A stretch of 59,964 nt of DNA from Chryseobacterium gleum (GTDB lineage Bacteria; Bacteroidota; Bacteroidia; Flavobacteriales_D; Sanyastnellaceae): the NCBI GenBank assembly GCA_945862415.1, contig CAMAYP010000003.1:1-59964 (forward strand), in the 5' to 3' direction. The notes beneath the pieces are model-generated. The model was given only the letters and a program-made list of their open reading frames with translations, was not told where the DNA came from and searched no databases. Positions 1 through 59,964 of the stretch are shown one piece after another. The position numbers and the translations under genes were made by a program. Each line of letters begins with the position of its first letter. Position 1 is the first letter of the stretch.

Positions 1-401
1 GAAAGTCCGAATGAAATAGCGCCCACAATGGCAAGCCACGGATTGACGCGCATACACAACATGAGCACATAGAAACCAAACATGCACATGTACAAAGAAC
101 CAATGGCAGGATCGGTTCCCCACTTCAGCACCTTGTCGATAGGGCGCACCCAGTTCGACGGATACATCACGTTGGTTTGATAACCCGGCATACCGCCAAA
201 CATGTTGTTACTCCAAAGAGCTTCTTCGCCGTTGAGCAATCGATAATCCGACAATTCCTTCGACATACCCATTACCTTTTCGATGTCGGGCTGCTTCAAT
301 CCGTATTCGTCATTGATACCGGAAAAAAACAACTTAGCGATTACAAGAAAAACGATAATCGCCACTGCATGCGGCAGAAGTTGCAGAAGTTTTTGCTTCA
401 T
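1..401 (-). CDS. YfhO-like polytopic membrane protein (partial, N-terminal 133 codons)
   Basis: The reading frame runs off the left edge of the window, so only the amino end is present. The ATG is at 401-399. The protein begins with a basic MKQKLLQLLP stretch and a hydrophobic helix (about residues 10-28), followed by an outside loop with GLKQPDIEKVMGMSKELSDY and LLNGEEALWSNNMFGGMPGY, then a second hydrophobic segment near residue 110. This opening matches what I recall of the YfhO family of Bacteroidota, large polytopic proteins thought to resemble glycosyltransferase-C enzymes or lipid-linked sugar handling proteins. It lies 57 bases downstream of a small membrane-protein gene on the same strand and is probably cotranscribed with it. 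The family call is from memory of the N-terminal motif; the biochemical function is not known. Confidence 0.75.
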   Translation of the reverse strand, partial: MKQKLLQLLPHAVAIIVFLVIAKLFFSGINDEYGLKQPDIEKVMGMSKELSDYRLLNGEEALWSNNMFGGMPGYQTNVMYPSNWVRPIDKVLKWGTDPAIGSLYMCMFGFYVLMLCMRVNPWLAIVGAISFGL

Positions 402-458
402 AAAAAAGGAATGCAATTTGGTTTGGGGGTGAAATTAACGACGGAAGGGCAATTGGCC

Positions 459-728
459 TCAATCCTCTTTAATTTCTACATAATCGACGTAATCGCCATC
501 CTCCTTTCGACCTTTAGCGTGTTTATTCGATTCAACTCTTATCTCCCCTTCCTTTCGACGATCTTCTCGAGCACGCTGCTGATTGCGCATTTGCTCCTGC
601 ATGCGTTCCTGAGCGCCCCGCACCACGTGTGGAATGGCCAAGCGCGCTATCAATCGAATGACGAAGGAAACGACCAGAATCCAGAAGATGATTTTGATGA
701 CACCGCCAAGAGATGATTCATATACCAT
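459..728 (-). CDS. Small single-pass membrane protein, DUF4834-like
   Basis: The 89-residue product has one hydrophobic helix (about residues 9-31, rich in Ile and Val), then a strongly charged tail with many Arg, Lys, Glu and Gln, probably helical, ending in an acidic DYVDYVEIKED. Size, layout and position next to a YfhO-like gene resemble the DUF4834 proteins of Bacteroidota. This family call is tentative. No enzymatic motif is visible. A perfect TAnnTTTG promoter element ends only four bases before the ATG (see the promoter entry), so the mRNA leader is very short or absent. Confidence 0.6.
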   Translation of the reverse strand: MVYESSLGGVIKIIFWILVVSFVIRLIARLAIPHVVRGAQERMQEQMRNQQRAREDRRKEGEIRVESNKHAKGRKEDGDYVDYVEIKED

Positions 729-732
729 GGTG

Positions 733-740
733 CAAAATTA
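733..740 (-). promoter_or_regulatory. -7 promoter element, TAATTTTG
   Basis: On the minus strand TAATTTTG is an exact match to the Bacteroidota sigma-A element TAnnTTTG. It is followed by CACC and then the ATG of the small membrane-protein gene. Transcription would begin at or within a few bases of the start codon. I do not see a clear TTTG -33 element at the usual spacing. Confidence 0.45.
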
Positions 741-760
741 ATACCTCGAAGGCTTCACTG

Positions 761-3706
761 CTATTCGATGGTAAAGGCTTTTGATTTCGCACCAAAATCA
801 CCCGTCAGTACCACTGAATATTCACCCTTTGGCAAATAGTATTTCCCGTTGTCGGCCTTGCGGATGCGCACATGTTCGCCGACTGTCTTGCCTCTGTTAA
901 GCGCATCCTGCAGCGGCTTCACTTGCGATTCTGCCAACGAAAGTTCATAGGGTATGCGATTGAACCCGGTGTGCAACGCTGCATCCCCCAGCGTGGCAAT
1001 CCACATAGAATCGGGTCCTTGAATATCGACGTGAATTTTCATATTCGCTTCGCTGTAAATACCAATGCCGTGAGCGGGAATGGATGGCTCGAGCCACTTG
1101 CTCCAGTTGCCGCCCCAGTCGCTGCGCCATCGGATAGCGGGTATACTGAAGACGACAACCTTCTCCTGCTTTTGCTGCATGTATTCGCGGAGCGGCTCCA
1201 CATCGAGTATCCAAATACTGCGTCCGTGCGTGCCTATAACCAAATCCTGCTCGCGCTCTTGCATCACCAAATCGTGAATGGCCACCGCGGGCAGATCGCC
1301 GCTCAATGCGAACCACTTCACTCCACCGTTGGTAGTCACATACAAACCATGGTCGGTGCCTGCATACAACAACTGCTCATGCTTATTGTCTTCGCGCAGC
1401 ACATTCACACATTCGAGTGGTAAGTTGCTTGCAATCGAACGCCATGTTTTTCCCAAATCGTCCGACACAAGCACATACGGCGTAAAGTGATCGTTGCGAT
1501 AGCCGTTAAGCGTTACATAGATTCTGCTTCGTTGGTGCGCTGAAAACAACACGCGCGACACCCACAAGCCCGATGGCAAACCTGCGCTTACATCATTCCA
1601 AGTGTAACCGTTATCGGGCGATATATGCACACGACCATCGTCGCTTCCCACAGCCAGCAATCCAAACTGCAACGGCGATTCGGCAATGGCGGCAAGCGTT
1701 CCAAAAGGCACATTGCCGGTGCGCTCACCGTTGGTCAAATCTCCGCTGAGGGTTGTAAATGTTTCTCCTCCGTCAGTAGAGCGATGCACTTTGTTGGAGC
1801 ACATGTATAAAATATCCTGATTAAATTTTGACAGCAGAATAGGCGTTTGCCAGTTCCATCGCAGCGGGCGCTCGCCCAGTGTATGACGAATGACCAAATC
1901 CTTGTAATCTTCTTCCTTCAATTTGAGTCGCGCGTAATTACCGAACTGATAACCGGTATAGACGGTGTTGTTGTCGCGCGTGTCAATCATCACCTGCATG
2001 CCATCGCCACCCATGATCTCTTGGAATTCGTTGCGGCCCGTGATGCGCCAGTCGTCGTTGGGCTTTGTGCGCGACGATGCATACCACACGCCGTTGTCTT
2101 GCAAACCTCCATAAACGTTGTACGGTTTCGCCTCGTCGACTTGCACCGTATAGAACTGTCCTACTGCCGGCGAATTGCAATTCACGAACGTTGCGCCGTC
2201 GTCGTAGCTTATCTGCACACCGCCATCGCTACCGTTGATGATGTGATTGGCATTGGTCGGATGAATCCACAGCGCATGATGATCGACGTGCACATTGCCC
2301 GGGTTGATGCCCTTCCAGGTAGCCCCACCGTCGCTGCTCTTGAGCAAAGGCACACCGGCGATGTAGACCTTTTTCGGATCGGTGGGAGACACGCGAATCA
2401 TACCGAAATAATAGCCATAGGTAAAAACAACATCGTCGAGGAAGTCGCTGTGTGTGCGCTTCCAATCGCGCGTTTCAGGATTGCATGCATACACCTCAGC
2501 ACCTACGATGGGCGTATTGAACAAGTCTTCGTTGGCGTTGTAGAGATAATCGTACAAGGCCGCAGGCTTAAGTTTTCCGCTATTCACATCAGTCTTGATA
2601 GACTTCGCCGTGTGAGCTTCTTCGAAGCCATTGTCACGCAAGAAACGCTCGAGCACTGAGTCGGGCAAGGCTTGCAATGCTTCGGTGGTCATTTCGATGA
2701 AGGCGTTTTTCTTAATCCCCTCGTCCACTTTCTTCATTGCAGTATCGGGGCGGTGAGCCTGGTTGTCGATGAACGCGAAGAGCGTATGTCCGGCCATGCT
2801 GTGATGCAGCGCGAGGCCAATGCGACCCATCGAGTCTGCGGGCACAGCGCCTGCGAATGCTGATTTGCCATCAGCCGCATGCGACATCATTTTCCACGTG
2901 TTACCACCATCGCTCGACGACCACACGGCGCTGCCGGCACCTTCGCCTTTGAAGTTCCAAGCCGATCGGGCGCGATTCCAGGTAGCTGCATAGAGCATGT
3001 TTGGGTTTGTAGGGTCGATGACCAAATCGACAGCACCGCATCCTTCTGCAGGCGTGAGTGTATGCCTCCACGTTGCACCGCCATCAGTTGTTTTGAAAAC
3101 ACCCCGCTGACCGCCCGACGTATAGAGCGGGCCAAGCGATGCGACCCATACGATGTTTGGATTGGAAGGATGAACAACTACACGACCGATGTGATGTGTA
3201 TCGGGAAGCCCTTTGTGTTCGGCCTTATAGCGAAACGTGCCGTCCTTCTGTTGCACGGGAATTACACGATACACGCCAACACCTGCATAAGAAGAACGCG
3301 ATGAATTCACTTCACCGGTGCCTATCCATATCACTTCGCCATGCACCCAGTCGACTGCAATATCGCCGATAGTCATTACCGCTTCGTTGTCGAAGACCGG
3401 CTCGAACGATACCCCGTTATTGCGTGTCACCCACAATCCACCGCTGGCATAGGCGACGTAGAAGTGATGCGCGTTATTCGGGTTTACATCCAGGTCGACC
3501 ACGCGACCGCTCATGACCGTTGGGCCGATGCAGCGCGCAGGTACTTCGCGCCAGGGACTATCAGCGGCTGCAGTTCGCGCAGCATTGAGCGATTGCAGGC
3601 GTTCAATGCCCGGAGTGGCGGCTGTTGAAGATTGCTTCGGTTGTGACTTGCGCTGGGCGTGGGCCGTTGCGGTGAGGAATAAAATAGCAAGGAGGAGTAA
3701 ACGCAT
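761..3706 (-). CDS. Secreted multi-BNR-repeat (VPS10/sortilin-like) beta-propeller protein
   Basis: The 981-residue product has a signal peptide (MRLLLLAILFLTATAHAQ, cleavage after AQ). The body carries at least eight Asp-box/BNR motifs of the type S-x-D-G-G-x-T-W, for example TTDGGATW, SSDGGNTW, SSDGGATW, STDGGETF, DNGYTW and TTNGGVKW. These mark one or two large beta-propellers as in VPS10/sortilin, GH74 and sialidase folds. The last 100 residues look like a beta-sandwich tail, but I see no typical T9SS sorting motif. In Bacteroidota such proteins are often annotated as glycosyl hydrolases without proof; I cannot identify a catalytic pair. It stands alone on the minus strand, 8 bases downstream of the 55-residue protein gene, so read-through from that unit is possible. 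Confidence 0.85.
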   Translation of the reverse strand: MRLLLLAILFLTATAHAQRKSQPKQSSTAATPGIERLQSLNAARTAAADSPWREVPARCIGPTVMSGRVVDLDVNPNNAHHFYVAYASGGLWVTRNNGVSFEPVFDNEAVMTIGDIAVDWVHGEVIWIGTGEVNSSRSSYAGVGVYRVIPVQQKDGTFRYKAEHKGLPDTHHIGRVVVHPSNPNIVWVASLGPLYTSGGQRGVFKTTDGGATWRHTLTPAEGCGAVDLVIDPTNPNMLYAATWNRARSAWNFKGEGAGSAVWSSSDGGNTWKMMSHAADGKSAFAGAVPADSMGRIGLALHHSMAGHTLFAFIDNQAHRPDTAMKKVDEGIKKNAFIEMTTEALQALPDSVLERFLRDNGFEEAHTAKSIKTDVNSGKLKPAALYDYLYNANEDLFNTPIVGAEVYACNPETRDWKRTHSDFLDDVVFTYGYYFGMIRVSPTDPKKVYIAGVPLLKSSDGGATWKGINPGNVHVDHHALWIHPTNANHIINGSDGGVQISYDDGATFVNCNSPAVGQFYTVQVDEAKPYNVYGGLQDNGVWYASSRTKPNDDWRITGRNEFQEIMGGDGMQVMIDTRDNNTVYTGYQFGNYARLKLKEEDYKDLVIRHTLGERPLRWNWQTPILLSKFNQDILYMCSNKVHRSTDGGETFTTLSGDLTNGERTGNVPFGTLAAIAESPLQFGLLAVGSDDGRVHISPDNGYTWNDVSAGLPSGLWVSRVLFSAHQRSRIYVTLNGYRNDHFTPYVLVSDDLGKTWRSIASNLPLECVNVLREDNKHEQLLYAGTDHGLYVTTNGGVKWFALSGDLPAVAIHDLVMQEREQDLVIGTHGRSIWILDVEPLREYMQQKQEKVVVFSIPAIRWRSDWGGNWSKWLEPSIPAHGIGIYSEANMKIHVDIQGPDSMWIATLGDAALHTGFNRIPYELSLAESQVKPLQDALNRGKTVGEHVRIRKADNGKYYLPKGEYSVVLTGDFGAKSKAFTIE

Positions 3707-3714
3707 CGGTTCAA

Positions 3715-3882
3715 TTACTTTTTCGATTTGGAAGAACTCTTTTGTTTAGGAGACGATGTTTTCGCTACCTGTTTCTTTTTAAAATCTTGAATAATCTTAT
3801 TGATTTTCTCCTTCTCCTTTTTTGTCAAAGGTTTGGGTATAAATTCAAAATCCACACCCATTGGTTCTCTTACTATTCCCAT
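3715..3882 (-). CDS. Small basic protein (55 aa) paired with the GNAT-like gene
   Basis: The ATG is at 3882-3880 and the stop at 3715. The amino half carries VREPMGVDFEFIPKPLTKKE, which resembles a short motif (REPxGVDF..PxPLT) that I recall in tiny Bacteroidota proteins encoded beside a GNAT-fold protein. The carboxyl half is a predicted basic helix ending in a Lys/Ser-rich tail. It begins 4 bases after the stop of the upstream GNAT-like gene, so the two are translationally close and very likely one operon. No function is known to me. A toxin-antitoxin or regulator-enzyme relationship is a guess from size, charge and pairing. Confidence 0.7.
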   Translation of the reverse strand: MGIVREPMGVDFEFIPKPLTKKEKEKINKIIQDFKKKQVAKTSSPKQKSSSKSKK

Positions 3883-3886
3883 GCTA

Positions 3887-4414
3887 TTAGGATTTAAAAT
3901 ACTTATCTACTAAAAAGGCGGCAGCGGTTGATTCAATGACCATGAGCTGACCTCCGTGATGAGCGGCACCGAGCGTCTTCACGTAATGATCAATCAATGC
4001 TGTTTTTGCGTGAAAGGAAACAAATCCGTCAAAGCCCCTTTGAAAGGATAGTCGGCATGCAAATGCAACGAGATTGCCCGGCGCCCCGAGATAGACCTTA
4101 TCCACTCCACGATTGAACGGAGCACTTTCAATCAAAGGCATGTAAATAAAGCTTTCTTCAATGCGCAAACTAATTACAGCTTGAATAATCTCAGGGCTGC
4201 TTTCTATAGTTAACTTATAGACTTCTCGATCATTTAAAGCCCATTCATCCTTCCAATTAAACTTCCAGCCATTTCGCTTCGACACTGATTTGAGATCTTC
4301 CTTTACGAGGACAGACACAACGGTTGAAAAACTGTCACCCGTTCTAACATTTTCAATCGAACGAGTTAGCTTATCTACCTCAAAATCCAAGTATTTGACG
4401 ACCTGTTTTTTCAC
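3887..4414 (-). CDS. GNAT-fold acetyltransferase-like protein
   Basis: The frame is open further upstream, to 4606, but that part is translated from a palindromic repeat. I therefore start at GTG 4414 (VKKQVVKYLDFEVDKL), giving 175 residues. The centre has FIYMPLIESAPFNRG and YLGAPGNLVAFACRLSFQRG (about residues 89-127), a glycine-containing loop then a helix, as in the acetyl-CoA binding part of GNAT folds. HYVKTLGA and a terminal FLVDKYF helix follow. The segment is typical of short GNAT-like proteins found with a tiny partner gene in Bacteroidota and cyanobacteria. Substrate is unknown. The partner gene follows after 4 bases. No obvious promoter is seen; the upstream DNA is repeat. Confidence 0.7.
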   Translation of the reverse strand: MKKQVVKYLDFEVDKLTRSIENVRTGDSFSTVVSVLVKEDLKSVSKRNGWKFNWKDEWALNDREVYKLTIESSPEIIQAVISLRIEESFIYMPLIESAPFNRGVDKVYLGAPGNLVAFACRLSFQRGFDGFVSFHAKTALIDHYVKTLGAAHHGGQLMVIESTAAAFLVDKYFKS

Positions 4415-4491
4415 CTGTCTAAGGTAATGCAGATACCCTGTGAATCGGAGTTTTAGAATGGGATAATTCCGACTTTTACAACGACCAACTT

Positions 4492-4634
4492 GCCCCTCGA
4501 CTTCGCTCGGGGACCGGATGTTCCGCCGGTAATTTGGCCTCGGCTTCGCTCGGCCGCACGCACGCGACGGCCGAGCGGAGCCGAGGCCTCCTCTTTTGCA
4601 TATCATCGCCGGTCCCCGAGCGAAGCCGAGGGGC
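4492..4634. repeat. Nested palindromic intergenic repeat, copy 1
   Basis: Two inverted pairs are nested. The outer arms are 4492-4517 and 4609-4634 (26 bases, one mismatch). The inner arms are 4536-4556 and 4568-4588 (21 bases, one mismatch). The shared core is CTCGGCTTCGCTCGG. Together they could fold as one long imperfect hairpin. A similar element lies at 6848-7006. Both copies lie in the 3' spacer of a minus-strand gene, on the far side of a GC-rich terminator hairpin from that gene. The element makes up most of the 433-base gene-free stretch 4415-4847, together with a terminator and a heptad repeat. Confidence 0.8.
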
Positions 4635-4700
4635 GCTCACCAACCATAGTTCGGCTCCGCTCACCAACCGCCAAGGGGTTCAGACCAACCTTCGAAGGTC

Positions 4701-4726
4701 AAAAAAAAGAGGGGCCATCGCCCCTC
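4701..4726 (-). terminator. Rho-independent terminator (minus strand)
   Basis: Stem GAGGGGC/GCCCCTC (4709-4715 with 4720-4726) has a 4-base loop and a run of eight A on the plus-strand left side, which is a U-run when read on the minus strand. It lies about 120 bases past the stop of the LamG protein gene. An almost identical hairpin is at 7015-7032. Confidence 0.7.
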
Positions 4727-4738
4727 CTTTCAATGACT

Positions 4739-4844
4739 AATTACAAAGTACTATGTACAAGTCGAGCACTTCGCTTTGGTGCAAGGGACATTCTCTTAAA
4801 CAAGCGCCCTCACCGTACCTAGTACTTCGTAATTTGTACTTAAT
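4739..4844. repeat. Heptad-period inverted repeat (ATTACRA/AGTACTW type)
   Basis: The left arm 4739-4758 and right arm 4815-4834 are inverted copies (20 bases, two mismatches). Both show a 7-base period, with GTA or TAC recurring every seven bases (right side GTACCTA, GTACTTC, GTAATTT, GTACTTA). It ends at the stop of the LamG gene. The sequence differs from the other heptad loci in this window but the design is the same. Confidence 0.7.
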
Positions 4845-4847
4845 CAT

Positions 4848-6548
4848 CTACTGCAGCACAATCGCCCTTGTATCCACCGGCACGCCCTGCGCATTATAGA
4901 TCACCACCTGGTACGTGCCCGCACCACCCCACGTGCCCAGCTGCAATACTTCTTGCTGTTGGCTGATGTTGGCCGAGTGAATTTCCTGTCCGATAGAATT
5001 GAAAATCTTCAGGGTGTATCCTGCGAGTGAAGCGAAGTCGCCGTAGTCAATAGTGAGCTGCTCACTAGTCGGATTCGGAAACATCAAAATTGTGTTCTCA
5101 TAGGTCACGGGATTGAAACCTGTTGGGTTGAGATTGATGATGAGTGTGTCGGTGACGGTGATGTATGTGGTGTCTATCACATCAATGTGCGTCGTGTCCG
5201 TAACGGTTACATAGGTTGTGTCATAAACATCGACAATATTCTCAATATATGTCGTGTCGTAAACCTCACTAAATAGTGTGTCATAGATATCCACCTGCAA
5301 AAAAACAGTTGTGGTATCGAATACATCAATTACGTTCACAAGGGTATCGTACACATCAACCGTATTGACAATATAAGTCGTGTCATAAACCTCGCTGAAG
5401 AGTGTGTCATAGATTTCAACTTGCAAATACACCGTGATCGTATCGAATACATCAATTACGTTGGTGAGAGTATCGAACACTTCTACTGCCACAGTAATAG
5501 TATCGAACACGTCGATATTGTTATATACCGTAAGTGTATCGAACACATCAACCACATTAACCACTGTGGTCGTATCAGTAATTTCAACAACCAAGGTATC
5601 ATAAACGGTCACGTTGGTTTCAATTGTATCGTAAACGGTTGCAGACTGAGAATTGAACCATATCGTATCCGTGCAATTGCCATTATTTACCCAAATGAAA
5701 TCTTGCGAAGTCGGCTCAACTGTAATCGCCTGACTCGATTCTCCGGTTGACCATGTAGGATTGACTGTTGTAGTCAAAGTATCAATTACAAACCCTGAAG
5801 TGTAACCACTCACCAAAGAGCCGTCGTAGCAAATAGGCCAGGATGGATTGAGGTTAGTGGGTTTAATCCAAAATTCGCATGTAATATTACTTGTAGGCAA
5901 AACTTGATCGAAAATGATACCGCTATTAATGCCATTAAACTGAGCACAATTTCCCCAAACACCTGTTGACCATTCGACGTTTGTAGCCATACCATTCACA
6001 CCAGCACTGCCATTAACAGCGAAACCAGAAGTTTCATCGAGATGCCAAAGACCAATAGTATTTGCATCAGCAGCAAATGGAGACTCATTAAGGTAATTCT
6101 GAAGTATTTCCGACTCACTTCTTACTACACTTGACAATCTTACCTCATCTATGAAACCTTCAAAAGGCGAAATAATTTGCCCCCCGGTTTGAAAAGTGCC
6201 ACCAATAGCATATCCCAGTATGAATCTCGTCCAATTATAAAAATTGTTGTAAGTATAATTACCAGCAAATATCAATTGTCCATTTAAATAGATGGTTGAT
6301 GCACCTGCATTAGGATCATCGCCCTTTGTAAAAGCAACATAATTCCAATCATTTTGTTCTAACAGCATGAGGAAGTCTTGACCCAACTGATTGTTTACAT
6401 AGGCCTGGGCACCTCTTAGTTGCAAATCCGAATGAGGTGTAGAAGTAATTGTCACGGAACCTATCGCATCGCAATTGCTTTGCGCCGTTGCGGCAATACG
6501 TAACCCCAAGAGCACAGCGATTGTCAGAAATACACTTTTCTGTTTCAT
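4848..6548 (-). CDS. T9SS-exported LamG-domain protein with tandem Asp-Thr linker repeats
   Basis: The 566-residue protein begins with a signal peptide (MKQKSVFLTIAVLLGLRIAATAQ). A LamG/concanavalin-like region covers about residues 35-235 (typical GFIDEVRLSS, TIGLWHLDE and CEFWIKP strands). A short stretch (about 240-305) leads to a long linker (about 305-475) built of VFDT/VYDT/TDTT units, including two 42-residue copies. The last 85 residues form a type A T9SS sorting domain (FPNPTSEQLTIDYG ... LKIFNSIGQEI ... GTYQVVIYNAQG ... VLQ). It is therefore likely moved across the outer membrane by T9SS and anchored or released. The LamG part suggests carbohydrate or adhesive binding. No catalytic domain is visible. 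Confidence 0.85.
   Translation of the reverse strand: MKQKSVFLTIAVLLGLRIAATAQSNCDAIGSVTITSTPHSDLQLRGAQAYVNNQLGQDFLMLLEQNDWNYVAFTKGDDPNAGASTIYLNGQLIFAGNYTYNNFYNWTRFILGYAIGGTFQTGGQIISPFEGFIDEVRLSSVVRSESEILQNYLNESPFAADANTIGLWHLDETSGFAVNGSAGVNGMATNVEWSTGVWGNCAQFNGINSGIIFDQVLPTSNITCEFWIKPTNLNPSWPICYDGSLVSGYTSGFVIDTLTTTVNPTWSTGESSQAITVEPTSQDFIWVNNGNCTDTIWFNSQSATVYDTIETNVTVYDTLVVEITDTTTVVNVVDVFDTLTVYNNIDVFDTITVAVEVFDTLTNVIDVFDTITVYLQVEIYDTLFSEVYDTTYIVNTVDVYDTLVNVIDVFDTTTVFLQVDIYDTLFSEVYDTTYIENIVDVYDTTYVTVTDTTHIDVIDTTYITVTDTLIINLNPTGFNPVTYENTILMFPNPTSEQLTIDYGDFASLAGYTLKIFNSIGQEIHSANISQQQEVLQLGTWGGAGTYQVVIYNAQGVPVDTRAIVLQ
5247..5500 (-). repeat. 126-base imperfect coding tandem repeat
   Basis: Two consecutive copies with a period of 126 bases (42 codons) lie inside the linker of the LamG protein; for instance the phrase gtgtcatagat recurs exactly 126 bases apart (5277 and 5403). 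At the protein level each unit contains YLQVEIYDTLFSEVYDTTY or a close variant. Degenerate smaller VxDT units flank them. The repeat keeps frame. Confidence 0.75.
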
Positions 6549-6847
6549 TGTAAAAATTGTTTTTGTTCTACTCTGCCCCGCAGTAGCGTTTGTTTTAATA
6601 AGTAAAGCGTGGGACAGTTACCGATACCTGTAAGTGAGGGAGTAGAAGCCCTGAAAACGAAGTATAGTAACGCCCACGCTTTTGCGTGAGCGTTGCACTA
6701 AAACCTCTCGTTTTCTGGAATTTTCTACTTTTCACTTACGAGTGTTCAGCAAACGCTGTATTGTATGTCAGCCGTTGTGGCGGTTGATTATGTCATGTGT
6801 TGGGTTTGTTGTTGCGAATGTAATGCGATATGCCGTCGACTGCGCTG
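6549..6847. other. Gene-free spacer upstream of the LamG gene
   Basis: I find no credible gene in this spacer. It contains a 10-base inverted pair (aaagcgtggg 6604-6613 with its complement 6673-6682) and no exact TAnnTTTG element in front of the LamG gene. Open frames across it lack any family signal. The rest of the spacer up to 7191 is repeat and terminator and is listed separately. Confidence 0.5.
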
Positions 6848-7006
6848 CCCTCGACTACGCTCGGGCACCGGGATTTTAATTTAGCGATTGGGCCTCGGCT
6901 TCGCTCGGCCACAGTGGGCGCTCGGCCGAGCGATGGTTCGACAAGCTCACCAACCGCTGAGGCCAAGCTCATAGGAAAACATCCGGTACCCGAGCGAAGC
7001 CGAGGG
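6848..7006. repeat. Nested palindromic intergenic repeat, copy 2
   Basis: The outer arms 6848-6871 and 6983-7006 are inverted copies (24 bases, a few mismatches) of the same CCCTCGGCTTCGCTCGGG family as copy 1. A further arm is at 6891-6910, partly matched by GCTCGGCCGAGCG near 6920. Between them lies GGTTCGACAAGCTCACCAACC (6935-6955 region), a phrase also partly present beside copy 1. It is again adjacent to a GC-rich terminator. Confidence 0.75.
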
Positions 7007-7007
7007 T

Positions 7008-7045
7008 AAAAAAAGAGGGGCCAACGCCCCTCTTCTTTTTTTTTT
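7008..7045. terminator. Bidirectional-looking terminator hairpin
   Basis: Stem GAGGGGC/GCCCCTC (7015-7021 with 7026-7032) is flanked by seven A on the left and a long T run on the right, so it could stop transcription from either side. It probably serves the M42 peptidase gene, whose stop is at 7192. It is nearly the same hairpin as at 4709-4726. Confidence 0.7.
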
Positions 7046-7092
7046 GCAGCATGCTGCTTATTAAATCGTATGTATTTCCTTTTCGTGGAGGT

Positions 7093-7112
7093 GGACGCAC
7101 TGCAGTGCGTCC
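7093..7112. repeat. 20-base perfect palindrome GGACGCACTGCAGTGCGTCC
   Basis: This is a perfect self-complementary 20-mer in the spacer downstream of the M42 peptidase gene. It is related to the two GGACGCGCTGCTGCGCGTCC copies at 57045 and 57120, which suggests a dispersed family. It could form a cruciform or act as a binding site; nothing shows which. Confidence 0.7.
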
Positions 7113-7169
7113 GAACCGAGAGGTAGCGTTGAGGGCAAGTCATTCCGATCAAAAGAACCGCGCCTCATC

Positions 7170-7190
7170 ATTCGCCACTCGCCATTCACC
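7170..7190. repeat. Heptad-period repeat (ATTCGCC type), single arm
   Basis: Three consecutive heptamers, ATTCGCC, ACTCGCC and ATTCACC, end just before the stop of the M42 peptidase gene. The same heptamer type recurs at 38674-38694 between gldA and nadE. I see no inverted partner here. Confidence 0.6.
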
Positions 7191-7191
7191 A

Positions 7192-8319
7192 CTATTTAAT
7201 ATAGCGCCAGTCCTGGTTATTCTTAATCGCCTTCAACGAATGGTAAATCAATTGAATCACGTGCTCCACATCGTTCTTGTGCACCATCTCTACGGTGGTG
7301 TGCATGTAGCGCAATGGCAAAGAGATGAGTGCACTCGCTACGCCGGCGTTGCTGTATGCAAACGCATCGGTGTCGGTTCCGGTGCTGCGCGAAACGGCGG
7401 CGCGTTGGAACGGGATGTTGTTCTTGTCAGCCGCGGTAATGATGTGCTTCAACAGGTTGTTCTGCACTGCAGGTCCGTAAGAAAGCACAGGGCCTTTACC
7501 ACAGGCGAGATCACCATTCACCACTTTGTTCATCATCGGTGTTTGCGTGTCGTGACAAACGTCGGTGACAATCGCAACATCGGGCTTGATGCGGTGCGCA
7601 ATCATTTCAGCTCCGCGCAAGCCAATTTCTTCTTGCACCGAGTTGGTGAAGTACACACCAAAAGGCAATTTGTCTTTCTTCTCTTTCAACATGCGCGCTA
7701 CTTCGGCAATCATGAATCCGCCGATGCGGTTGTCGAGCGCACGACCCAAGTAATAGCGATCGTTCATGATCATGAACTCGTCTTCAAACGTGCACACGCA
7801 ACCTACGTGAATGCCCATCTTCTCTACTTCTGCCTTTGTGGTAGCGCCTACTTCCAAGAAGAGGTTCTTCATGCTCGGAGATTCCTCTTTACCCGGTTCA
7901 CGTACGTGAATAGCAGGCCATCCGAATACGCCCTTCACGATGCCCTTATCGGTGTGAATGTTCACACGCATGCTCGGAGCAATCTGGTGATCGCTGCCGC
8001 CGTTGCGACGCAGGTAGATAAATCCGTCGCCTGTGATATAATGAACGAACCACGAAATCTCATCGGCGTGGGCTTCCACGACTACTTTGTAAGGAGCGTC
8101 GGGATTGATTACGCCCACAGCTGTGCCATAAGTATCAACGAAGTATTCATCGATATGTGGACGGATATAGTCCAACCACAACTGCTGGCCCGACTTCTCA
8201 AAGCCGGTGGGCGCTGGGTTGTTGATGTATTGCTCGAGAAATGCGACTGATTTTTCGTTGACGATGCGCTTCGAAGATTCTTTCTTCGGTGCAGCGGTGG
8301 TTTGCTTTTTCTTTGCCAT
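7192..8319 (-). CDS. M42 family metallopeptidase (glutamyl/tetrahedral aminopeptidase type)
   Basis: I use the ATG at 8319 (MAKKKQTTAA, 375 residues); the open frame continues 13 codons further but that part is hydrophobic and not family-like. Ligands of the two-metal site are visible: H84 and D86 in VEAHADEISW, D196 in ALDNRIGG, E230/E231 in SVQEEIGLRG, D253 in IVTDVCHDT and H340 in LRYMHTTVE. M42 enzymes are cytoplasmic aminopeptidases that form dodecameric tetrahedra and trim short peptides. The gene is divergent from mnmD, with 37 bases between starts. A GC-rich terminator follows at 7008-7045. Confidence 0.93.
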   Translation of the reverse strand: MAKKKQTTAAPKKESSKRIVNEKSVAFLEQYINNPAPTGFEKSGQQLWLDYIRPHIDEYFVDTYGTAVGVINPDAPYKVVVEAHADEISWFVHYITGDGFIYLRRNGGSDHQIAPSMRVNIHTDKGIVKGVFGWPAIHVREPGKEESPSMKNLFLEVGATTKAEVEKMGIHVGCVCTFEDEFMIMNDRYYLGRALDNRIGGFMIAEVARMLKEKKDKLPFGVYFTNSVQEEIGLRGAEMIAHRIKPDVAIVTDVCHDTQTPMMNKVVNGDLACGKGPVLSYGPAVQNNLLKHIITAADKNNIPFQRAAVSRSTGTDTDAFAYSNAGVASALISLPLRYMHTTVEMVHKNDVEHVIQLIYHSLKAIKNNQDWRYIK

Positions 8320-8356
8320 GAATTCGGATTTATGTAGTAAAAGTATTAGCCACAGC

Positions 8357-9091
8357 ATGGTCGTTTTCAGCCTAAATTCGGAAATTACTCACAGCATTTG
8401 TCGACAATTGAGCGCAGACAACAACGACATACACCTCATCGAAACTTCCGACGGAAGCCACAGCCTGTTTGTGCGTTCGCTCAACGAAACGTACCACTCG
8501 CGGCATGGGGCGATGCAGGAATCGCAGTGGGTGTTTATAAAGCAGGGCTTGGACCATCTGCAGGAATCTAAAAAGACACGAATACACGAAGTGGGGTTTG
8601 GGACGGGATTGAATGGACTGCTTGCTATGCGATGGGCAGAAGAACATCAGGTGCATGTGCATTTCACAACGCTGGAGACGAACGTGCTGTCGTTGGAACT
8701 TGCAGGGCAACTCAACTATGCGTCATCCGAGCAAGAGTGTTCCGTTTTTTTGAACATGCATGCTGCACTCTGGAATCAAGACATTGTGATTACCCCGCAC
8801 TTCACCTTGCACAAAGCACAACGCGCGGTGCAAGATGAAGAAGCAGAGAATCAATACGACGTTGTTTTCTACGATGCATTTGGGCCACCCACGCAACCCG
8901 AGATGTGGACGCTTGCTATTTTCCAACGCATGTATGCTGCACTTAAGCCCGGAGGCATCTTCGTTACTTATTGCGCCAAAGGACAGGTGCGACGCGATTT
9001 ACAAGCCGCGGGATTCACCGTTGAACGATTACCCGGACCTCCCGGAAAACGCGAAATGTTGCGCGCAACCAAACCACTACTCCATGGATAA
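8357..9091 (+). CDS. mnmD: tRNA (mnm5s2U34) methyltransferase MnmD
   Basis: I start at ATG 8357 ([13 protein letters not shown]), 244 residues; the longer open frame overlaps the divergent M42 gene. The protein matches the stand-alone N-terminal domain of Mnm[26 protein letters not shown] at the front, SAM loop [10 protein letters not shown] (78-87), the [12 protein letters not shown] substrate/catalytic motif, and the terminal [13 protein letters not shown]. It adds the last methyl group in making 5-methylaminomethyl-2-thiouridine at the wobble base of tRNA. The downstream Nudix gene starts 8 bases before the mnmD stop, so they are translationally coupled. Confidence 0.92.
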
Positions 9092-9581
9092 CATACCGAC
9101 CCTTCCAACGCGCTTCAACGTGCGTGCATACTTCATCATGTTCAACGATGCGCAGGATGCAGTTCTCGTGAGCGACGAACTCATCTTCGGTAATGCATAC
9201 ACAAAATTTCCGGGCGGTGGAGTGGATTTCGGTGAAGGACCTTCGCAAACTGTACTGCGCGAAGCGATGGAAGAAATGAAGCAACCCATCGAAGTAACCG
9301 GACATTTTTACACGACAGACTTCTACTTGCCGTCGTTCTTTCATCCCGCCGATCAAATTATTTCCATCTATTACACGGCGCGTATGATAGGCGCACAACA
9401 ATTCACCGATGCACACATCGCGTTCGATTTCAAACAACGCATCTACAACGAGGAATCATTTCGTTGGGTGAAGTTGAGCAGCATACGGGAGGATATGTTT
9501 CATTTTGCGGCGGACAAGAAGGTCGCTGCCCTGCTCGCTGCGCATTATTTTAACCGCAAAGGCGCAGAGGACGCAGAGTAA
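9084..9581 (+). CDS. Nudix hydrolase
   Basis: I choose ATG 9084 ([12 protein letters not shown]), 165 residues, overlapping the mnmD stop by 8 bases. The Nudix box is at residues 45-67 ([20 protein letters not shown]): G45, E51, R59, E60, E63 and E64 fit GX5EX7REUXEE, while the usual following glycine is replaced by Lys. Nudix enzymes cleave nucleoside diphosphates linked to another moiety; the substrate here is unknown. The last ten or so residues ([10 protein letters not shown]) are encoded by the left arm of the downstream terminator-like inverted repeat, so the carboxyl end has probably been replaced or extended by repeat DNA. Confidence 0.88.
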
Positions 9582-9618
9582 AAAATTCTCTGCGTCCTCT
9601 GCGCCTTTGCGGTTAAAA
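9548..9618. terminator. Perfect 31-base inverted repeat with 9-base period, bidirectional terminator
   Basis: Arms 9548-9578 and 9588-9618 are exact complements with a 9-base loop, bounded by T/A runs, so the hairpin could end transcription from both sides. It lies between the convergent Nudix gene and the conserved unknown gene. The arm shows a 9-base period around CGCAAAG, CGCAGAG and CGCAGAG. It includes the stop codon and last codons of the Nudix gene. A degenerate relative is at 51927-51993. Confidence 0.85.
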
Positions 9619-9621
9619 AAA

Positions 9622-10197
9622 TTATGTGGTAAGGCGTCGCATCACGTGGCGTTCGACGGACTCAAACAATTGATCGGGATTCATCGTGCGCCAGCGCATT
9701 TCATTGAGTTTTCCGCCCGACACAAAATAGCGATCGATGTTGGCATCACCCATGTCGGCAAGCACATGCTCACGTGCATTCATAAGCGCAATCCAACCCT
9801 CATTTTCATTCACTTCTTCAAACCACTCTTCGTAGTAGCTGTCGTCCGAAAAGTGAAAGTTCAAGATATTCTCACCAATCAAAATAAACTTCGTAACGCC
9901 CTCCTTCAGCATGAGCTCAATGACTTCGCGCTTCAAAAACATGATGTCGTTGTAAAGCAAATCATTCCACTCTCCTATAAACTCAATGACAGCAAATCCA
10001 CTATCATAATGGCAATACAGGACTTTCATGAAAAGCGTCTGGCTACCGAAACTGTCCCACTGCGGATGGATGTAGTAGTTGTAAATCTTCGATGTAAACT
10101 CAAACTCCGAATACTCGCGCTCGAAGAACGGTGAATACGGATCTTCCGCTGCCACATAGTAGCCACGCCAGTTGTAGTATGGTTCGATGTCGTGCAT
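9622..10197 (-). CDS. Conserved hypothetical protein of Bacteroidota, cotranscribed with murQ
   Basis: The 191-residue product is acidic and rich in Tyr, Trp, Glu and Phe, with no signal peptide or membrane helix. It contains EFTSKIYNYYIHPQWDSFGS, AVIEFIGEWNDLLYNDIMFLKREVI and NILNFHFSDDSYYEEWFEEV. I recognise these as a conserved but unnamed cytoplasmic Bacteroidota family, often near murQ. The ATG at 10197 comes 2 bases after the murQ stop, so they form an operon. A link to muramic acid recycling is only suggested by this neighbour. Confidence 0.8.
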   Translation of the reverse strand: MHDIEPYYNWRGYYVAAEDPYSPFFEREYSEFEFTSKIYNYYIHPQWDSFGSQTLFMKVLYCHYDSGFAVIEFIGEWNDLLYNDIMFLKREVIELMLKEGVTKFILIGENILNFHFSDDSYYEEWFEEVNENEGWIALMNAREHVLADMGDANIDRYFVSGGKLNEMRWRTMNPDQLFESVERHVMRRLTT

Positions 10198-10199
10198 GG

Positions 10200-11018
10200 T
10201 TATTTCACTTGTGCATGATCGACCGCTTTGCGCACACTACCATGCTCAAGCAACAATCGTTGTGCTTCTTCTTCCGACAATCCTGTTTGCTGCATTACCA
10301 TGGCAGTGCCACGGTGGACGAGCTTGCGGTTGCTCAACTGCATGTCGACCATTTTGTTGCCACGCACACGCCCCAACTGAATCATCACGCTTGTCGAAAG
10401 CATGTTGAGCACGAGCTTCTGCGCAGTGCCGCTTTTCATGCGTGTGCTTCCTGTAACGAACTCAGGTCCTACCACTACTTCTATGGGAAATTCGGCAACT
10501 TGCGTAACGGGCGAACCTGCATTGCACGTAATGCAGCCTGTTGTTATTCCCGCTTCACGGCACTTCGTTAATGCACCTACCACATAAGGTGTTCCACCCG
10601 ATGCTGCGATACCCAACACAACATCCGCCGAAGTAATGGAATGCTCTTGCAAATCAAGCCAGCCTTGTTCGCGGTTGTCTTCAGCAAATTCTACAGGATA
10701 ACGAATCGCGCGATCGCCGCCGGCAATGAGGCCGATGACAAGACCTTGCTCAACGCCATACGTCGGCGGACACTCCGATGCATCGACAATACCCAATCGT
10801 CCGCTGGTGCCGGCACCGAGATAAAACAAGCGTCCGCCTGCCTTCATCCGCTCAGCTGTGATAGCGACTAACCGCTCGATTTGTGGAATGGCACGTTCTA
10901 CTGCCAGCGGGACGCTTTGGTCTTCGCGGTTGATGTTGACCAACAATACGCGCACGCTCATTTCTTCCAAGCGATCATAATGGCTTTCGCTTTCGGTGGT
11001 AGGCTTCATGGTTTGCAT
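10200..11018 (-). CDS. murQ: N-acetylmuramic acid 6-phosphate etherase MurQ
   Basis: The enzyme splits the lactyl ether of MurNAc-6-phosphate to GlcNAc-6-phosphate and D-lactate during cell-wall recycling. The SIS-type fold is clear: TESESHYDRLEEMSV near the start, GGRLFYLGAGTSGRLGIVDASECPPTYGV, GIAASGGTPYVVGAL, and the C-terminal GSTRMKSGTAQKLVLNML. I set the start at ATG 11018 (272 residues), because an exact promoter element ends five bases upstream and the longer frame would begin ahead of the transcript. ATG 11009 is an alternative. It is the first gene of a two-gene operon. Confidence 0.93.
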   Translation of the reverse strand: MQTMKPTTESESHYDRLEEMSVRVLLVNINREDQSVPLAVERAIPQIERLVAITAERMKAGGRLFYLGAGTSGRLGIVDASECPPTYGVEQGLVIGLIAGGDRAIRYPVEFAEDNREQGWLDLQEHSITSADVVLGIAASGGTPYVVGALTKCREAGITTGCITCNAGSPVTQVAEFPIEVVVGPEFVTGSTRMKSGTAQKLVLNMLSTSVMIQLGRVRGNKMVDMQLSNRKLVHRGTAMVMQQTGLSEEEAQRLLLEHGSVRKAVDHAQVK

Positions 11019-11023
11019 TTGTT

Positions 11024-11052
11024 CAAAAGTACCTACACGCCCTTTGATCAAA
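11024..11052 (-). promoter_or_regulatory. murQ promoter, TTTG-N17-TACTTTTG
   Basis: On the minus strand TTTG (11052-11049), a 17-base spacer and TACTTTTG (11031-11024) match both halves of the Bacteroidota sigma-A consensus exactly. The ATG at 11018 begins five bases after the -7 element, so the murQ mRNA is probably leaderless or nearly so. Confidence 0.6.
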
Positions 11053-11156
11053 TGAAAATCAACTACAATTTTTTACACCCTTGCCGTTAAAAAAGGCAGT
11101 ATTTCAGAATCTTCAATGCAGAAAACCTAACTTACCTTGTGAACCCAAACACTCCC

Positions 11157-12773
11157 ATGCTACGAATCTCTATTTCAGCCGTGTTGCTGCTTGTTCTTCA
11201 GCTTTCCGCTTTCGCTCAGAAAGATTCAACCAAAGCAGGCCTATTTGACAACGCCCTCGCAACACCGCGTGTAATGGCTGCACGCCATGAATTCAACGAC
11301 AACAACATGCGCGGGGCGATGCTTATCTACCGCGAAGTGTTGCAAACAGACCCGAACAATGCAGCGGCACTTTACGGAACCTCTGAATGCTACTACAACC
11401 TCAAGAAATACAAGCTGGCTCTTGAGTATCTCAACAAGGCGCTCGCAGCAGAACCCAACATCTCTTCCGAGTCGGAGTTTTTCCGCGGACAAATCTTTCA
11501 CCGCACAGCCAAACTCGATGACGCAATAGCGGCCTTAGATGCTTTTCTAGCGAAAGAAAAACCAAGCACCTACGAGTTCGAGCTCGCCACGCAATACCGA
11601 TTGCAGTGTTTGTATGCGAAAGAAATGATGAAGAAGCCCGTTGAAGTCAACATTGAAAACATGGGTAATCTTATCAACTCACGATACGATGAGTACACAC
11701 CGAGCATCAGCGCTGATGGCAAAACAATCGTATTCACAGCGCGACGCAACGACACCAAAGGCGGACGCATGGACGAAGAAGGCGACTACAAATATTTCGA
11801 AGACATCTACTATTCCGAGCGCGATGAAGCAACCGGCGAATGGTCGCAAAGCACTGCTGTGGAAGGTGACCTGAACACCGAAACGTACGATGCCGTGTTG
11901 AGTATCTTCCCATCGGGTAATGGAATGTTCGTATACAAGAACACCGTTTCGAGCACTGGCGACATCTACTTCAGTGAATACCGCCCCGGCACCAAGGAAT
12001 GGAGTGCTGCGCAAAAAATGCCTCGTCCCATCAACACATCCTACTTCGAAGGTTCTATTTCGATGACGGCCGATGGCTCTACTGTTTACTTCGTTAGCGA
12101 ACGTCCGGAAGGTGAAGGCCAAGGCGACATCTACGTTTCTACTAAAAAAGGCGAAAGTTGGAGCAGTCCAAAAAACCTGGGAGCTGTGGTGAATACAGAC
12201 CTCGATGAGAAGTTTGTTTTCATTCACCCCAATGGAAAAACACTCTTCTTCTCCAGCAACGGACACCAAACCATGGGCAGTTACGACATCTTTAAAACTG
12301 AATATGTAAACGGTGAATGGAGCGTGCCCATCAACCTTGGTTATCCCATCAACACCGTGAATGAAGAGTCGACATTCTCCCTCACAAAAGACAACAAAAC
12401 ACTCATGATTGCCGCAGAGTATGACGATAGTTTTGGTGAGCGCGACATCTATCGCATTGATGTAAGTAAGCATGAATTGCTTTCGGGCGACTATGCACGA
12501 AATACCGCCGGACAAATTTTGGTATCGTGCACCTACCAAGCCGGTGAGCCCGCCAAGAACGTGCGTATCGAAGCGTATTACGCGGCCAACAACAAACTCG
12601 CTGCTACCACAGAAACAGACAAGACCGGAAGAGCAAAATTGAATTTACCTGGTAACGAACGCTATAAAATCATAGCTACCATCGACGATTTCAAAAACGA
12701 AAAAGAAATTGATCTCACGCTTCGCAACGACGGTGAAACGGTTATTAAACACGATATTCAAATCACGCCTTAA
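11157..12773 (+). CDS. Secreted TPR plus PD40 (WD40-like) propeller protein
   Basis: I use ATG 11157 (538 residues), which directly opens a signal peptide MLRISISAVLLLVLQLSAFAQ; a GTG at 11139 is open but weaker. Residues 40-170 carry TPR-like helices (EVLQTDPNNAAALYGTSECYY, YLNKALAAEPN). Residues 185-455 contain PD40 beta-propeller blades (YTPSISADGKTIVFTARR, EGSISMTADGSTVYFVSE, KFVFIHPNGKTLFFSSNG, STFSLTKDNKTLMIAAE). A final Ig-like or carboxypeptidase-regulatory-like sandwich follows. The layout resembles the PorE type of T9SS-linked periplasmic proteins, but no OmpA domain is present. Its stop overlaps the convergent mannosidase stop by 4 bases. Confidence 0.85.
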   Translation: MLRISISAVLLLVLQLSAFAQKDSTKAGLFDNALATPRVMAARHEFNDNNMRGAMLIYREVLQTDPNNAAALYGTSECYYNLKKYKLALEYLNKALAAEPNISSESEFFRGQIFHRTAKLDDAIAALDAFLAKEKPSTYEFELATQYRLQCLYAKEMMKKPVEVNIENMGNLINSRYDEYTPSISADGKTIVFTARRNDTKGGRMDEEGDYKYFEDIYYSERDEATGEWSQSTAVEGDLNTETYDAVLSIFPSGNGMFVYKNTVSSTGDIYFSEYRPGTKEWSAAQKMPRPINTSYFEGSISMTADGSTVYFVSERPEGEGQGDIYVSTKKGESWSSPKNLGAVVNTDLDEKFVFIHPNGKTLFFSSNGHQTMGSYDIFKTEYVNGEWSVPINLGYPINTVNEESTFSLTKDNKTLMIAAEYDDSFGERDIYRIDVSKHELLSGDYARNTAGQILVSCTYQAGEPAKNVRIEAYYAANNKLAATTETDKTGRAKLNLPGNERYKIIATIDDFKNEKEIDLTLRNDGETVIKHDIQITP

Positions 12774-15205
12774 TCTACAATAGCACTCTTGAAAAGAATA
12801 GAGGTGTGCTCTGTTTTACTCCGTGTTTTTGGGTCGTATATCTGTTGAACCGAGCGATACGGAATAATGGCCCTATCACTCTTCGGCATCATTTTCTGAA
12901 TTCGCTTATACTCCGGATTAGGTTGTCCGGGGTAGCTAATGCGCGCCTCAATAATCATGTTCTCGGGCGAATCAATTCCAAGGTCTTCCAGCAGTATGGT
13001 GTGGATTTTTGACGAACCGTATCCAATCGTGCAGTCCAATTTGGGTGATTGATAAACCGACTTATCTGCACTGCGCAATTTTTCATTCGCCTCCCCTTTG
13101 AAAGTGTCTCCATTGTAAATCGCATAGTCCAACACCATGTTATCCCTATCGATACGGGCATCGGAAACAAACCAAATCTGCAGTTCATCGCCATCAAGTG
13201 TGCATGAAATGAGTTGCGGTGCGTAAACAGTCTTCAGCATATCGAACAGCAACTTGGGTGTTCCCTTGTAATCGATGCAACTCCAGCTAAATGAAGGCCA
13301 CACATCGTTGAGCTGCCAAAACAAGGTACCCATGCATAGCGGCATCGCGCGTCGTTGCGCTTCAATACCCAACGCAATGCCTTCTGCTTGCACCACCTGT
13401 GTCATTGCGCCGTACAACGAGTCATCATCAGGACTCACGGGCTCGTACCAATTGTTCATGTATTTCTCCATCAGAGAAAAACCACGTGAATGCTTTTGAT
13501 GCATCGCAATGCCTTTATCACTCGCTGTAAACTCATCGTCTTCAAGCATCTCTTGCACCACTTCCGCCGATGGATAACTCTGCATACCAAACTCGCTCAT
13601 GAAGCGTGGCACTTTTGTTTGCAAAACCTCGAAAGGTTCTTCATCATGCCAGACGCCCCAGTAGTGCGAATCGCCTTCTGTAATACTCCGCGCATCGCCG
13701 CGACCCAAGCGAGGCGAGCTTTCCCAGTAGGAAGTTGTTGAATTTTCTGCCACCGCCTTCGGCAGGATATTTTTAAACACAGCATCATACGCTGTTTGCA
13801 CTTGCTGAATTTCAGAAGGCGTCAAACCCGACTTCCAACCCCATCGCTCCCACCCTTCCGAGTTCTCGTTGTTGCCGCACCACAAAGCGATGCACGGGTG
13901 ATTGCGTAACCGTCTTACCTGTTCTTCAGCTTCTGCGTTTACATTTTTCAGAAATGCTTCATCACCCGGATACATGCTGCAGGCAAACATGAAATCTTGC
14001 CACACCAGTATGCCATTCTGATCACACAAATCATAAAACAATTCGTCTTCATACACTCCACCACCCCACACACGAAGCATGTTGATGTGCGCGTCCTTGC
14101 ATTGCTTAATGAGCTGTCTGTAATCGGCCTCTGTGGCCTCACCCGGGAAGTAGCGCAATGGAATGTAGTTGGCACCCTTCATGAAGACTGGTTGGCCATT
14201 CAATTGAAAATAAAAGGACTCACCGATGGAATCGCGCTGAGTGATTAATCGGATATTGCGTAGACCAATAAGCTCGTCTGCATACTGAAGCACCTTTCCC
14301 TTCTTCAATACTTCTATTTCGAATGCATACAAATTGGATCCACCCTGACCATTGCACCACCACAATTGCGGCGTTTGAATGCGTATAGGAAATGACACCT
14401 CATTGCTGCCTTGTTCGGCAATGAACTCTTCCGACCACGCACCGCCTGAAGTTTTCCCCTTCACACGCACCACCAACGTGTCGTTAGCAGTTGCTACGAT
14501 GTGCGCTCGAAATTGCAGTTCTGCTAGTTGCTCGTTGACTTCCGTTTGCTTGAAATAAAAATCGACCAATCGAGCATCGTCATAGGCTACCCATTCAATC
14601 GGCTTGGTAATACCCGAGGTTACCAATCGCGGTCCCCAGTCCCAGCCAAAATGGAACTGCGGCTTGCGAACGACGGCGCGAATGGAGTCGCCCGGAATTG
14701 GGCATGAAATGCTGGTGAGAATTTCTTTCGCTCGCTGCACCGGTGAATCAAATACAATCCGCACCACATTGCCTTCTGATTTCAGTAATGCCTTTACATC
14801 GACTTCCCACGAGCGGTTGGCGTTGTTTGCCTGCAAAATGCGCGTACCATTTAAGTCAACAGCGGCATATGTATCGAGTCCATTAAAGCGCAGTTGAACA
14901 ACCGACTTTTGCATCACTTCAGCAGGAACCTGAAAAGGAAGGGTTTCATACACCCATTGCTTCTGCTCTACCCATTGGCAATCTGCTTCGTTGGTTCCAT
15001 AAAACGGATTATCGATTTTTCCATCACGAATCAAATCAGTGTGCACGCAACCCGGCACCACTGCGGAGATCCATTCGCCACTACGCTTCTTGCCTGACCC
15101 CTGTTCGGCCATTCGCCACGAAGCGTCGAGCGTTGCTTGAATATTCTGCGCACGCAACGCGCATGAAGCCAGAAGCACAAAAACTAATAAAGTGAATAAT
15201 CGCAT
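12770..15205 (-). CDS. GH2 beta-mannosidase, exported
   Basis: The 811-residue protein has a signal peptide (MRLFTLLVFVLLASCALRAQ; the LASC could be a lipobox). It has the GH2 layout: a sugar-binding jelly roll (about 25-190), an Ig-like sandwich (about 195-310), then a TIM barrel with LRVWGGGVYEDELFYDLCDQNGILVWQDFMFAC. The acid/base is the Glu of WCGNNENSEGW and the nucleophile the Glu of RFMSEFGMQSYP; both look intact. GLxxNIRLI and the WGGGVYE phrase favour beta-mannosidase over beta-galactosidase. It would release mannose from mannans or glycoproteins. The promoter candidate TATACTTG lies four bases before the ATG. Confidence 0.9.
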   Translation of the reverse strand: MRLFTLLVFVLLASCALRAQNIQATLDASWRMAEQGSGKKRSGEWISAVVPGCVHTDLIRDGKIDNPFYGTNEADCQWVEQKQWVYETLPFQVPAEVMQKSVVQLRFNGLDTYAAVDLNGTRILQANNANRSWEVDVKALLKSEGNVVRIVFDSPVQRAKEILTSISCPIPGDSIRAVVRKPQFHFGWDWGPRLVTSGITKPIEWVAYDDARLVDFYFKQTEVNEQLAELQFRAHIVATANDTLVVRVKGKTSGGAWSEEFIAEQGSNEVSFPIRIQTPQLWWCNGQGGSNLYAFEIEVLKKGKVLQYADELIGLRNIRLITQRDSIGESFYFQLNGQPVFMKGANYIPLRYFPGEATEADYRQLIKQCKDAHINMLRVWGGGVYEDELFYDLCDQNGILVWQDFMFACSMYPGDEAFLKNVNAEAEEQVRRLRNHPCIALWCGNNENSEGWERWGWKSGLTPSEIQQVQTAYDAVFKNILPKAVAENSTTSYWESSPRLGRGDARSITEGDSHYWGVWHDEEPFEVLQTKVPRFMSEFGMQSYPSAEVVQEMLEDDEFTASDKGIAMHQKHSRGFSLMEKYMNNWYEPVSPDDDSLYGAMTQVVQAEGIALGIEAQRRAMPLCMGTLFWQLNDVWPSFSWSCIDYKGTPKLLFDMLKTVYAPQLISCTLDGDELQIWFVSDARIDRDNMVLDYAIYNGDTFKGEANEKLRSADKSVYQSPKLDCTIGYGSSKIHTILLEDLGIDSPENMIIEARISYPGQPNPEYKRIQKMMPKSDRAIIPYRSVQQIYDPKTRSKTEHTSILFKSAIVD

Positions 15206-15209
15206 AGCA

Positions 15210-15217
15210 CAAGTATA
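15210..15217 (-). promoter_or_regulatory. Candidate -7 element TATACTTG before the mannosidase gene
   Basis: It matches TAnnTTTG at seven of eight positions on the minus strand, and is followed by TGCT and the ATG. No TTTG is seen at the proper distance upstream. Confidence 0.3.
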
Positions 15218-15242
15218 CTAGAAAGAAGAAATAAAAATCGGT

Positions 15243-16256
15243 TTAACGAGTCAATCGCTCACTATGAATAGATGGCTTTCTACCCAGCAAATAAAAATGA
15301 ACGACACCGCGCAGATAACCCAATCCGTAGGAAAAATGTAATACCCCAAACGTTCTCAGCAACATCCAAAACCGTGGAACCGATTTCACGTGCATACGCA
15401 AAGCCGTGTAGAAAGCCAATGCGAAATACATCGCAACGACAATGGCATACATCCAACCCAATACAGGATGAATCAACACGCCGGTCCAACCTGCCAATAA
15501 AAAGAAAACCCAAAGCGGCGGCGCAAGCTGTCGAAGTGTAGTTACAGCACCGTGCTTCTTGTTTACGAATACCTTCCAGTATCCATACTGATCGTACTGT
15601 TTGTATAACTTAGATATCGATCCGCGCACATAGTAGTCAGACTGTATGGCAGGATCGAGATAAATCTTAAACCCGCCCTGCACCACACGGTAATTAAACT
15701 CATCGTCTTGATTGCGCGCGAGCTCCTCATCGAAGAAACCAACTCGCTCAAACACCTCCCGTCGATACGCCCCAAATGCTACCGTGTCGACATATCCTGA
15801 TTTTCCACCTGTTCGAAAATGTGCATTACCCACTCCGAACACCGACGACATCGCGAGTGAAATAATTTCTGACCACTCATTCTCATGCACGTTTCGAATG
15901 ATACCGCCTGCACATCCTACCTCAGGGTGGTCCTGAAGCACTCGAACGTTGTGATGAACAAAATCCTTATCTACTACAGCGTGCGCTCCGAGTATAATTC
16001 CGATGTCGTAATCGAGTGGATCCAGGCCAATGTTGAGTGCATAAGGCGTTGTCCTTCGTGCGTTGTCAACCAACTTTATAAAAGAGTATCGCTCTGCATA
16101 TTCTCCAACCAGCGCTCGGGTTCCATCGTCGCTCATACCATCAACCACCCATACATGCAACTCAACGCCTGTTTGATTGCAATGCACGAGCGAGTCAAGA
16201 CATTTGCCAATGTATCCCTGTTCGTTTCGACAAGGTATTATTACTTTAATCTTCAT
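15243..16256 (-). CDS. Family 2 glycosyltransferase (ExoA/succinoglycan type), membrane-bound
   Basis: The 337-residue protein starts with KVIIPCRNEQGYIGKCLDSL and VVDGMSDDGTRALV, the nucleotide-sugar binding GT-A motifs. DIGIILGAHAVVD stands in place of the usual DxD region, and RNQDDEFNYRVVQGGFKIYLDP (ED/QDD acceptor motif) lies near residue 190. Two or three hydrophobic segments follow from about residue 245. This layout fits GT2 enzymes that add sugars to lipid-linked repeat units on the inner face of the membrane. Its start lies 11 bases inside the polymerase gene, so it is the last gene of the polysaccharide operon. Confidence 0.9.
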   Translation of the reverse strand: MKIKVIIPCRNEQGYIGKCLDSLVHCNQTGVELHVWVVDGMSDDGTRALVGEYAERYSFIKLVDNARRTTPYALNIGLDPLDYDIGIILGAHAVVDKDFVHHNVRVLQDHPEVGCAGGIIRNVHENEWSEIISLAMSSVFGVGNAHFRTGGKSGYVDTVAFGAYRREVFERVGFFDEELARNQDDEFNYRVVQGGFKIYLDPAIQSDYYVRGSISKLYKQYDQYGYWKVFVNKKHGAVTTLRQLAPPLWVFFLLAGWTGVLIHPVLGWMYAIVVAMYFALAFYTALRMHVKSVPRFWMLLRTFGVLHFSYGLGYLRGVVHFYLLGRKPSIHSERLTR

Positions 16257-17664
16257 GGCTTACCTTCTTTCGCATTATAGAAGAGGTTTTATAGACAGCA
16301 TACAGAAGGAATGAAGGTATGAGTATCGCTTCAAAAAAAAGCGCTTTATATCCTTCAGGGCCGGTGCGTATCAAGGCCGGAAAAAAGGCCGCGATTGACA
16401 AGACTAAAATGGTTTGAACGATATATGCAAACCAATTCGATGGATTGACTTTAGCTTGAGCACGAAATGCATACCCAACCAACAAACCCAATAGCAGCGA
16501 CCCCATAGCAACTCCGAAGACACCAAAGTTCACATACCATCCCGTTGCATGGTTAATGGTGAAACCTTGCACTTCGGTATAGTGAATGGACGCTGTATAA
16601 TGCTGATATGAATCGATGGGCCGCGTCACTTCAACAAACCTCGGAATCATCGAGTGAAGCAGGTAATTAAAGCTTCCACCATACGTGAATGGAACGTCAT
16701 AATAAACCGCCCCGTACATCGACATGTGTCCTGCAAACATTTCATTGCTGGCCATAAGACTCAGCACGGATGTAGAAAAGGACATTTTCTGAACGACCTG
16801 TTCGGTTGGAATACCGGGCCCGGTCGACAAGCCCAAATAGTCGAGTATCGGCAATGCGCGTGTCATTTCAATCAATACAATGATGGCTGCTAATCCTCCG
16901 AGTAAGATACCGATTCGATAGAAGCTGATTTTCTTTGAGTTGGTCACATAAAATGCAACCGCAAAAAGAAACGCAAACAACAAATCGTTTCTGCTTCCGA
17001 TCAATGCGGAATAGGTGAGCAAAGCAAACAAAACGAATGCGTATGCAATGATTAACGCTATCGAATAATTACCGCGAAATCGTTTTCCCTCTTGCTGGCT
17101 CATCATCAGGGAAATGCCGAAGAGCACTAAAAAAAGTGACGCAGACTTGCTAATCTGATAGAGCGAATAATAGCTGCCGGCATGATGACTCAAATAGATA
17201 TACAGCGACTCATGGTTCGTGATAGCTTCTCCAATTTGCGCCTTGATAAAAAAATAACTTGTAACGGCCATGAGGCATGCAAGAGCGATCAGTATCCAAT
17301 GGTTCAACACAGGTATTGCGCGTGGAGGCTGTGAGGCATCAGGAGAAACCCGTCGCACCATAAACAAAACACTTGCTTGAAAAACGAGTAAGAACAACGA
17401 GAACATACACAAGCTAAAGAAGTAGCTACTGTTCAATTGAATGGCAAAGAGCTTATCGAAATAGGAGTAATAATGAAAGCCAACGTGCTCCAATGCATTG
17501 CCCGTGAGCAAGTCGATTGTGACTGCCCAGCCTCCCATCATCGACCAATAATAAATCACCAATGTTGGCAGCAACAAAACGATGCTCTTGGTGTGCTGCC
17601 AAATTTTATACTGCAGAAATACAGCAACTACTGTAGTTAGAGTAAGTAGGATTAAATTAATCAT
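16246..17664 (-). CDS. O-antigen/repeat-unit polymerase-like membrane protein (Wzy type)
   Basis: The 472-residue protein has about ten to twelve hydrophobic segments spread over its length and a large extracytoplasmic loop (about residues 285-385) containing FTYGGSFNYLLHSMIPRF and YTEVQGFTINHATGWYVNFG. The latter is the kind of short motif seen in oligosaccharide repeat-unit polymerases. Wzy proteins are poorly conserved, so the call rests on topology, this loop and the neighbours: it overlaps the GT4 gene by 4 bases at its start and the GT2 gene by 11 at its end. It would join lipid-linked repeat units in the periplasm. Confidence 0.75.
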   Translation of the reverse strand: MINLILLTLTTVVAVFLQYKIWQHTKSIVLLLPTLVIYYWSMMGGWAVTIDLLTGNALEHVGFHYYSYFDKLFAIQLNSSYFFSLCMFSLFLLVFQASVLFMVRRVSPDASQPPRAIPVLNHWILIALACLMAVTSYFFIKAQIGEAITNHESLYIYLSHHAGSYYSLYQISKSASLFLVLFGISLMMSQQEGKRFRGNYSIALIIAYAFVLFALLTYSALIGSRNDLLFAFLFAVAFYVTNSKKISFYRIGILLGGLAAIIVLIEMTRALPILDYLGLSTGPGIPTEQVVQKMSFSTSVLSLMASNEMFAGHMSMYGAVYYDVPFTYGGSFNYLLHSMIPRFVEVTRPIDSYQHYTASIHYTEVQGFTINHATGWYVNFGVFGVAMGSLLLGLLVGYAFRAQAKVNPSNWFAYIVQTILVLSIAAFFPALIRTGPEGYKALFFEAILIPSFLLYAVYKTSSIMRKKVSHED

Positions 17665-18656
17665 GTATGACGGGCGTTCATTGTTTCACTGTAAACCATC
17701 ATCAGGCGTTCAGCAATTCGATCTGAATTCAATTCCTTTGCAACAACCACTTCGCGACCGTTGCTTCTCCGTTTTTCCATCAACACGTGTCGCAAGGCAT
17801 CCGCAAGCGCTTCTGATTGTTGAGCGGCCACAGCCATTGGCAAAGAACCGCCAATAACAGACACTACGTCACCAACATCAGTTGCCACAACGGGTAGATT
17901 GCAAGCCATCGCTTCCTTCACCATCACCGGGCTACCTTCACTGTCGCTGCAAATGAGCAAGCAGTTGCATGCGTTTAGCAACAACAGCATTCGTTCGTAA
18001 GTCACACCTCCCGAAAGAGCAACCAACTCAACATTTCTTCCTTCGGTTTTTAGCACTTGAACGGCAGCCTCAGCGATGTCAAAGCGCTTCACCGCTGCGC
18101 TGTTGTTGAACAGGATGTATTCCACCTCCTGAGAAAATTCCAATTGCTCGCGCGCTTCATTCTGCGCCCTAGGATGGTAATTATTCAGATCAACTCCAAA
18201 TGGCAACACCCGTGCAATTGCCTTTCTCCACCACAACTTCTCAAGCAATCTATTGCTCACACAAAGCACTGCTGAGGCTCGAAGCACGGATAGCTGTGAG
18301 AGCAACTTCGCAAAAAGCTCCTTCAGAAAAAATTCTGTTTTGACAAAGTTCAAATCGCTCCCATGAAACGTGATAACAAGGTGCTTCGCTCCAGCCCAAG
18401 AGGCGAGAAACGAAGTAACCGTTCCGTAGTGAGCATGCACAACGTCGGGCTTCATCGACTTCACCAATGCACGTAAGCGAAACAACTCCTTGAAAAGATA
18501 GATTGGATTGGTGCGAGAACTGAGATAATGCACATGCACATCGGCTCCTTGCGCTGCCAACTCGCGGGCCTGACGCTTTGAAAATATCATGGAGTTTCCT
18601 TCAGGAGAGCCCGGAATAATGAATAGCACTTTTGGTATACCAAGACTGTTTGTCAT
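17661..18656 (-). CDS. Family 4 glycosyltransferase
   Basis: The 331-residue protein has the GT-B layout: PKVLFIIPGSPEGNSMIFSK at the start, DVVHAHYGTVTSFLASW, LPFGVDLNNYHPRAQNEAR between domains, and the carboxyl motif SDSEGSPVMVKEAMACNLPVVATDVGDV (E-x7-E type, nucleotide-sugar site). It adds a sugar to a growing surface polysaccharide, probably on undecaprenyl diphosphate. The stop overlaps the polymerase start by 4 bases, and the upstream flippase gene ends 28 bases before its start. Confidence 0.9.
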   Translation of the reverse strand: MTNSLGIPKVLFIIPGSPEGNSMIFSKRQARELAAQGADVHVHYLSSRTNPIYLFKELFRLRALVKSMKPDVVHAHYGTVTSFLASWAGAKHLVITFHGSDLNFVKTEFFLKELFAKLLSQLSVLRASAVLCVSNRLLEKLWWRKAIARVLPFGVDLNNYHPRAQNEAREQLEFSQEVEYILFNNSAAVKRFDIAEAAVQVLKTEGRNVELVALSGGVTYERMLLLLNACNCLLICSDSEGSPVMVKEAMACNLPVVATDVGDVVSVIGGSLPMAVAAQQSEALADALRHVLMEKRRSNGREVVVAKELNSDRIAERLMMVYSETMNARHT

Positions 18657-18684
18657 CTATTGCCGTGAAGAAATTGAATGAAAA

Positions 18685-19938
18685 TCATAGGGTGTTTTCG
18701 CTCTTTGCCAATCGATAATACCACGCAAGATATACCAAACAGAAAATGGACCCCGCCACTGAAAAAAGGGTGATGGCCAGTTGCGCGCTTCCGAAACGAT
18801 ATCCAATGTAAAACGCCAAGCAACGCGTCAATAAATCAATTGCAGCAATGATTAATTGCTGTTTGTGCTTGCCCTTAATCAGGGCAACATAATTGAATGG
18901 CGCGATTGCGAAATTCAATCCGAAGAAAAGGATCAACACCGAGGCGAATTGTCCGGCCTGCGCCCATTCGGCACCAAACACAAACACGAATAAATCTTGT
19001 CCGAAAAAAAACAGCAACAAAATGAATGGAACCGCCATTCCGAACAGCAACAAGAAGGTGGACATGATCATTTTATGAAACGGCTCACCACTTCTGTGAA
19101 GCTCAGATGCTTTTGAATACTGAGCAAGGAAAATCGTACTACTGATCAATGCCGCAGGTGCTTGCAAAATCCTCCAACACAAATAGAACGCCCCCGTTAC
19201 CAGCGCTCCAAATGCTCCTTCCAGAAAAAAAACAATCAAGCTCAACTGTAATACTTCTAGCAAACCATTCGGTGTGTTATAGAATATATACTTGCTGAAT
19301 TTCGACAGACCCTGCTGTGTAATGCTCACCTCACGCTGCAGATAACTGCTGGGCTTTTGCTTCACAAAAACGGAAAAGACAACGAGTGAAATAAACTGAC
19401 CGGCAATAAACCCGACTACCAAACCTTGCGAGTGATAAAAGTAAAAGCCTATCAAGAGCGAAAAGCCACTGATAGCGAGATTACCCAGAATCCTAACCCC
19501 GCTATTGAGCGCATATTCTTCGGTGCGCGTGGTATAGAAGTTATAAATCTGAACCCATGCCGTGCACAGAACACCGATGGGCAACATCCACACAATGCTA
19601 TTTCGTGCTACACCCGTGAAATACAAAATCGCACCCACCAGCAACACAAGACCGCTAAACACAAGCGACACCTTCATAGCGACATTGCGGCGGGACGTAG
19701 CCTCTTCGATATTCTCAGAATCAGGAATACTAAACTCTATTCGGAGCGTCGACAACACCACAAGCGGGAGCATCCAGGAAAAAAACAGCGCAAGTATTGA
19801 ATAATCGTCCACACTGAAAATCCTACTCAGCACGGGCATTGCTGCATAGCTCACTACTTGCGCTGCAGCAGTGGCGCTCGTCAATTTGAGAGCGCGATCC
19901 AACTGAAACGTTTTCGATTTCGCAAGTAGTTTCTTCAT
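18685..19938 (-). CDS. Polysaccharide flippase (Wzx/MATE-like), first of two
   Basis: The 417-residue protein has about twelve hydrophobic segments and begins with a basic MKKLLAKSKTFQLDRALKLTSATAAAQVV, then MPVLSRIFSVDDYSILALFFSW, typical of the polysaccharide-export branch of the MOP superfamily (PLxxRxxxxxxYG). FGALVTGAFYLCWRILQAPAALI and VFGAEWAQAGQFASVLILFF are the usual mid and late motifs. It would flip lipid-linked repeat units across the inner membrane. It is separated by 29 bases from a second flippase gene upstream. Confidence 0.87.
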   Translation of the reverse strand: MKKLLAKSKTFQLDRALKLTSATAAAQVVSYAAMPVLSRIFSVDDYSILALFFSWMLPLVVLSTLRIEFSIPDSENIEEATSRRNVAMKVSLVFSGLVLLVGAILYFTGVARNSIVWMLPIGVLCTAWVQIYNFYTTRTEEYALNSGVRILGNLAISGFSLLIGFYFYHSQGLVVGFIAGQFISLVVFSVFVKQKPSSYLQREVSITQQGLSKFSKYIFYNTPNGLLEVLQLSLIVFFLEGAFGALVTGAFYLCWRILQAPAALISSTIFLAQYSKASELHRSGEPFHKMIMSTFLLLFGMAVPFILLLFFFGQDLFVFVFGAEWAQAGQFASVLILFFGLNFAIAPFNYVALIKGKHKQQLIIAAIDLLTRCLAFYIGYRFGSAQLAITLFSVAGSIFCLVYLAWYYRLAKSENTL

Positions 19939-19967
19939 GGGTTACATGCAATGAATGCCTTCACGGA

Positions 19968-21230
19968 TTAATGCAGCGATTTGGATATTTTGATAAAAGA
20001 CAAAGCCAAAAGTATGGCAATCACATAGGACACTACCTGCGCAACAGTAAACCCCCACAGCGCCGACAAAGCATCACCTCCCATGGCTTTTCCAACATGA
20101 AACCCGGCGTAGACAATAACAACGTGCGCTGCATCAAATAGAAGCATTTCACGCTGACGCTGCAATCGCAGGAATATGAATGAAAGTGACGACGAAACAA
20201 ACCACACACCCAACCATACACTGATGACACGGCAATACACAATCAAGTCGTTCCACTCCGGTCCGAGCACTCCTACCACCCACGATGCAGGCATAAGCCA
20301 AACCATGGCCGTCATGCCTGCCGACATCAGCGTAAGCCTGCCCAAAAATTTTCCATAGAGCGAAAGCATGGTTTTCCGCTCGTGAATGGAAGCTATTGTG
20401 CCGTAATACACTTGGGAAATAGATGCGGCTACCATACCCAAACCGGCTCCCACATAGGTCATGGCAACACTCACCATACCCGCACTAACCGCTCCGAAAT
20501 TCTGCACAAACAGCTCTATGTACATGAAGTTGATGAACGCGCCAACAAACACGCTAGGGGTGGTATACAACACATAGGACTTGTGCTGCTTGATCAATTC
20601 CAATTTCGAAAAATTACGTCGCTCAACAACAGCAGCCTCCTTGTTGTACTTCCAAAATTGAATCAACGCCGCCAACCCATAACCACCCGTTCTGCCTGCG
20701 ATGAGTCCCGAAAAATTGAGCCCTGCAAAACCGGCTGCCATCTTCACTCCTTCGCCGGTGGCAGTCTGAACGAATTTACCTTGTGCAATTCGCTCATAGT
20801 CTTTGCGGGCATTGAACCAGTAGGATGTAAGCTGCACACACCCCATGGCAAGCACAACGAAGGGCATTAGAAAAATACTTACTCCCAGTTCATGCAAGCC
20901 GTGTATCCAATCGAACCGATAGCAACATGCGGCTATGACCATTGCCAACAGTGACATAAGGACCACAACCCTGAACCCCGTGATGGCCACCTCCCGGGAA
21001 TCGCGCAGCGATGGCTTACCCACAATGGCATACTCCAATTTCAGGGTGCTTACTATTCCGAGCATTTCACTGAAGAAAACAAACGACGCCAGCTTGGCGA
21101 AGTCCTCCGGACCATAGAAGTACTTTTGCAGGAGCGGCAACGTCAAAAATGGAATGAGTTGCGAAACAGCCGTGCCCGTAGCAAGCACCATCACATTTTG
21201 TATGAATGTCTTCTTTTTAACGCTCATCAA
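19968..21230 (-). CDS. Polysaccharide flippase (Wzx/MATE-like), second of two
   Basis: The 420-residue polytopic protein opens with KKKTFIQNVMVLATGTAVSQLIPFLTLPLLQKYFYGPEDFAKLASF, the flippase N-terminal motif, and shows IAGRTGGYGLAALIQFW and VLGPEWNDLIVYCRVISVWLG later. It has only distant similarity by eye to the neighbouring flippase, so this is not a recent duplication. It starts 7 bases after the aroE stop and thus shares that transcript. Confidence 0.87.
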   Translation of the reverse strand: MMSVKKKTFIQNVMVLATGTAVSQLIPFLTLPLLQKYFYGPEDFAKLASFVFFSEMLGIVSTLKLEYAIVGKPSLRDSREVAITGFRVVVLMSLLAMVIAACCYRFDWIHGLHELGVSIFLMPFVVLAMGCVQLTSYWFNARKDYERIAQGKFVQTATGEGVKMAAGFAGLNFSGLIAGRTGGYGLAALIQFWKYNKEAAVVERRNFSKLELIKQHKSYVLYTTPSVFVGAFINFMYIELFVQNFGAVSAGMVSVAMTYVGAGLGMVAASISQVYYGTIASIHERKTMLSLYGKFLGRLTLMSAGMTAMVWLMPASWVVGVLGPEWNDLIVYCRVISVWLGVWFVSSSLSFIFLRLQRQREMLLFDAAHVVIVYAGFHVGKAMGGDALSALWGFTVAQVVSYVIAILLALSFIKISKSLH

Positions 21231-21237
21231 ATCGTAT

Positions 21238-21993
21238 CTAAACTCGATTCCAAATCTCCCAACTCTTCTCGGCTTGCTTGATTAGCATGGCATGTCCGTT
21301 CATGGTTTTCGCTCCCGCCAAACGGCCCAGATGTAGGAATGTTGTTTCTTCCGGATTGTAAATCAAATCATACAAGAAATGCTTCGCCGACAAACCCTCG
21401 TAGGGCAAATAAGGGCATGTGTCAATATCGGGATAGGTGCCCAGCGGCGTAGTATTGATGATTAACGGGAAATGATGAATCACCTCTGCCTTGAGCACAT
21501 CATAACCCATCACCTGATCTCCCTGCGGTGTTCTGCTCACAAAATGAAAAGGGATGCCCCACTTGCGGAGCACATAGGCCACTGCCTTCGATGCACCGCC
21601 AGTTCCCAGTATCAGTGCACGCTCATAATGGTTTTCCAAAAATGGCTTGATGCTCATTTCAAAACCATATGCATCGGTATTGTAACCGGTAAGCTTTCCG
21701 TGCTGAACCTTTATGCAGTTAACAGCACCTATTGCCTGCGCCACTTCATCCAAATCGTTCAAGAAAGGCATGATGGATTCCTTGTACGGAATCGTTACGT
21801 TGAGCCCTTCCAGTTCGGGGTTTGCTGCTATTAATTCGGGAAACTGTGAAATATCCGGAATCGAAAAGTTGAGGTATCGGCATTCTGTCAAATGCAACTC
21901 TTCAAAACGCTTGGTGAAATAACCCTTCGAGAAGGAATGCACCAGCGGATAACCCACTAAGCCAAACAGGCGATCTTTCGGTGTGGAATCCAA
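21238..21993 (-). CDS. aroE: Shikimate dehydrogenase AroE
   Basis: The 251-residue enzyme reduces 3-dehydroshikimate with NADPH in aromatic amino-acid synthesis. Visible motifs are the shikimate-binding SFSKGYF (20-26, in place of the usual SxSP), NVTIPYK with catalytic K71, NTDAYGF with D107, and the nucleotide loop GTGGASKAV (131-139 region). It ends with NGHAMLIKQAEKSWEIW. It follows the DedA gene after 8 bases and precedes the polysaccharide genes by 7 bases, so a biosynthetic gene is embedded in an envelope operon. Confidence 0.94.
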   Translation of the reverse strand: MDSTPKDRLFGLVGYPLVHSFSKGYFTKRFEELHLTECRYLNFSIPDISQFPELIAANPELEGLNVTIPYKESIMPFLNDLDEVAQAIGAVNCIKVQHGKLTGYNTDAYGFEMSIKPFLENHYERALILGTGGASKAVAYVLRKWGIPFHFVSRTPQGDQVMGYDVLKAEVIHHFPLIINTTPLGTYPDIDTCPYLPYEGLSAKHFLYDLIYNPEETTFLHLGRLAGAKTMNGHAMLIKQAEKSWEIWNRV

Positions 21994-22001
21994 CGCGGCC
22001 C

Positions 22002-22643
22002 TTACGATTTCTTGAGTTTAGCCCTCAATACTCCTATGATGATGGGAAGTATTGAAATACCGATAATACCGAATACAACAATCTCGAAATTGTTCTTTAC
22101 GATATCAAATCCGCCGCAGGTATAACCCAACAATGTGATACCTACCACCCAAAGTACTGCCCCCAAGAAACTCACAGAAATGTACTTACGATAGGGCATA
22201 TTGCCTGCACCTGCGACAAATGGCGCTATGGTGCGAACGATGGGAACAAAGCGCGCCATGATAATAGCTTGCCTTCCATACTTCTCATAAAACGCCTCTG
22301 TTTGCGTGATGTATTCTCGCTTGAAAAACAAGATACGGTCTCGCTTCTTAATCTGTTCACTAAAAAACTTCCCTACGAAGTAATTGACGTTGTCGCCACA
22401 CAACGCCGCAAGTATGAGCAGCGGCATAATAACCCAAACATTCAAGCCCTCGTTGTTATTGGCGGCTGCAATAGCTCCTGCCGCGAACAGCAATGAGTCA
22501 CCTGGCAATAAGGGCATAACAATCAAACCCGTTTCAACGAAAACAATCAAAAACAGGATAGCATAAATGTACAAACCATAATTGGCTACCATAGCCATCA
22601 GGTGTTCGTCGATGTGAAGCACAAAATCAATTAAAGTCGACAT
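22002..22643 (-). CDS. DedA-family (VTT domain) membrane protein
   Basis: The 213-residue protein has several hydrophobic segments and the family signature: FVETGLIVMPLLPGDSLLFAAGA, YFVGKFFSEQI, FYEKYGRQAIIMARFVPIVRTIAPFVAGAGNMPYRKYISVSFLGAVLW (the FxRF-P-x-R-x4-G-x3-M motif is complete). Some DedA proteins recycle undecaprenyl phosphate across the membrane, which would fit the adjoining polysaccharide and cell-wall genes; this role is inferred. A 95-base spacer separates it from ftsA, and it is the likely first gene of the DedA-aroE-polysaccharide unit. Confidence 0.9.
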   Translation of the reverse strand: MSTLIDFVLHIDEHLMAMVANYGLYIYAILFLIVFVETGLIVMPLLPGDSLLFAAGAIAAANNNEGLNVWVIMPLLILAALCGDNVNYFVGKFFSEQIKKRDRILFFKREYITQTEAFYEKYGRQAIIMARFVPIVRTIAPFVAGAGNMPYRKYISVSFLGAVLWVVGITLLGYTCGGFDIVKNNFEIVVFGIIGISILPIIIGVLRAKLKKS

Positions 22644-22738
22644 AATGATGATTTATTACGAAAGTGATTGAAAAAACAAAAGCGATGCACCACAATGAAT
22701 CATTGAAATGCACCGCCATTGCGATAGTTTACTAGTTA

Positions 22739-24049
22739 TTATTCTTCCTCCGCATCGAAGAATTCTTTGATGCGACTTAAAAACCCTTGTGTATCCTTCG
22801 CCTCGCGAACCTTGTCGCTGAGCGTAGCTTTGCTCTTCTTATCCATCGATGCAGCTGCTGAAACAGGCACCTCAACATTCAATGCACCTGCAACCGGATT
22901 GAACTTATCGAGACCGTGAATCACAAGACCTACACCTGTGCTCATTGCCGGTATCAGCATGTTTTCATTCTTGGCTTTTACAACGTGCTCATTGGGGTAT
23001 CCTATGCGGCAATCCATGCCGGTGATATACTCTACAAGCTGCTTCATGTGCTTCAACTGCGATCCGCCACCGGTAAGCACAATACCGCCGATGAGTTGCT
23101 TCTCGAATCCACTGTTGCGAATTTCCCAGTATACGTGTTCGATAATCTCGTCCATGCGCGCTTGAATGATCTGTGATAGATTCTTCAACGAGATTTCCTT
23201 CGGGTCACGGCCCTTCAAGCCAGGTATACAAACAATTTCGTTGTCCTTATTCTCGGTAGCAAGGGCGCTTCCGAACTTTACCTTCAACAGCTCTGCATGA
23301 TTGCGCATGATAGTGCAGCCTTGCTTGATGTCTTCGGTTATGATGTTTCCGCCGAAAGGAATAACTGCAGTATGACGAATAATGCCATCTTGAAAAATAG
23401 CTACGTCGGTGGTGCCACCGCCAATATCAACCAACACAACACCCGCTTCTTTCTCTTCTTGGCTGAGAACTGCTGCCGCGCTGCCCAGAGGCTCAAGCGT
23501 TAAAGCATCTACACTCAAACCTGCCTTCGTAACACACTTGTAGATATTGCGAATGGCTGTAATCTGTCCGGTTATGATGTGGAAGTTAGCCTCAAGTCGA
23601 GTGCCGCACATCCCAATCGGATCCTTGATACCTGTTTCGCTATCTACCGTATATTCTTGTGGCAATGCATGGATTATCTCCTCACCGGGAAGCATCACAA
23701 GCTTGTGCATATCTTCTATCAATGCATCAATATCGCCTTTCGAAATTTCCTCTTCCACATTGCGACGCGTGCGCATGCCGCGGTGCTGCAAGCTCTTAAT
23801 GTGCTGGCCGGCTATACCCACGTTCACCAATCGTATGTTGACACCGCTTTCGCGTTCGGCCTCTTCTACTGCCAAGCGAATACTTTGCACAGTCTTCTCG
23901 ATGTTCGATACTACACCGCGAGTTACACCAATGCTCTCGCTTTTGCCGATACCGAGAATCTCGATTTTATTGTTCTCCATTTTGCGGCCTACCAAACAAG
24001 CAATCTTGGTGGTTCCGATGTCTAAGCCAACTACGATCTCTGAATTCAT
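22739..24049 (-). CDS. ftsA: Cell division protein FtsA
   Basis: The 436-residue actin-like protein tethers FtsZ filaments to the membrane and recruits the divisome. The ATPase loops are clear: VGLDIGTTKIACLVG at the start, VVLVDIGGGTTDVAIF, and GGIVLTGGGSQLKHM. The tail KVREAKDTQGFLSRIKEFFDAEEE ends in an amphipathic helix, the membrane-targeting part. It follows ftsQ in the usual dcw order. ftsZ, which normally comes next, is absent; the next gene is DedA, so the cluster ends here. Confidence 0.96.
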   Translation of the reverse strand: MNSEIVVGLDIGTTKIACLVGRKMENNKIEILGIGKSESIGVTRGVVSNIEKTVQSIRLAVEEAERESGVNIRLVNVGIAGQHIKSLQHRGMRTRRNVEEEISKGDIDALIEDMHKLVMLPGEEIIHALPQEYTVDSETGIKDPIGMCGTRLEANFHIITGQITAIRNIYKCVTKAGLSVDALTLEPLGSAAAVLSQEEKEAGVVLVDIGGGTTDVAIFQDGIIRHTAVIPFGGNIITEDIKQGCTIMRNHAELLKVKFGSALATENKDNEIVCIPGLKGRDPKEISLKNLSQIIQARMDEIIEHVYWEIRNSGFEKQLIGGIVLTGGGSQLKHMKQLVEYITGMDCRIGYPNEHVVKAKNENMLIPAMSTGVGLVIHGLDKFNPVAGALNVEVPVSAAASMDKKSKATLSDKVREAKDTQGFLSRIKEFFDAEEE

Positions 24050-24095
24050 AGGGTTTTTCGTTTTCTGTTATTCAATTTTTCGGTTATCCTTATTC

Positions 24096-24932
24096 TTATC
24101 GTCTAATGCCTACTACCTGGCCATTGTATTGTGCCTGCAGTGAGCCAAAACGATCTAAATCATCGGCATGCACAACATGCTCGTAAAACGCACGAAGCTT
24201 CTTCAGCTTGGCATCGAGGTGGTAGATGTAGCCTACATTCACACGCTGGTTGCCCACACGCGGTATAATCTCAAACTCGCCTCCTGTATTCACATACACA
24301 TGCTCTATCTGTGCGCGCCAAAACGTATCGCGCGCTACTATCTGCGTAAACTGATAGATCTCGTCCAAAGGCGTTTTCCATGCGAGGCTGTCCGGAAAAT
24401 TTACCGCCACACTTTCAGCACGTATACCATCCGGAATTTCACCCGTAAACACAGGCAGCTTTACCGTGGTCAGCTCCGAAAGCTCCATGGTGTAGCCGTC
24501 CGAATCGAGATAGTAGCTTTCGCCGTTGCGATTGAAAATGCGGGCTATAGGCGTTCGCTGCTTCACATGAATTACACATCGTCCGTCGACCGTTGTGTAA
24601 ACATGCGCATCACGAACGGAACTGTTGGCCGTTACTGCGCGGTGTATAGCTCCCAAGTCAACGTCATTCAAAGGCTTCCCCACGATAACATCGGTTGCAC
24701 TGTCGGCGATCGCTGCTACGATTTGCTCATCGATGAACTTCCGTCCATCAGACAACTCTACTTGCACCTCCAACTTCCAGCACAGGGTATCGCTCTGTTT
24801 CTTTCCCACAAAACCCAAGGCCACAAATAGGCCGACAGCTCCGACAATAGCGAGCGAATAGATAAAAACAGCACGCAAACGCTTGCGGCGTTCGATGTTT
24901 TTTATGAAGCTATTTCCTTTGTCCTTCGTCAT
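24096..24932 (-). CDS. ftsQ: Cell division protein FtsQ/DivIB
   Basis: The 278-residue protein has a short basic cytoplasmic tail (RRKRLR), one membrane helix (about 22-44) and a periplasmic POTRA-like part (about 52-120, GKPLNDVDLGAIHRAVTANSSVRDAHVYTTVDGRCVIHVKQRTPIARIFN). A beta-domain follows with YYLDSDGYTM and VNVGYIYHLDAKLKKLRAFYEHV. It links FtsL/FtsB to the early divisome. Sequence conservation is low, so position between murC and ftsA supports the call. Confidence 0.92.
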   Translation of the reverse strand: MTKDKGNSFIKNIERRKRLRAVFIYSLAIVGAVGLFVALGFVGKKQSDTLCWKLEVQVELSDGRKFIDEQIVAAIADSATDVIVGKPLNDVDLGAIHRAVTANSSVRDAHVYTTVDGRCVIHVKQRTPIARIFNRNGESYYLDSDGYTMELSELTTVKLPVFTGEIPDGIRAESVAVNFPDSLAWKTPLDEIYQFTQIVARDTFWRAQIEHVYVNTGGEFEIIPRVGNQRVNVGYIYHLDAKLKKLRAFYEHVVHADDLDRFGSLQAQYNGQVVGIRR

Positions 24933-24967
24933 TTGGTTTGGCTGGTAACGGAAGGAAAACCTCCCGA

Positions 24968-26353
24968 CTATTTCCCGGAAAACGCCGCTGCTACTGGGCC
25001 TACAAGCGCATCTATGTCGCCTGCCCCAAGCATCACAATCACTTGGCGCGGACTACCGGTCAACTCTGCTAATAAAACCTGCTTCTCGACGAGTTTTTTG
25101 GTGGGTTTGGAAATGTTATCCAATAGCAATTGTGAATCAATTCCCGCCAAAGGCAATTCACGGGCAGGATAAATTGGGAGGAGTATGATATCATCGAGCA
25201 GCTCCAGGCTGCGTGCGAATTCTGTCAAAAAATCGCGCGTTCGGGTAAACAAATGGGGCTGAAACACACCGGTAATATGCTTTTCCGGATACAGTTGACG
25301 CACAGAGTTTATGCAGGCGCGCAACTCCTCCGGATGGTGCGCGTAGTCATCAATCAGCACCACATCATCCCTACGTATGCGATACTCAAAACGCCTTTTG
25401 ACTCCCATGAAAGAACTCAATCCATCGCGTATTTGCTGCTCTGTAAGTCCAACCGCCCGGCAAACGGCTATTGCAGCCACCGCATTTTCCACATTGTGCA
25501 TTCCGGGAAGTCCAAGCTCAACGCCAAGCCAATGCGCATCTGCCGCCTGGTAGTCGAAAAAATACTGTCCCTCACGTATCTCAACCTTCGAAGCAAAATG
25601 CCCCGCTTCCTGCGTTCCACTATAATCGATGTGATGCACTCCCTCAGGCAATGCTTCCACATCGATTGGCAACTCGCTTCGATGAATCAACAGGCCTCCG
25701 GCCTTCAACTTGCATGCAAACAAATTGAACGACTCCTTCATGTATTCATGCGAACCATAGATATCCAAATGATCGGCGTCGGTGCTGGTAATAACTGAAA
25801 TCTGCGGCGATAAAGTCAAAAAAGAACGGTCATACTCATCGGCCTCTACCACGGTCCATTCTGCACTCTTGTCGAGCAATAGATTTGTTCCATAATTAGT
25901 CGCTATACCTCCCAAAAACGCATTACAGCCTTTACCGCTGTGCTTGAGCAAATGCGCAATCATTGAGCTCGTTGTGGTCTTACCATGCGTGCCCGCAACG
26001 GCTATGCTCTTGCTCTGAGCCGTTATTACACCCAACGCTTGCGAACGCTTAATGAGCGTATAACCCTGGTCATTCAACCAGTTCAACTCCTGACTGTCAT
26101 TGGGCATTGCAGGTGTATAAATTACAAGCACCTTCTCCTTGGGTGTGTGACGCACCACAGGCGGTATCTCGAGCACCGTGTCATCAAAATGCACCGCAAT
26201 GCCCTCCATTTCTAACTCAGTCGTAAGCGGTGTCGATGTGCGGTCGTAACCCATCACCAACTTGTCGTGAGCATGAAAATAGCGCGCTATGGCCGACATG
26301 CCAATGCCACCAATTCCCAAAAAATAATAGACCTCCGTTTCTTCAAAATTCAT
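24968..26353 (-). CDS. murC: UDP-N-acetylmuramate--L-alanine ligase MurC
   Basis: The 461-residue enzyme adds L-Ala to UDP-MurNAc using ATP. It shows the N-terminal nucleotide-sugar motif FLGIGGIGMSAIA (about 11-23), the ATP loop AGTHGKTTTSS (120-130), EADEYDRSFL, HNVENAVAAIA, and DDYAHHPEELRA in the C-terminal domain. It lies 19 bases after murG and 35 before ftsQ on the minus strand. Confidence 0.97.
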   Translation of the reverse strand: MNFEETEVYYFLGIGGIGMSAIARYFHAHDKLVMGYDRTSTPLTTELEMEGIAVHFDDTVLEIPPVVRHTPKEKVLVIYTPAMPNDSQELNWLNDQGYTLIKRSQALGVITAQSKSIAVAGTHGKTTTSSMIAHLLKHSGKGCNAFLGGIATNYGTNLLLDKSAEWTVVEADEYDRSFLTLSPQISVITSTDADHLDIYGSHEYMKESFNLFACKLKAGGLLIHRSELPIDVEALPEGVHHIDYSGTQEAGHFASKVEIREGQYFFDYQAADAHWLGVELGLPGMHNVENAVAAIAVCRAVGLTEQQIRDGLSSFMGVKRRFEYRIRRDDVVLIDDYAHHPEELRACINSVRQLYPEKHITGVFQPHLFTRTRDFLTEFARSLELLDDIILLPIYPARELPLAGIDSQLLLDNISKPTKKLVEKQVLLAELTGSPRQVIVMLGAGDIDALVGPVAAAFSGK

Positions 26354-26372
26354 TGCATAGGGATTGAATTGG

Positions 26373-27458
26373 CTATTGAACCAGTTTTTTTACTTCTTCA
26401 ACAATGCGCTCTGCGGCATTTTTCTGTGCCAGCCCATGTATTGCTAGGGCCAACCTTTGGCACTGATTGTCGCTGCTGAGAAGAGCGCTCACTGCATCGC
26501 CCAGCGCTGAAGTTGCTTCGCCGTCCTTCACAAGAATCGCTGCATGTTTGCTTACCAATGCCATTGCGTTCTTCGTTTGATGATCTTCCGATACATTGGG
26601 CGACGGAACAAAAATGGACGGTTTACCCACCAAGCACAGCTCTGAAATACTCATGGCGCCTGCTCTGGAAACGACCACATCGGCTGCAGCATAGGCCAAA
26701 TCCATCTCCCTAATGAACTCATGTGCCTGCACATGCTTCAACGCAGCCGCTCGCTTGCGCGATGCTTCAACATATCCCTTTCCTGTTTGCCAGATGACCT
26801 GAAAACCTTCTTGCTCCCAGCGCTCTGCGTGCGCATCGACTGCCTGATTAATGGACCTTGCTCCCAGACTTCCTCCTATCACCAGCAACGTCTTGCGATT
26901 GCTATCCAATCCAAAATGACGCAATGCCATTTCACGCTTGCCTTCCAGCTGCACCACCTCAGGACGCACCGGATTGCCGGTCATAACAATCTTCTGCGAC
27001 GGGAAATACTTCTCCAAACCTTCATACGCAACGCAAATGGTATCCACCTTGTTGGATAGGATGCGATTGGTTATTCCGGGAAACGAATTTTGCTCTTGTA
27101 TAATTGTCTTTACACCTGCTCCTGCAGCAGCTCGCAAGAGCGGGCCGCTGGCATAACCACCTACGCCAATGGCAATATCGGGCTTAAACTCCCGCACGAT
27201 GCGCCGTGCCTTGAGCATGCTTGCCACCAGCTTAAACGGCACCAGTAAATTCCTCCATGTAATTCTGCGCTGAATGCCTACGATGGGCAATCCGACAATT
27301 TCAAAACCTGCTGCCGGCACCTTTTCCATCTCCATCTTGCCCAGGGCGCCCACAAACAAAATGACGGCATCGGGAAATTGCGCCTGAATCGTTTTTGCAA
27401 TTGCAATTGCTGGAAAAATATGCCCGCCTGTGCCCCCCCCGGAAATGATTACTCGCAT
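26373..27458 (-). CDS. murG: UDP-GlcNAc--undecaprenyl-PP-MurNAc-pentapeptide GlcNAc transferase MurG
   Basis: The 361-residue GT28 enzyme turns lipid I into lipid II on the inner face of the membrane. Motifs are GGGTGGHIFPAIAIA (7-21), GVGGYASGPLLRAA, the Q-x-N-S-FPG phrase, VIGGSLGARSINQAV, and SRAGAMSISELCLVGKPSIFVPSP. It starts 12 bases after ftsW, in the usual dcw order. Confidence 0.97.
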   Translation of the reverse strand: MRVIISGGGTGGHIFPAIAIAKTIQAQFPDAVILFVGALGKMEMEKVPAAGFEIVGLPIVGIQRRITWRNLLVPFKLVASMLKARRIVREFKPDIAIGVGGYASGPLLRAAAGAGVKTIIQEQNSFPGITNRILSNKVDTICVAYEGLEKYFPSQKIVMTGNPVRPEVVQLEGKREMALRHFGLDSNRKTLLVIGGSLGARSINQAVDAHAERWEQEGFQVIWQTGKGYVEASRKRAAALKHVQAHEFIREMDLAYAAADVVVSRAGAMSISELCLVGKPSIFVPSPNVSEDHQTKNAMALVSKHAAILVKDGEATSALGDAVSALLSSDNQCQRLALAIHGLAQKNAAERIVEEVKKLVQ

Positions 27459-27470
27459 GCTCCTGCTTTA

Positions 27471-28649
27471 TTAGTTTGTTGGAACCGGCTCAATGAACTT
27501 CGTTTGGCTCAAACTGAGGTCTTCCTCCATCTCATCTTTGCTCCTGCAAATACTCAGTATGATACCCAATGCCAAGCAAGTAAATAGCGTGCTTGTTCCT
27601 CCCATGCTCACCAAGGGCAACGGCTGACCTGTAGTGGGGAATAAACTCACTGCAACGGCCATATTGATGAACGCCTGTATCACAAGCATAAAGGCTAACC
27701 CCAACGCTGTTAGCTGCGCTCCCATTTTCGGATTGTTGATAGAGAGTTTGATGGTCCTGAACAGCAAAATCAGATAGAGCAACACGAGTGTTATTCCACC
27801 GAAAATGGAACCATACTCCTCAATAATAAACGGGTAAATCATATCGGAATACGGGTGGGGTAAAAAATTACGTGAGCTGCCGGTTCCGGGACCCTTCGGA
27901 ATAATGCCTCCTTCGTGAATGGCGTACTTCGCCAAATCCGTTTGATAGTTGCCCTCACTGTCTTCGTCCATCGCGCTCACTATACGATTCTTCCAGGTGC
28001 CATAACGCGCAGGGAATCCCGTGGTTTCACCTACTACGATGATCAGAAAAATAAATCCTACACCTGCTGCCACCAGTTTACTCATGTGGCGAAAAGGCAC
28101 ACCCGCCAAAAACATCATCAAAAAACAGATGCTTGCCAGCATTGCCGCCGTTGAAAAGTTGGCGGGGAGTATGAGCCCGCAAATAAGCGCTATCGGCCAG
28201 ATTACGGGTAAAACGCCTTCCTTGAAATCATGCAACAAATCGCGCTTTACCGCAAGCGTTCGCCCCACATAAATGATGAGCACAATCTTAGCAAAATCAC
28301 TGGGCTGAAACGTCAAGCCGGTAAAGGGTATTACTATCCATCGGTTCGCATCGTTCAAGTTATGACCAAACAACAGCGCGTATGCCAGCAACCCGGCAGC
28401 AACCAGAAGAAGAATCTTCGAGAGCCTCGAGAAATAACGGAACGCCATTCGGTGAACAACATACATGATGATAAATCCAAGCACAATCATACCCGTATGC
28501 TTGAGCAAAAACTTCAGACTGTTGCCGTGCGCTTTGTAGGCCAGCGTCGAAATTGCGCTGTAAACAGCCAAGATGGAAATGAGCGACAAAAAGAGGGTCA
28601 CCATCCAAATGGTACGGTCGCCTTGCAGTTTATTGAGGAGATGCTTCAT
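27471..28649 (-). CDS. ftsW: SEDS peptidoglycan polymerase FtsW
   Basis: The 392-residue protein has about ten membrane segments and SEDS motifs: NDANRWIVIPFTGLTFQPSDFAKI, GTGSSRNFLPHPYSDMIYPFIIEEYG, and FPTTGQPLPLVSMGGTSTLFTCLALGI. FtsW polymerises lipid II at the septum together with FtsI. It is now the first gene of the minus-strand half of the dcw cluster; in the usual order murD would precede it, but here a terminator and an unrelated gene lie upstream. How it is expressed is unclear; no exact TAnnTTTG element is visible in the 143-base spacer. Confidence 0.95.
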   Translation of the reverse strand: MKHLLNKLQGDRTIWMVTLFLSLISILAVYSAISTLAYKAHGNSLKFLLKHTGMIVLGFIIMYVVHRMAFRYFSRLSKILLLVAAGLLAYALLFGHNLNDANRWIVIPFTGLTFQPSDFAKIVLIIYVGRTLAVKRDLLHDFKEGVLPVIWPIALICGLILPANFSTAAMLASICFLMMFLAGVPFRHMSKLVAAGVGFIFLIIVVGETTGFPARYGTWKNRIVSAMDEDSEGNYQTDLAKYAIHEGGIIPKGPGTGSSRNFLPHPYSDMIYPFIIEEYGSIFGGITLVLLYLILLFRTIKLSINNPKMGAQLTALGLAFMLVIQAFINMAVAVSLFPTTGQPLPLVSMGGTSTLFTCLALGIILSICRSKDEMEEDLSLSQTKFIEPVPTN

Positions 28650-28750
28650 GTTTTTCAGGTCGTGTACGAATATGCGACACGAAGCACATGAACTCGTAGC
28701 TCCTGTGGCCGCGTTTTACACAACGGGCTGTGCAACATGAAAGGCAAAAA

Positions 28751-28775
28751 AAATCCCGCCACTAGGGCGGGATTT
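28751..28775 (-). terminator. Terminator of the cupredoxin gene
   Basis: Stem TCCCGCC/GGCGGGA (28754-28760 with 28766-28772), 5-base loop, A run on the left and T run on the right. It lies 18 bases past the stop of the cupredoxin gene and ahead of ftsW, insulating the two. Confidence 0.8.
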
Positions 28776-28792
28776 TATGAGGATAGGCCTAA

Positions 28793-29401
28793 TTACTGGA
28801 CCAATACTTTTCGTGTCGATACTCGGGCGCCCTCTTGGAAGCGTACGAAGTAGATGCCACGCTGGAACGAAGACACATCCTGGCGAATCACAAAGTCGTC
28901 AGAAGCAATTACACCCTGGTGCAGGGTTGCCACTTCGCGGCCGGTGATATCGAGCATGGTTACCGTCGCTTTGTCGCCTGAGGCGTTCATGACATGCACT
29001 GTCAAATTACCGTTTGCCGTGGTGCGCACATTCATTTCAATGGCAGCGCGTTGAACGTTCTGCACTGAATTGGGAGCAGCTTCCGCCGTAAAAACCCCCT
29101 CCTGGCCTGTGTGAAACGTGCACAGATAGAAATAACTACCTGCAACGGTCACTTCATAATCATACGTCTGATTCCCTGAATTCAGCGGTGAGTTCCACAA
29201 TGCGGCACCGGCCGGAATATCGATTGAAACCGTGTTGTGCGATCCGTTGTTCCACTGGAAACGAACGGTGTCTCCAACAATCACCGAAAAATCAGCAGGA
29301 CTGAATGTGTAACCTTGTTGGTTTACAATATGAACTGTCGCCTGCATGTGCAAGGAAACTGCAAGTACCAAAACGATCAGTGAGAGTATAATTTTTTTCA
29401 T
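28793..29401 (-). CDS. Exported cupredoxin-like protein with T9SS sorting domain
   Basis: The 202-residue protein has a signal peptide (about 1-20), a plastocyanin-like domain (about 21-106) and a type A T9SS sorting domain (about 118-202; VTMLDITGREVATL, RGIYFVRFQEGARVSTRKVLVQ). Copper ligands fit H55 (GSHNTVS), C94 and H97 in YLCTFHTGQ. The residue at the position of the amicyanin axial Met (Cys plus six) is Q100. A Gln axial ligand is known in stellacyanin, so a type 1 site of low potential is possible; this is inferred from a short motif. The gene has its own promoter and terminator, standing alone at the edge of the dcw half-cluster. Confidence 0.85.
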   Translation of the reverse strand: MKKIILSLIVLVLAVSLHMQATVHIVNQQGYTFSPADFSVIVGDTVRFQWNNGSHNTVSIDIPAGAALWNSPLNSGNQTYDYEVTVAGSYFYLCTFHTGQEGVFTAEAAPNSVQNVQRAAIEMNVRTTANGNLTVHVMNASGDKATVTMLDITGREVATLHQGVIASDDFVIRQDVSSFQRGIYFVRFQEGARVSTRKVLVQ

Positions 29402-29431
29402 GGTGCTAATTTGGTTTCAAAATTCAATTTA

Positions 29432-29439
29432 CAAATTTA
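29432..29439 (-). promoter_or_regulatory. -7 promoter element TAAATTTG
   Basis: This is an exact TAnnTTTG match on the minus strand, 30 bases before the ATG of the cupredoxin gene. No strong TTTG is visible at 17-23 bases upstream. Confidence 0.4.
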
Positions 29440-29491
29440 CGTATTTTCAGGCATCGAAAAATGATGCCACAATACCCTTGTGAATAACAAA

Positions 29492-30670
29492 TTACTTAAA
29501 CGCATCGAAGCCCGTTACATCCATACCCGTGATGAGTAGGTGGATGTCGTGAGTTCCTTCATAGGTAATAACCGACTCCAGGTTCATCATATGACGCATC
29601 ACCGGATATTCGTTGGTGATACCCATACCTCCGAGCATTTGACGCGCTTCACTTACGATTTCCTTGGCCATGGCAATGTTGTTGCGCTTTGCCATACTGA
29701 TTTGGCCTGTTGTTGCGCGACCTTCATTGCGCAATTGTCCCAAGCGGAAAGTGAGCAATTGTGCTTTGGTGATTTCGGTAATCATCTCAGCCAGTTTCTT
29801 CTGCTGCAACTGGAATGCGCCAATCGGCTTTCCGAATTGAATACGCTCTTTTGAATAACGAAGTGCCACATCGTAGCAATCGAGTGCTACACCGATTGCA
29901 CCCCAAGCAATACCGTAACGAGCAGAGTCGAGGCAACCCAGTGGTGCTCCCAAACCGCTCTTATTGGGAAGAAGGTTTTCTTTCGGAACCTTCACGTTAT
30001 CGAAAATCAATTCGCCTGTATCGCTGGCACGCAAGCTCCACTTGCCGTGCATGGTGGGCGTAGTAAAACCTTCCATACCACGTTCTACGATGAGACCGTG
30101 AATACGACCAGCTTCGTTTTTAGCCCAAACAATTGCAATCTGAGCGAATGGCGCATTGCTGATCCACATCTTGGCACCGTTGAGCAAATAGTGATCGCCC
30201 ATGTCTTTGAAGTTGGTAGTCATGCCACCCGGATTGCTACCATAGTCAGGTTCTGTCAAACCAAAACATCCCATCCATTCGCCTGTTGCCAACTTGGGCA
30301 AATACTTCGCACGCTGTTCTTCATTTCCGTATTTGTAAATCGGATACATCACCAACGAACTCTGCACGGAAGCCGTAGAACGCAAGCCGCTGTCGCAACG
30401 CTCAAGCTCCTGCATAATCAACCCGTATGATATATGGTCGAGACCTGCACCCCCGTATTCGGTCGGGATGTAAGGACCAAAAGCACCGATTTCACCAAGA
30501 CCAGCGAGCAAATGCTGAGGAAACTTACAGTTTTCTGCCGCTTCTTCAATAATAGGAGAAACTTCCTTCTTCACCCATGCCCGGGCTGCATCGCGAACCA
30601 GTTTTTGCTCTTCCGTGAGCAATTCATCCATCAAATAATAATCGTGACCTTGGTATAAATCTGTACGCAT
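29492..30670 (-). CDS. Acyl-CoA dehydrogenase (glutaryl-CoA dehydrogenase branch)
   Basis: The 392-residue flavoenzyme shows FGLTEPDYGSNPGGM (flavin/substrate loop), KMWISNAPFA, LGCLDSARYGIAWGAIGVALD and QLLQQ-type FQLQQKKLAEMI. The carboxyl YEGTHDIHLLITG has catalytic E371 in the position used by glutaryl-CoA dehydrogenases. Whether it decarboxylates glutaryl-CoA or is a plain acyl-CoA dehydrogenase cannot be read from the motifs alone. It is monocistronic. A TACATTCG element lies about 45 bases upstream of the ATG. Confidence 0.9.
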   Translation of the reverse strand: MRTDLYQGHDYYLMDELLTEEQKLVRDAARAWVKKEVSPIIEEAAENCKFPQHLLAGLGEIGAFGPYIPTEYGGAGLDHISYGLIMQELERCDSGLRSTASVQSSLVMYPIYKYGNEEQRAKYLPKLATGEWMGCFGLTEPDYGSNPGGMTTNFKDMGDHYLLNGAKMWISNAPFAQIAIVWAKNEAGRIHGLIVERGMEGFTTPTMHGKWSLRASDTGELIFDNVKVPKENLLPNKSGLGAPLGCLDSARYGIAWGAIGVALDCYDVALRYSKERIQFGKPIGAFQLQQKKLAEMITEITKAQLLTFRLGQLRNEGRATTGQISMAKRNNIAMAKEIVSEARQMLGGMGITNEYPVMRHMMNLESVITYEGTHDIHLLITGMDVTGFDAFK

Positions 30671-30758
30671 TGTGTATTGAATGTTTAATCAGATAATCGC
30701 CGGTTTTTCCGACGATGGCGCGAATGTACAAACGCGAACGATGAACAGAAAACTAAAT

Positions 30759-30853
30759 TAGGTAATAGGTGATAGGTAATAGGTGATAGGTGATAGGCGA
30801 TAGGTATCAACCTGACGTTCAATAACATACTCCCTATAACCTATCACCTATTA
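30759..30853. repeat. Heptad-period inverted repeat (TAGGTGA type)
   Basis: Seven consecutive heptamers of type TAGGTGA/TAGGTAA (30759-30807) are answered by three inverted heptamers CCTATAA, CCTATCA and CCTATTA (30833-30853). The right arm ends 9 bases before the rnhA stop. It could form a long AU-rich hairpin between the acyl-CoA dehydrogenase start and the rnhA 3' end. Confidence 0.8.
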
Positions 30854-30861
30854 CTTATGCG

Positions 30862-31323
30862 CTATTCTTTATTCGCTTCATACCACGAATCCACCAACAA
30901 ATTCTTCCCCACGCTGGCTTCAACAGCCAGAAAATCGCAGCGTTCATTCATCTGATGGCCATTGTGTCCTTTGATCCACTTGAAACGCACGCTATGCCGC
31001 TGAGCAACGACAAGATAACGCTTCCATAAGTCAGGATTTTTGACGCTTTTCCAACCTCGCTTGACCCAGCCGCCGATCCAATTCTTTTCCACGGCATCTA
31101 CCACATACTTCGAATCGGAATAGACCACCACCTCACATCCGTCCTGCTTGAGCATCTCAAGACAAACAATCACACTCAACAACTCCATCCGATTGTTGGT
31201 GGTGAGTCGAAACCCCTGGCTAATTTCCTTGTAGTGCGGACCACTTTGAAGTATGGCACCGTAACCTCCCGGCCCCGGGTTTCCTTTGGCAGCGCCATCG
31301 GTATAAATGGTAATGCTCGTCAT
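30862..31323 (-). CDS. rnhA: Ribonuclease HI
   Basis: The 153-residue enzyme cuts the RNA strand of RNA-DNA hybrids. The catalytic carboxylates are D9 (ITIYTDGAAKGNPGPGG), E47 (TTNNRMELLS), D70 (VVVYSDSKYV) and D130 (MNERCDFLA). I start at ATG 31323; a TTG two codons earlier is open. It follows marC after 8 bases and is the second gene of that operon. Confidence 0.95.
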   Translation of the reverse strand: MTSITIYTDGAAKGNPGPGGYGAILQSGPHYKEISQGFRLTTNNRMELLSVIVCLEMLKQDGCEVVVYSDSKYVVDAVEKNWIGGWVKRGWKSVKNPDLWKRYLVVAQRHSVRFKWIKGHNGHQMNERCDFLAVEASVGKNLLVDSWYEANKE

Positions 31324-31331
31324 GCCCAATT

Positions 31332-31910
31332 CTATCCGACCAAATGTTGGATATTGTTACTAAATAGTTTCACTGCAATAGCGAGCAGAATGATCCCAAA
31401 TATTTTCTCAATAACGTTGATGCCTGCAACGCCCAGCGCTCGTTCTATTCGATTGGTCAACTTTAAGACAATGAAAATTGGCAGCATGTTCAAGACAATG
31501 GCTGCCAAAATATTGATCTGTTGATACTCAGCGCCCAGTGAAATAAGAGTGGAAAATGTTCCTGCACCGGCAATAATAGGAAATGCAAGGGGAACAATTG
31601 ACGCTGCTCCCTCAGCTCCCTCTTTCTGCTTAAATATCTTGATACCCAGCACCATTTCCATGGCTATGAAGAACAGTATGAATGAACCGGCTACGGCAAA
31701 CGAATTCACATCTACTCCAAACAGGTATAAAAACCGTTCACCGAGAAATAAAAAAACCACCATCAACAGAAACGAGACCAACGTGGTAGTTAGAGGCTGT
31801 ATGTTTCCGGATGTGTTTTTTATTTTGACAACTATAGGTATGCTGCCGATGATATCGATCACCGCAAACAACACCATAAAGCAAGAACCAATTTCTTTCC
31901 AGTCGAACAT
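31332..31910 (-). CDS. MarC family integral membrane protein
   Basis: The 192-residue protein has about six membrane helices and the MarC layout: CFMVLFAVIDIIGSIPIVVKIKN at the start, FLGERFLYLFGVDVNSFAVAGSFILFFIAMEMVLG, VPLAFPIIAGAGTFSTLISLGAEY, and GINVIEKIFGIILLAIAVKLF at the end. Despite its name, the family's transport role is unknown. The ATG is four bases past a TACTTTCG promoter-like element, and rnhA follows. Confidence 0.92.
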   Translation of the reverse strand: MFDWKEIGSCFMVLFAVIDIIGSIPIVVKIKNTSGNIQPLTTTLVSFLLMVVFLFLGERFLYLFGVDVNSFAVAGSFILFFIAMEMVLGIKIFKQKEGAEGAASIVPLAFPIIAGAGTFSTLISLGAEYQQINILAAIVLNMLPIFIVLKLTNRIERALGVAGINVIEKIFGIILLAIAVKLFSNNIQHLVG

Positions 31911-31914
31911 AGCG

Positions 31915-31922
31915 CGAAAGTA
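31915..31922 (-). promoter_or_regulatory. Candidate -7 element TACTTTCG before marC
   Basis: Seven of eight positions match TAnnTTTG on the minus strand; CGCT and then the ATG follow directly. It is the same layout as before gldC and the cyclophilin gene. No -33 TTTG at standard distance. Confidence 0.3.
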
Positions 31923-31952
31923 AGATAGGCCTACTCTTCGGTAATCATCAAT

Positions 31953-32585
31953 TTATAAATCGTCGTACTCATAGAGCGGATCAATGCGCGAACCGGCGGG
32001 CAACTCAAAAATCGGCTTTATCAATCCGTTGTCAAGGCCGTACACCCATCCGTGCAAATGAGGCCCCTGACGTTCTTTCCAGGCTTTCTGAATAACGGAT
32101 GTCTTAGCCAGATTGGTTACCTGCTCTATCACATTCAACTCAACTAGACGATTGGTGCGCGTTTCTTCATCGCCTATGGCCTGAAGCTCCTCGGCATGTA
32201 TGCGCTGAACATCCTTGATGTGCATGACCCATTTGTTGATGATACCCAAGTTATGCTGTGACATGGAGGCCTTCACACCTCCGCATCCATAGTGTCCACA
32301 AACAATCACGTGCTTTACCTCTAGAAATTTCACGGCATACTCCAATACACTCAACAAATTCACGTCGGTATGTACTACCATATTGGCAATGTTGCGGTGA
32401 ACAAATATTTCTCCGGGAGAAGTACCTGTAATTTCATTGGCAGGCACGCGACTGTCGCTGCAACCTATCCATAGAAAATCGGGCGTCTGAATGCCTGAAA
32501 GTTTTGTGAAATAATTTGGGTCATTCTGAACCTTTTCAGCAGCCCATGCCTTGTTTTCAAGTAGTAGTTTATCGTATGATTTCAT
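31953..32585 (-). CDS. Beta-class carbonic anhydrase
   Basis: The 210-residue enzyme interconverts CO2 and bicarbonate. The zinc ligands are C42 (GCSDSRVPANEI, with D44 and R46 as the catalytic dyad), H98 and C101 (CGHYGCGGV). The central EIFVHRNIANMV is also typical. It begins 12 bases after the SulP transporter stop and is almost certainly cotranscribed with it, suggesting bicarbonate handling. Confidence 0.95.
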   Translation of the reverse strand: MKSYDKLLLENKAWAAEKVQNDPNYFTKLSGIQTPDFLWIGCSDSRVPANEITGTSPGEIFVHRNIANMVVHTDVNLLSVLEYAVKFLEVKHVIVCGHYGCGGVKASMSQHNLGIINKWVMHIKDVQRIHAEELQAIGDEETRTNRLVELNVIEQVTNLAKTSVIQKAWKERQGPHLHGWVYGLDNGLIKPIFELPAGSRIDPLYEYDDL

Positions 32586-32597
32586 GCTGTTGTAATT

Positions 32598-34154
32598 CTA
32601 ATTCATTTCTAATTGAAAAGGATCGTTGAAAATTTCAGCGTGCCGGTTATCACGCATTACATAAACACGAATGCCTCTTGCCTGCGACGAAGCAATAAAG
32701 TCATTCACCGTTTCAACAATGTCCTGATCCATAAATTCGTTGCGAAGCGGATCGATTAATACGGCGCTGTTGTCCGGAATTTTTTGCAGATAATCGACCA
32801 GCTTGGATTTATTCAAAAACGAAACTTCACGAGCGAATCGAATGAGGAACTTGCCTTCATCTTCCACCATTATCATCGACGATCGAAAATTGCTGCGCAT
32901 CACGAAATACAACCCGACTAAAATCCCCACAAGAATACCAATGAGCAAATCGGTGAAAATGATGGCCAGGATTGTCACTATGAATGGAATAAACTGCTGC
33001 CTCCCCTTCTTGTAATACTCCTTGAAAAGAGAAACATTCGCCAACTTATATCCAGTTAAGATAAGTATGCTCGCCAATGCAGCCTTTGGTATCATGTTGA
33101 GAATACCCGGTATGGTGAACACACAAACCATCAGCAACAAACCATGCAATACTGCCGATGCCTTCGATCTTGCACCCGCATTGATGTTGGCTGAAGAACG
33201 TACAACTACAGAAGTAACAGGCAATCCCCCAACAAGTGCCGACAGCATATTGCCCGTTCCCTGTGCATACAACTCACGATTGGCCGGACTAATACGCTTC
33301 TCCGGATCGAGCTTATCTGCCGCTTCAAGGCTTAAGAGCGTTTCCAGCGATGCTACAATGGCCAGGGTGAAAGCTGTAATCCATACTTTGTAGTTGACGA
33401 TGGCAGTCCAATCGGGCATAGTTATAAAACCGAACAGCTCTCCGACCGATTGAAAAACCGGAATCTGAACAACGTGCTCATCACTCAGTGCAAGCGCGTG
33501 GCCATCGGGCACCAAAAACACATTTAGCAGAACACCGCTCACCACAGCCAAAAGCGGTCCCGGCAAATACTTCACCCATGCCTGCTTCTTCATGAATCCG
33601 GTTTGATAGAAAAGCAAAATAGCAGCAGCTACCGAAGCAATCAACGTGGCTAACGGCGAAATTCGGCTCAATGCAACCCCTAATTCACTGAAGGTATTTT
33701 GTCCGTCAGGCTGTATAAAAGATTCCTCTCCCTCCGGGTCTGCATCATACCCAACATAGTGCGGAATCTGCTTTAGAATTATCAAAATACCGATGGCTGC
33801 CAGCATTCCCTTTATGACTGCATTGGGCACATATCGACCTATGCCGCCACCCTTGAAATAACCAAAAACGAGCTGTAAAATTCCAGCAATAAAAGCGGCC
33901 AATAAAAAAACCTCATAACTACCCAAATCATGAATGGCTGATGCAACTATGGCAGCAAGTCCTGCCGCCGGCCCGGAAACACTGAGCGAAGAACCACTCA
34001 AAAGACCGACCACCACGCCACCTATTACCCCGGCAATGATGCCAGCAAATGGAGTCGCGTCAGATGCGATGGCAATGCCTATGCACAAAGGCAATGCGAC
34101 AAGAAAAACCACAATGGAAGCGGGTATATCCGCTCCGGGATGAATTCGGTTCAC
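32598..34154 (-). CDS. SulP family anion transporter with STAS domain
   Basis: I start at GTG 34154 (518 residues), which begins just ahead of the first conserved stretch DIPASIVVFLVALPLCIGIAIASD. An ATG at 34244 would add 30 residues without family character and overlap purN by 43 bases. The transporter core has SGSSLSVSGPAAGLAAIVASAI, GMLAAIGILIILKQIPHYVGYD and GNMLSALVGGLPVTSVVVRSSANINAG. The last 75 residues form a STAS-like regulatory domain (VLIDPLRNEFMDQDIVETVNDFI). Its partner gene is a carbonic anhydrase, so bicarbonate is the likeliest substrate, but sulfate cannot be excluded. Confidence 0.9.
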   Translation of the reverse strand: MNRIHPGADIPASIVVFLVALPLCIGIAIASDATPFAGIIAGVIGGVVVGLLSGSSLSVSGPAAGLAAIVASAIHDLGSYEVFLLAAFIAGILQLVFGYFKGGGIGRYVPNAVIKGMLAAIGILIILKQIPHYVGYDADPEGEESFIQPDGQNTFSELGVALSRISPLATLIASVAAAILLFYQTGFMKKQAWVKYLPGPLLAVVSGVLLNVFLVPDGHALALSDEHVVQIPVFQSVGELFGFITMPDWTAIVNYKVWITAFTLAIVASLETLLSLEAADKLDPEKRISPANRELYAQGTGNMLSALVGGLPVTSVVVRSSANINAGARSKASAVLHGLLLMVCVFTIPGILNMIPKAALASILILTGYKLANVSLFKEYYKKGRQQFIPFIVTILAIIFTDLLIGILVGILVGLYFVMRSNFRSSMIMVEDEGKFLIRFAREVSFLNKSKLVDYLQKIPDNSAVLIDPLRNEFMDQDIVETVNDFIASSQARGIRVYVMRDNRHAEIFNDPFQLEMN

Positions 34155-34201
34155 AGGAATACGTTTGAGTCGGTGCGAAGATAGACGACTACGAAGTTCG
34201 A

Positions 34202-34771
34202 TTAACAAGTCGTTAACACTTCCTCCAAAACTAGTGGGAACCACTTAATCTCAAGCGCACGAACCTTACTCTCGATGTCAGCAACGGAATCGCTACCTGA
34301 AATTTCAACGCAGTGTTGAGCAATGATAGCTCCTTCATCATAGTGCTCATTCACCCAATGCACGGTAATGCCCGACTCCGCTTCATGTGCGGCATGCACG
34401 GCTTCGTGAACAAAATGACCGTACATGCCCTTCCCTCCATATTTGGGCAACAACGACGGATGAATATTGATGATGTGTTGCGGGAAATGCGCGACCATCG
34501 ATGCAGGAACCTTCCATAAAAAACCTGCGAGCACAACGAAGTCTACCCGCATCGACTGCAACTGCATCACGAAATCATCCGTCAGTACGAAATTTTGTTT
34601 GGTGAGAATTTGAGTCGGAATGCCATTGCTTTCGGCAATCTGCAACACACCTGCATCGGCCTTGTTGGACGCCACAAGCGCGACTTCAGCAATCGATTTC
34701 GATTTAAAATACTGAATAATATTAGCTGCATTGCTTCCTGCTCCGGAAGCCAAAATGGCGATACGCTTCAC
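34202..34771 (-). CDS. purN: Phosphoribosylglycinamide formyltransferase PurN
   Basis: The 189-residue enzyme transfers a formyl group from 10-formyl-THF to GAR in purine synthesis. Motifs are ILASGAGSNAANII (8-21), VLAGFLWKVP, and the catalytic NIHPSLLPKYGGKGMYG with its His, followed by GITVHWVNEHYDEGAIIAQ. The start is GTG at 34771. A TAATATTG promoter-like element lies 14 bases upstream. It is followed by the SulP gene on the same strand. Confidence 0.95.
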   Translation of the reverse strand: MKRIAILASGAGSNAANIIQYFKSKSIAEVALVASNKADAGVLQIAESNGIPTQILTKQNFVLTDDFVMQLQSMRVDFVVLAGFLWKVPASMVAHFPQHIINIHPSLLPKYGGKGMYGHFVHEAVHAAHEAESGITVHWVNEHYDEGAIIAQHCVEISGSDSVADIESKVRALEIKWFPLVLEEVLTTC

Positions 34772-34795
34772 GTAAAGAATTTCGGCAATATTACA

Positions 34796-36673
34796 TCATT
34801 GCTTGAAAATCAATGCGTGAATCTTCTTGTACAACATTTCGGGCTGAAATGGCTTCGAAACATAATCGTTCATACCTCGCTCCAAACTTCGTTCGCGTTC
34901 ACCGTTGAGCGCATTGGCCGATAAACCAATGATAGGCACCTCCGACTGAAGCTCCTCCCGTATACACGTGGTAGCCTCGAAGCCGTCCATGACAGGCATC
35001 TGCAAATCCATCAATACTAGATGGTAAGATTTCCCTCGCATGCGATTCACAGCATCCTGACCATCTTCACTGATGTCGACAATTGCATTCCAAGACTTCA
35101 GCAACGCATTAGCGAGAAACTGATTCACCTGGTTGTCCTCCACCAATAAAATTCGTGAGCCTTCTAAATCGGGCTTGAATGCCTTCAGCTCCGTTGCCTG
35201 TATACCTCCCTTTTTCAAACGCAGCGTAAACGAGAATGTAGTGCCTACATTTTTCTCGCTTCGAAGCACTAATTCACTGCCCATGAGCTCAACTATTCGC
35301 TTGGATATGGACAGTCCCAATCCGGTGCCACCGTACTTGCGTGTAGTGCTGTTATCTTCCTGAGCGAATGCCAGAAACACAGCCGACTGGCGCTCCTCGG
35401 ATATTCCAATGCCTGTGTCGGTAACACTAAATTCTATATCCTGCGCATCATCTGTAGTCCCGACATGGTTTATCTCCAGCTGCACACTGCCCTGCGGAGT
35501 AAACTTAATCGCGTTGCCAATGAGATTGGTAAGCACCTGATTCAAGCGATGCACATCGCCGATTAAATAAGGTTGAATGCTATCATCAATTTTCGATTCA
35601 AACGACAGTCCCTTCTCATGGGCGCGCACCTGCAATAATTTTGAGAGCTCAGAGAAATTATCACGAACCGAAAATTCAAACGCTTCCAACTCAACCTTCC
35701 CTGCTTCAATTCGAGAAACATTTAGTAAATCGTCGATGAGCACCAACAAGCCATCCGACGAAAAGCGCATCGTTTTTAGATATTCACGCTGCTCATCGTC
35801 GAGATTCGTTGCAGAGAGCAAGGCCGACATGCCTACTATGCCATTTACAGGAGTGCGCAATTCATGGCTGACATTGGCTAAAATAGTTTTTCGCAATTCC
35901 AATCCGGCCTCCGCCGCTTTTTTGGCCTCACGCATTTCCTGTTCAAGTTTTTTACGGGCCGATATATCAAAAACAACGATAACTCCACCCTCAACCTCGC
36001 CTGCATCGCCGTAGAGCGGCGCCGTGGTGCAAAGCAACCATGAAACCTCGTTCATGGCATCTTTGAATGGAGATTCGAAAACGGTGTTTTCGAGATAGAA
36101 TTGAATTGGCCGAGCATTCGTCGACTCCTCAGTTTTCATATCAACTGCGGGAAAATCGGTTGCACGCATACCAACCATCTCATCCGAACTTCTTCCAAAA
36201 ATTTCAGCAAAACGGTGTTCTGCGCGTGTTACACGTCCCGCCAAATCGTATCGGGCCATTCCCAGATTCAAACTTTCAATAATGTCAATTAATCGCTGGT
36301 CGGATTGTGCCTTGCGCGATTCCGCGATGTGTCGTTTCTGAATCTCCTCCTGAACTACATCGGCGAGCTGCAGCAAATCCTCATTCTCAAGCGAAGGACG
36401 ATCCGGAAACAAGGCTGAAGCGGCCTCCTTCAACGACTCCAATACGTGAGATTGCCGCGTCAACAATGCTTTCAAGGCTTCCTTTTTAGCCTCCAATTCA
36501 TCACTGCTCTCCCGCATGGCCGTCTCCATTAAAACACGATCATTATCGGTGTGCTCATAGCTATTACTCACCGCGCTCAGTACATCCCTAAACTGCTCAG
36601 GAACTTCAGGATAGCCCGGAAGAAACTTCTTCAACTGCCGCTCCAACAAGCGATGATAGTTCTTCCCCGTCAT
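34796..36673 (-). CDS. Soluble hybrid sensor histidine kinase (coiled coil-PAS-HisKA-HATPase-REC)
   Basis: I start at ATG 36673 (625 residues), overlapping the FIST gene stop by 4 bases. Order: a helical N-terminal module (about 1-120, RLLERQLKKFLPGYP ... SNSYEHTDNDRVLMETAM), a PAS domain (about 128-240), HisKA with H270 in ANVSHELRTPVNGIVGM, HATPase with NLIGNAIKFT, DTGIGIS and GGTGLGLSISK, and a receiver with D556 in VLMDLQMPVMDG and K607. No membrane helix is present, so the input is cytoplasmic, presumably from the FIST protein encoded just before it. No separate response regulator is nearby. Confidence 0.93.
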   Translation of the reverse strand: MTGKNYHRLLERQLKKFLPGYPEVPEQFRDVLSAVSNSYEHTDNDRVLMETAMRESSDELEAKKEALKALLTRQSHVLESLKEAASALFPDRPSLENEDLLQLADVVQEEIQKRHIAESRKAQSDQRLIDIIESLNLGMARYDLAGRVTRAEHRFAEIFGRSSDEMVGMRATDFPAVDMKTEESTNARPIQFYLENTVFESPFKDAMNEVSWLLCTTAPLYGDAGEVEGGVIVVFDISARKKLEQEMREAKKAAEAGLELRKTILANVSHELRTPVNGIVGMSALLSATNLDDEQREYLKTMRFSSDGLLVLIDDLLNVSRIEAGKVELEAFEFSVRDNFSELSKLLQVRAHEKGLSFESKIDDSIQPYLIGDVHRLNQVLTNLIGNAIKFTPQGSVQLEINHVGTTDDAQDIEFSVTDTGIGISEERQSAVFLAFAQEDNSTTRKYGGTGLGLSISKRIVELMGSELVLRSEKNVGTTFSFTLRLKKGGIQATELKAFKPDLEGSRILLVEDNQVNQFLANALLKSWNAIVDISEDGQDAVNRMRGKSYHLVLMDLQMPVMDGFEATTCIREELQSEVPIIGLSANALNGERERSLERGMNDYVSKPFQPEMLYKKIHALIFKQ

Positions 36674-37794
36674 GCCTCTTCGTAATAGGTCGTGATTGTC
36701 ATGGTTTGATTGTGCAAAGAGCACTTCGTGCTTCCCGGCTGGGGCGATATCTCTCCGTTGGAATAAAAACCGGTGTATACAGCCTGGTTGCCGAAATACT
36801 GACAAACAGATTCCACCTCCTCCTCAATGCGCTGATCGAGCACAAGCTTTCTTCCTACGCAACTCACCATAAGTACTAGGTTGGGTGACTTTTCTGTGGA
36901 TTGCTCAGCTGCCTTCGCTGCCCCATCAACCAGCCGATCGAAATTGGCCATCATGAACTGGACTTGGGCACCCATTGGAATGTTACCCGCAAAACGCAGC
37001 GTTCCCGCTGCCTCATCAACACTTAAGATAGTTCGCACCAAATGACTTTGTCGATCACTACTTAAGATACAGAGCGGAAACAAAAGTGCAGAACCCGGAA
37101 GCTCGCTGGCACGAGGGCCTAAATATCGCTTGTACAAATCGAGTGCGTTCTCTCCATCCAACTCATACAATACGTTTTCAATAGCCTTGGTAACCACGCG
37201 CACAGGACCAAACAAATCCCATCCACCGTGCGATCCATGGGTTATTCTCAATTGACTCCCATAAAAACCAATGGCCACGATTCGATTGGGTTCCGGATCG
37301 TGGTTGGCGCCTACAAGCGTTTTGGTGAAACGTCCGGCATCGGCCGCCAAGCCACCGGTTACAATAACATCAGCAGATAAACCTTCGTTTATACCTCGAA
37401 CCAAATCATCGCCATTTACAGAAATACCATCTGAAAAAACGAGTATGTGACACAAGCCTTCTCCTTTCAATTTTTGTGTAATTGAACGTCCGCATTCAAA
37501 ACTATTTGCTGAGTCTTCGACATTACTCTCCACCACCTTCAACGCAGTCTTTTCAAACTTACAAGCTGTAACACTGACCGTGCTGTCGTTCACTTCATCG
37601 CCATGAATTTCACCTGCAGTGCTCGCAAGCACAATATCTGCTTCAGGGTAGATTTTACGAATCTCTCCATAAACGGAGTCGTTTGCCAAAGTGTCTACGC
37701 CACCAAATGCATAAACCAAATTGGGTTGAAATGAAATAGACGGTGTTACCGCCCATCCCTTGCCTTCTCGCCAGAGGTGCTGTTGAACTTTCAT
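36670..37794 (-). CDS. FIST domain sensory protein
   Basis: The 374-residue cytoplasmic protein has FIST_N and FIST_C regions: LVYAFGGVDTLAND, EADIVLASTAGEIHGDEVNDSTVSV, ITQKLKGEGLCHILVFSDGISVNGDDLVRGI, VIVTGGLAADAGRF, then LYKRYLGPRASELPGSALLFPLCI and VYTGFYSNGEISPQPGSTKCSLHNQTMTI. FIST domains are thought to bind small ligands such as amino acids in signal transduction. The stop overlaps the kinase start (ATGA), which is strong evidence that the two are one signalling unit. Confidence 0.93.
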   Translation of the reverse strand: MKVQQHLWREGKGWAVTPSISFQPNLVYAFGGVDTLANDSVYGEIRKIYPEADIVLASTAGEIHGDEVNDSTVSVTACKFEKTALKVVESNVEDSANSFECGRSITQKLKGEGLCHILVFSDGISVNGDDLVRGINEGLSADVIVTGGLAADAGRFTKTLVGANHDPEPNRIVAIGFYGSQLRITHGSHGGWDLFGPVRVVTKAIENVLYELDGENALDLYKRYLGPRASELPGSALLFPLCILSSDRQSHLVRTILSVDEAAGTLRFAGNIPMGAQVQFMMANFDRLVDGAAKAAEQSTEKSPNLVLMVSCVGRKLVLDQRIEEEVESVCQYFGNQAVYTGFYSNGEISPQPGSTKCSLHNQTMTITTYYEEA

Positions 37795-37913
37795 GTGATT
37801 TCAGATTAGTGGTTTAGTGGTCAAGGCCCTTGCCTTAGGAGGCTCAATGTAAGGATTTCCTTTCACTCGTCGCATTGCATCGGTCAAATCGAAGCAGCAA
37901 TATCAATATTGAT

Positions 37914-37921
37914 TAGGTTTG
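37914..37921 (+). promoter_or_regulatory. gldA -7 promoter element TAGGTTTG
   Basis: Exact TAnnTTTG match, 18 bases before the ATG of gldA at 37940. A transcript start near 37927 would exclude the longer TTG-started frame and supports ATG 37940. Confidence 0.45.
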
Positions 37922-37939
37922 CAGCCTGAATATCAGCAC

Positions 37940-38647
37940 ATGTCTATAGCAGTAGAAAAAGTCACAAAAACGTACGGAAGTCAGCGCGCATTGAATGATG
38001 TTTCATTCGAAATAGGACGCGGACAAATCGTCGGTTTTCTCGGGCCCAATGGCGCAGGCAAAAGCACCATGATGAAGATTATCACGTGCTATATTCCTCC
38101 TACATCGGGCAAGGTTGCGGTGTGCGGCTTCGACGTAATGAGCCAAAGTACAGAGGCAAAGCGCTGCATTGGTTACCTCCCGGAACACAATCCGCTTTAC
38201 ACGGATATGTATGTGCGTGAATACCTTTCATTCGTGGGAGGCATGTACGAGATTCCTAACGTGAAATCGCGCGTGGAAGAAATGATCGAAACAGTTGGGC
38301 TGCAGCAGGAAGCACATAAAAAAATTGAAACCCTCTCCAAAGGATACCGCCAACGAATCGGACTTGCTCAGGCATTAATTCATGACCCGCAAGTACTAAT
38401 TCTCGATGAACCTACGAGCGGATTGGACCCCAATCAGCTAGTCGAAATTCGCAACCTGATTGTTGCTGTCGGTAAAACGAAAACCGTCATGCTATCTACG
38501 CACATCATGCAAGAAGTAGAAGCCATGTGCGACAATGCATTCATTATTGATCGCGGTAATATCGTAGCCGACAATCTCAACATTAAAGAGCTGGCAAAAG
38601 GAAATGAGAGACTGGAGGATATCTTTAAGAAAGTGACGAATGACTAG
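37940..38647 (+). CDS. gldA: Gliding motility ABC transporter ATPase GldA
   Basis: I use ATG 37940 (MSIAVEKVTKTYG), 235 residues. The Walker A is GPNGAGKST (35-43), the signature LSKGYRQ (132-138) and Walker B VLILDEPTSGLDPNQ (152-166). The phrases GYLPEHNPLYTDMYVREYL and STHIMQEVEAMCDNAFIIDRG fit GldA, the ATPase of the GldA-GldF-GldG exporter-like complex linked to gliding and T9SS. gldF and gldG are not in the window. It stands alone between the FIST operon and nadE, convergent with nadE. Confidence 0.85.
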   Translation: MSIAVEKVTKTYGSQRALNDVSFEIGRGQIVGFLGPNGAGKSTMMKIITCYIPPTSGKVAVCGFDVMSQSTEAKRCIGYLPEHNPLYTDMYVREYLSFVGGMYEIPNVKSRVEEMIETVGLQQEAHKKIETLSKGYRQRIGLAQALIHDPQVLILDEPTSGLDPNQLVEIRNLIVAVGKTKTVMLSTHIMQEVEAMCDNAFIIDRGNIVADNLNIKELAKGNERLEDIFKKVTND

Positions 38648-38694
38648 TGGCGAAAGGTGAATGTTTTGGACCCACTCGCCATTCGCTACTCGCC
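38646..38694. repeat. Heptad-period inverted repeat (ACTCGCC type)
   Basis: On the left are AGTGGCG and AAAGGTG (38646-38659, overlapping the gldA stop); on the right ACTCGCC, ATTCGCT and ACTCGCC (38674-38694, ending at the nadE stop). The arms are partly complementary and could form the shared 3' hairpin of these convergent genes. The heptamer matches the one at 7170-7190. Confidence 0.65.
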
Positions 38695-38695
38695 A

Positions 38696-39490
38696 TTAAT
38701 TCAACTCACGTGGTATCTCACACACCGGAATAGGCCGCATCTTATGCTGATTCGCTGCATTCATTCTCCGGTAAATAGACAACACTTCTTGTTGACGATC
38801 GCTCAGAACAACGGTCGATTCGTTGGTTGATGCTTCAAAACGCATCGCCCACTCAAGCTCCGGATAACTAGCTCCTATCTGATCTTCATCCGAACGATCA
38901 TCCCCCCACAAACCATCGGTAGGTGCTGCAAGCTGAATGGATTGCGAGACACCCATATGCGCCGCAAGCTCATAAACTTCTGTTTTCATCAAATCGGCGA
39001 TGGGTGAAATGTCGACACCGCCATCACCATACTTCGTGTAGAAACCAACACCAAAATCTTCCACCTTGTTGCCTGTACCGGCAACGAGAAGATGATGTAT
39101 TCCCGCATGATAATACAAGGTCGTCATGCGCAAGCGGGAACGTGTATTCGCCATTGCCAAGTGCTGCGTATGTTGATTACTTGCCTCACCTGCCATCGAT
39201 TGCATAAACAAGTCATAGGCAGGCGTAAGGTCAACTCTTGCATCGACCACATTGGAATGCCTTTCCTTTAACCATGCAATATGCTCTTGAGCGCGCGTCA
39301 CCTGGCTCGCGGCCTGATGAATGGGCATTTCAATCAACAGCGTTTTCCTACCTGTAAGAGCGCACAACGTCGAAGTAAGCGCCGAATCAATGCCTCCGCT
39401 AACTCCAACAACAAAACCCTGTGTGCGGCTGCTGACCGAATAGCTCGCAAGCCATTGCACGATATAATCAATAACTGCCTGATGCTTCAT
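38696..39490 (-). CDS. nadE: NAD+ synthetase (ammonia or glutamine-independent type)
   Basis: I start at ATG 39490 (MKHQAVIDYIVQWL), 264 residues; the longer frame passes through a terminator hairpin. The ATP-pyrophosphatase loop VSGGIDSALTS (30-40) is present, and SRLRMTTLYYHAG, VAGTGNKVEDFGVGFYTKYGDGGVDISPIADLMKTEVYELA and DRSDEDQIGASYPELEWA are the usual NAD synthetase motifs. It amidates nicotinate adenine dinucleotide and lacks a glutaminase domain. nadE beside gldB/gldC is a known arrangement in gliding Bacteroidota. Confidence 0.93.
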   Translation of the reverse strand: MKHQAVIDYIVQWLASYSVSSRTQGFVVGVSGGIDSALTSTLCALTGRKTLLIEMPIHQAASQVTRAQEHIAWLKERHSNVVDARVDLTPAYDLFMQSMAGEASNQHTQHLAMANTRSRLRMTTLYYHAGIHHLLVAGTGNKVEDFGVGFYTKYGDGGVDISPIADLMKTEVYELAAHMGVSQSIQLAAPTDGLWGDDRSDEDQIGASYPELEWAMRFEASTNESTVVLSDRQQEVLSIYRRMNAANQHKMRPIPVCEIPRELN

Positions 39491-39501
39491 AAGGATAAAA
39501 T

Positions 39502-39531
39502 AAAAAGTCCCGCCAAAGATGGCAGGACTTT
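39502..39531 (-). terminator. Terminator after the outer-membrane barrel gene
   Basis: Stem AAAGTCC-GCC/GGC-GGACTTT with one mismatch and a 6-base loop (39504-39531) has a U-rich tail on the minus strand. It lies 23 bases past the stop of the barrel gene and just ahead of nadE. Confidence 0.7.
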
Positions 39532-39553
39532 CCATTGAATGCGATAGGTTTCT

Positions 39554-40342
39554 TTAAAACAATATACCAATCTGGAGGGAAACAAGGTTGCTTATTCCCT
39601 TCATGTCAAATACCTTCGGCGTATTATCCTGAACATTAAAATCAGGCTCATTGTTACTTGCTGAAACTCCCTTTCCCTTCAGTACGTTGCTGAACGCGTT
39701 GTTCAGACATACACCTGCCACGATGCTTGCATCGCCGCTGAGGTTGTATTCGATACCACCTGCAATGATGAGACTCGACCGGAAAATACTGATGTCACTA
39801 CCGATGTCTTCATCCTCAATGGATTCATCATCTATAATATCGCCGACATCTACCCAGTTTAGAACATCCGGGGTGGTTCCATTCTCCAATTTCTTGTAAT
39901 CAATCACATCATCACCCTTTGATTTGATGTTGACTCCCAAACCGACACCCACTTGTGCCCAATAGGTAATGTACCCAATTTCGTTGGTGCGGAGCTTCAG
40001 GGTTAAGGGCACCTCGGCGTACTTTAAATTGTAGGTTCGATCCATTCTAGCAATTGTGCGCACACCCGCATCTGTGATACGCTCGTCGAAATACGACAAT
40101 TGGCCGCCTGTATTGAAGATATTGATTCCGGTTCCTATTGCATAATTAGCCGTAAACATCTTATCGATGCTGATACCGAAACCGAAGTTCAGCTTATTAT
40201 CGCCGGCAGTCAAATTCTTGTTGTCCGGCTTTAACCAAGAGATATTCGGATCCACGTGTAAAGCTATTTTCCATTGCTTGGTTTGTGCCTCTACCGCAGT
40301 TGTGAGCATTACGGTGAGCATGAAAAGGATAATTTTTTTCAT
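39554..40342 (-). CDS. Outer-membrane beta-barrel protein (PorT-like)
   Basis: The 262-residue protein has a signal peptide (MKKIILFMLTVMLTTAVEAQ) and alternating strands ending in SLQIGILF, a typical barrel terminus. Strand motifs such as LKYAEVPLTLKLRTNEIGYITYWAQVGVGLGVNIKSKG and GGIEYNLSGDASIVAGVCLNNAFSNVL fit the OMP_b-brl_2/PorT-like group. It is divergent from gldB (32 bases between starts). PorT itself is a T9SS component; I can only say this protein belongs to the same broad fold. Confidence 0.8.
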   Translation of the reverse strand: MKKIILFMLTVMLTTAVEAQTKQWKIALHVDPNISWLKPDNKNLTAGDNKLNFGFGISIDKMFTANYAIGTGINIFNTGGQLSYFDERITDAGVRTIARMDRTYNLKYAEVPLTLKLRTNEIGYITYWAQVGVGLGVNIKSKGDDVIDYKKLENGTTPDVLNWVDVGDIIDDESIEDEDIGSDISIFRSSLIIAGGIEYNLSGDASIVAGVCLNNAFSNVLKGKGVSASNNEPDFNVQDNTPKVFDMKGISNLVSLQIGILF

Positions 40343-40374
40343 ACGATTCGTTTAACTGTTTTAAAATTGCCTCT

Positions 40375-41442
40375 ATGAGGTGTTCAAATTTATCCAAATT
40401 ATTACTCAGTCCTGCATTCATTTTCGCCATGTTATTCATAGGGGTATGTGGATGCAATGACGACAAGCCGCTCAGCAAGATTGAAATTGCACCGCAGGCG
40501 GCAGAGCTAAGCGCCAAAGCACGTTCGTTCGACATCGATTTGTTTTCATGTGATTTCAAGCAACCCGCTCAATGTTCCGACACGCTGCGTGCAAACTATG
40601 GAAATTTCTTTTGCGGATTTGTGGAAGACGACCTACGCCTGGCCGCTTGCGCAAGCGATAGCGTGGGACAACTGCTGGCTATGTTTACTTCCGATCCACA
40701 AATCGCAGAAACTCATCGCGCCGTGATGGACGTTTTTACGCTTGAAAAAAGAGAAGCAATCACGCAAGAGTTCGATGCTATTGTACAGCGGTGGAATCAT
40801 TTTTTTCCCTCGAAACCTGTTCCCGAAATCGTTTACTACTGCTCGGCTTGGAACCGAAGCATTGCCACAACCGACAGTATAATAGGCATCGCACTCGATT
40901 GCTATCTGGGGCGCGACCACGAAATCACTCAGAAACTTTCGCCCGATTTCTTTCCTGCTTACATGAAGGAAAACATGGATGAACGCTACCTCCTTGCAGA
41001 CGCGGTAAAAGGATATGCGGCGTGGAATGCCCGCTACATCTATCAACCCAAAGACCTGCTTTCAGAATTGGTGTTCTACGGAAAAATCATGTACGTAGCA
41101 GAGGCTCTTGCACCGCAGCTGCCCGACTCCACCCTGATGAGCTGGAGTTCCGAGCAATGCGCTTGGGCCGAAGCCGGTGAAGAAAATGTATGGAAAACAC
41201 TGGCCAACGAGAAGACGATGTACCAATCGAAGCCTTTTGAAATCAACAAGTGGTTTGCGGATGGCCCCTTTACTTCGGTAACAGGAATACCGCAGCAAAG
41301 CGCTCCACAATTGGGTGTGTGGATGGGTTGGAACATCATTCGCAGCTATATGAAGAAATTCCCGGACACTTCCCTTGATGCATTGCTGAACGAAACCGAC
41401 AACCAGCGCTTGCTATCGGCCTATGTGCCCGGTAAACGGTAA
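40375..41442 (+). CDS. gldB: Gliding motility lipoprotein GldB
   Basis: The 355-residue protein begins with a lipoprotein signal peptide (SPAFIFAMLFIGVCGC, lipid-modified Cys about residue 27). Then come FDIDLFSCDF, NYGNFFCGFVEDDLRLA, IVYYCSAWNRSIATTDSIIGIALDCYLG and FFPAYMKENMDERYLLADAVKGYAAWN, the characteristic GldB stretches. GldB is essential for gliding and, with GldC, supports the T9SS motor lipoproteins. gldC follows after 20 bases. A TAAAATTG element lies five bases before its ATG. Confidence 0.92.
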   Translation: MRCSNLSKLLLSPAFIFAMLFIGVCGCNDDKPLSKIEIAPQAAELSAKARSFDIDLFSCDFKQPAQCSDTLRANYGNFFCGFVEDDLRLAACASDSVGQLLAMFTSDPQIAETHRAVMDVFTLEKREAITQEFDAIVQRWNHFFPSKPVPEIVYYCSAWNRSIATTDSIIGIALDCYLGRDHEITQKLSPDFFPAYMKENMDERYLLADAVKGYAAWNARYIYQPKDLLSELVFYGKIMYVAEALAPQLPDSTLMSWSSEQCAWAEAGEENVWKTLANEKTMYQSKPFEINKWFADGPFTSVTGIPQQSAPQLGVWMGWNIIRSYMKKFPDTSLDALLNETDNQRLLSAYVPGKR

Positions 41443-41450
41443 AGCAGCAC

Positions 41451-41458
41451 TACATTTG
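41451..41458 (+). promoter_or_regulatory. Candidate gldC -7 element TACATTTG
   Basis: Exact TAnnTTTG, followed by CGCC and the gldC ATG at 41463. It lies in the 20-base gap after gldB. If active it would give a leaderless gldC mRNA in addition to a gldB-gldC message. There is no clear -33 element. Confidence 0.35.
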
Positions 41459-41462
41459 CGCC

Positions 41463-41792
41463 ATGAAACTCGAGCAAATCCGATTCGAAATAACCCTCGA
41501 CGACAACAACGTTCCCGAAAAAATTAATTGGACAGCCACCGAAAACGGCCGCTCTGCAGAAGCGAAAGCAATGATTCTTTCGGTTTGGGACAAAGAAGAG
41601 CAGAACGCACTGCGCATTGATCTTTGGAATAAAGAAATGCAAGTAGATGAGATGAAGCAATTTGTTCATCAAACGATACTTACCCTTGCCGATAGTTTCG
41701 AACGCGCCACCAACGAAAAAGCCATGGCCGACACCATGCGTGATTTTTGCGCGTACTATGCGGAGAAAATGAACATCATGAATAAGTTCTAG
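41463..41792 (+). CDS. gldC: Gliding motility protein GldC
   Basis: The 109-residue soluble protein starts MKLEQIRFEITLDDNNVPEKINWTA and has AMILSVWDKEEQNALRIDLWNKEMQVDEMKQFVHQTILTLADSFERAT, the GldC pattern. The carboxyl end FCAYYAEKMNIMNKF is also typical. GldC partners GldB; loss of it weakens gliding. It directly follows gldB and precedes a heptad repeat and engB. Confidence 0.94.
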   Translation: MKLEQIRFEITLDDNNVPEKINWTATENGRSAEAKAMILSVWDKEEQNALRIDLWNKEMQVDEMKQFVHQTILTLADSFERATNEKAMADTMRDFCAYYAEKMNIMNKF

Positions 41793-41793
41793 G

Positions 41794-41874
41794 CACTGGG
41801 TACTGGGTACAGAGTACGAATCACCAATCTTCAGTACCCAGTCCTCAGTCCCCAGTCTTCAGTCCTCAGTCCCC
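41794..41874. repeat. Heptad-period inverted repeat (CAGTCCT type)
   Basis: The left arm has CACTGGG, TACTGGG and TACAGAG (41794-41814); the right arm has six heptamers CAGTACC, CAGTCCT, CAGTCCC, CAGTCTT, CAGTCCT and CAGTCCC (41832-41873). It fills the whole gap between gldC and engB and ends six bases before the engB ATG, so the structure may affect engB translation. Confidence 0.8.
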
Positions 41875-41880
41875 AAAAAA

Positions 41881-42480
41881 ATGCTCCCCACCAACGCCAC
41901 CTTCCTCAAATCCTCCGCTTTCCTTGACCAGTGCCCTGCGCCCGAGCATCCTGAGTTTGCTTTCATCGGCCGCAGCAACGTAGGCAAGAGCAGCCTCATA
42001 AACATGCTGGTCAACAAAAAAAATCTGGCAAAGACATCGGGAACACCGGGTAAAACCCGACTCATTAATCACTTTGAAATAACAAGCGTCCAAGCGCATT
42101 GGTACCTCGTCGATTTGCCTGGATATGGCTACGCGAAAATTTCTCGCAGCGAGCGAGAAAAGTGGGAGATCATGATTGAAAAGTACTTGAGTGAGCGAGA
42201 AAATCTGCTTTGCACGTTTGTGCTCATCGACGTGCGACACGAACCTCAGAAAAACGACTTGGAGTTTTGCCTAAAGCTAGGCCAGGACGGAATTCCTTTC
42301 GCACTCGTATTTACCAAAGCCGACAAGGAAAAACCCGGCGCAGTAGAACGCAACGTAAATGCGTTTTGCGACAAATTGCTCGAACAATTTGCTGAACTGC
42401 CCAATGTATTCGTGACATCCGCTGCGGAACGCACCGGTCGCGAAAGATTGCTCGCATTCATTAGCAAGAGCATGGCATAG
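41881..42480 (+). CDS. engB: Ribosome-biogenesis GTPase EngB/YihA/YsxC
   Basis: The 199-residue GTPase acts in assembly of the large ribosomal subunit. G motifs: FIGRSNVGKSSLIN (29-42), TSGTPGKTRLINHF (52-65), LVDLPGYGYAK (77-86), FTKADK and VFVTSAAERTGRE. It is typical in length. The ATG directly follows a run of six A that closes the heptad repeat. Confidence 0.95.
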   Translation: MLPTNATFLKSSAFLDQCPAPEHPEFAFIGRSNVGKSSLINMLVNKKNLAKTSGTPGKTRLINHFEITSVQAHWYLVDLPGYGYAKISRSEREKWEIMIEKYLSERENLLCTFVLIDVRHEPQKNDLEFCLKLGQDGIPFALVFTKADKEKPGAVERNVNAFCDKLLEQFAELPNVFVTSAAERTGRERLLAFISKSMA

Positions 42481-42548
42481 TTCGGTGGCGATGAAGACGC
42501 GCACTACTGTGCGTGTTATCCCCTGAGTAAAATCAAGATGATTGTCTT

Positions 42549-43310
42549 TTAAATTCCTTTCTCTTTCATCCAAGCGTCTAGCAACTCATTGAAACGCTGC
42601 GGATGCTCCATCATGGGCGCATGCCCGCACTCATCAATCCAATAGAGCGAAGAATTCGTGAGCAACTCATGAAACTCTTCAGCTACTTCCGGTGGTGTGA
42701 TGGTATCGTTCTTCCCCCAAATCAAACAAACAGGGAATTTCATGGCTGGCAACTCCTTCGCCATGTTGTGTCGTATAGCAGATTTCGCGAGGGCCAGAAT
42801 GCGCAACACGCGGCTGCGATCGTTGACAATCTCGAAACACTCGTTTACCAATTCATCGGTGGCGTGAGTTGGGTCAAAGAATGTAAGCCCAACCTTTTTA
42901 CGAATGAACTCCTTGTCTTCCCTGCGTGGAAAGCTCGAACCGAAAGCATTCTCATACAACCCTGAACTGGCTGTTAAGGTTAGCGAATTAACCCGCTCCG
43001 GGTGTTCCTTGCAGTATACCAAGGCCACGTGGCCGCCGAGCGAATTGCCGAGCAGATTTACCCTACCGTATCCTTTGTAATTGATGAAATCGCGAATGAA
43101 ATGCGCCAGGCTTTTTACACCCGTTGTTAGCACCGGCATCGTATAGAGCGGCAGCATAGGAATTACAACTTTGTGCGTGGCAGAAAAATGCGTGACAACA
43201 TCTCTGAAGTTACTGAGCGCGCCAAACAAACCATGCAACAAGATAAGAGGCTCGCCTGAACCCTCTTCGATGTAACGAAATCCGTTTTCTTCTTTAAGCT
43301 GATAATCCAT
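42549..43310 (-). CDS. Alpha/beta hydrolase
   Basis: The 253-residue protein has the hydrolase fold: LILLHGLFGALSNFRDVV (oxyanion HG), nucleophile Ser in LLGNSLGGHVALVY (G-N-S-L-G), acid Asp in LIWGKNDTITP, and His in DECGHAPMMEHPQRF. There is no signal peptide, so it is cytoplasmic. The substrate is unknown; similar genes often lie between engB and mraZ in Bacteroidota. It is transcribed away from mraZ and convergent with engB. Confidence 0.9.
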   Translation of the reverse strand: MDYQLKEENGFRYIEEGSGEPLILLHGLFGALSNFRDVVTHFSATHKVVIPMLPLYTMPVLTTGVKSLAHFIRDFINYKGYGRVNLLGNSLGGHVALVYCKEHPERVNSLTLTASSGLYENAFGSSFPRREDKEFIRKKVGLTFFDPTHATDELVNECFEIVNDRSRVLRILALAKSAIRHNMAKELPAMKFPVCLIWGKNDTITPPEVAEEFHELLTNSSLYWIDECGHAPMMEHPQRFNELLDAWMKEKGI

Positions 43311-43670
43311 AATTCACCTAATCACTGCTGCGTTATGCGCATGTAAACATAACGTGTTGGGCATTCCTTCACCTATGAGCTGCAAGTGTCGTGGATTTCG
43401 ATTGAAGCGCAAAACAACTCCTCCAGTTTCCATCAACACACCACTGCTGAAATCCTTCCCACAGCATCCCTTCGGATATCAAATTCTCGTTCTCAAAACC
43501 GGCAAAAAGGTCAAAAAAGACTTAAAAACGAGCAAAACGATCAAAACTCTCCCACAATCTACCACACTAGTCTAAAAAACATTAAAACACACATCTGCTG
43601 CAATTTAACCCGATTTTTACTCCAACTACCACCCACTGCAAAACGCTCAGTTTTCAACAAAACAGTCAAT
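43311..43670. other. AT-rich gene-free leader region upstream of mraZ
   Basis: There is no credible gene here. Small frames open across it lack any family signal. The stretch becomes AT-rich with many AAAA runs after about 43500, as expected for an upstream promoter region of the dcw half-cluster. The MraZ-type boxes follow immediately. Confidence 0.5.
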
Positions 43671-43714
43671 TTTGGCTATTTGTGGTAAAATGTGGTAAAA
43701 GCATCTTATTTTCG
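43671..43714 (+). promoter_or_regulatory. mraZ control region: three 10-base-period boxes and a -7 element
   Basis: TTTGG (43671), TGTGG (43681) and TGTGG (43691) repeat every 10 bases, each with a 5-base AT spacer. The pattern follows the TGGGN-N5 direct repeats bound by MraZ in E. coli. TATTTTCG (43707-43714) matches TAnnTTTG at seven of eight positions. The boxes would cover the -33 to -15 region, so MraZ binding would repress its own cluster. Binding is inferred from spacing. Confidence 0.6.
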
Positions 43715-43740
43715 TGCCCACTAAGGCAACAATTCAACAG

Positions 43741-44214
43741 ATGCTCAAACTCCTCGGAGAATATCCATGCAAGCTCGATAACAAGGGAAGATTCCTCTTT
43801 CCTGCTCGCATGCGCAAGTCTCTGGAGGAAGTTATTCATCTGGGATTAGTGATCAACCGCGACATATACACCCGCTGTTTGGTCATTTACCCGCAGCCTA
43901 CATGGGATAAGATTTCCGCTGACTTGGAGCGCATGAATCCGCACAATCGGAAACACGCTGAGTTCATTCGATTCTTCCTAAACGGAGCAACCGAATTGGA
44001 GCTCGACACGGTGGGTCGCATGAATATCCCATCACACTTGTTGGAATATGCCGAGGTGGATTTGAAAAAGAACAATGACCTCGTGTTGTGCGGTTTGGGG
44101 CAGAAGATGGAGCTGTGGAATAAAGAAACACGCGACAAGAAGTTCACAATGCCCGACTTCGACTTTATGCAACTGGCCGAAGAGGTGCAAAACGATTTGA
44201 GAAAAGATAATTAA
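43741..44214 (+). CDS. mraZ: Transcriptional regulator MraZ
   Basis: I start at ATG 43741 (MLKLLGEYPCKLDNKGRF), 157 residues. A GTG at 43714 is open but falls inside the -7 element and adds residues not seen in the family. Two AbrB-like SpoVT halves are visible: LGEYPCKLDNKGRFLFPARMRK and ATELELDTVGRMNIPSHLLEYA, each with D-x-K/V-GR. MraZ binds DNA in front of its own gene as a ring-shaped oligomer. It is the first gene of the plus-strand dcw half. Confidence 0.92.
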   Translation: MLKLLGEYPCKLDNKGRFLFPARMRKSLEEVIHLGLVINRDIYTRCLVIYPQPTWDKISADLERMNPHNRKHAEFIRFFLNGATELELDTVGRMNIPSHLLEYAEVDLKKNNDLVLCGLGQKMELWNKETRDKKFTMPDFDFMQLAEEVQNDLRKDN

Positions 44215-44252
44215 GCAATCAGCTGTCATAAGGCCGCCTTGCAACTACGGAT

Positions 44253-45167
44253 ATGTCGAACCACAAAAAAGAAGACGGATACCACCGACCGGTGCTCCTG
44301 CAAGCTTCCATCGACAACCTCAGCATAAAACCCAATGGGGTGTATGTGGATGTAACCTTCGGTGGCGGAGGACATTCGAAAGAGATTTTGAAATACTTGG
44401 ATAAGGGACGACTGATAGCCTTCGACCAGGATCCGGAAGCACTTGCCAACCGCATCGACGACCCACGCTTTGAACTTGTTGACCAGAACTTTCGATTCAT
44501 GAAAAACTGGCTCCGACTCATGGGCATTCGTCAGGTAGACGGCATACTTGCCGACCTAGGCGTTAGCAGCCATCAGTTCGATAGCGAAGAACGCGGCTTT
44601 TCCATCCGATTCGAGGCAAACCTCGACATGCGCATGGATATGAAAAGCCCGCTCACCGCAGCCGATGTAGTAAACAACTACGAAGAGCAGCAGTTGACGC
44701 AAGTGCTGCGCAACTATGGCGAATTAGAAAACGCTCGCTCCATGGCAAGAAGCATCATGCAGGCGAGACCATTGTTTACCAGTGAAGACCTAAAACACGC
44801 CGTTCAAAAACACTTGCCGCGCATGCGCGAACACAAAGTGCTTGCTCAGCTATTTCAAGCACTGCGCATTGAAGTGAACCGAGAACTCGAAGTGCTCAAA
44901 GAGTTCTTGGAACAGAGTGCAGACGTGTTGGCGCCCGATGGAAGACTCGTTGTCATTAGCTATCACTCGCTCGAAGATCGCCTCGTGAAAGACTTCATGA
45001 AAACCGGAAACTTCGAAGGAACACCGGTGAAAGACTTCTACGGCAATTTGCAACGACCGCTAAAGCCCCTTACCTCCAAACCCATTCTGCCAACTGCAGA
45101 AGAGATTGAAGAAAATACACGTGCACGCAGCGCTAAAATGCGTGCAGCGACCAAAGAAAACAAATAA
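44253..45167 (+). CDS. rsmH: 16S rRNA (cytosine-1402-N4) methyltransferase RsmH
   Basis: The 304-residue SAM enzyme (MraW) methylates C1402 in the ribosomal P site. Motifs: YHRPVLLQASIDNL at the start, YVDVTFGGGGHSKEIL (SAM loop), IAFDQDPEA, VDGILADLGVSSHQFD, ERGFSIRFEANLDMRMD and FQALRIEVNRELEVL, then VISYHSLEDRLVKDF. It follows mraZ after 38 bases as usual. Confidence 0.96.
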   Translation: MSNHKKEDGYHRPVLLQASIDNLSIKPNGVYVDVTFGGGGHSKEILKYLDKGRLIAFDQDPEALANRIDDPRFELVDQNFRFMKNWLRLMGIRQVDGILADLGVSSHQFDSEERGFSIRFEANLDMRMDMKSPLTAADVVNNYEEQQLTQVLRNYGELENARSMARSIMQARPLFTSEDLKHAVQKHLPRMREHKVLAQLFQALRIEVNRELEVLKEFLEQSADVLAPDGRLVVISYHSLEDRLVKDFMKTGNFEGTPVKDFYGNLQRPLKPLTSKPILPTAEEIEENTRARSAKMRAATKENK

Positions 45168-45215
45168 GCTAAACAACCAACAGCGTAACAACTGTTGCTT
45201 GGTTAACCTGAATTA

Positions 45216-45653
45216 ATGAAACCGACCAACGAAGTCAATTCACAGACGTCGTCTGCCGCGCCTAATCCGGTAGAAAACGTCAACCAACCTACCCCGAAGA
45301 AAAAAGCGGGCAGGGGAAACTTCCTCCAAAAAATTCTCAGTGGCGATTTCCTAGTGCGCGATGGACTCATTAAGCACTTGTCGTTTGTTCTTTTTCTCGT
45401 TGCGCTTTTCATCGCAAACATTGGATTGGTCTACTACTTCGAAAACACAGCACGTGAAAAAATAAAGCTACAAAACCAACTCAACGAGTTGCGTTCGCAA
45501 TACAACACCACCATGAGCGACCTGGAAAAGAGTAAGCAACAAAGCAATGTTGCCCAGGCAATCGAACAAATGGGCTTAAAAGAATTGCGCACTCCTCCTC
45601 AAGTGATTGATGTCGAAAATGGCTTTTTCGAAGAAAAACCTTCGCAAGAATGA
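45216..45653 (+). CDS. ftsL: FtsL-like divisome protein
   Basis: The 145-residue bitopic protein has a long basic, Pro/Asn-rich cytoplasmic tail (about 1-54), one membrane helix (about 55-75, HLSFVLFLVALFIANIGLVYYF) and a periplasmic coiled coil (about 78-115, KIKLQNQLNELRSQYNTTMSDLEKS), followed by IEQMGLKELRTPPQVI. Sequence is poorly conserved across bacteria, but Bacteroidota proteins in this slot share the ELR-phrase and topology. Its stop overlaps the ftsI start by 4 bases. Confidence 0.87.
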   Translation: MKPTNEVNSQTSSAAPNPVENVNQPTPKKKAGRGNFLQKILSGDFLVRDGLIKHLSFVLFLVALFIANIGLVYYFENTAREKIKLQNQLNELRSQYNTTMSDLEKSKQQSNVAQAIEQMGLKELRTPPQVIDVENGFFEEKPSQE

Positions 45654-47860
45654 ACCCATCGGAAAATATAAAAAACAATCCTATCAACCCTCCGCATGCT
45701 CCGGAGCAGACACCTATTGAGTCTGCTCCCGGACATGAGGTGAAAGGTAAAAAGCAACACATTGTACTCATCCACAACAAAGCTTGGATGGTATTTGCGG
45801 GACTTTGCCTGCTGGCGATAGCGATTGTCATTAAGGTTTTTGTGATCCAACTTTTCCCCGACGAAAAAGCGCAACAACTCGCAGAAGGTTTCACCTACAA
45901 AGTGCGGGAAATACAACCGGTGCGCGGTCAAATCTATTCCAGCGACGGAAGCCTCATGGCTACAAGCATTCCCGAATACGAAATTCGGTGGGATGCAAAG
46001 GCTCCCTTCGACGAAGAGGCCTATCAATCGAAGCTCGACTCCATGTGCCAGAGCTTTGCCAACCTGTTTGGTGACCGCACTGCCAACGAATACAAGGCAA
46101 TTTTCAAGAAAGCTAAAAGCGAAGGCAATCGATACATTGAAATCATCGATCATGTCGACTACAACCAACTGCAACTCCTGAAGAAATTCCCATTCATCAA
46201 CAAAGGGACCATACGAGGTGGTTTTGTATTTGAAGAAAAATTCATTCGCGATCAACCCTTCGGATCATTGGCCTCTCGCACAATCGGGATGGAACGCGCC
46301 GAAAACAAAGTAGGCATTGAACGCGACTACGACGAGCTGCTGCGCGGAAAAAAAGGCGCGCAAATGATGGAGAAAATTGCCGGTGGCGTTTGGAAGCCCA
46401 TGAACAATGAGTTTGTCGAAGAACCCGAACCGGGCGCCGATATCATTACCACCATCGACGTGCATCTACAAGACGTTGCGCATGCCGCTCTAAAACGCAA
46501 GCTGGAAGAAACGAATGCCGAATGGGGATGTGCCATCCTCATGGAAGTGCAAACAGGTTTTGTGCGCGCAGTAGCCAACCTCTCGCGCAACAACCGAGAA
46601 GGTGAATTCAGTGAAAGACTCAACTACGCCATCAGCCAAAGCATTGAACCCGGATCGACCATGAAACTTGCCTCACTGATGGCTTGCATGGATGAGGGCG
46701 GAGTGAAACTCGACGACAAGGTGGAGACGGGCAACGGGACCGTCACATTCCACGGCCGCACCATGAAAGACTCGAACTGGGACAAAGGAGGCAGTGGAAC
46801 TATAACCGCCGAACAAGTATTCGAGAAATCATCGAATGTCGGCACGGCATTACTCGTCAAAAAATCATTCGGTGAGAACCCTCAAAGCTACCTCGACAAA
46901 TTGCATTCGTTTGGCATAGCCGAGCCGTTGGGTATTTCACTCTCCGGCGAAGCCTCACCGCGCATGTACAAAACCACCAAAGAAAACGGATGGAGCGGCC
47001 TAAGCATAACGCAAATGGCAATTGGTTATGAAACAACCTGCACACCCCTTCAAACATTGGCCTTCTACAATGCAGTTGCCAACAACGGCGTGATGGTGCG
47101 GCCGCAATTTGTGCAGGAAATACGCCGCAACGGACTCGTTATTCAGCAAGCACAACCCATCATTCACCGCGCAAAAATCTGCAAAGACGAAACGCTGGCA
47201 CAATGCCGCAAAATGATGGAAGGTGTTACGGAGGAAGGAGGAACTGCCGGTGGGCTGTTCAAAAAGTGTCCATACAAGGTTGCCGGCAAAACAGGCACCG
47301 CATGGCTGCACGAAGACGGAGGCTATCAAGCCCATCACTACCGCGCTTCGTTTGTGGGTTATTTCCCCGCCGACAAACCACGATACACCTGTATTGTTGT
47401 TGTAAACGATCCTCGAGGCGCATACTACGGAAGTGTGATTGCCGCTCCTGTTTTCATGGAGCTCGCCGATAAAATTTACAGTACCGAAATTGAATTCAGA
47501 GCCCCGGCAGGTTCAGACAGCACGATGATGGTGCAGCACAAACTGCCTCAAATAAAGAGCGGATCAGCCAACGAGCTGAATACCGTATTCAGCAGCTTGA
47601 ATCTACCTGTATTCACCGACGGAGAAGGACAGTGGTACACTACAGTGGCACAAAACGATTCGCTGTTCGTTACACCACGATTGGTGGAAGCAGGCGTGGT
47701 ACCCAACGTACTCGGTATGGGGCTTCAAGATGCGCTCTACCTGCTGGAAAGCCAAGGCATGCGCGTAAAAGTAAGCGGCTTCGGAACGGTCCGAAAACAA
47801 AGCATACCGGCCGGCAGTCACATTCATTCCAACCCGCAAATCACAATCGAACTTCTGTGA
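45650..47860 (+). CDS. ftsI: Septal transpeptidase FtsI (PBP3) with one PASTA domain
   Basis: The 736-residue protein has a membrane helix (about 46-66) and a pedestal domain (VRGQIYSSDGSLMATSIPEYEIR). The transpeptidase has catalytic S336 in PGSTMKLAS, SSN at 394-396 and KTGT at 547-550; all three active-site motifs are intact. The last 55 residues are a PASTA domain (VPNVLGMGLQDALYLLESQGM), common in Bacteroidota FtsI. It cross-links septal peptidoglycan with FtsW. murE begins inside its stop codon (GTGA overlap). Confidence 0.96.
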   Translation: MNPSENIKNNPINPPHAPEQTPIESAPGHEVKGKKQHIVLIHNKAWMVFAGLCLLAIAIVIKVFVIQLFPDEKAQQLAEGFTYKVREIQPVRGQIYSSDGSLMATSIPEYEIRWDAKAPFDEEAYQSKLDSMCQSFANLFGDRTANEYKAIFKKAKSEGNRYIEIIDHVDYNQLQLLKKFPFINKGTIRGGFVFEEKFIRDQPFGSLASRTIGMERAENKVGIERDYDELLRGKKGAQMMEKIAGGVWKPMNNEFVEEPEPGADIITTIDVHLQDVAHAALKRKLEETNAEWGCAILMEVQTGFVRAVANLSRNNREGEFSERLNYAISQSIEPGSTMKLASLMACMDEGGVKLDDKVETGNGTVTFHGRTMKDSNWDKGGSGTITAEQVFEKSSNVGTALLVKKSFGENPQSYLDKLHSFGIAEPLGISLSGEASPRMYKTTKENGWSGLSITQMAIGYETTCTPLQTLAFYNAVANNGVMVRPQFVQEIRRNGLVIQQAQPIIHRAKICKDETLAQCRKMMEGVTEEGGTAGGLFKKCPYKVAGKTGTAWLHEDGGYQAHHYRASFVGYFPADKPRYTCIVVVNDPRGAYYGSVIAAPVFMELADKIYSTEIEFRAPAGSDSTMMVQHKLPQIKSGSANELNTVFSSLNLPVFTDGEGQWYTTVAQNDSLFVTPRLVEAGVVPNVLGMGLQDALYLLESQGMRVKVSGFGTVRKQSIPAGSHIHSNPQITIELL

Positions 47861-49320
47861 AATTACTCAAGGACATACTTTTCAAAACGCGCATTCAGCA
47901 GGTGTTCGGCTCCACAAACGTAGCTATAGAGCATGTAGCCATGGACTCACGCGATGTGAAGCCGTTCAGCCTGTTTGTGGCGGTTACGGGCACTACAGTC
48001 GATGGCCACAACTACATCGACAACGCCATAACTTCCGGTGCTGTTGCCATTCTATGCGAAAAAATTCCTGACTACCCTACAGGCGGCATCACATTCATTC
48101 AGGTTCAGAACTCCGCTGAATCGCTCGGTTACATCGCTTCCAATTTTTACGACAACCCCAGCGAAAAAATCCAGGTAGTGGCCGTAACCGGCACCAATGG
48201 AAAAACAACAACCGCCACCCTCATGCATCGATTGGCTAGGAAGATGGGGTTCAAAGCGGGCCTGCTCTCTACGGTAGTCAACAAGATCAATGACAACGAT
48301 GTGCCTGCAACACATACCACTCCCAACGCGATTGCACTCAATGCGCTATTGAACAACATGGTTGAAGCAAAGTGCACATTCTGTTTTATGGAAGCTTCAT
48401 CGCATGCGTTGCATCAACACCGACTCATGGGCGTACAACTGCGCGGCGCTCTGTTTATGAACATCACACACGACCATCTCGACTACCACAAAACGTTCAA
48501 CGAATACATCAAAGCGAAGAAGATTTTGTTTGACATGCTTCCTTCTTCCGCCTTCGCCATTACCAATACCGACGATCGACATGGTGAAGTGATGGTGCAA
48601 AACTGCAAAGGAAAAGTGAAAACGATGGCGTTGCATAGCATGGCCGATTACCGCGCAAAAGTGTTGGAAAACGGTTTCACCGGTTTGCATTTGCTCATCG
48701 AAAATCAGGATTTGTACACGCAACTCATCGGTGGTTTCAACGCCTACAATATTCTCGCAGTGTATGCGGCGGCCATGGAATTGGGCCTCGATAAAATGGA
48801 AGTGCTCACTGCCATTTCCGGACTGCAAGCACCCGACGGCCGTTTTCAATACATCAAAACACCCAACGGAATAACCGCCGTAGTAGACTATGCGCACACA
48901 CCCGATGCGTTGAAGAATGTACTCAAGACCATCGCCGACATACGCACAGGCAACGAGCAAGTAATCAGCCTTGTGGGTTGCGGAGGCGATCGCGATAAAA
49001 CCAAACGCCCGGAAATGGCGCGCATAGCTGCCGAATGGAGCAACCGCATAATTCTCACCAGCGACAATCCGCGCAGCGAAGATCCTGATGCGATTATCAG
49101 CGAAATGAAAGAAGGACTCGACTCGGTGATGATTAAAAAAACACTGGCCGTGACCGACCGTAGAGAGGCCATCAAGCTCGCCTGCACGCTTGCAAACGCA
49201 GGTGATATCGTGCTGATCGCAGGCAAAGGCCACGAACGCTATCAGGAAATAGCCGGTGTAAAGCATCCGTTCGATGACTTCCAACTCGTAAGTGAAACCC
49301 TAACCATGCTCGAGAAATAA
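47857..49320 (+). CDS. murE: UDP-MurNAc-tripeptide synthetase MurE
   Basis: The start is GTG 47857 ([12 protein letters not shown]), overlapping the ftsI stop by four bases, 487 residues. The ATP loop is [12 protein letters not shown] (110-121), then [24 protein letters not shown] and the DNPR motif at 403-406 ([11 protein letters not shown]), which marks meso-diaminopimelate as the added amino acid. [10 protein letters not shown] ends the domain. The wall therefore carries DAP at position 3, as usual for Gram-negatives. mraY overlaps its stop by one base. Confidence 0.96.
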
Positions 49321-50549
49321 TGCTCTATTATCTCTTCCAATACCTCGAACAACAATTCGACTTCCCAGGAGCCGGACTGTTTCAGTACATCTCGTTCCGT
49401 GCGGCGTTGAGTATCATCCTGTCGCTCACCATTTCCATGGTATTCGGCAAGCGCCTTATTGCAACGCTTAAGCGCAAACAAGTAGGTGAAACCGTTCGCG
49501 ACCTCGGACTGCAAGGCCAACTGGAAAAATCGGGAACACCCACCATGGGCGGACTCATTATCCTGGCAGCTATTCTGATTCCGACTTTACTCTTTGCGCG
49601 CCTCACCAATGTGTACATCATCATCATGCTTATCAGCACTGTTTGGTTGGGCGCTGTAGGTTTCATGGACGACTACATCAAGGTGTTCAAGAAAGACAAA
49701 AAAGGACTTGCAGGAACGAGTAAAATCATTGGTCAGATTGGCGTTGGACTCATCGTGGCAAGCATGCTTTACTTCAATGAAAACGTATTCATCAAAACGA
49801 AAATCAACGACGTTCCGCTGGGCAATTCTTCACTCATGACCGAGACCGACCCAACGCAATGGCAATCGGAGAAATCATTGAAGACCACCATACCGTTTGT
49901 GAAAGACAATGAGTTCGATTACACCTGGCTAATGCCCGATAGTTGGGAAACACCCACAACGCTGTTCATCCTCTTCGCCCTCATCGTTGTGGTAATCGTG
50001 ACAGCCGTGAGTAACGGCGCCAATATTACCGACGGTATCGACGGACTCGCCGCGGGAACGAGCGCCATCATCGGTGTCACACTCGCGCTACTCGCCTACC
50101 TCTCGGGTAATTACATATTTGCCGACTACCTCAACATCATGTACGTGCCTCACGCAGGCGAGCTGGTAATTTTCATCAGTGCATTTGTAGGAGCATGCAT
50201 CGGATTTCTATGGTACAACACGTATCCCGCGCAGGTATTCATGGGCGATACCGGCAGTCTTGCGCTGGGTGGCATCATTGCCACGTTTGCCATTGCCATT
50301 CGCAAAGAGTTGCTCATACCCGTGCTCTGCGGAATCTTCCTCATCGAAAATCTATCGGTGATGATACAGGTGTCGTACTTCAAATACACCAAGAAAAAAT
50401 ACGGTGAAGGCCAACGCATCTTTTTGATGTCGCCCTTGCACCATCACTACCAGAAAAAAGGCATGCACGAATCGAAGATCGTTTCGCGATTCTGGATCAT
50501 CGGTATCATGCTCGCCGTACTAACCATCATCACACTGAAGACTCGTTAA
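49320..50549 (+). CDS. mraY: Phospho-MurNAc-pentapeptide transferase MraY
   Basis: The 409-residue polytopic enzyme makes lipid I from UDP-MurNAc-pentapeptide and undecaprenyl phosphate. Motifs: [38 protein letters not shown] with the catalytic [36 protein letters not shown] and [19 protein letters not shown]. It carries a loop of about 65 residues after the fourth helix ([15 protein letters not shown] to PDSWETPTT), which I recall as usual in this phylum. Start and murE stop share one base (TAATG). Confidence 0.97.
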
Positions 50550-50552
50550 GCC

Positions 50553-51902
50553 TTGAAGAAAACGATAGTCATATTAGGCGGAGGCGAAAGCGGCATGGGC
50601 GCTGCGGTGCTTGCTATGAAGCAAGGCTTCGAGGTATTTCTTTCCGACAAAGGTTCCCTGAAAGAGAAGTACCGCGAGCAACTGCAGGCACGAAACATTC
50701 CATTTGAAGAAGGCGGTCACGATGAAGCGCGTGTTTTATCGGCTAGTGAAATCATCAAATCGCCGGGCATACCCGATAGTGCCCCATTGGTTGTGCAAGC
50801 CCGGGCAAAAGGCATTAATGTGATTTCCGAAATTGAATTCGCCGCACGCTATACAAAAGCAAAACTCATTTGCATTACAGGCAGCAACGGAAAAACAACC
50901 ACCACGCTTCTCACCTACCACATCCTAAAAAATGCAGGTTTGAATGTGGGGCTGGCAGGCAATGTGGGCAACAGCTTTGCATTGCAAGTAGCCGAGCAAA
51001 ACTTCGATTACTACGTGCTCGAAATAAGCAGCTTCATGCTTGATACGATGTACGAATTCAAGGCCGATGTGGCGGTGCTCACCAACATCACGCCCGACCA
51101 CCTCGACCGCTACGAATACAACTTTCAGAATTACGTCAATTCGAAATTCCGAATCGTCAACAACCAAACAGAGAATGACATATTCATTTTCTACGCCGAC
51201 GATCCTGTAATTATGAAAGAGCTCAGCGAGCGCACCATGGCCGCCCAGCTCTTCCCCTACACCATTAGCGACAAGCTTCCCTTCGGCGAGCGCGGCGCTT
51301 ATGTCAACAACGATCAACTTATCATCCATATCAACCAATACAATACGTTAACTATGAAAATGACTGAACTTGCATTGCAAGGAAAGCACAACCTCGCCAA
51401 CAGCATGGCTGCCGGTGTGGCTTCAATGATCTTTGAACTTCGTAAGGAGTCGGTGCGTGAAAGCCTCGAGAACTTCGAGAATGTAGAGCACCGCCTTGAG
51501 TTTGTTTCGAAGGTCAACGGAGTAACCTTCATCAACGACAGCAAAGCGACCAACGTGAACTCTACATGGTATGCCCTCGAGAGCATGAAGACACCCACCG
51601 TTTGGATTGCTGGCGGCCAAGACAAGGGAAACAACTATGCCGACCTGTTGGATTTGGTTCAGGGTAAAGTGAAAGCCATCGTATGTCTCACCAAAGACAG
51701 CGCAAAGATCCGCAAGGCGTTCGCAGGCGTTGTATCGCAGATTGTGGATGTGCAGACTGCCGACCAAGCCGTACGCGTATCATACGACCTTTCTCGCGAA
51801 GGCGACACCGTATTGCTTTCGCCTGCATGTGCATCGTTCGACCTTTTCGAAAACTACGAAGATCGAGGACGACAGTTTAAGGCATCTGTTCGCAAACTGT
51901 GA
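50553..51902 (+). CDS. murD: UDP-MurNAc-L-alanine--D-glutamate ligase MurD
   Basis: It begins with TTG 50553 (MKKTIVILGGGESGMGAA), 449 residues, 3 bases after the mraY stop. The ATP loop is ITGSNGKTTTTLL (108-120), with VLEISSFMLDTM, TPDHLDRY, EHRLEFV, INDSKATNVNSTWYAL and SPACASFDLFENYEDRG. It is the last gene of the plus-strand dcw half; ftsW, the normal next gene, is at 28649 on the other strand. Confidence 0.96.
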   Translation: MKKTIVILGGGESGMGAAVLAMKQGFEVFLSDKGSLKEKYREQLQARNIPFEEGGHDEARVLSASEIIKSPGIPDSAPLVVQARAKGINVISEIEFAARYTKAKLICITGSNGKTTTTLLTYHILKNAGLNVGLAGNVGNSFALQVAEQNFDYYVLEISSFMLDTMYEFKADVAVLTNITPDHLDRYEYNFQNYVNSKFRIVNNQTENDIFIFYADDPVIMKELSERTMAAQLFPYTISDKLPFGERGAYVNNDQLIIHINQYNTLTMKMTELALQGKHNLANSMAAGVASMIFELRKESVRESLENFENVEHRLEFVSKVNGVTFINDSKATNVNSTWYALESMKTPTVWIAGGQDKGNNYADLLDLVQGKVKAIVCLTKDSAKIRKAFAGVVSQIVDVQTADQAVRVSYDLSREGDTVLLSPACASFDLFENYEDRGRQFKASVRKL

Positions 51903-51926
51903 TGTTTTTACCGCGGCTGTATTTTT

Positions 51927-51993
51927 TTTAACCGCAGAGACGCAAAGAATCGCAAGAAGAAACTCTCTGCTATCTCTGCGCCTCTACGGTAAA
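51927..51993. repeat. Nonad-period inverted repeat after murD
   Basis: The left arm (51927-51958, ACCGCAGAG, ACGCAAAGA, ATCGCAAGA) and right arm (51963-51993) are imperfect inverted copies with a 9-base period, related to the perfect repeat at 9548-9618. It sits at the murD 3' end, at the proposed inversion junction, and may act as a weak terminator. Confidence 0.65.
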
Positions 51994-52008
51994 TAAAATC
52001 TTCGTGGT

Positions 52009-52016
52009 TAAATTCG
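52009..52016 (+). promoter_or_regulatory. Candidate -7 element TAAATTCG before the cyclophilin gene
   Basis: Seven of eight match TAnnTTTG; CCCC and the ATG at 52021 follow. Same layout as before gldC and marC. Confidence 0.3.
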
Positions 52017-52020
52017 CCCC

Positions 52021-52455
52021 ATGAAAAAAGCAATCATCCATACCGAAAAAGGTGACATGACCGTGGAGTTTTATCACGCAGATGCACCTGGCACAGTAGC
52101 CAACTTCATCAAGCTTGCTGAAAGCGGCTTTTACGACGGGCTTTCGTTTCACCGCGTATTACCCGACTTCGTGATACAGGGCGGATGCCCCAGCGGAACA
52201 GGCACAGGTGGCCCAGGCTACAAAATTCCGTGCGAATTGGACGGAGGTAATCAATACCACGACCGCGGTGTTCTCAGCATGGCTCATGCAGGACGTAACA
52301 CTGGTGGATCACAATTCTTCATTTGCCACTCGCGCAACAACACTGCACACCTCGACCGCAACCACACCTGCTTCGGCCGCGTGGTAGAAGGGTTGGGTGT
52401 GATAGACCAAATTCGTCAGGGTGATAAGATGACGAAGGTGGAGATTTTAGATTAA
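52021..52455 (+). CDS. Cyclophilin-type peptidyl-prolyl cis-trans isomerase
   Basis: The 144-residue protein has no signal peptide, so it is cytoplasmic. It shows the short cyclophilin pattern: [49 protein letters not shown], then [42 protein letters not shown]. The catalytic Arg (FHRV) and Gln/Phe (SQFFI) are present; the conserved Trp of human cyclophilin is His here, as in many bacterial forms. It is monocistronic, followed by a strong terminator. Confidence 0.94.
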
Positions 52456-52471
52456 AGTTCAGAGCAATATC

Positions 52472-52504
52472 AAAAAAGGGATGCAAATCATGCATCCCTT
52501 TTTT
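52472..52504. terminator. Bidirectional terminator between convergent genes
   Basis: A 14-base-pair stem AAAAAAGGGATGCA/TGCATCCCTTTTTT with a 5-base loop (52486-52490), A-run on one side and T-run on the other, serves both the cyclophilin gene (plus) and the lipoprotein gene at 52553 (minus). Confidence 0.85.
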
Positions 52505-52552
52505 ATTTCAAATGAACTAAGTGACAAGCGTAATAACTTACGAGAAACGAAC

Positions 52553-53371
52553 TTATTTTCTCATGTCAAAAATGTAGCGACCCGGAACCGAACCGCTCTC
52601 CATTGCAGTTAGCTTAATAACGAAATACCGCGGATTACCGTTAATCATCTTCTTGAATACATAGATATCTCCTACAACGAGTGAGTCTGTATAGTCCATA
52701 CAGACATTAGCCTCGAAAACAACACCTAATTGATCCTTGCGAACATCATTGAAATTCAAATTTGGTATGCGCGCAATTCCACATTGGGTGGGAGAATACC
52801 ATTTGTGAGACAATTGGTAAGGATTACTTGTCGTATCGTTGGTTAATTCAACCAAATCTGCTAAACCTTGGGAATTGAATCCATCAAAGTTCAGTGACGA
52901 TGCCTGCACCAGGGAGAACGCATTGAATAGCTCACTGTCACGTGAGAAAAACGACACATCCTCAACAAGACTTAAAGCTATTTCCTGAGTTAAATCAAAA
53001 CGCTTTAAATACTCTAATTGCTTCCCTCGAGTGTCTGTCAATACGAATTTACCATACACTGTAGTTCCTCGACTGAAATCAGACGCGAAGTCGAGTGTTA
53101 CTGTGGTGTTCTCCATGACAGAGCCGCTATACGTTTTTGACAACACCATTTGCTCAGGTCGCTGATCAGAACTCAAGTACACATCCAACGAAGACAAACC
53201 TTCTGATGCATAGAGTTTGAGATTCATATCAAGGCTCTCCAAATCCACAACAATAACGTCATCATATGGAGAGAATATGATGTAGGACTGTTCAACCTCC
53301 TTTTTCTTGCAAGCAAAAAACAGGACGAGGATGAATACTAAACCACCAAAGCGAACTTTCATTATATTCAT
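52553..53371 (-). CDS. Lipoprotein of unknown function
   Basis: The 272-residue product has a signal peptide with lipobox (GGLVFILVLFFACKKKE, modified Cys about residue 21) and a basic stretch right after it. The rest looks beta-rich, with ESLDMNLKLYASEGLSSLDVYLSS at the front, a form common in Bacteroidota Ig-like lipoproteins, and LVVGDIYVFKKMINGNPRYFVIKLTAMESG near the end. I do not recognise the family. It shares one base with the stop of the preceding gene and is last in a three-gene operon. Confidence 0.7.
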   Translation of the reverse strand: MNIMKVRFGGLVFILVLFFACKKKEVEQSYIIFSPYDDVIVVDLESLDMNLKLYASEGLSSLDVYLSSDQRPEQMVLSKTYSGSVMENTTVTLDFASDFSRGTTVYGKFVLTDTRGKQLEYLKRFDLTQEIALSLVEDVSFFSRDSELFNAFSLVQASSLNFDGFNSQGLADLVELTNDTTSNPYQLSHKWYSPTQCGIARIPNLNFNDVRKDQLGVVFEANVCMDYTDSLVVGDIYVFKKMINGNPRYFVIKLTAMESGSVPGRYIFDMRK

Positions 53372-54240
53372 TAATCTAGGTAGAAGCAGAATATGCCTCG
53401 AATTCCTCTGTACATGGATACTTGGTTATCTGACATTTTCAAATCACTGAACTGTGTGCCCGGATACCAATCATCACTTGTATAATATTCGCGATCAACA
53501 ACGGTACCTCCGAAGCTTTGACTTTCCTGAATCTTACTCACACCGGCTCCCTTTTGGAAGTCACCGCCAAATGCAATCATCTCAAGGCCTAAAGAGAAGC
53601 GTTCAAACAGTACATTGCATCCAAAATAGGCGTCCAAACCAAGTGTAACATATCGCTTTGTAAGCTTTGAATTGACGTAGTCGCCACCAACGTATGTCGC
53701 ATTCTCCTCAAGCACCTGTGGCGCAAAACCTAATGAGCCAGAAACACCCCAATAAGGATCCAAATCAAAACGACGGAATCGGATGGTATTAAAGTGCTTA
53801 TCGTTTGCAACTCGAAGTGCGATTTTACGCTTTTTCGTCTTGAACGCGTATGACTCAGGCGCGCCAGTCGTTGTATCGGCTACAACATCACCTTTATAAT
53901 TGCTGGATGTTTGAGCGTAAACAATACCAATGGTAGTTACATCTTTCTCTGAGCGATAAAAACGCCAATTTGGGAAAATGTATTCCGGCAGACGGTTATC
54001 CAAATCATTATCTGTGCTGTCACCGGCATCAAGAATTTTCGGCAAATCAATCGGCAGCAAGCCCATAATTGCTATCGCCTTAGTACCCGATTTGTGCTTG
54101 CGCAAGTCCTCAATTGGTTCTACATTAATAAAAGTCAAATCATAATTACTTCCAGACTTAACTTCATTTACCTTCGTGTACTGGGCTGATGCAGACACAC
54201 TCGCACAACCCAATAAAATTCCTAGTATATATTTTTTCAT
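53371..54240 (-). CDS. Exported protein of unknown function, possibly beta-barrel
   Basis: The 289-residue product has a signal peptide (MKKYILGILLGCASVSASAQ) and probable amphipathic strands (KIALRVANDKHFNTIRFRRFDLDPYWGVSGSLGFAPQVL, RYVTLGLDAYFGCNVLFERFSLGLEMIAFGG), with the terminal strand IRGIFCFYLD. This suggests an outer-membrane barrel, but no named family is recognised. It lies 14 bases after the BamE-like gene and ends one base into the next start. Confidence 0.65.
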   Translation of the reverse strand: MKKYILGILLGCASVSASAQYTKVNEVKSGSNYDLTFINVEPIEDLRKHKSGTKAIAIMGLLPIDLPKILDAGDSTDNDLDNRLPEYIFPNWRFYRSEKDVTTIGIVYAQTSSNYKGDVVADTTTGAPESYAFKTKKRKIALRVANDKHFNTIRFRRFDLDPYWGVSGSLGFAPQVLEENATYVGGDYVNSKLTKRYVTLGLDAYFGCNVLFERFSLGLEMIAFGGDFQKGAGVSKIQESQSFGGTVVDREYYTSDDWYPGTQFSDLKMSDNQVSMYRGIRGIFCFYLD

Positions 54241-54254
54241 GGTATGTTTCTTTT

Positions 54255-54980
54255 TTAGTCTCTCTGATAAGAAATTGAACGTGAGTAGCCTTTTTTCTTT
54301 TTGCCTCGCTTGAAAATATTTACCTCATCGGATACAGTGGCAGAGCGAGTTGTCTCCTGTTTTGGAAGAACTGCTATTTCAGCTGATCCCCCGATAATAG
54401 TCTGGCCCGTTCCTGTGCCGGTAACTACCGAGTTGTTGGTAATGTAACCTCCCTTGTCATCCAAAGGAATTACGTAATTGTGGTCAGTGGTAACTCGTGG
54501 AACCAATTTAATTTGAGGATCATTCGACAATGCCTGCACTGATGCCAACTGCAGAAGAACAGCATTCGCATCATCTTTCCCGGCATCTGTTATCATCGCA
54601 GACATTTTGTCTCCCTTAAATGAAACATAGAGTTTTCTCCATTCCGTGTAATGAGGAATGCCTGATGTTCGCGCAGCTAAACCGTCAATGTGATCGTTTT
54701 GAACAGCGCTTCCCTCGTTCACTCTTGTTGTATTATTTGTGATTTGAACCCTCTTCTCTGTAAGTCGATAGTTGTAGACGTATACGTCCACACCTTCTTG
54801 AAGATAATAAAAATCGATTGGACTTAGTTCCAAGGTTGAAGCAACCTCTGTCTTGGACATTCCCTGTTTCAGTCGTTCGATATGCTGAATATCAGTGAAA
54901 GCAGGCATTACAACAAATCTCTGTTGTGAACAGCCTATAAGTATTGTAGCTGACGTTAAGATTAATGCAAATGATTTCAT
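54255..54980 (-). CDS. Lipoprotein with BamE/SmpA-like motif
   Basis: The 241-residue product has a lipoprotein signal peptide (MKSFALILTSATILIGCSQQ, Cys at 17). Residues 35-70 contain IERLKQGMSKTEVASTLELSPIDFYYLQEGVDVYVYNYR, which resembles the start of BamE/SmpA/OmlA proteins (KxGMTxxEV...LG.P). The rest is not recognisable. It is first in a three-gene envelope operon. A TATTATTG element (seven of eight) lies about 23 bases before the ATG. Confidence 0.65.
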   Translation of the reverse strand: MKSFALILTSATILIGCSQQRFVVMPAFTDIQHIERLKQGMSKTEVASTLELSPIDFYYLQEGVDVYVYNYRLTEKRVQITNNTTRVNEGSAVQNDHIDGLAARTSGIPHYTEWRKLYVSFKGDKMSAMITDAGKDDANAVLLQLASVQALSNDPQIKLVPRVTTDHNYVIPLDDKGGYITNNSVVTGTGTGQTIIGGSAEIAVLPKQETTRSATVSDEVNIFKRGKKKKGYSRSISYQRD

Positions 54981-55011
54981 TGGTGGTTATGATTATTGAA
55001 TACAATAATAT

Positions 55012-55839
55012 TTAAAATCTGCCTAAATCCAAATTTACAGTAAAAAAATCACTGTCTCTTAACACAGGAAACATCTCCCGGAAACCAACCAACGCTTCCG
55101 CCGAACACACCACCGTATGCACATGCTCTTGGCCATCATTCAAGTGTGCCATATACTCACCGCGAGGATCGATAGTCGCTGAGTCGCCGCTGTAGGCATT
55201 GCCATTCGCATCGGTTCCTACGCGATTCACCGCTGCTACATAACACTGGTTCTCGATGGCGCGCGCCAGCAAAAGCTTCTGCCACGGCGCTCTGCGCACC
55301 TCGGGCCAGTTGGCCACATAGAGCAGAACATCATACGCGGGCTCGCCTCCTACCAGTGTGTTTCTGCTCCACACAGGGAATCGAAGGTCGTAGCAGATCA
55401 GCGGACAAATGCGCCAGCCGCGCCACTCTTCCACAATGCGTGAATATCCCTTCGCATAGTGCTTGTCCTCGCCGGCAAACGTAAACGTGTGACGCTTGTC
55501 GTAAGTGTTGATACGGCCATCCGGCAAGACCCAGTATAGGCGGTTGTAATGCGTCCCTTCTTCATTCACCGAAACACTGCCTGTGATCACGGCATCCAAC
55601 TTCTTCGCCCAAGCGCGCATCCAATTGAGTGTGCGCATGTCTACCGCATCGTGCTTCTCAGCAATACGATCGGCCTGCATGCTAAAACCGGTGGTAAACA
55701 TTTCGCACAGCACCACCAAATCGGTTGGATCAGCAATAGTGCTCAAGTGTGCATCGAGATGCTTCAAGTTTGCCTCTCGGTCCTCCCAGTGCAAATCGGA
55801 CTGAACTAGCGTTATCCTCAAATCATTCTTTCTAATCAT
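55012..55839 (-). CDS. Omega-amidase (nitrilase superfamily, YafV-type)
   Basis: The 275-residue enzyme has the nitrilase triad: Glu of VVLCEMFTTGFS, Lys of TYDKRHTFTFAGE and Cys of ICPLICYDLRFPVWSRN. WPEVRRAPWQKLLLARAIENQCYVAAVNRVGTD is also typical. YafV proteins hydrolyse alpha-ketoglutaramate, the by-product of glutamine transamination. Its start overlaps the aminotransferase stop by 4 bases, which fits a coupled methionine-salvage step. Confidence 0.9.
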   Translation of the reverse strand: MIRKNDLRITLVQSDLHWEDREANLKHLDAHLSTIADPTDLVVLCEMFTTGFSMQADRIAEKHDAVDMRTLNWMRAWAKKLDAVITGSVSVNEEGTHYNRLYWVLPDGRINTYDKRHTFTFAGEDKHYAKGYSRIVEEWRGWRICPLICYDLRFPVWSRNTLVGGEPAYDVLLYVANWPEVRRAPWQKLLLARAIENQCYVAAVNRVGTDANGNAYSGDSATIDPRGEYMAHLNDGQEHVHTVVCSAEALVGFREMFPVLRDSDFFTVNLDLGRF

Positions 55840-56981
55840 ATCGATTGAAGTATTTCTGCCGCGCGCAGCAATTCGTCATCATTCTTCGCAAAACAAAAGC
55901 GCAGCACTTTATCATCTTGTAAATCGGGGAAAAATACCGAACACGGAATGCCGGTAATTTTATGTTCGCGTGTCAGACGTTTGGCAAATTCAACGTCGCC
56001 CTCGTCGGTAATCGAGCTGTAATCGAGCAACTGAAAATACGCACCCGCCGCAGGTTTCAAGCCAAAGCGTGACCCTTCCAATGCACGAGTAAACACATCG
56101 CGCTTCGCCTCATACATTTCAGAAATACCGCTGTACGTTGATGCGTCACCCATGTATTCGGCCAGTGCATACTGTACAGGCGTATTCACCGAAAACACAT
56201 TGTACTGATGCACCTTGCGCACTTCGGCAGTAAGCTCGGCGGGGGCGCACACATAGCCCATCTTCCAGCCGGTGTTGTGAAACGTTTTCCCAAACGAATA
56301 CACCACCAAACTGCGCGCGGCCAACTGCGGATAACGCGCCACGCTTTCATGACGCGCACCATCAAATACGATATGCTCATATACTTCATCGCTCAACACC
56401 AACAAGTCGTGCTGTTCGGCAATGGCCTGCAACTCGAGCATGTCGGCCGAGTTCATGATACTGCCTGTGGGATTGTGCGGAGTATTAATCAGAATCATCC
56501 GCGTGCGCGACGTAATCTTGGTGCGAACTTCTTGCCAATCGATGCCATAGTCGGGCGATTGCAAATTCACCCAATTCATGGTTGCACCCTGCAGCTCCAC
56601 CGCAGGCGCATAGCAATCGTAGGCCGGAGCAAACGCCAGCACCTCATCGCCTGCATGCACAAGCGCCGTGATGATGGTGAAAATAGCCTGCGTACCTCCG
56701 GCGGTTATGGTAATCTCCGTGTCGGCATCATAGCCAAAGCCATAGGCAGCATTCATTTTCTTCGTTAGCAGCGACCGCAACTCGGGCACACCCGGCATGG
56801 GCGCATACTGATTGCGGTTGGCGAGCATCTGTGCGTGCACGAGGTCCGACAACCGATGGTCCATCGCAAAACCCGGAAAACCTTGTCCCAGGTTGAGGGC
56901 GCCGTGCTCTGTGGCGAGCTTCGACATGACGGTGAAGATGGTGGTGCCCACGTGGGGCAGCTTGCTAGGGCGGGATGACAT
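55836..56981 (-). CDS. Methionine aminotransferase (class I/II, YbdL-type)
   Basis: The 381-residue PLP enzyme starts with LPHVGTTIFTVMSKLATEHGALNLGQGFPGF. It has ITAGGTQAIFTIITALVHAGDEVLAFAPAYDCYAPAVELQGA, NTPHNPTGS, LSDEVYEHIVFDG and the PLP lysine in VYSFGKTFHNTGWKMGY. The pattern fits methionine/glutamine transaminases of the YbdL/kynurenine aminotransferase branch that turn 4-methylthio-2-oxobutyrate into methionine. The omega-amidase gene follows with a 4-base overlap. Confidence 0.92.
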   Translation of the reverse strand: MSSRPSKLPHVGTTIFTVMSKLATEHGALNLGQGFPGFAMDHRLSDLVHAQMLANRNQYAPMPGVPELRSLLTKKMNAAYGFGYDADTEITITAGGTQAIFTIITALVHAGDEVLAFAPAYDCYAPAVELQGATMNWVNLQSPDYGIDWQEVRTKITSRTRMILINTPHNPTGSIMNSADMLELQAIAEQHDLLVLSDEVYEHIVFDGARHESVARYPQLAARSLVVYSFGKTFHNTGWKMGYVCAPAELTAEVRKVHQYNVFSVNTPVQYALAEYMGDASTYSGISEMYEAKRDVFTRALEGSRFGLKPAAGAYFQLLDYSSITDEGDVEFAKRLTREHKITGIPCSVFFPDLQDDKVLRFCFAKNDDELLRAAEILQSI

Positions 56982-57044
56982 GCGCGCAAGATAGCATGCA
57001 GACCATCATGACTCGCATAGACCGCTTGCTTCTCGCAGGCGTGA

Positions 57045-57064
57045 GGACGCGCTGCTGCGCGTCC
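57045..57064. repeat. 20-base near-palindrome GGACGCGCTGCTGCGCGTCC, copy 1
   Basis: The arms GGACGCGC and GCGCGTCC pair perfectly around a 4-base centre. An identical copy, including a trailing CTGAC, lies at 57120, and a related perfect palindrome at 7093. It sits upstream of purL and the divergent aminotransferase gene. Confidence 0.75.
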
Positions 57065-57119
57065 CTGACAGCCTCTTGGCATCGGCATCACTGTGGGATC
57101 CTAGCGCCTACCTGTGCAA

Positions 57120-57139
57120 GGACGCGCTGCTGCGCGTCC
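57120..57139. repeat. 20-base near-palindrome GGACGCGCTGCTGCGCGTCC, copy 2
   Basis: Identical to the copy at 57045 and 75 bases from it, in the same orientation. It is followed by the hairpin that carries the purL -33 element. Confidence 0.75.
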
Positions 57140-57144
57140 CTGAC

Positions 57145-57183
57145 CGCTCCTTTTTGAAAAGGAGCGCCCTGTTGCTACCTTCG
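57145..57183 (+). promoter_or_regulatory. purL promoter with its -33 element in a hairpin
   Basis: TTTG (57153-57156), a 19-base spacer and TACCTTCG (57176-57183) match the Bacteroidota promoter with one mismatch. The TTTG lies inside the 22-base palindrome CGCTCCTTTT-TG-AAAAGGAGCG (57145-57166). The purL ATG is 18 bases after the -7 element. Confidence 0.5.
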
Positions 57184-57201
57184 CGCCACAAAATCTCCCC
57201 T

Positions 57202-59436
57202 ATGTCTGCCTCAACGCAAATCTCTACCCTCGACCAAGCACGTGAAATGGGCCTGCGCCCCGATGAATTCGACAAGATCACCGAGATACTAGGCCGCACG
57301 CCGAACTTCACGGAAATGTGCGTCTACTCTGTGATGTGGAGCGAGCACTGCTCATACAAAAACAGCATCAAGTGGTTGAAGACCCTACCAAAAGAAGGTC
57401 CGCACATGCTCGTAAAAGCGGGTGAGGAAAACGCAGGATTGGTAGACATCGGTGACGGCATGGGATGCGCCTTCAAAATCGAATCACACAACCACCCAAG
57501 CGCCATCGAACCCTACCAAGGCGCTGCCACGGGCGTGGGTGGCATCAACCGCGACATCTTCACAATGGGTGCTCGTCCGGTAGCTCAGCTCAACTCGTTG
57601 CGCTTCGGCAAACTCGACAACCCACGCACGAAGTGGCTCATGGCAGGTGTAGTAAAAGGAATTGGAGACTATGGCAATGCATTCGGTATTCCTACTGTGG
57701 GCGGTGAAGTGTATTTCGATGAATCGTACCAAAGCAACTGCCTCGTCAATGCGATGTCGGTAGGATTGATCGACTCAAAAAAAATCATTTCGGCAAAAGC
57801 CAAAGGTCCCGGCAACCCAGTGTTCATAGTGGGTTCAGCAACGGGTAAAGACGGTATCAAGGGCGCATCGTTCGCCTCTAAAGATATTACAGCGGAGAGC
57901 GCGAAAGATCTCCCAAGCGTGCAAGTGGGCGATCCGTTTCAGGAAAAGCTTCTGCTCGAAGCAACAATGGAACTCGCCGAAACAGATGCCATCGTAGGCA
58001 TGCAAGACATGGGTGCAGCGGGCATCACCTGCAGCACCTCCGAAATGAGTGCAGGTGGCGGCGTTGGCATGGACATTCACCTCGACAAAGTTCCGACGCG
58101 TCAGGCGGGAATGCAGCCTTTCGAAATTCTCTTGAGCGAATCACAAGAGCGCATGCTCATTGTGGTGAGAAAAGGACAAGAAGAAGTGGTGAACCGCATT
58201 TTCGAAAAGTGGGATTTGCACGCCGAGCATATCGGCGATGTAACCGAGGGCAACACACTCCGCTATTTTATGAATGGTGAATTGGTGAGTGAGCTTCCGG
58301 CGAAAAGCCTCGTGCTTGGCGGCGGCGCTCCAATTTACGAGCGCGAATACACCGAGCCGGCCTACTATGCGGAAGCAAAGAAATTTTCAATCGATAGCAT
58401 TGCCGAACCGAAAGACCTCGTGGTCGTTGCTCGTCAGCTCATGGCCAACCACAACATTGCCAGCAAGAAGTGGATCTATGAGCAATACGACAGCATGGTG
58501 GGCACTGCGAACATGAGCACCAACAAGCCATCCGATGCCGCAATTGTAAACATCAAAAACACCAACAAGGCACTCGTGCTTTCGGTGGATTGCAACGGAC
58601 GCTATGTGCAAGCCGACCCGGAAATAGGAACTATGATTGCCGTGTGCGAAGCAGCGCGCAACATCGTGTGCTCGGGCGGCGAACCAAGCGCTATAACCAA
58701 CTGCCTCAACTTCGGCAACCCTTACAACCCTGAAGTGTACTGGCAATTCGTAGGTGCCATCAAAGGCATGGGCGCAGCCTGTAAGCGATTCGAAACCCCG
58801 GTAACAGGCGGTAATGTGAGCTTCTACAACCAAACAGTGAACGCCGACGGTTCTGCCGCTCCCGTATTCCCTACCCCTACCATCGGTATGCTGGGTGTGA
58901 TGAAAGACAAGAGCCTGCAAACCACGCTCGACTTCAAATACAAAGGCGACCTCATCTATTTGCTGGGTGTGCCACGAAGCGACATCAACTCTTCTGAATA
59001 TCTCTACTCCTTTCACGGCGTGAAAAATTCGCCCGCACCATTCTTTGATTTGGAAGAGGAATTCAACGTGCAACAGTGTATCAAAGATCTCATTCGCAAC
59101 AACTACATCAGCTCTGCGCACGACGTAAGCGACGGCGGTTTGTTTGTTACACTTTGCGAAATGGCCTTGCCCAACTCACTTGGCTTCGACATCGTGACCG
59201 ACAGCGAAATTCGCCGAGATGCATTTCTTTTTGGTGAATCACAAAGCCGCATAGCGGTAACCGTCGTTGAAGATTATGAGGACGAGTTTCTTGACTTCGT
59301 TGGCGAAAGCGGCGTGCAAGTAATGCTGCTCGGACACGTTACCAAAGGTCGTGTTACCATCGATGAGGAAAACTTCGGATTTATTGAAGACTACAGAACC
59401 CTCTACGAACGAAGCATCGCAGAGGCAATGGCATGA
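57202..59436 (+). CDS. purL: Phosphoribosylformylglycinamidine synthase PurL (small, unfused type)
   Basis: I use ATG 57202 ([18 protein letters not shown]), 744 residues; the longer open frame reads through palindromes. Motifs: [83 protein letters not shown] and [19 protein letters not shown]. This is the amidotransferase-dependent form that needs separate PurQ and PurS, neither of which is in the window. It converts FGAR to FGAM. Confidence 0.95.
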
Positions 59437-59612
59437 TAGCCTGTGTGATCATTCACTAATCGTATTCATTTAGGCTGAAACCCAAGTTTTCCGCCTTCGA
59501 TTTTGTTTAGTTCTGTTGAATTCCGTTTGCTCTATAATTGAGCACTGCGAATTCGACTTAATTGAGTTTATGACTTGATTAAGTGTTAACCTAACTAAGA
59601 AACCTAATCACC

Positions 59613-59964
59613 ATGATGAAGTGGCTCCAACCGCTGCTGATTTCCATGTTTATTGCATGGATGTCGGCAATGACGGATAAAAGTATCGTTTCATTTTGTA
59701 AGCAACCACCTGTGCAAACGGAGTGGCTAGTGCGTTTTACGGCTGAAGAGTATCGTCAGGATGCAGAATGGCCGGAGGGTATAACACAACTGTCCATTCA
59801 CTCACCGGTGCATGCAATCGCAATCAAAACAGCGCTGCCTGAAAATCATTTGCGCAAACAACTCGGAACCATGAGCGGCGTTGTGCGCATCGAGAAAGGA
59901 TGGCGCGACACCTACAATTCGCCGGTTTACCCAACAGGCATTGCCCTCATCGAACCTGCATCGC
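59613..59964 (+). CDS. Probable exported protein, N-terminal part only
   Basis: The frame opens at ATG ATG (59613) and runs off the right edge (117 complete codons). It begins MMKWLQPLLISMFIAWMSAM, a plausible signal peptide, then a soluble stretch WLVRFTAEEYRQDAEWPEGI with HAIAIKTALPENHLRKQLGTMSGVVRIEKGW. A propeptide-inhibitor-like fold of a secreted protease is conceivable from the layout, but no catalytic motif is within reach and I do not recognise it. A TATAATTG element lies at 59533-59540. Confidence 0.5.
   Translation, partial: MMKWLQPLLISMFIAWMSAMTDKSIVSFCKQPPVQTEWLVRFTAEEYRQDAEWPEGITQLSIHSPVHAIAIKTALPENHLRKQLGTMSGVVRIEKGWRDTYNSPVYPTGIALIEPAS

What the first reader, a model, noticed from the sequence alone, without database searches (positions are those of the whole stretch)
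3715..4414. GNAT-like protein plus tiny basic partner: a candidate uncharacterised two-gene module
A 175-residue GNAT-like protein is followed after 4 bases by a 55-residue protein with an REPxGVDF...PxPLT motif and a basic tail. I recall similar pairs across Bacteroidota and cyanobacteria without assigned function. Small size, tight coupling and location among repeats resemble toxin-antitoxin or modifying-enzyme/regulator pairs. The catalytic state of the GNAT is unknown.
Basis: partly seen in the sequence, partly recalled or inferred. Interest (0 to 1): 0.5.

Follow-up and report, generated by a model that had tools for sequence, protein, structure and literature searches.

The report
GNAT-fold toxin with tiny basic antitoxin
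Two adjacent bacterial genes, an acetyltransferase-like protein and a tiny basic partner, look like a mobile poison-and-antidote pair, and relatives of the poison are found beside DNA-binding antidotes or built into a phage head protein.

Summary
The pair is real: a GTG-started 175-aa protein (window 3887-4414, minus) and, 4 bases on, a 55-aa basic protein (3715-3882, minus). No convincing match in Pfam, NCBIfam, PADLOC or PHROGs. The larger protein is GNAT-fold by structure prediction. In 395 class genomes, 79 of 120 GNAT places have a small-partner profile hit downstream (30 of the 79 fed that profile); of the other 41, 40 were read: 35 are followed by a larger ORF (153-195 aa where measured; HTH_3 in 5 of 6 tested), 4 by a small partner the profile missed, 1 ends at a contig end. 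The GNAT tree separates small-partner from HTH-partner rows. In Fusobacterium phage phiPaco the domain is the C-terminus of a MuF head protein followed by a 58-aa ORF: the polymorphic-toxin layout. Nearest flanking genes differ in almost every locus, relatives sit on plasmids and phages, and partners sometimes occur alone. Best reading: a type II-like toxin-antitoxin family whose antitoxin has no recognised DNA-binding domain; target unknown, aminoacyl-tRNA by analogy. Toxicity, acetylation and binding are untested; a joined AlphaFold model was inconclusive on binding. New variant of a known kind.

The parts
3887..4414 (-). GNAT-fold protein, 175 aa, GTG start; proposed toxin
   Evidence: ORF; homologues in 77 of 395 class genomes; GNAT fold by AlphaFold2 with Foldseek and VIA-align
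3715..3882 (-). small basic partner, 55 aa, REPxxVDF...PLT motif, one predicted helix, Lys-rich tail (pI 10.2); proposed antitoxin
   Evidence: ORF; conserved next to the GNAT; helix 21-43 predicted alone; pI
4419..4426 (-). TACCTTAG, candidate Bacteroidota -7 promoter element ending 4 nt before the GTG; would make the mRNA leaderless
   Evidence: TAnnTT at -12 or -11 from the chosen start in 64 of 76 homologous loci; window sequence; the -7 consensus itself is recalled
4492..4634 (.). palindromic repeats upstream of the pair (context, probably not part of the module)
   Evidence: the repeat finder I4, I8; CTCGGCTTCGCTCGG with up to 2 mismatches: 7 matches in the window against 0.08 expected

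Best explanation
A mobile toxin-antitoxin module of a GNAT family not covered by the family libraries tried. The first gene encodes a GNAT-fold acetyltransferase that, when free, would acetylate an essential target and stop growth (aminoacyl-tRNA is the target of characterised GNAT toxins; for this family that step is analogy only). The second gene, probably translated from the same leaderless mRNA, encodes a short protein whose REPxxVDF...PLT segment and helix would bind and silence the GNAT; its Lys-rich tail may bind nucleic acid in place of the HTH domain found in the sister clade's partners. Loss of the module would leave longer-lived toxin and so stabilise the replicon. Shown: linkage, conservation, predicted fold, varied genomic context, HTH-type partners in the sister clade, MuF fusion. 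Inferred: toxicity, neutralisation, substrate, lability of the antitoxin, leaderless start.
For: Linkage: GNAT places of 150 bits or more have the partner profile within 400 bp downstream in 58 of 60, and 90-150 bits in 14 of 16; 30 of the 60 had supplied the profile's rows, and of the other 30, 28 have a hit, one has a partner read by eye and one lies at a contig end. Among the best 80 genome-contig loci, 78 show an open partner. Remote relatives are followed by larger ORFs, with HTH_3 in 5 of 6 tested and above cut-off in 3. GNAT tree: all 28 small-partner rows and all 30 HTH-partner rows lie on opposite sides of a 100/98 branch. MuF fusion with a following 58-aa ORF. Plasmid relatives: a 59-88-aa ORF is next in 6 of 6 annotated records read. 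Context differs: 137 nearest flank genes in 75 loci fall into 124 clusters, none above two. Window copy and C63 copy sit in different subclades. Partners occur alone, one beside a GNAT remnant. Partner and GNAT distances correlate in 70 pairs, r 0.33 against a shuffled maximum of 0.15.
Against: No experiment. Partner and GNAT are both basic (median pI 9.9 of 70 and 9.1), unlike the usual acidic antitoxin (recalled). Similarity of the small partner to the N-terminus of HTH-type partners is not significant (hhalign E 0.05-0.08). The joined model does not place the VDF segment with confidence: pLDDT 52 over partner residues 5-14, against 63 (1-10) and 79 (11-20) for the partner folded alone; the following PLT and helix are confident in both. 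PADLOC has no match. The acetyl-CoA loop is unusual (G-V-P-G-N-L type, no R/Q). One locus (L070) has an open GNAT and a frameshifted partner. The correlation does not remove shared ancestry. VIA-align does not single out GNAT toxins from other GNATs.
Confidence: 0.7

Rival explanations
1. A non-toxic modifying enzyme and its regulator: the GNAT acetylates a cell protein or small molecule, and the partner is a cofactor, targeting subunit or substrate (its Lys-rich tail could be the acetylation site).
For: 70 partners have pI 8.9-10.6; the GNAT fold is shared with many ordinary enzymes at similar Z.
Against: MuF head-protein fusion, HTH_3 in partners of the sister clade, unrelated flanks, patchy presence: 77 of 395 class genomes, 31 of 395 in the phylum draw.
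Confidence: 0.13
2. A toxin that acts by binding, not by acetylation, as PacT is reported to act on Fur without acetylating it.
For: The loop lacks R/Q and often has Pro at the last position of the motif; PacT precedent (PMC9561280, passages).
Against: Tyr144 is invariant in 62 of 62 rows; by motif (LxxHYxxxLGA) it resembles the tyrosine mutated in the AtaT Y144F and KacT Y145F structures (titles), an equivalence I infer and did not map residue by residue.
Confidence: 0.1
3. Mainly an effector of phages or mobile elements with an immunity protein (polymorphic-toxin cargo), stand-alone copies being reservoirs of cassettes. This overlaps with the best explanation.
For: MuF-GNAT in phiPaco, near-identical domain and small ORF in five IMG/VR contigs and a second MuF-GNAT in L115; a pair beside a Mu-like phage transposase and repressor.
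Against: Most copies I saw are stand-alone genes in bacterial assemblies; no defence-family match.
Confidence: 0.2

Closest known systems
GNAT-RHH toxin-antitoxin systems (AtaRT, TacAT, KacAT, ItaRT)
   Same: GNAT-fold component in a small two-gene operon; TacT3, AtaT and KacT are among the structural matches
   Different: The partner has no RHH match in Pfam and no recognised DNA-binding domain; it follows the GNAT gene; 9-13% identity in the structural alignments with these toxins
GNAT-Xre systems (predicted in PMC2701414; PacTA, PMC9561280)
   Same: The remote clade of this GNAT family is followed by proteins with HTH_3 matches
   Different: The small-partner clade has no HTH match; [quoted passage not shown] kinship to PacT was seen by fold only (Z 10.8)
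MuF polymorphic toxins of temperate phages (PMC5576092)
   Same: In phiPaco the domain is the C-terminus of a PF04233 protein and a small ORF follows
   Different: 'acetyltransferase' and 'GNAT' have no occurrence in that paper's held main text; the window copy is a stand-alone protein
GNATs of polyvalent proteins (PMC5512222)
   Same: GNAT domains used by phages and conjugative elements, with solo versions in Firmicutes (passages)
   Different: Described there as RimI-like and in other architectures; membership was not tested

Membership tests
GNAT superfamily | GNAT fold | tested here: met
   Model residues 21-170 have block pLDDT of 80-96; 642 of 998 chains at Z 8 or more, the 50 listed rows being mostly named acetyltransferases or GNAT toxins
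GNAT superfamily | R/Q-x-x-G-x-G/A acetyl-CoA loop | tested here: inconclusive
   A glycine-containing loop is kept, R/Q is not, Pro or Ala often stands at the last position
GNAT superfamily | acetyltransferase activity | not testable with these tools
   needs an assay
type II toxin-antitoxin | two adjacent co-directional genes conserved as a pair | tested here: met
type II toxin-antitoxin | toxin stops growth, antitoxin restores it | not testable with these tools
   no bench work
type II toxin-antitoxin | direct protein complex | tested here: inconclusive
   the joined AlphaFold2 model does not place the VDF segment with confidence
type II toxin-antitoxin | antitoxin with a DNA-binding domain (usual, not universal) | tested here: not met
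   no Pfam match for the 55-aa partner up to E 10; met in the sister clade for 5 of 6 tested
GNAT-RHH (AtaRT/TacAT) | RHH antitoxin | tested here: not met
   coil plus one long helix predicted
GNAT-Xre (PacTA) | HTH-Xre antitoxin | tested here: not met
   not met for the window partner
MuF polymorphic toxin | PF04233 N-terminal domain | tested here: not met
   absent from the window protein; present in the phage relatives phiPaco and L115

The most novel reading that the evidence does not exclude
One GNAT warhead family serves both as a stand-alone addiction toxin in Bacteroidota and as virion-carried MuF cargo in phages, and changed antitoxin type between an HTH protein and a tiny basic protein without a DNA-binding domain; the Lys-rich tail is a decoy or an acetylation-controlled switch, so that the toxin modifies its own antitoxin.
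Probability: 0.15. Interest if true: 0.75.

Novelty: new variant of a known kind. Interest (0 to 1): 0.5.

Tried and rejected
Family libraries gave nothing convincing for the pair. PDB sequence searches gave nothing useful. Similarity of the small partner to the N-terminus of HTH-type partners, which looks alike by eye, was not significant and is not claimed. Binding was tried with a joined model and, as control, the partner alone; inconclusive. Broken genes: stops inside the GNAT in 5 of 31 rows and 4 of 81 loci, with the partner ORF open in these nine; partner frameshifted with an open GNAT in one, L070. With a threefold difference in length this proves nothing. An empty site at the window locus was not shown: relatives of the flanking 981-aa protein were found (best 53% identical) but their neighbourhoods were not compared. 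The sigma-70 and terminator scans found nothing above chance. A viral scan with the window protein alone found no relative; with alignment A1 it found two. Alignment A5 seemed to put the small partners on the GNAT's N-terminus and was discarded. The small-partner profile A2 was built from 30 pairs that lie in the genomes later searched with it; the figure without these is given. A family that VIA-align does not list is not excluded.

Full report
Observation. On the minus strand, GTG 4414 to stop 3887 encodes 175 aa and ATG 3882 to stop 3715 encodes 55 aa, with 4 bases between. Pfam gave only an unrelated match at E 0.13 for the larger protein, NCBIfam and PADLOC nothing, PHROGs weak matches at E 0.02-0.22. 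The genome (G000, 208 contigs, 2.66 Mb, 87.5% complete) has a second pair on contig C63.

Linkage. In 395 genomes of the class, 77 have a GNAT homologue and 71 a match to the small-partner profile A2. Of 120 GNAT places (some are fragments of one gene), 79 have a partner match within 400 bp downstream on the same strand: 58 of 60 at 150 bits or more, 14 of 16 at 90-150, 4 of 26 at 50-90, 3 of 18 below. A2 was built from 30 of these pairs; among the other 30 places at 150 bits or more, 28 have the match. Of the 41 places without a match, 40 were fetched and read: L162, L163, L183 and L188 have a small-partner-like ORF (46, 148, 55, 54 aa), L201 lies at a contig end, and the other 35 are followed by a larger ORF of 153-182 aa, 195 in L198 and unmeasured in L196. 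One place (G306:C116) was not fetched. Six of the 35 larger partners were given to Pfam: five match HTH_3 at E 1e-5 to 1.2e-3, three above the curated cut-off; L198 matches nothing. In the set of 80 loci from genome contigs (the best 80 of 562 confirmed), 78 show an open partner, L059 has only 123 bases left, and L070 has the partner frameshifted. Of 29 loci L005-L033, 28 show it and L019 has no flank.

Reverse test. Of 96 partner matches, 78 have a GNAT match upstream and 18 do not. Twelve stretches holding 13 of the 18 were read: L151 and L152 lie at contig edges, L155 keeps a GNAT C-terminal remnant, L157 and L160 look degenerate, L161 is a weak match, and L150, L153, L154, L156, L158 (two copies) and L159 show no GNAT upstream. 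Their neighbours were not searched against families. Five weak matches (E 0.0018 or more) were not fetched. So the partner can stand alone, while every GNAT place read with enough flank had a downstream neighbour.

Fold. AlphaFold2 on the two window genes read as one chain, with an alignment of 34 rows (8 joined, 26 GNAT only), gave mean pLDDT 80.4 and pTM 0.80; residues 1-15, 175-186 and 224-231 are below 50. Foldseek and VIA-align return GNATs, TacT3 first by Z (12.5, rmsd 2.8, 140 aligned), but rows within 1 of it include Listeria 2oh1 (12.1), so no subfamily is singled out. Across 62 family rows F52 and Y144 are invariant; the loop keeps glycine but not R/Q. The partner alone (36 rows) folds as one helix, 21-43. 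Partner residues 5-14, which hold the VDF motif, have pLDDT 52 in the joined model and lie in blocks of 63 and 79 when the partner is folded alone; the PLT-helix part is confident in both. The models therefore do not show how the partner binds.

Family tree. In a 62-row tree (five rows with stops or too short were left out) a 100/98 branch separates 31 rows (28 small-partner rows and the phiPaco MuF, Paenibacillus and Treponema domains, whose neighbours are also small ORFs) from 31 rows (30 HTH-partner rows and the long-branched Streptococcus row). The root is not known, so the direction of change is open. The window copy groups with L034 and L037, the C63 copy with L201, so the two were probably acquired separately.

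Phage and plasmid forms. The phiPaco minor head protein (524 aa) has PF04233 at 201-307 and the GNAT domain after it, and the next ORF, 58 aa, overlaps its end. Five IMG/VR contigs carry the domain at 96-100% identity with the same small ORF; three of them show a 527-aa frame, L210 a 341-aa frame, and L213 is cut by the contig end. L115 carries a second, frame-broken MuF-GNAT with its own small ORF. The MuF N-terminal part matches 1037 phage records (E 1e-3), while the phiPaco GNAT domain finds phiPaco and one partial match (E 1e-2), as expected for an exchangeable C-terminus. L114 holds a close pair (61-62% identity) near a Mu-like transposase, transposition protein and repressor. Plasmid relatives occur in Paenibacillus, Streptococcus, Treponema, Aneurinibacillus and Niallia (18 records); seven were read, six have annotation there, and in all six a small ORF of 59-88 aa follows; H4 is unannotated.

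Mobility. 137 nearest flank genes in 75 loci make 124 clusters with none above two members. Presence is patchy: 77 of 395 and 31 of 395 in a draw from the phylum. Internal stops in several GNATs fit gene decay.

Expression. In 76 loci, with the start taken as the ATG or GTG nearest to 13 codons before the DxLTxS motif, TAnnTT lies at -12 or -11 in 64 and the start is GTG in 43; in the window TACCTTAG ends 4 nt before GTG. That this is a Bacteroidota -7 element and makes the mRNA leaderless is inference from a recalled consensus.

Reading. Linkage, HTH-type partners in the sister clade, MuF fusion and mobility together favour a toxin-antitoxin or toxin-immunity module over a housekeeping enzyme. 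Literature seen as passages: GNAT-Xre and GNAT-RHH pairs were predicted in 2009 and then thought more likely to serve antibiotic resistance (PMC2701414); PacTA is a tested GNAT-Xre pair (PMC9561280); GNAT toxins identified by 2020 acetylate aminoacyl-tRNA (PMC7180214). Searches of the held library (listings only) showed me no paper that describes this family; the library lacks most subscription journals, and annotations such as 'GNAT family N-acetyltransferase' exist for some plasmid members.

Verdict. Real, conserved, mobile, unnamed in the libraries tried; a new variant of the GNAT toxin-antitoxin kind, with function still to be shown.

Noticed in passing
window 4492-4634 and 6843-7032: Palindromic repeats around CTCGGCTTCGCTCGG, 7 matches in the window against 0.08 expected, perhaps REP-like elements on both sides of the 4848-6548 gene.
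   Followed up: partly
window 4848-6548: 566-aa secreted-looking protein with degenerate VYDTTY..VDVFDT repeats (126-nt direct repeat at 5218-5469).
   Followed up: no
L202 (G287:C12), L208, L158: A partner ORF of 135 aa holds the partner motif twice (L202); L208 and L158 have two partner-like genes close together.
   Followed up: no
L114 149-5676: A GNAT-partner pair next to the repressor and transposase region of a Mu-like phage, about 300 bases from the contig end.
   Followed up: partly
L034-L113, upstream of the GNAT: Conserved T-rich tract at -19 to -15 before the TAnnTT element; could be a binding site.
   Followed up: no
window 9544-9622: 35-nt inverted repeat, 97% complementary, with 9 nt between the arms, at the junction of two ORFs.
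   Followed up: no
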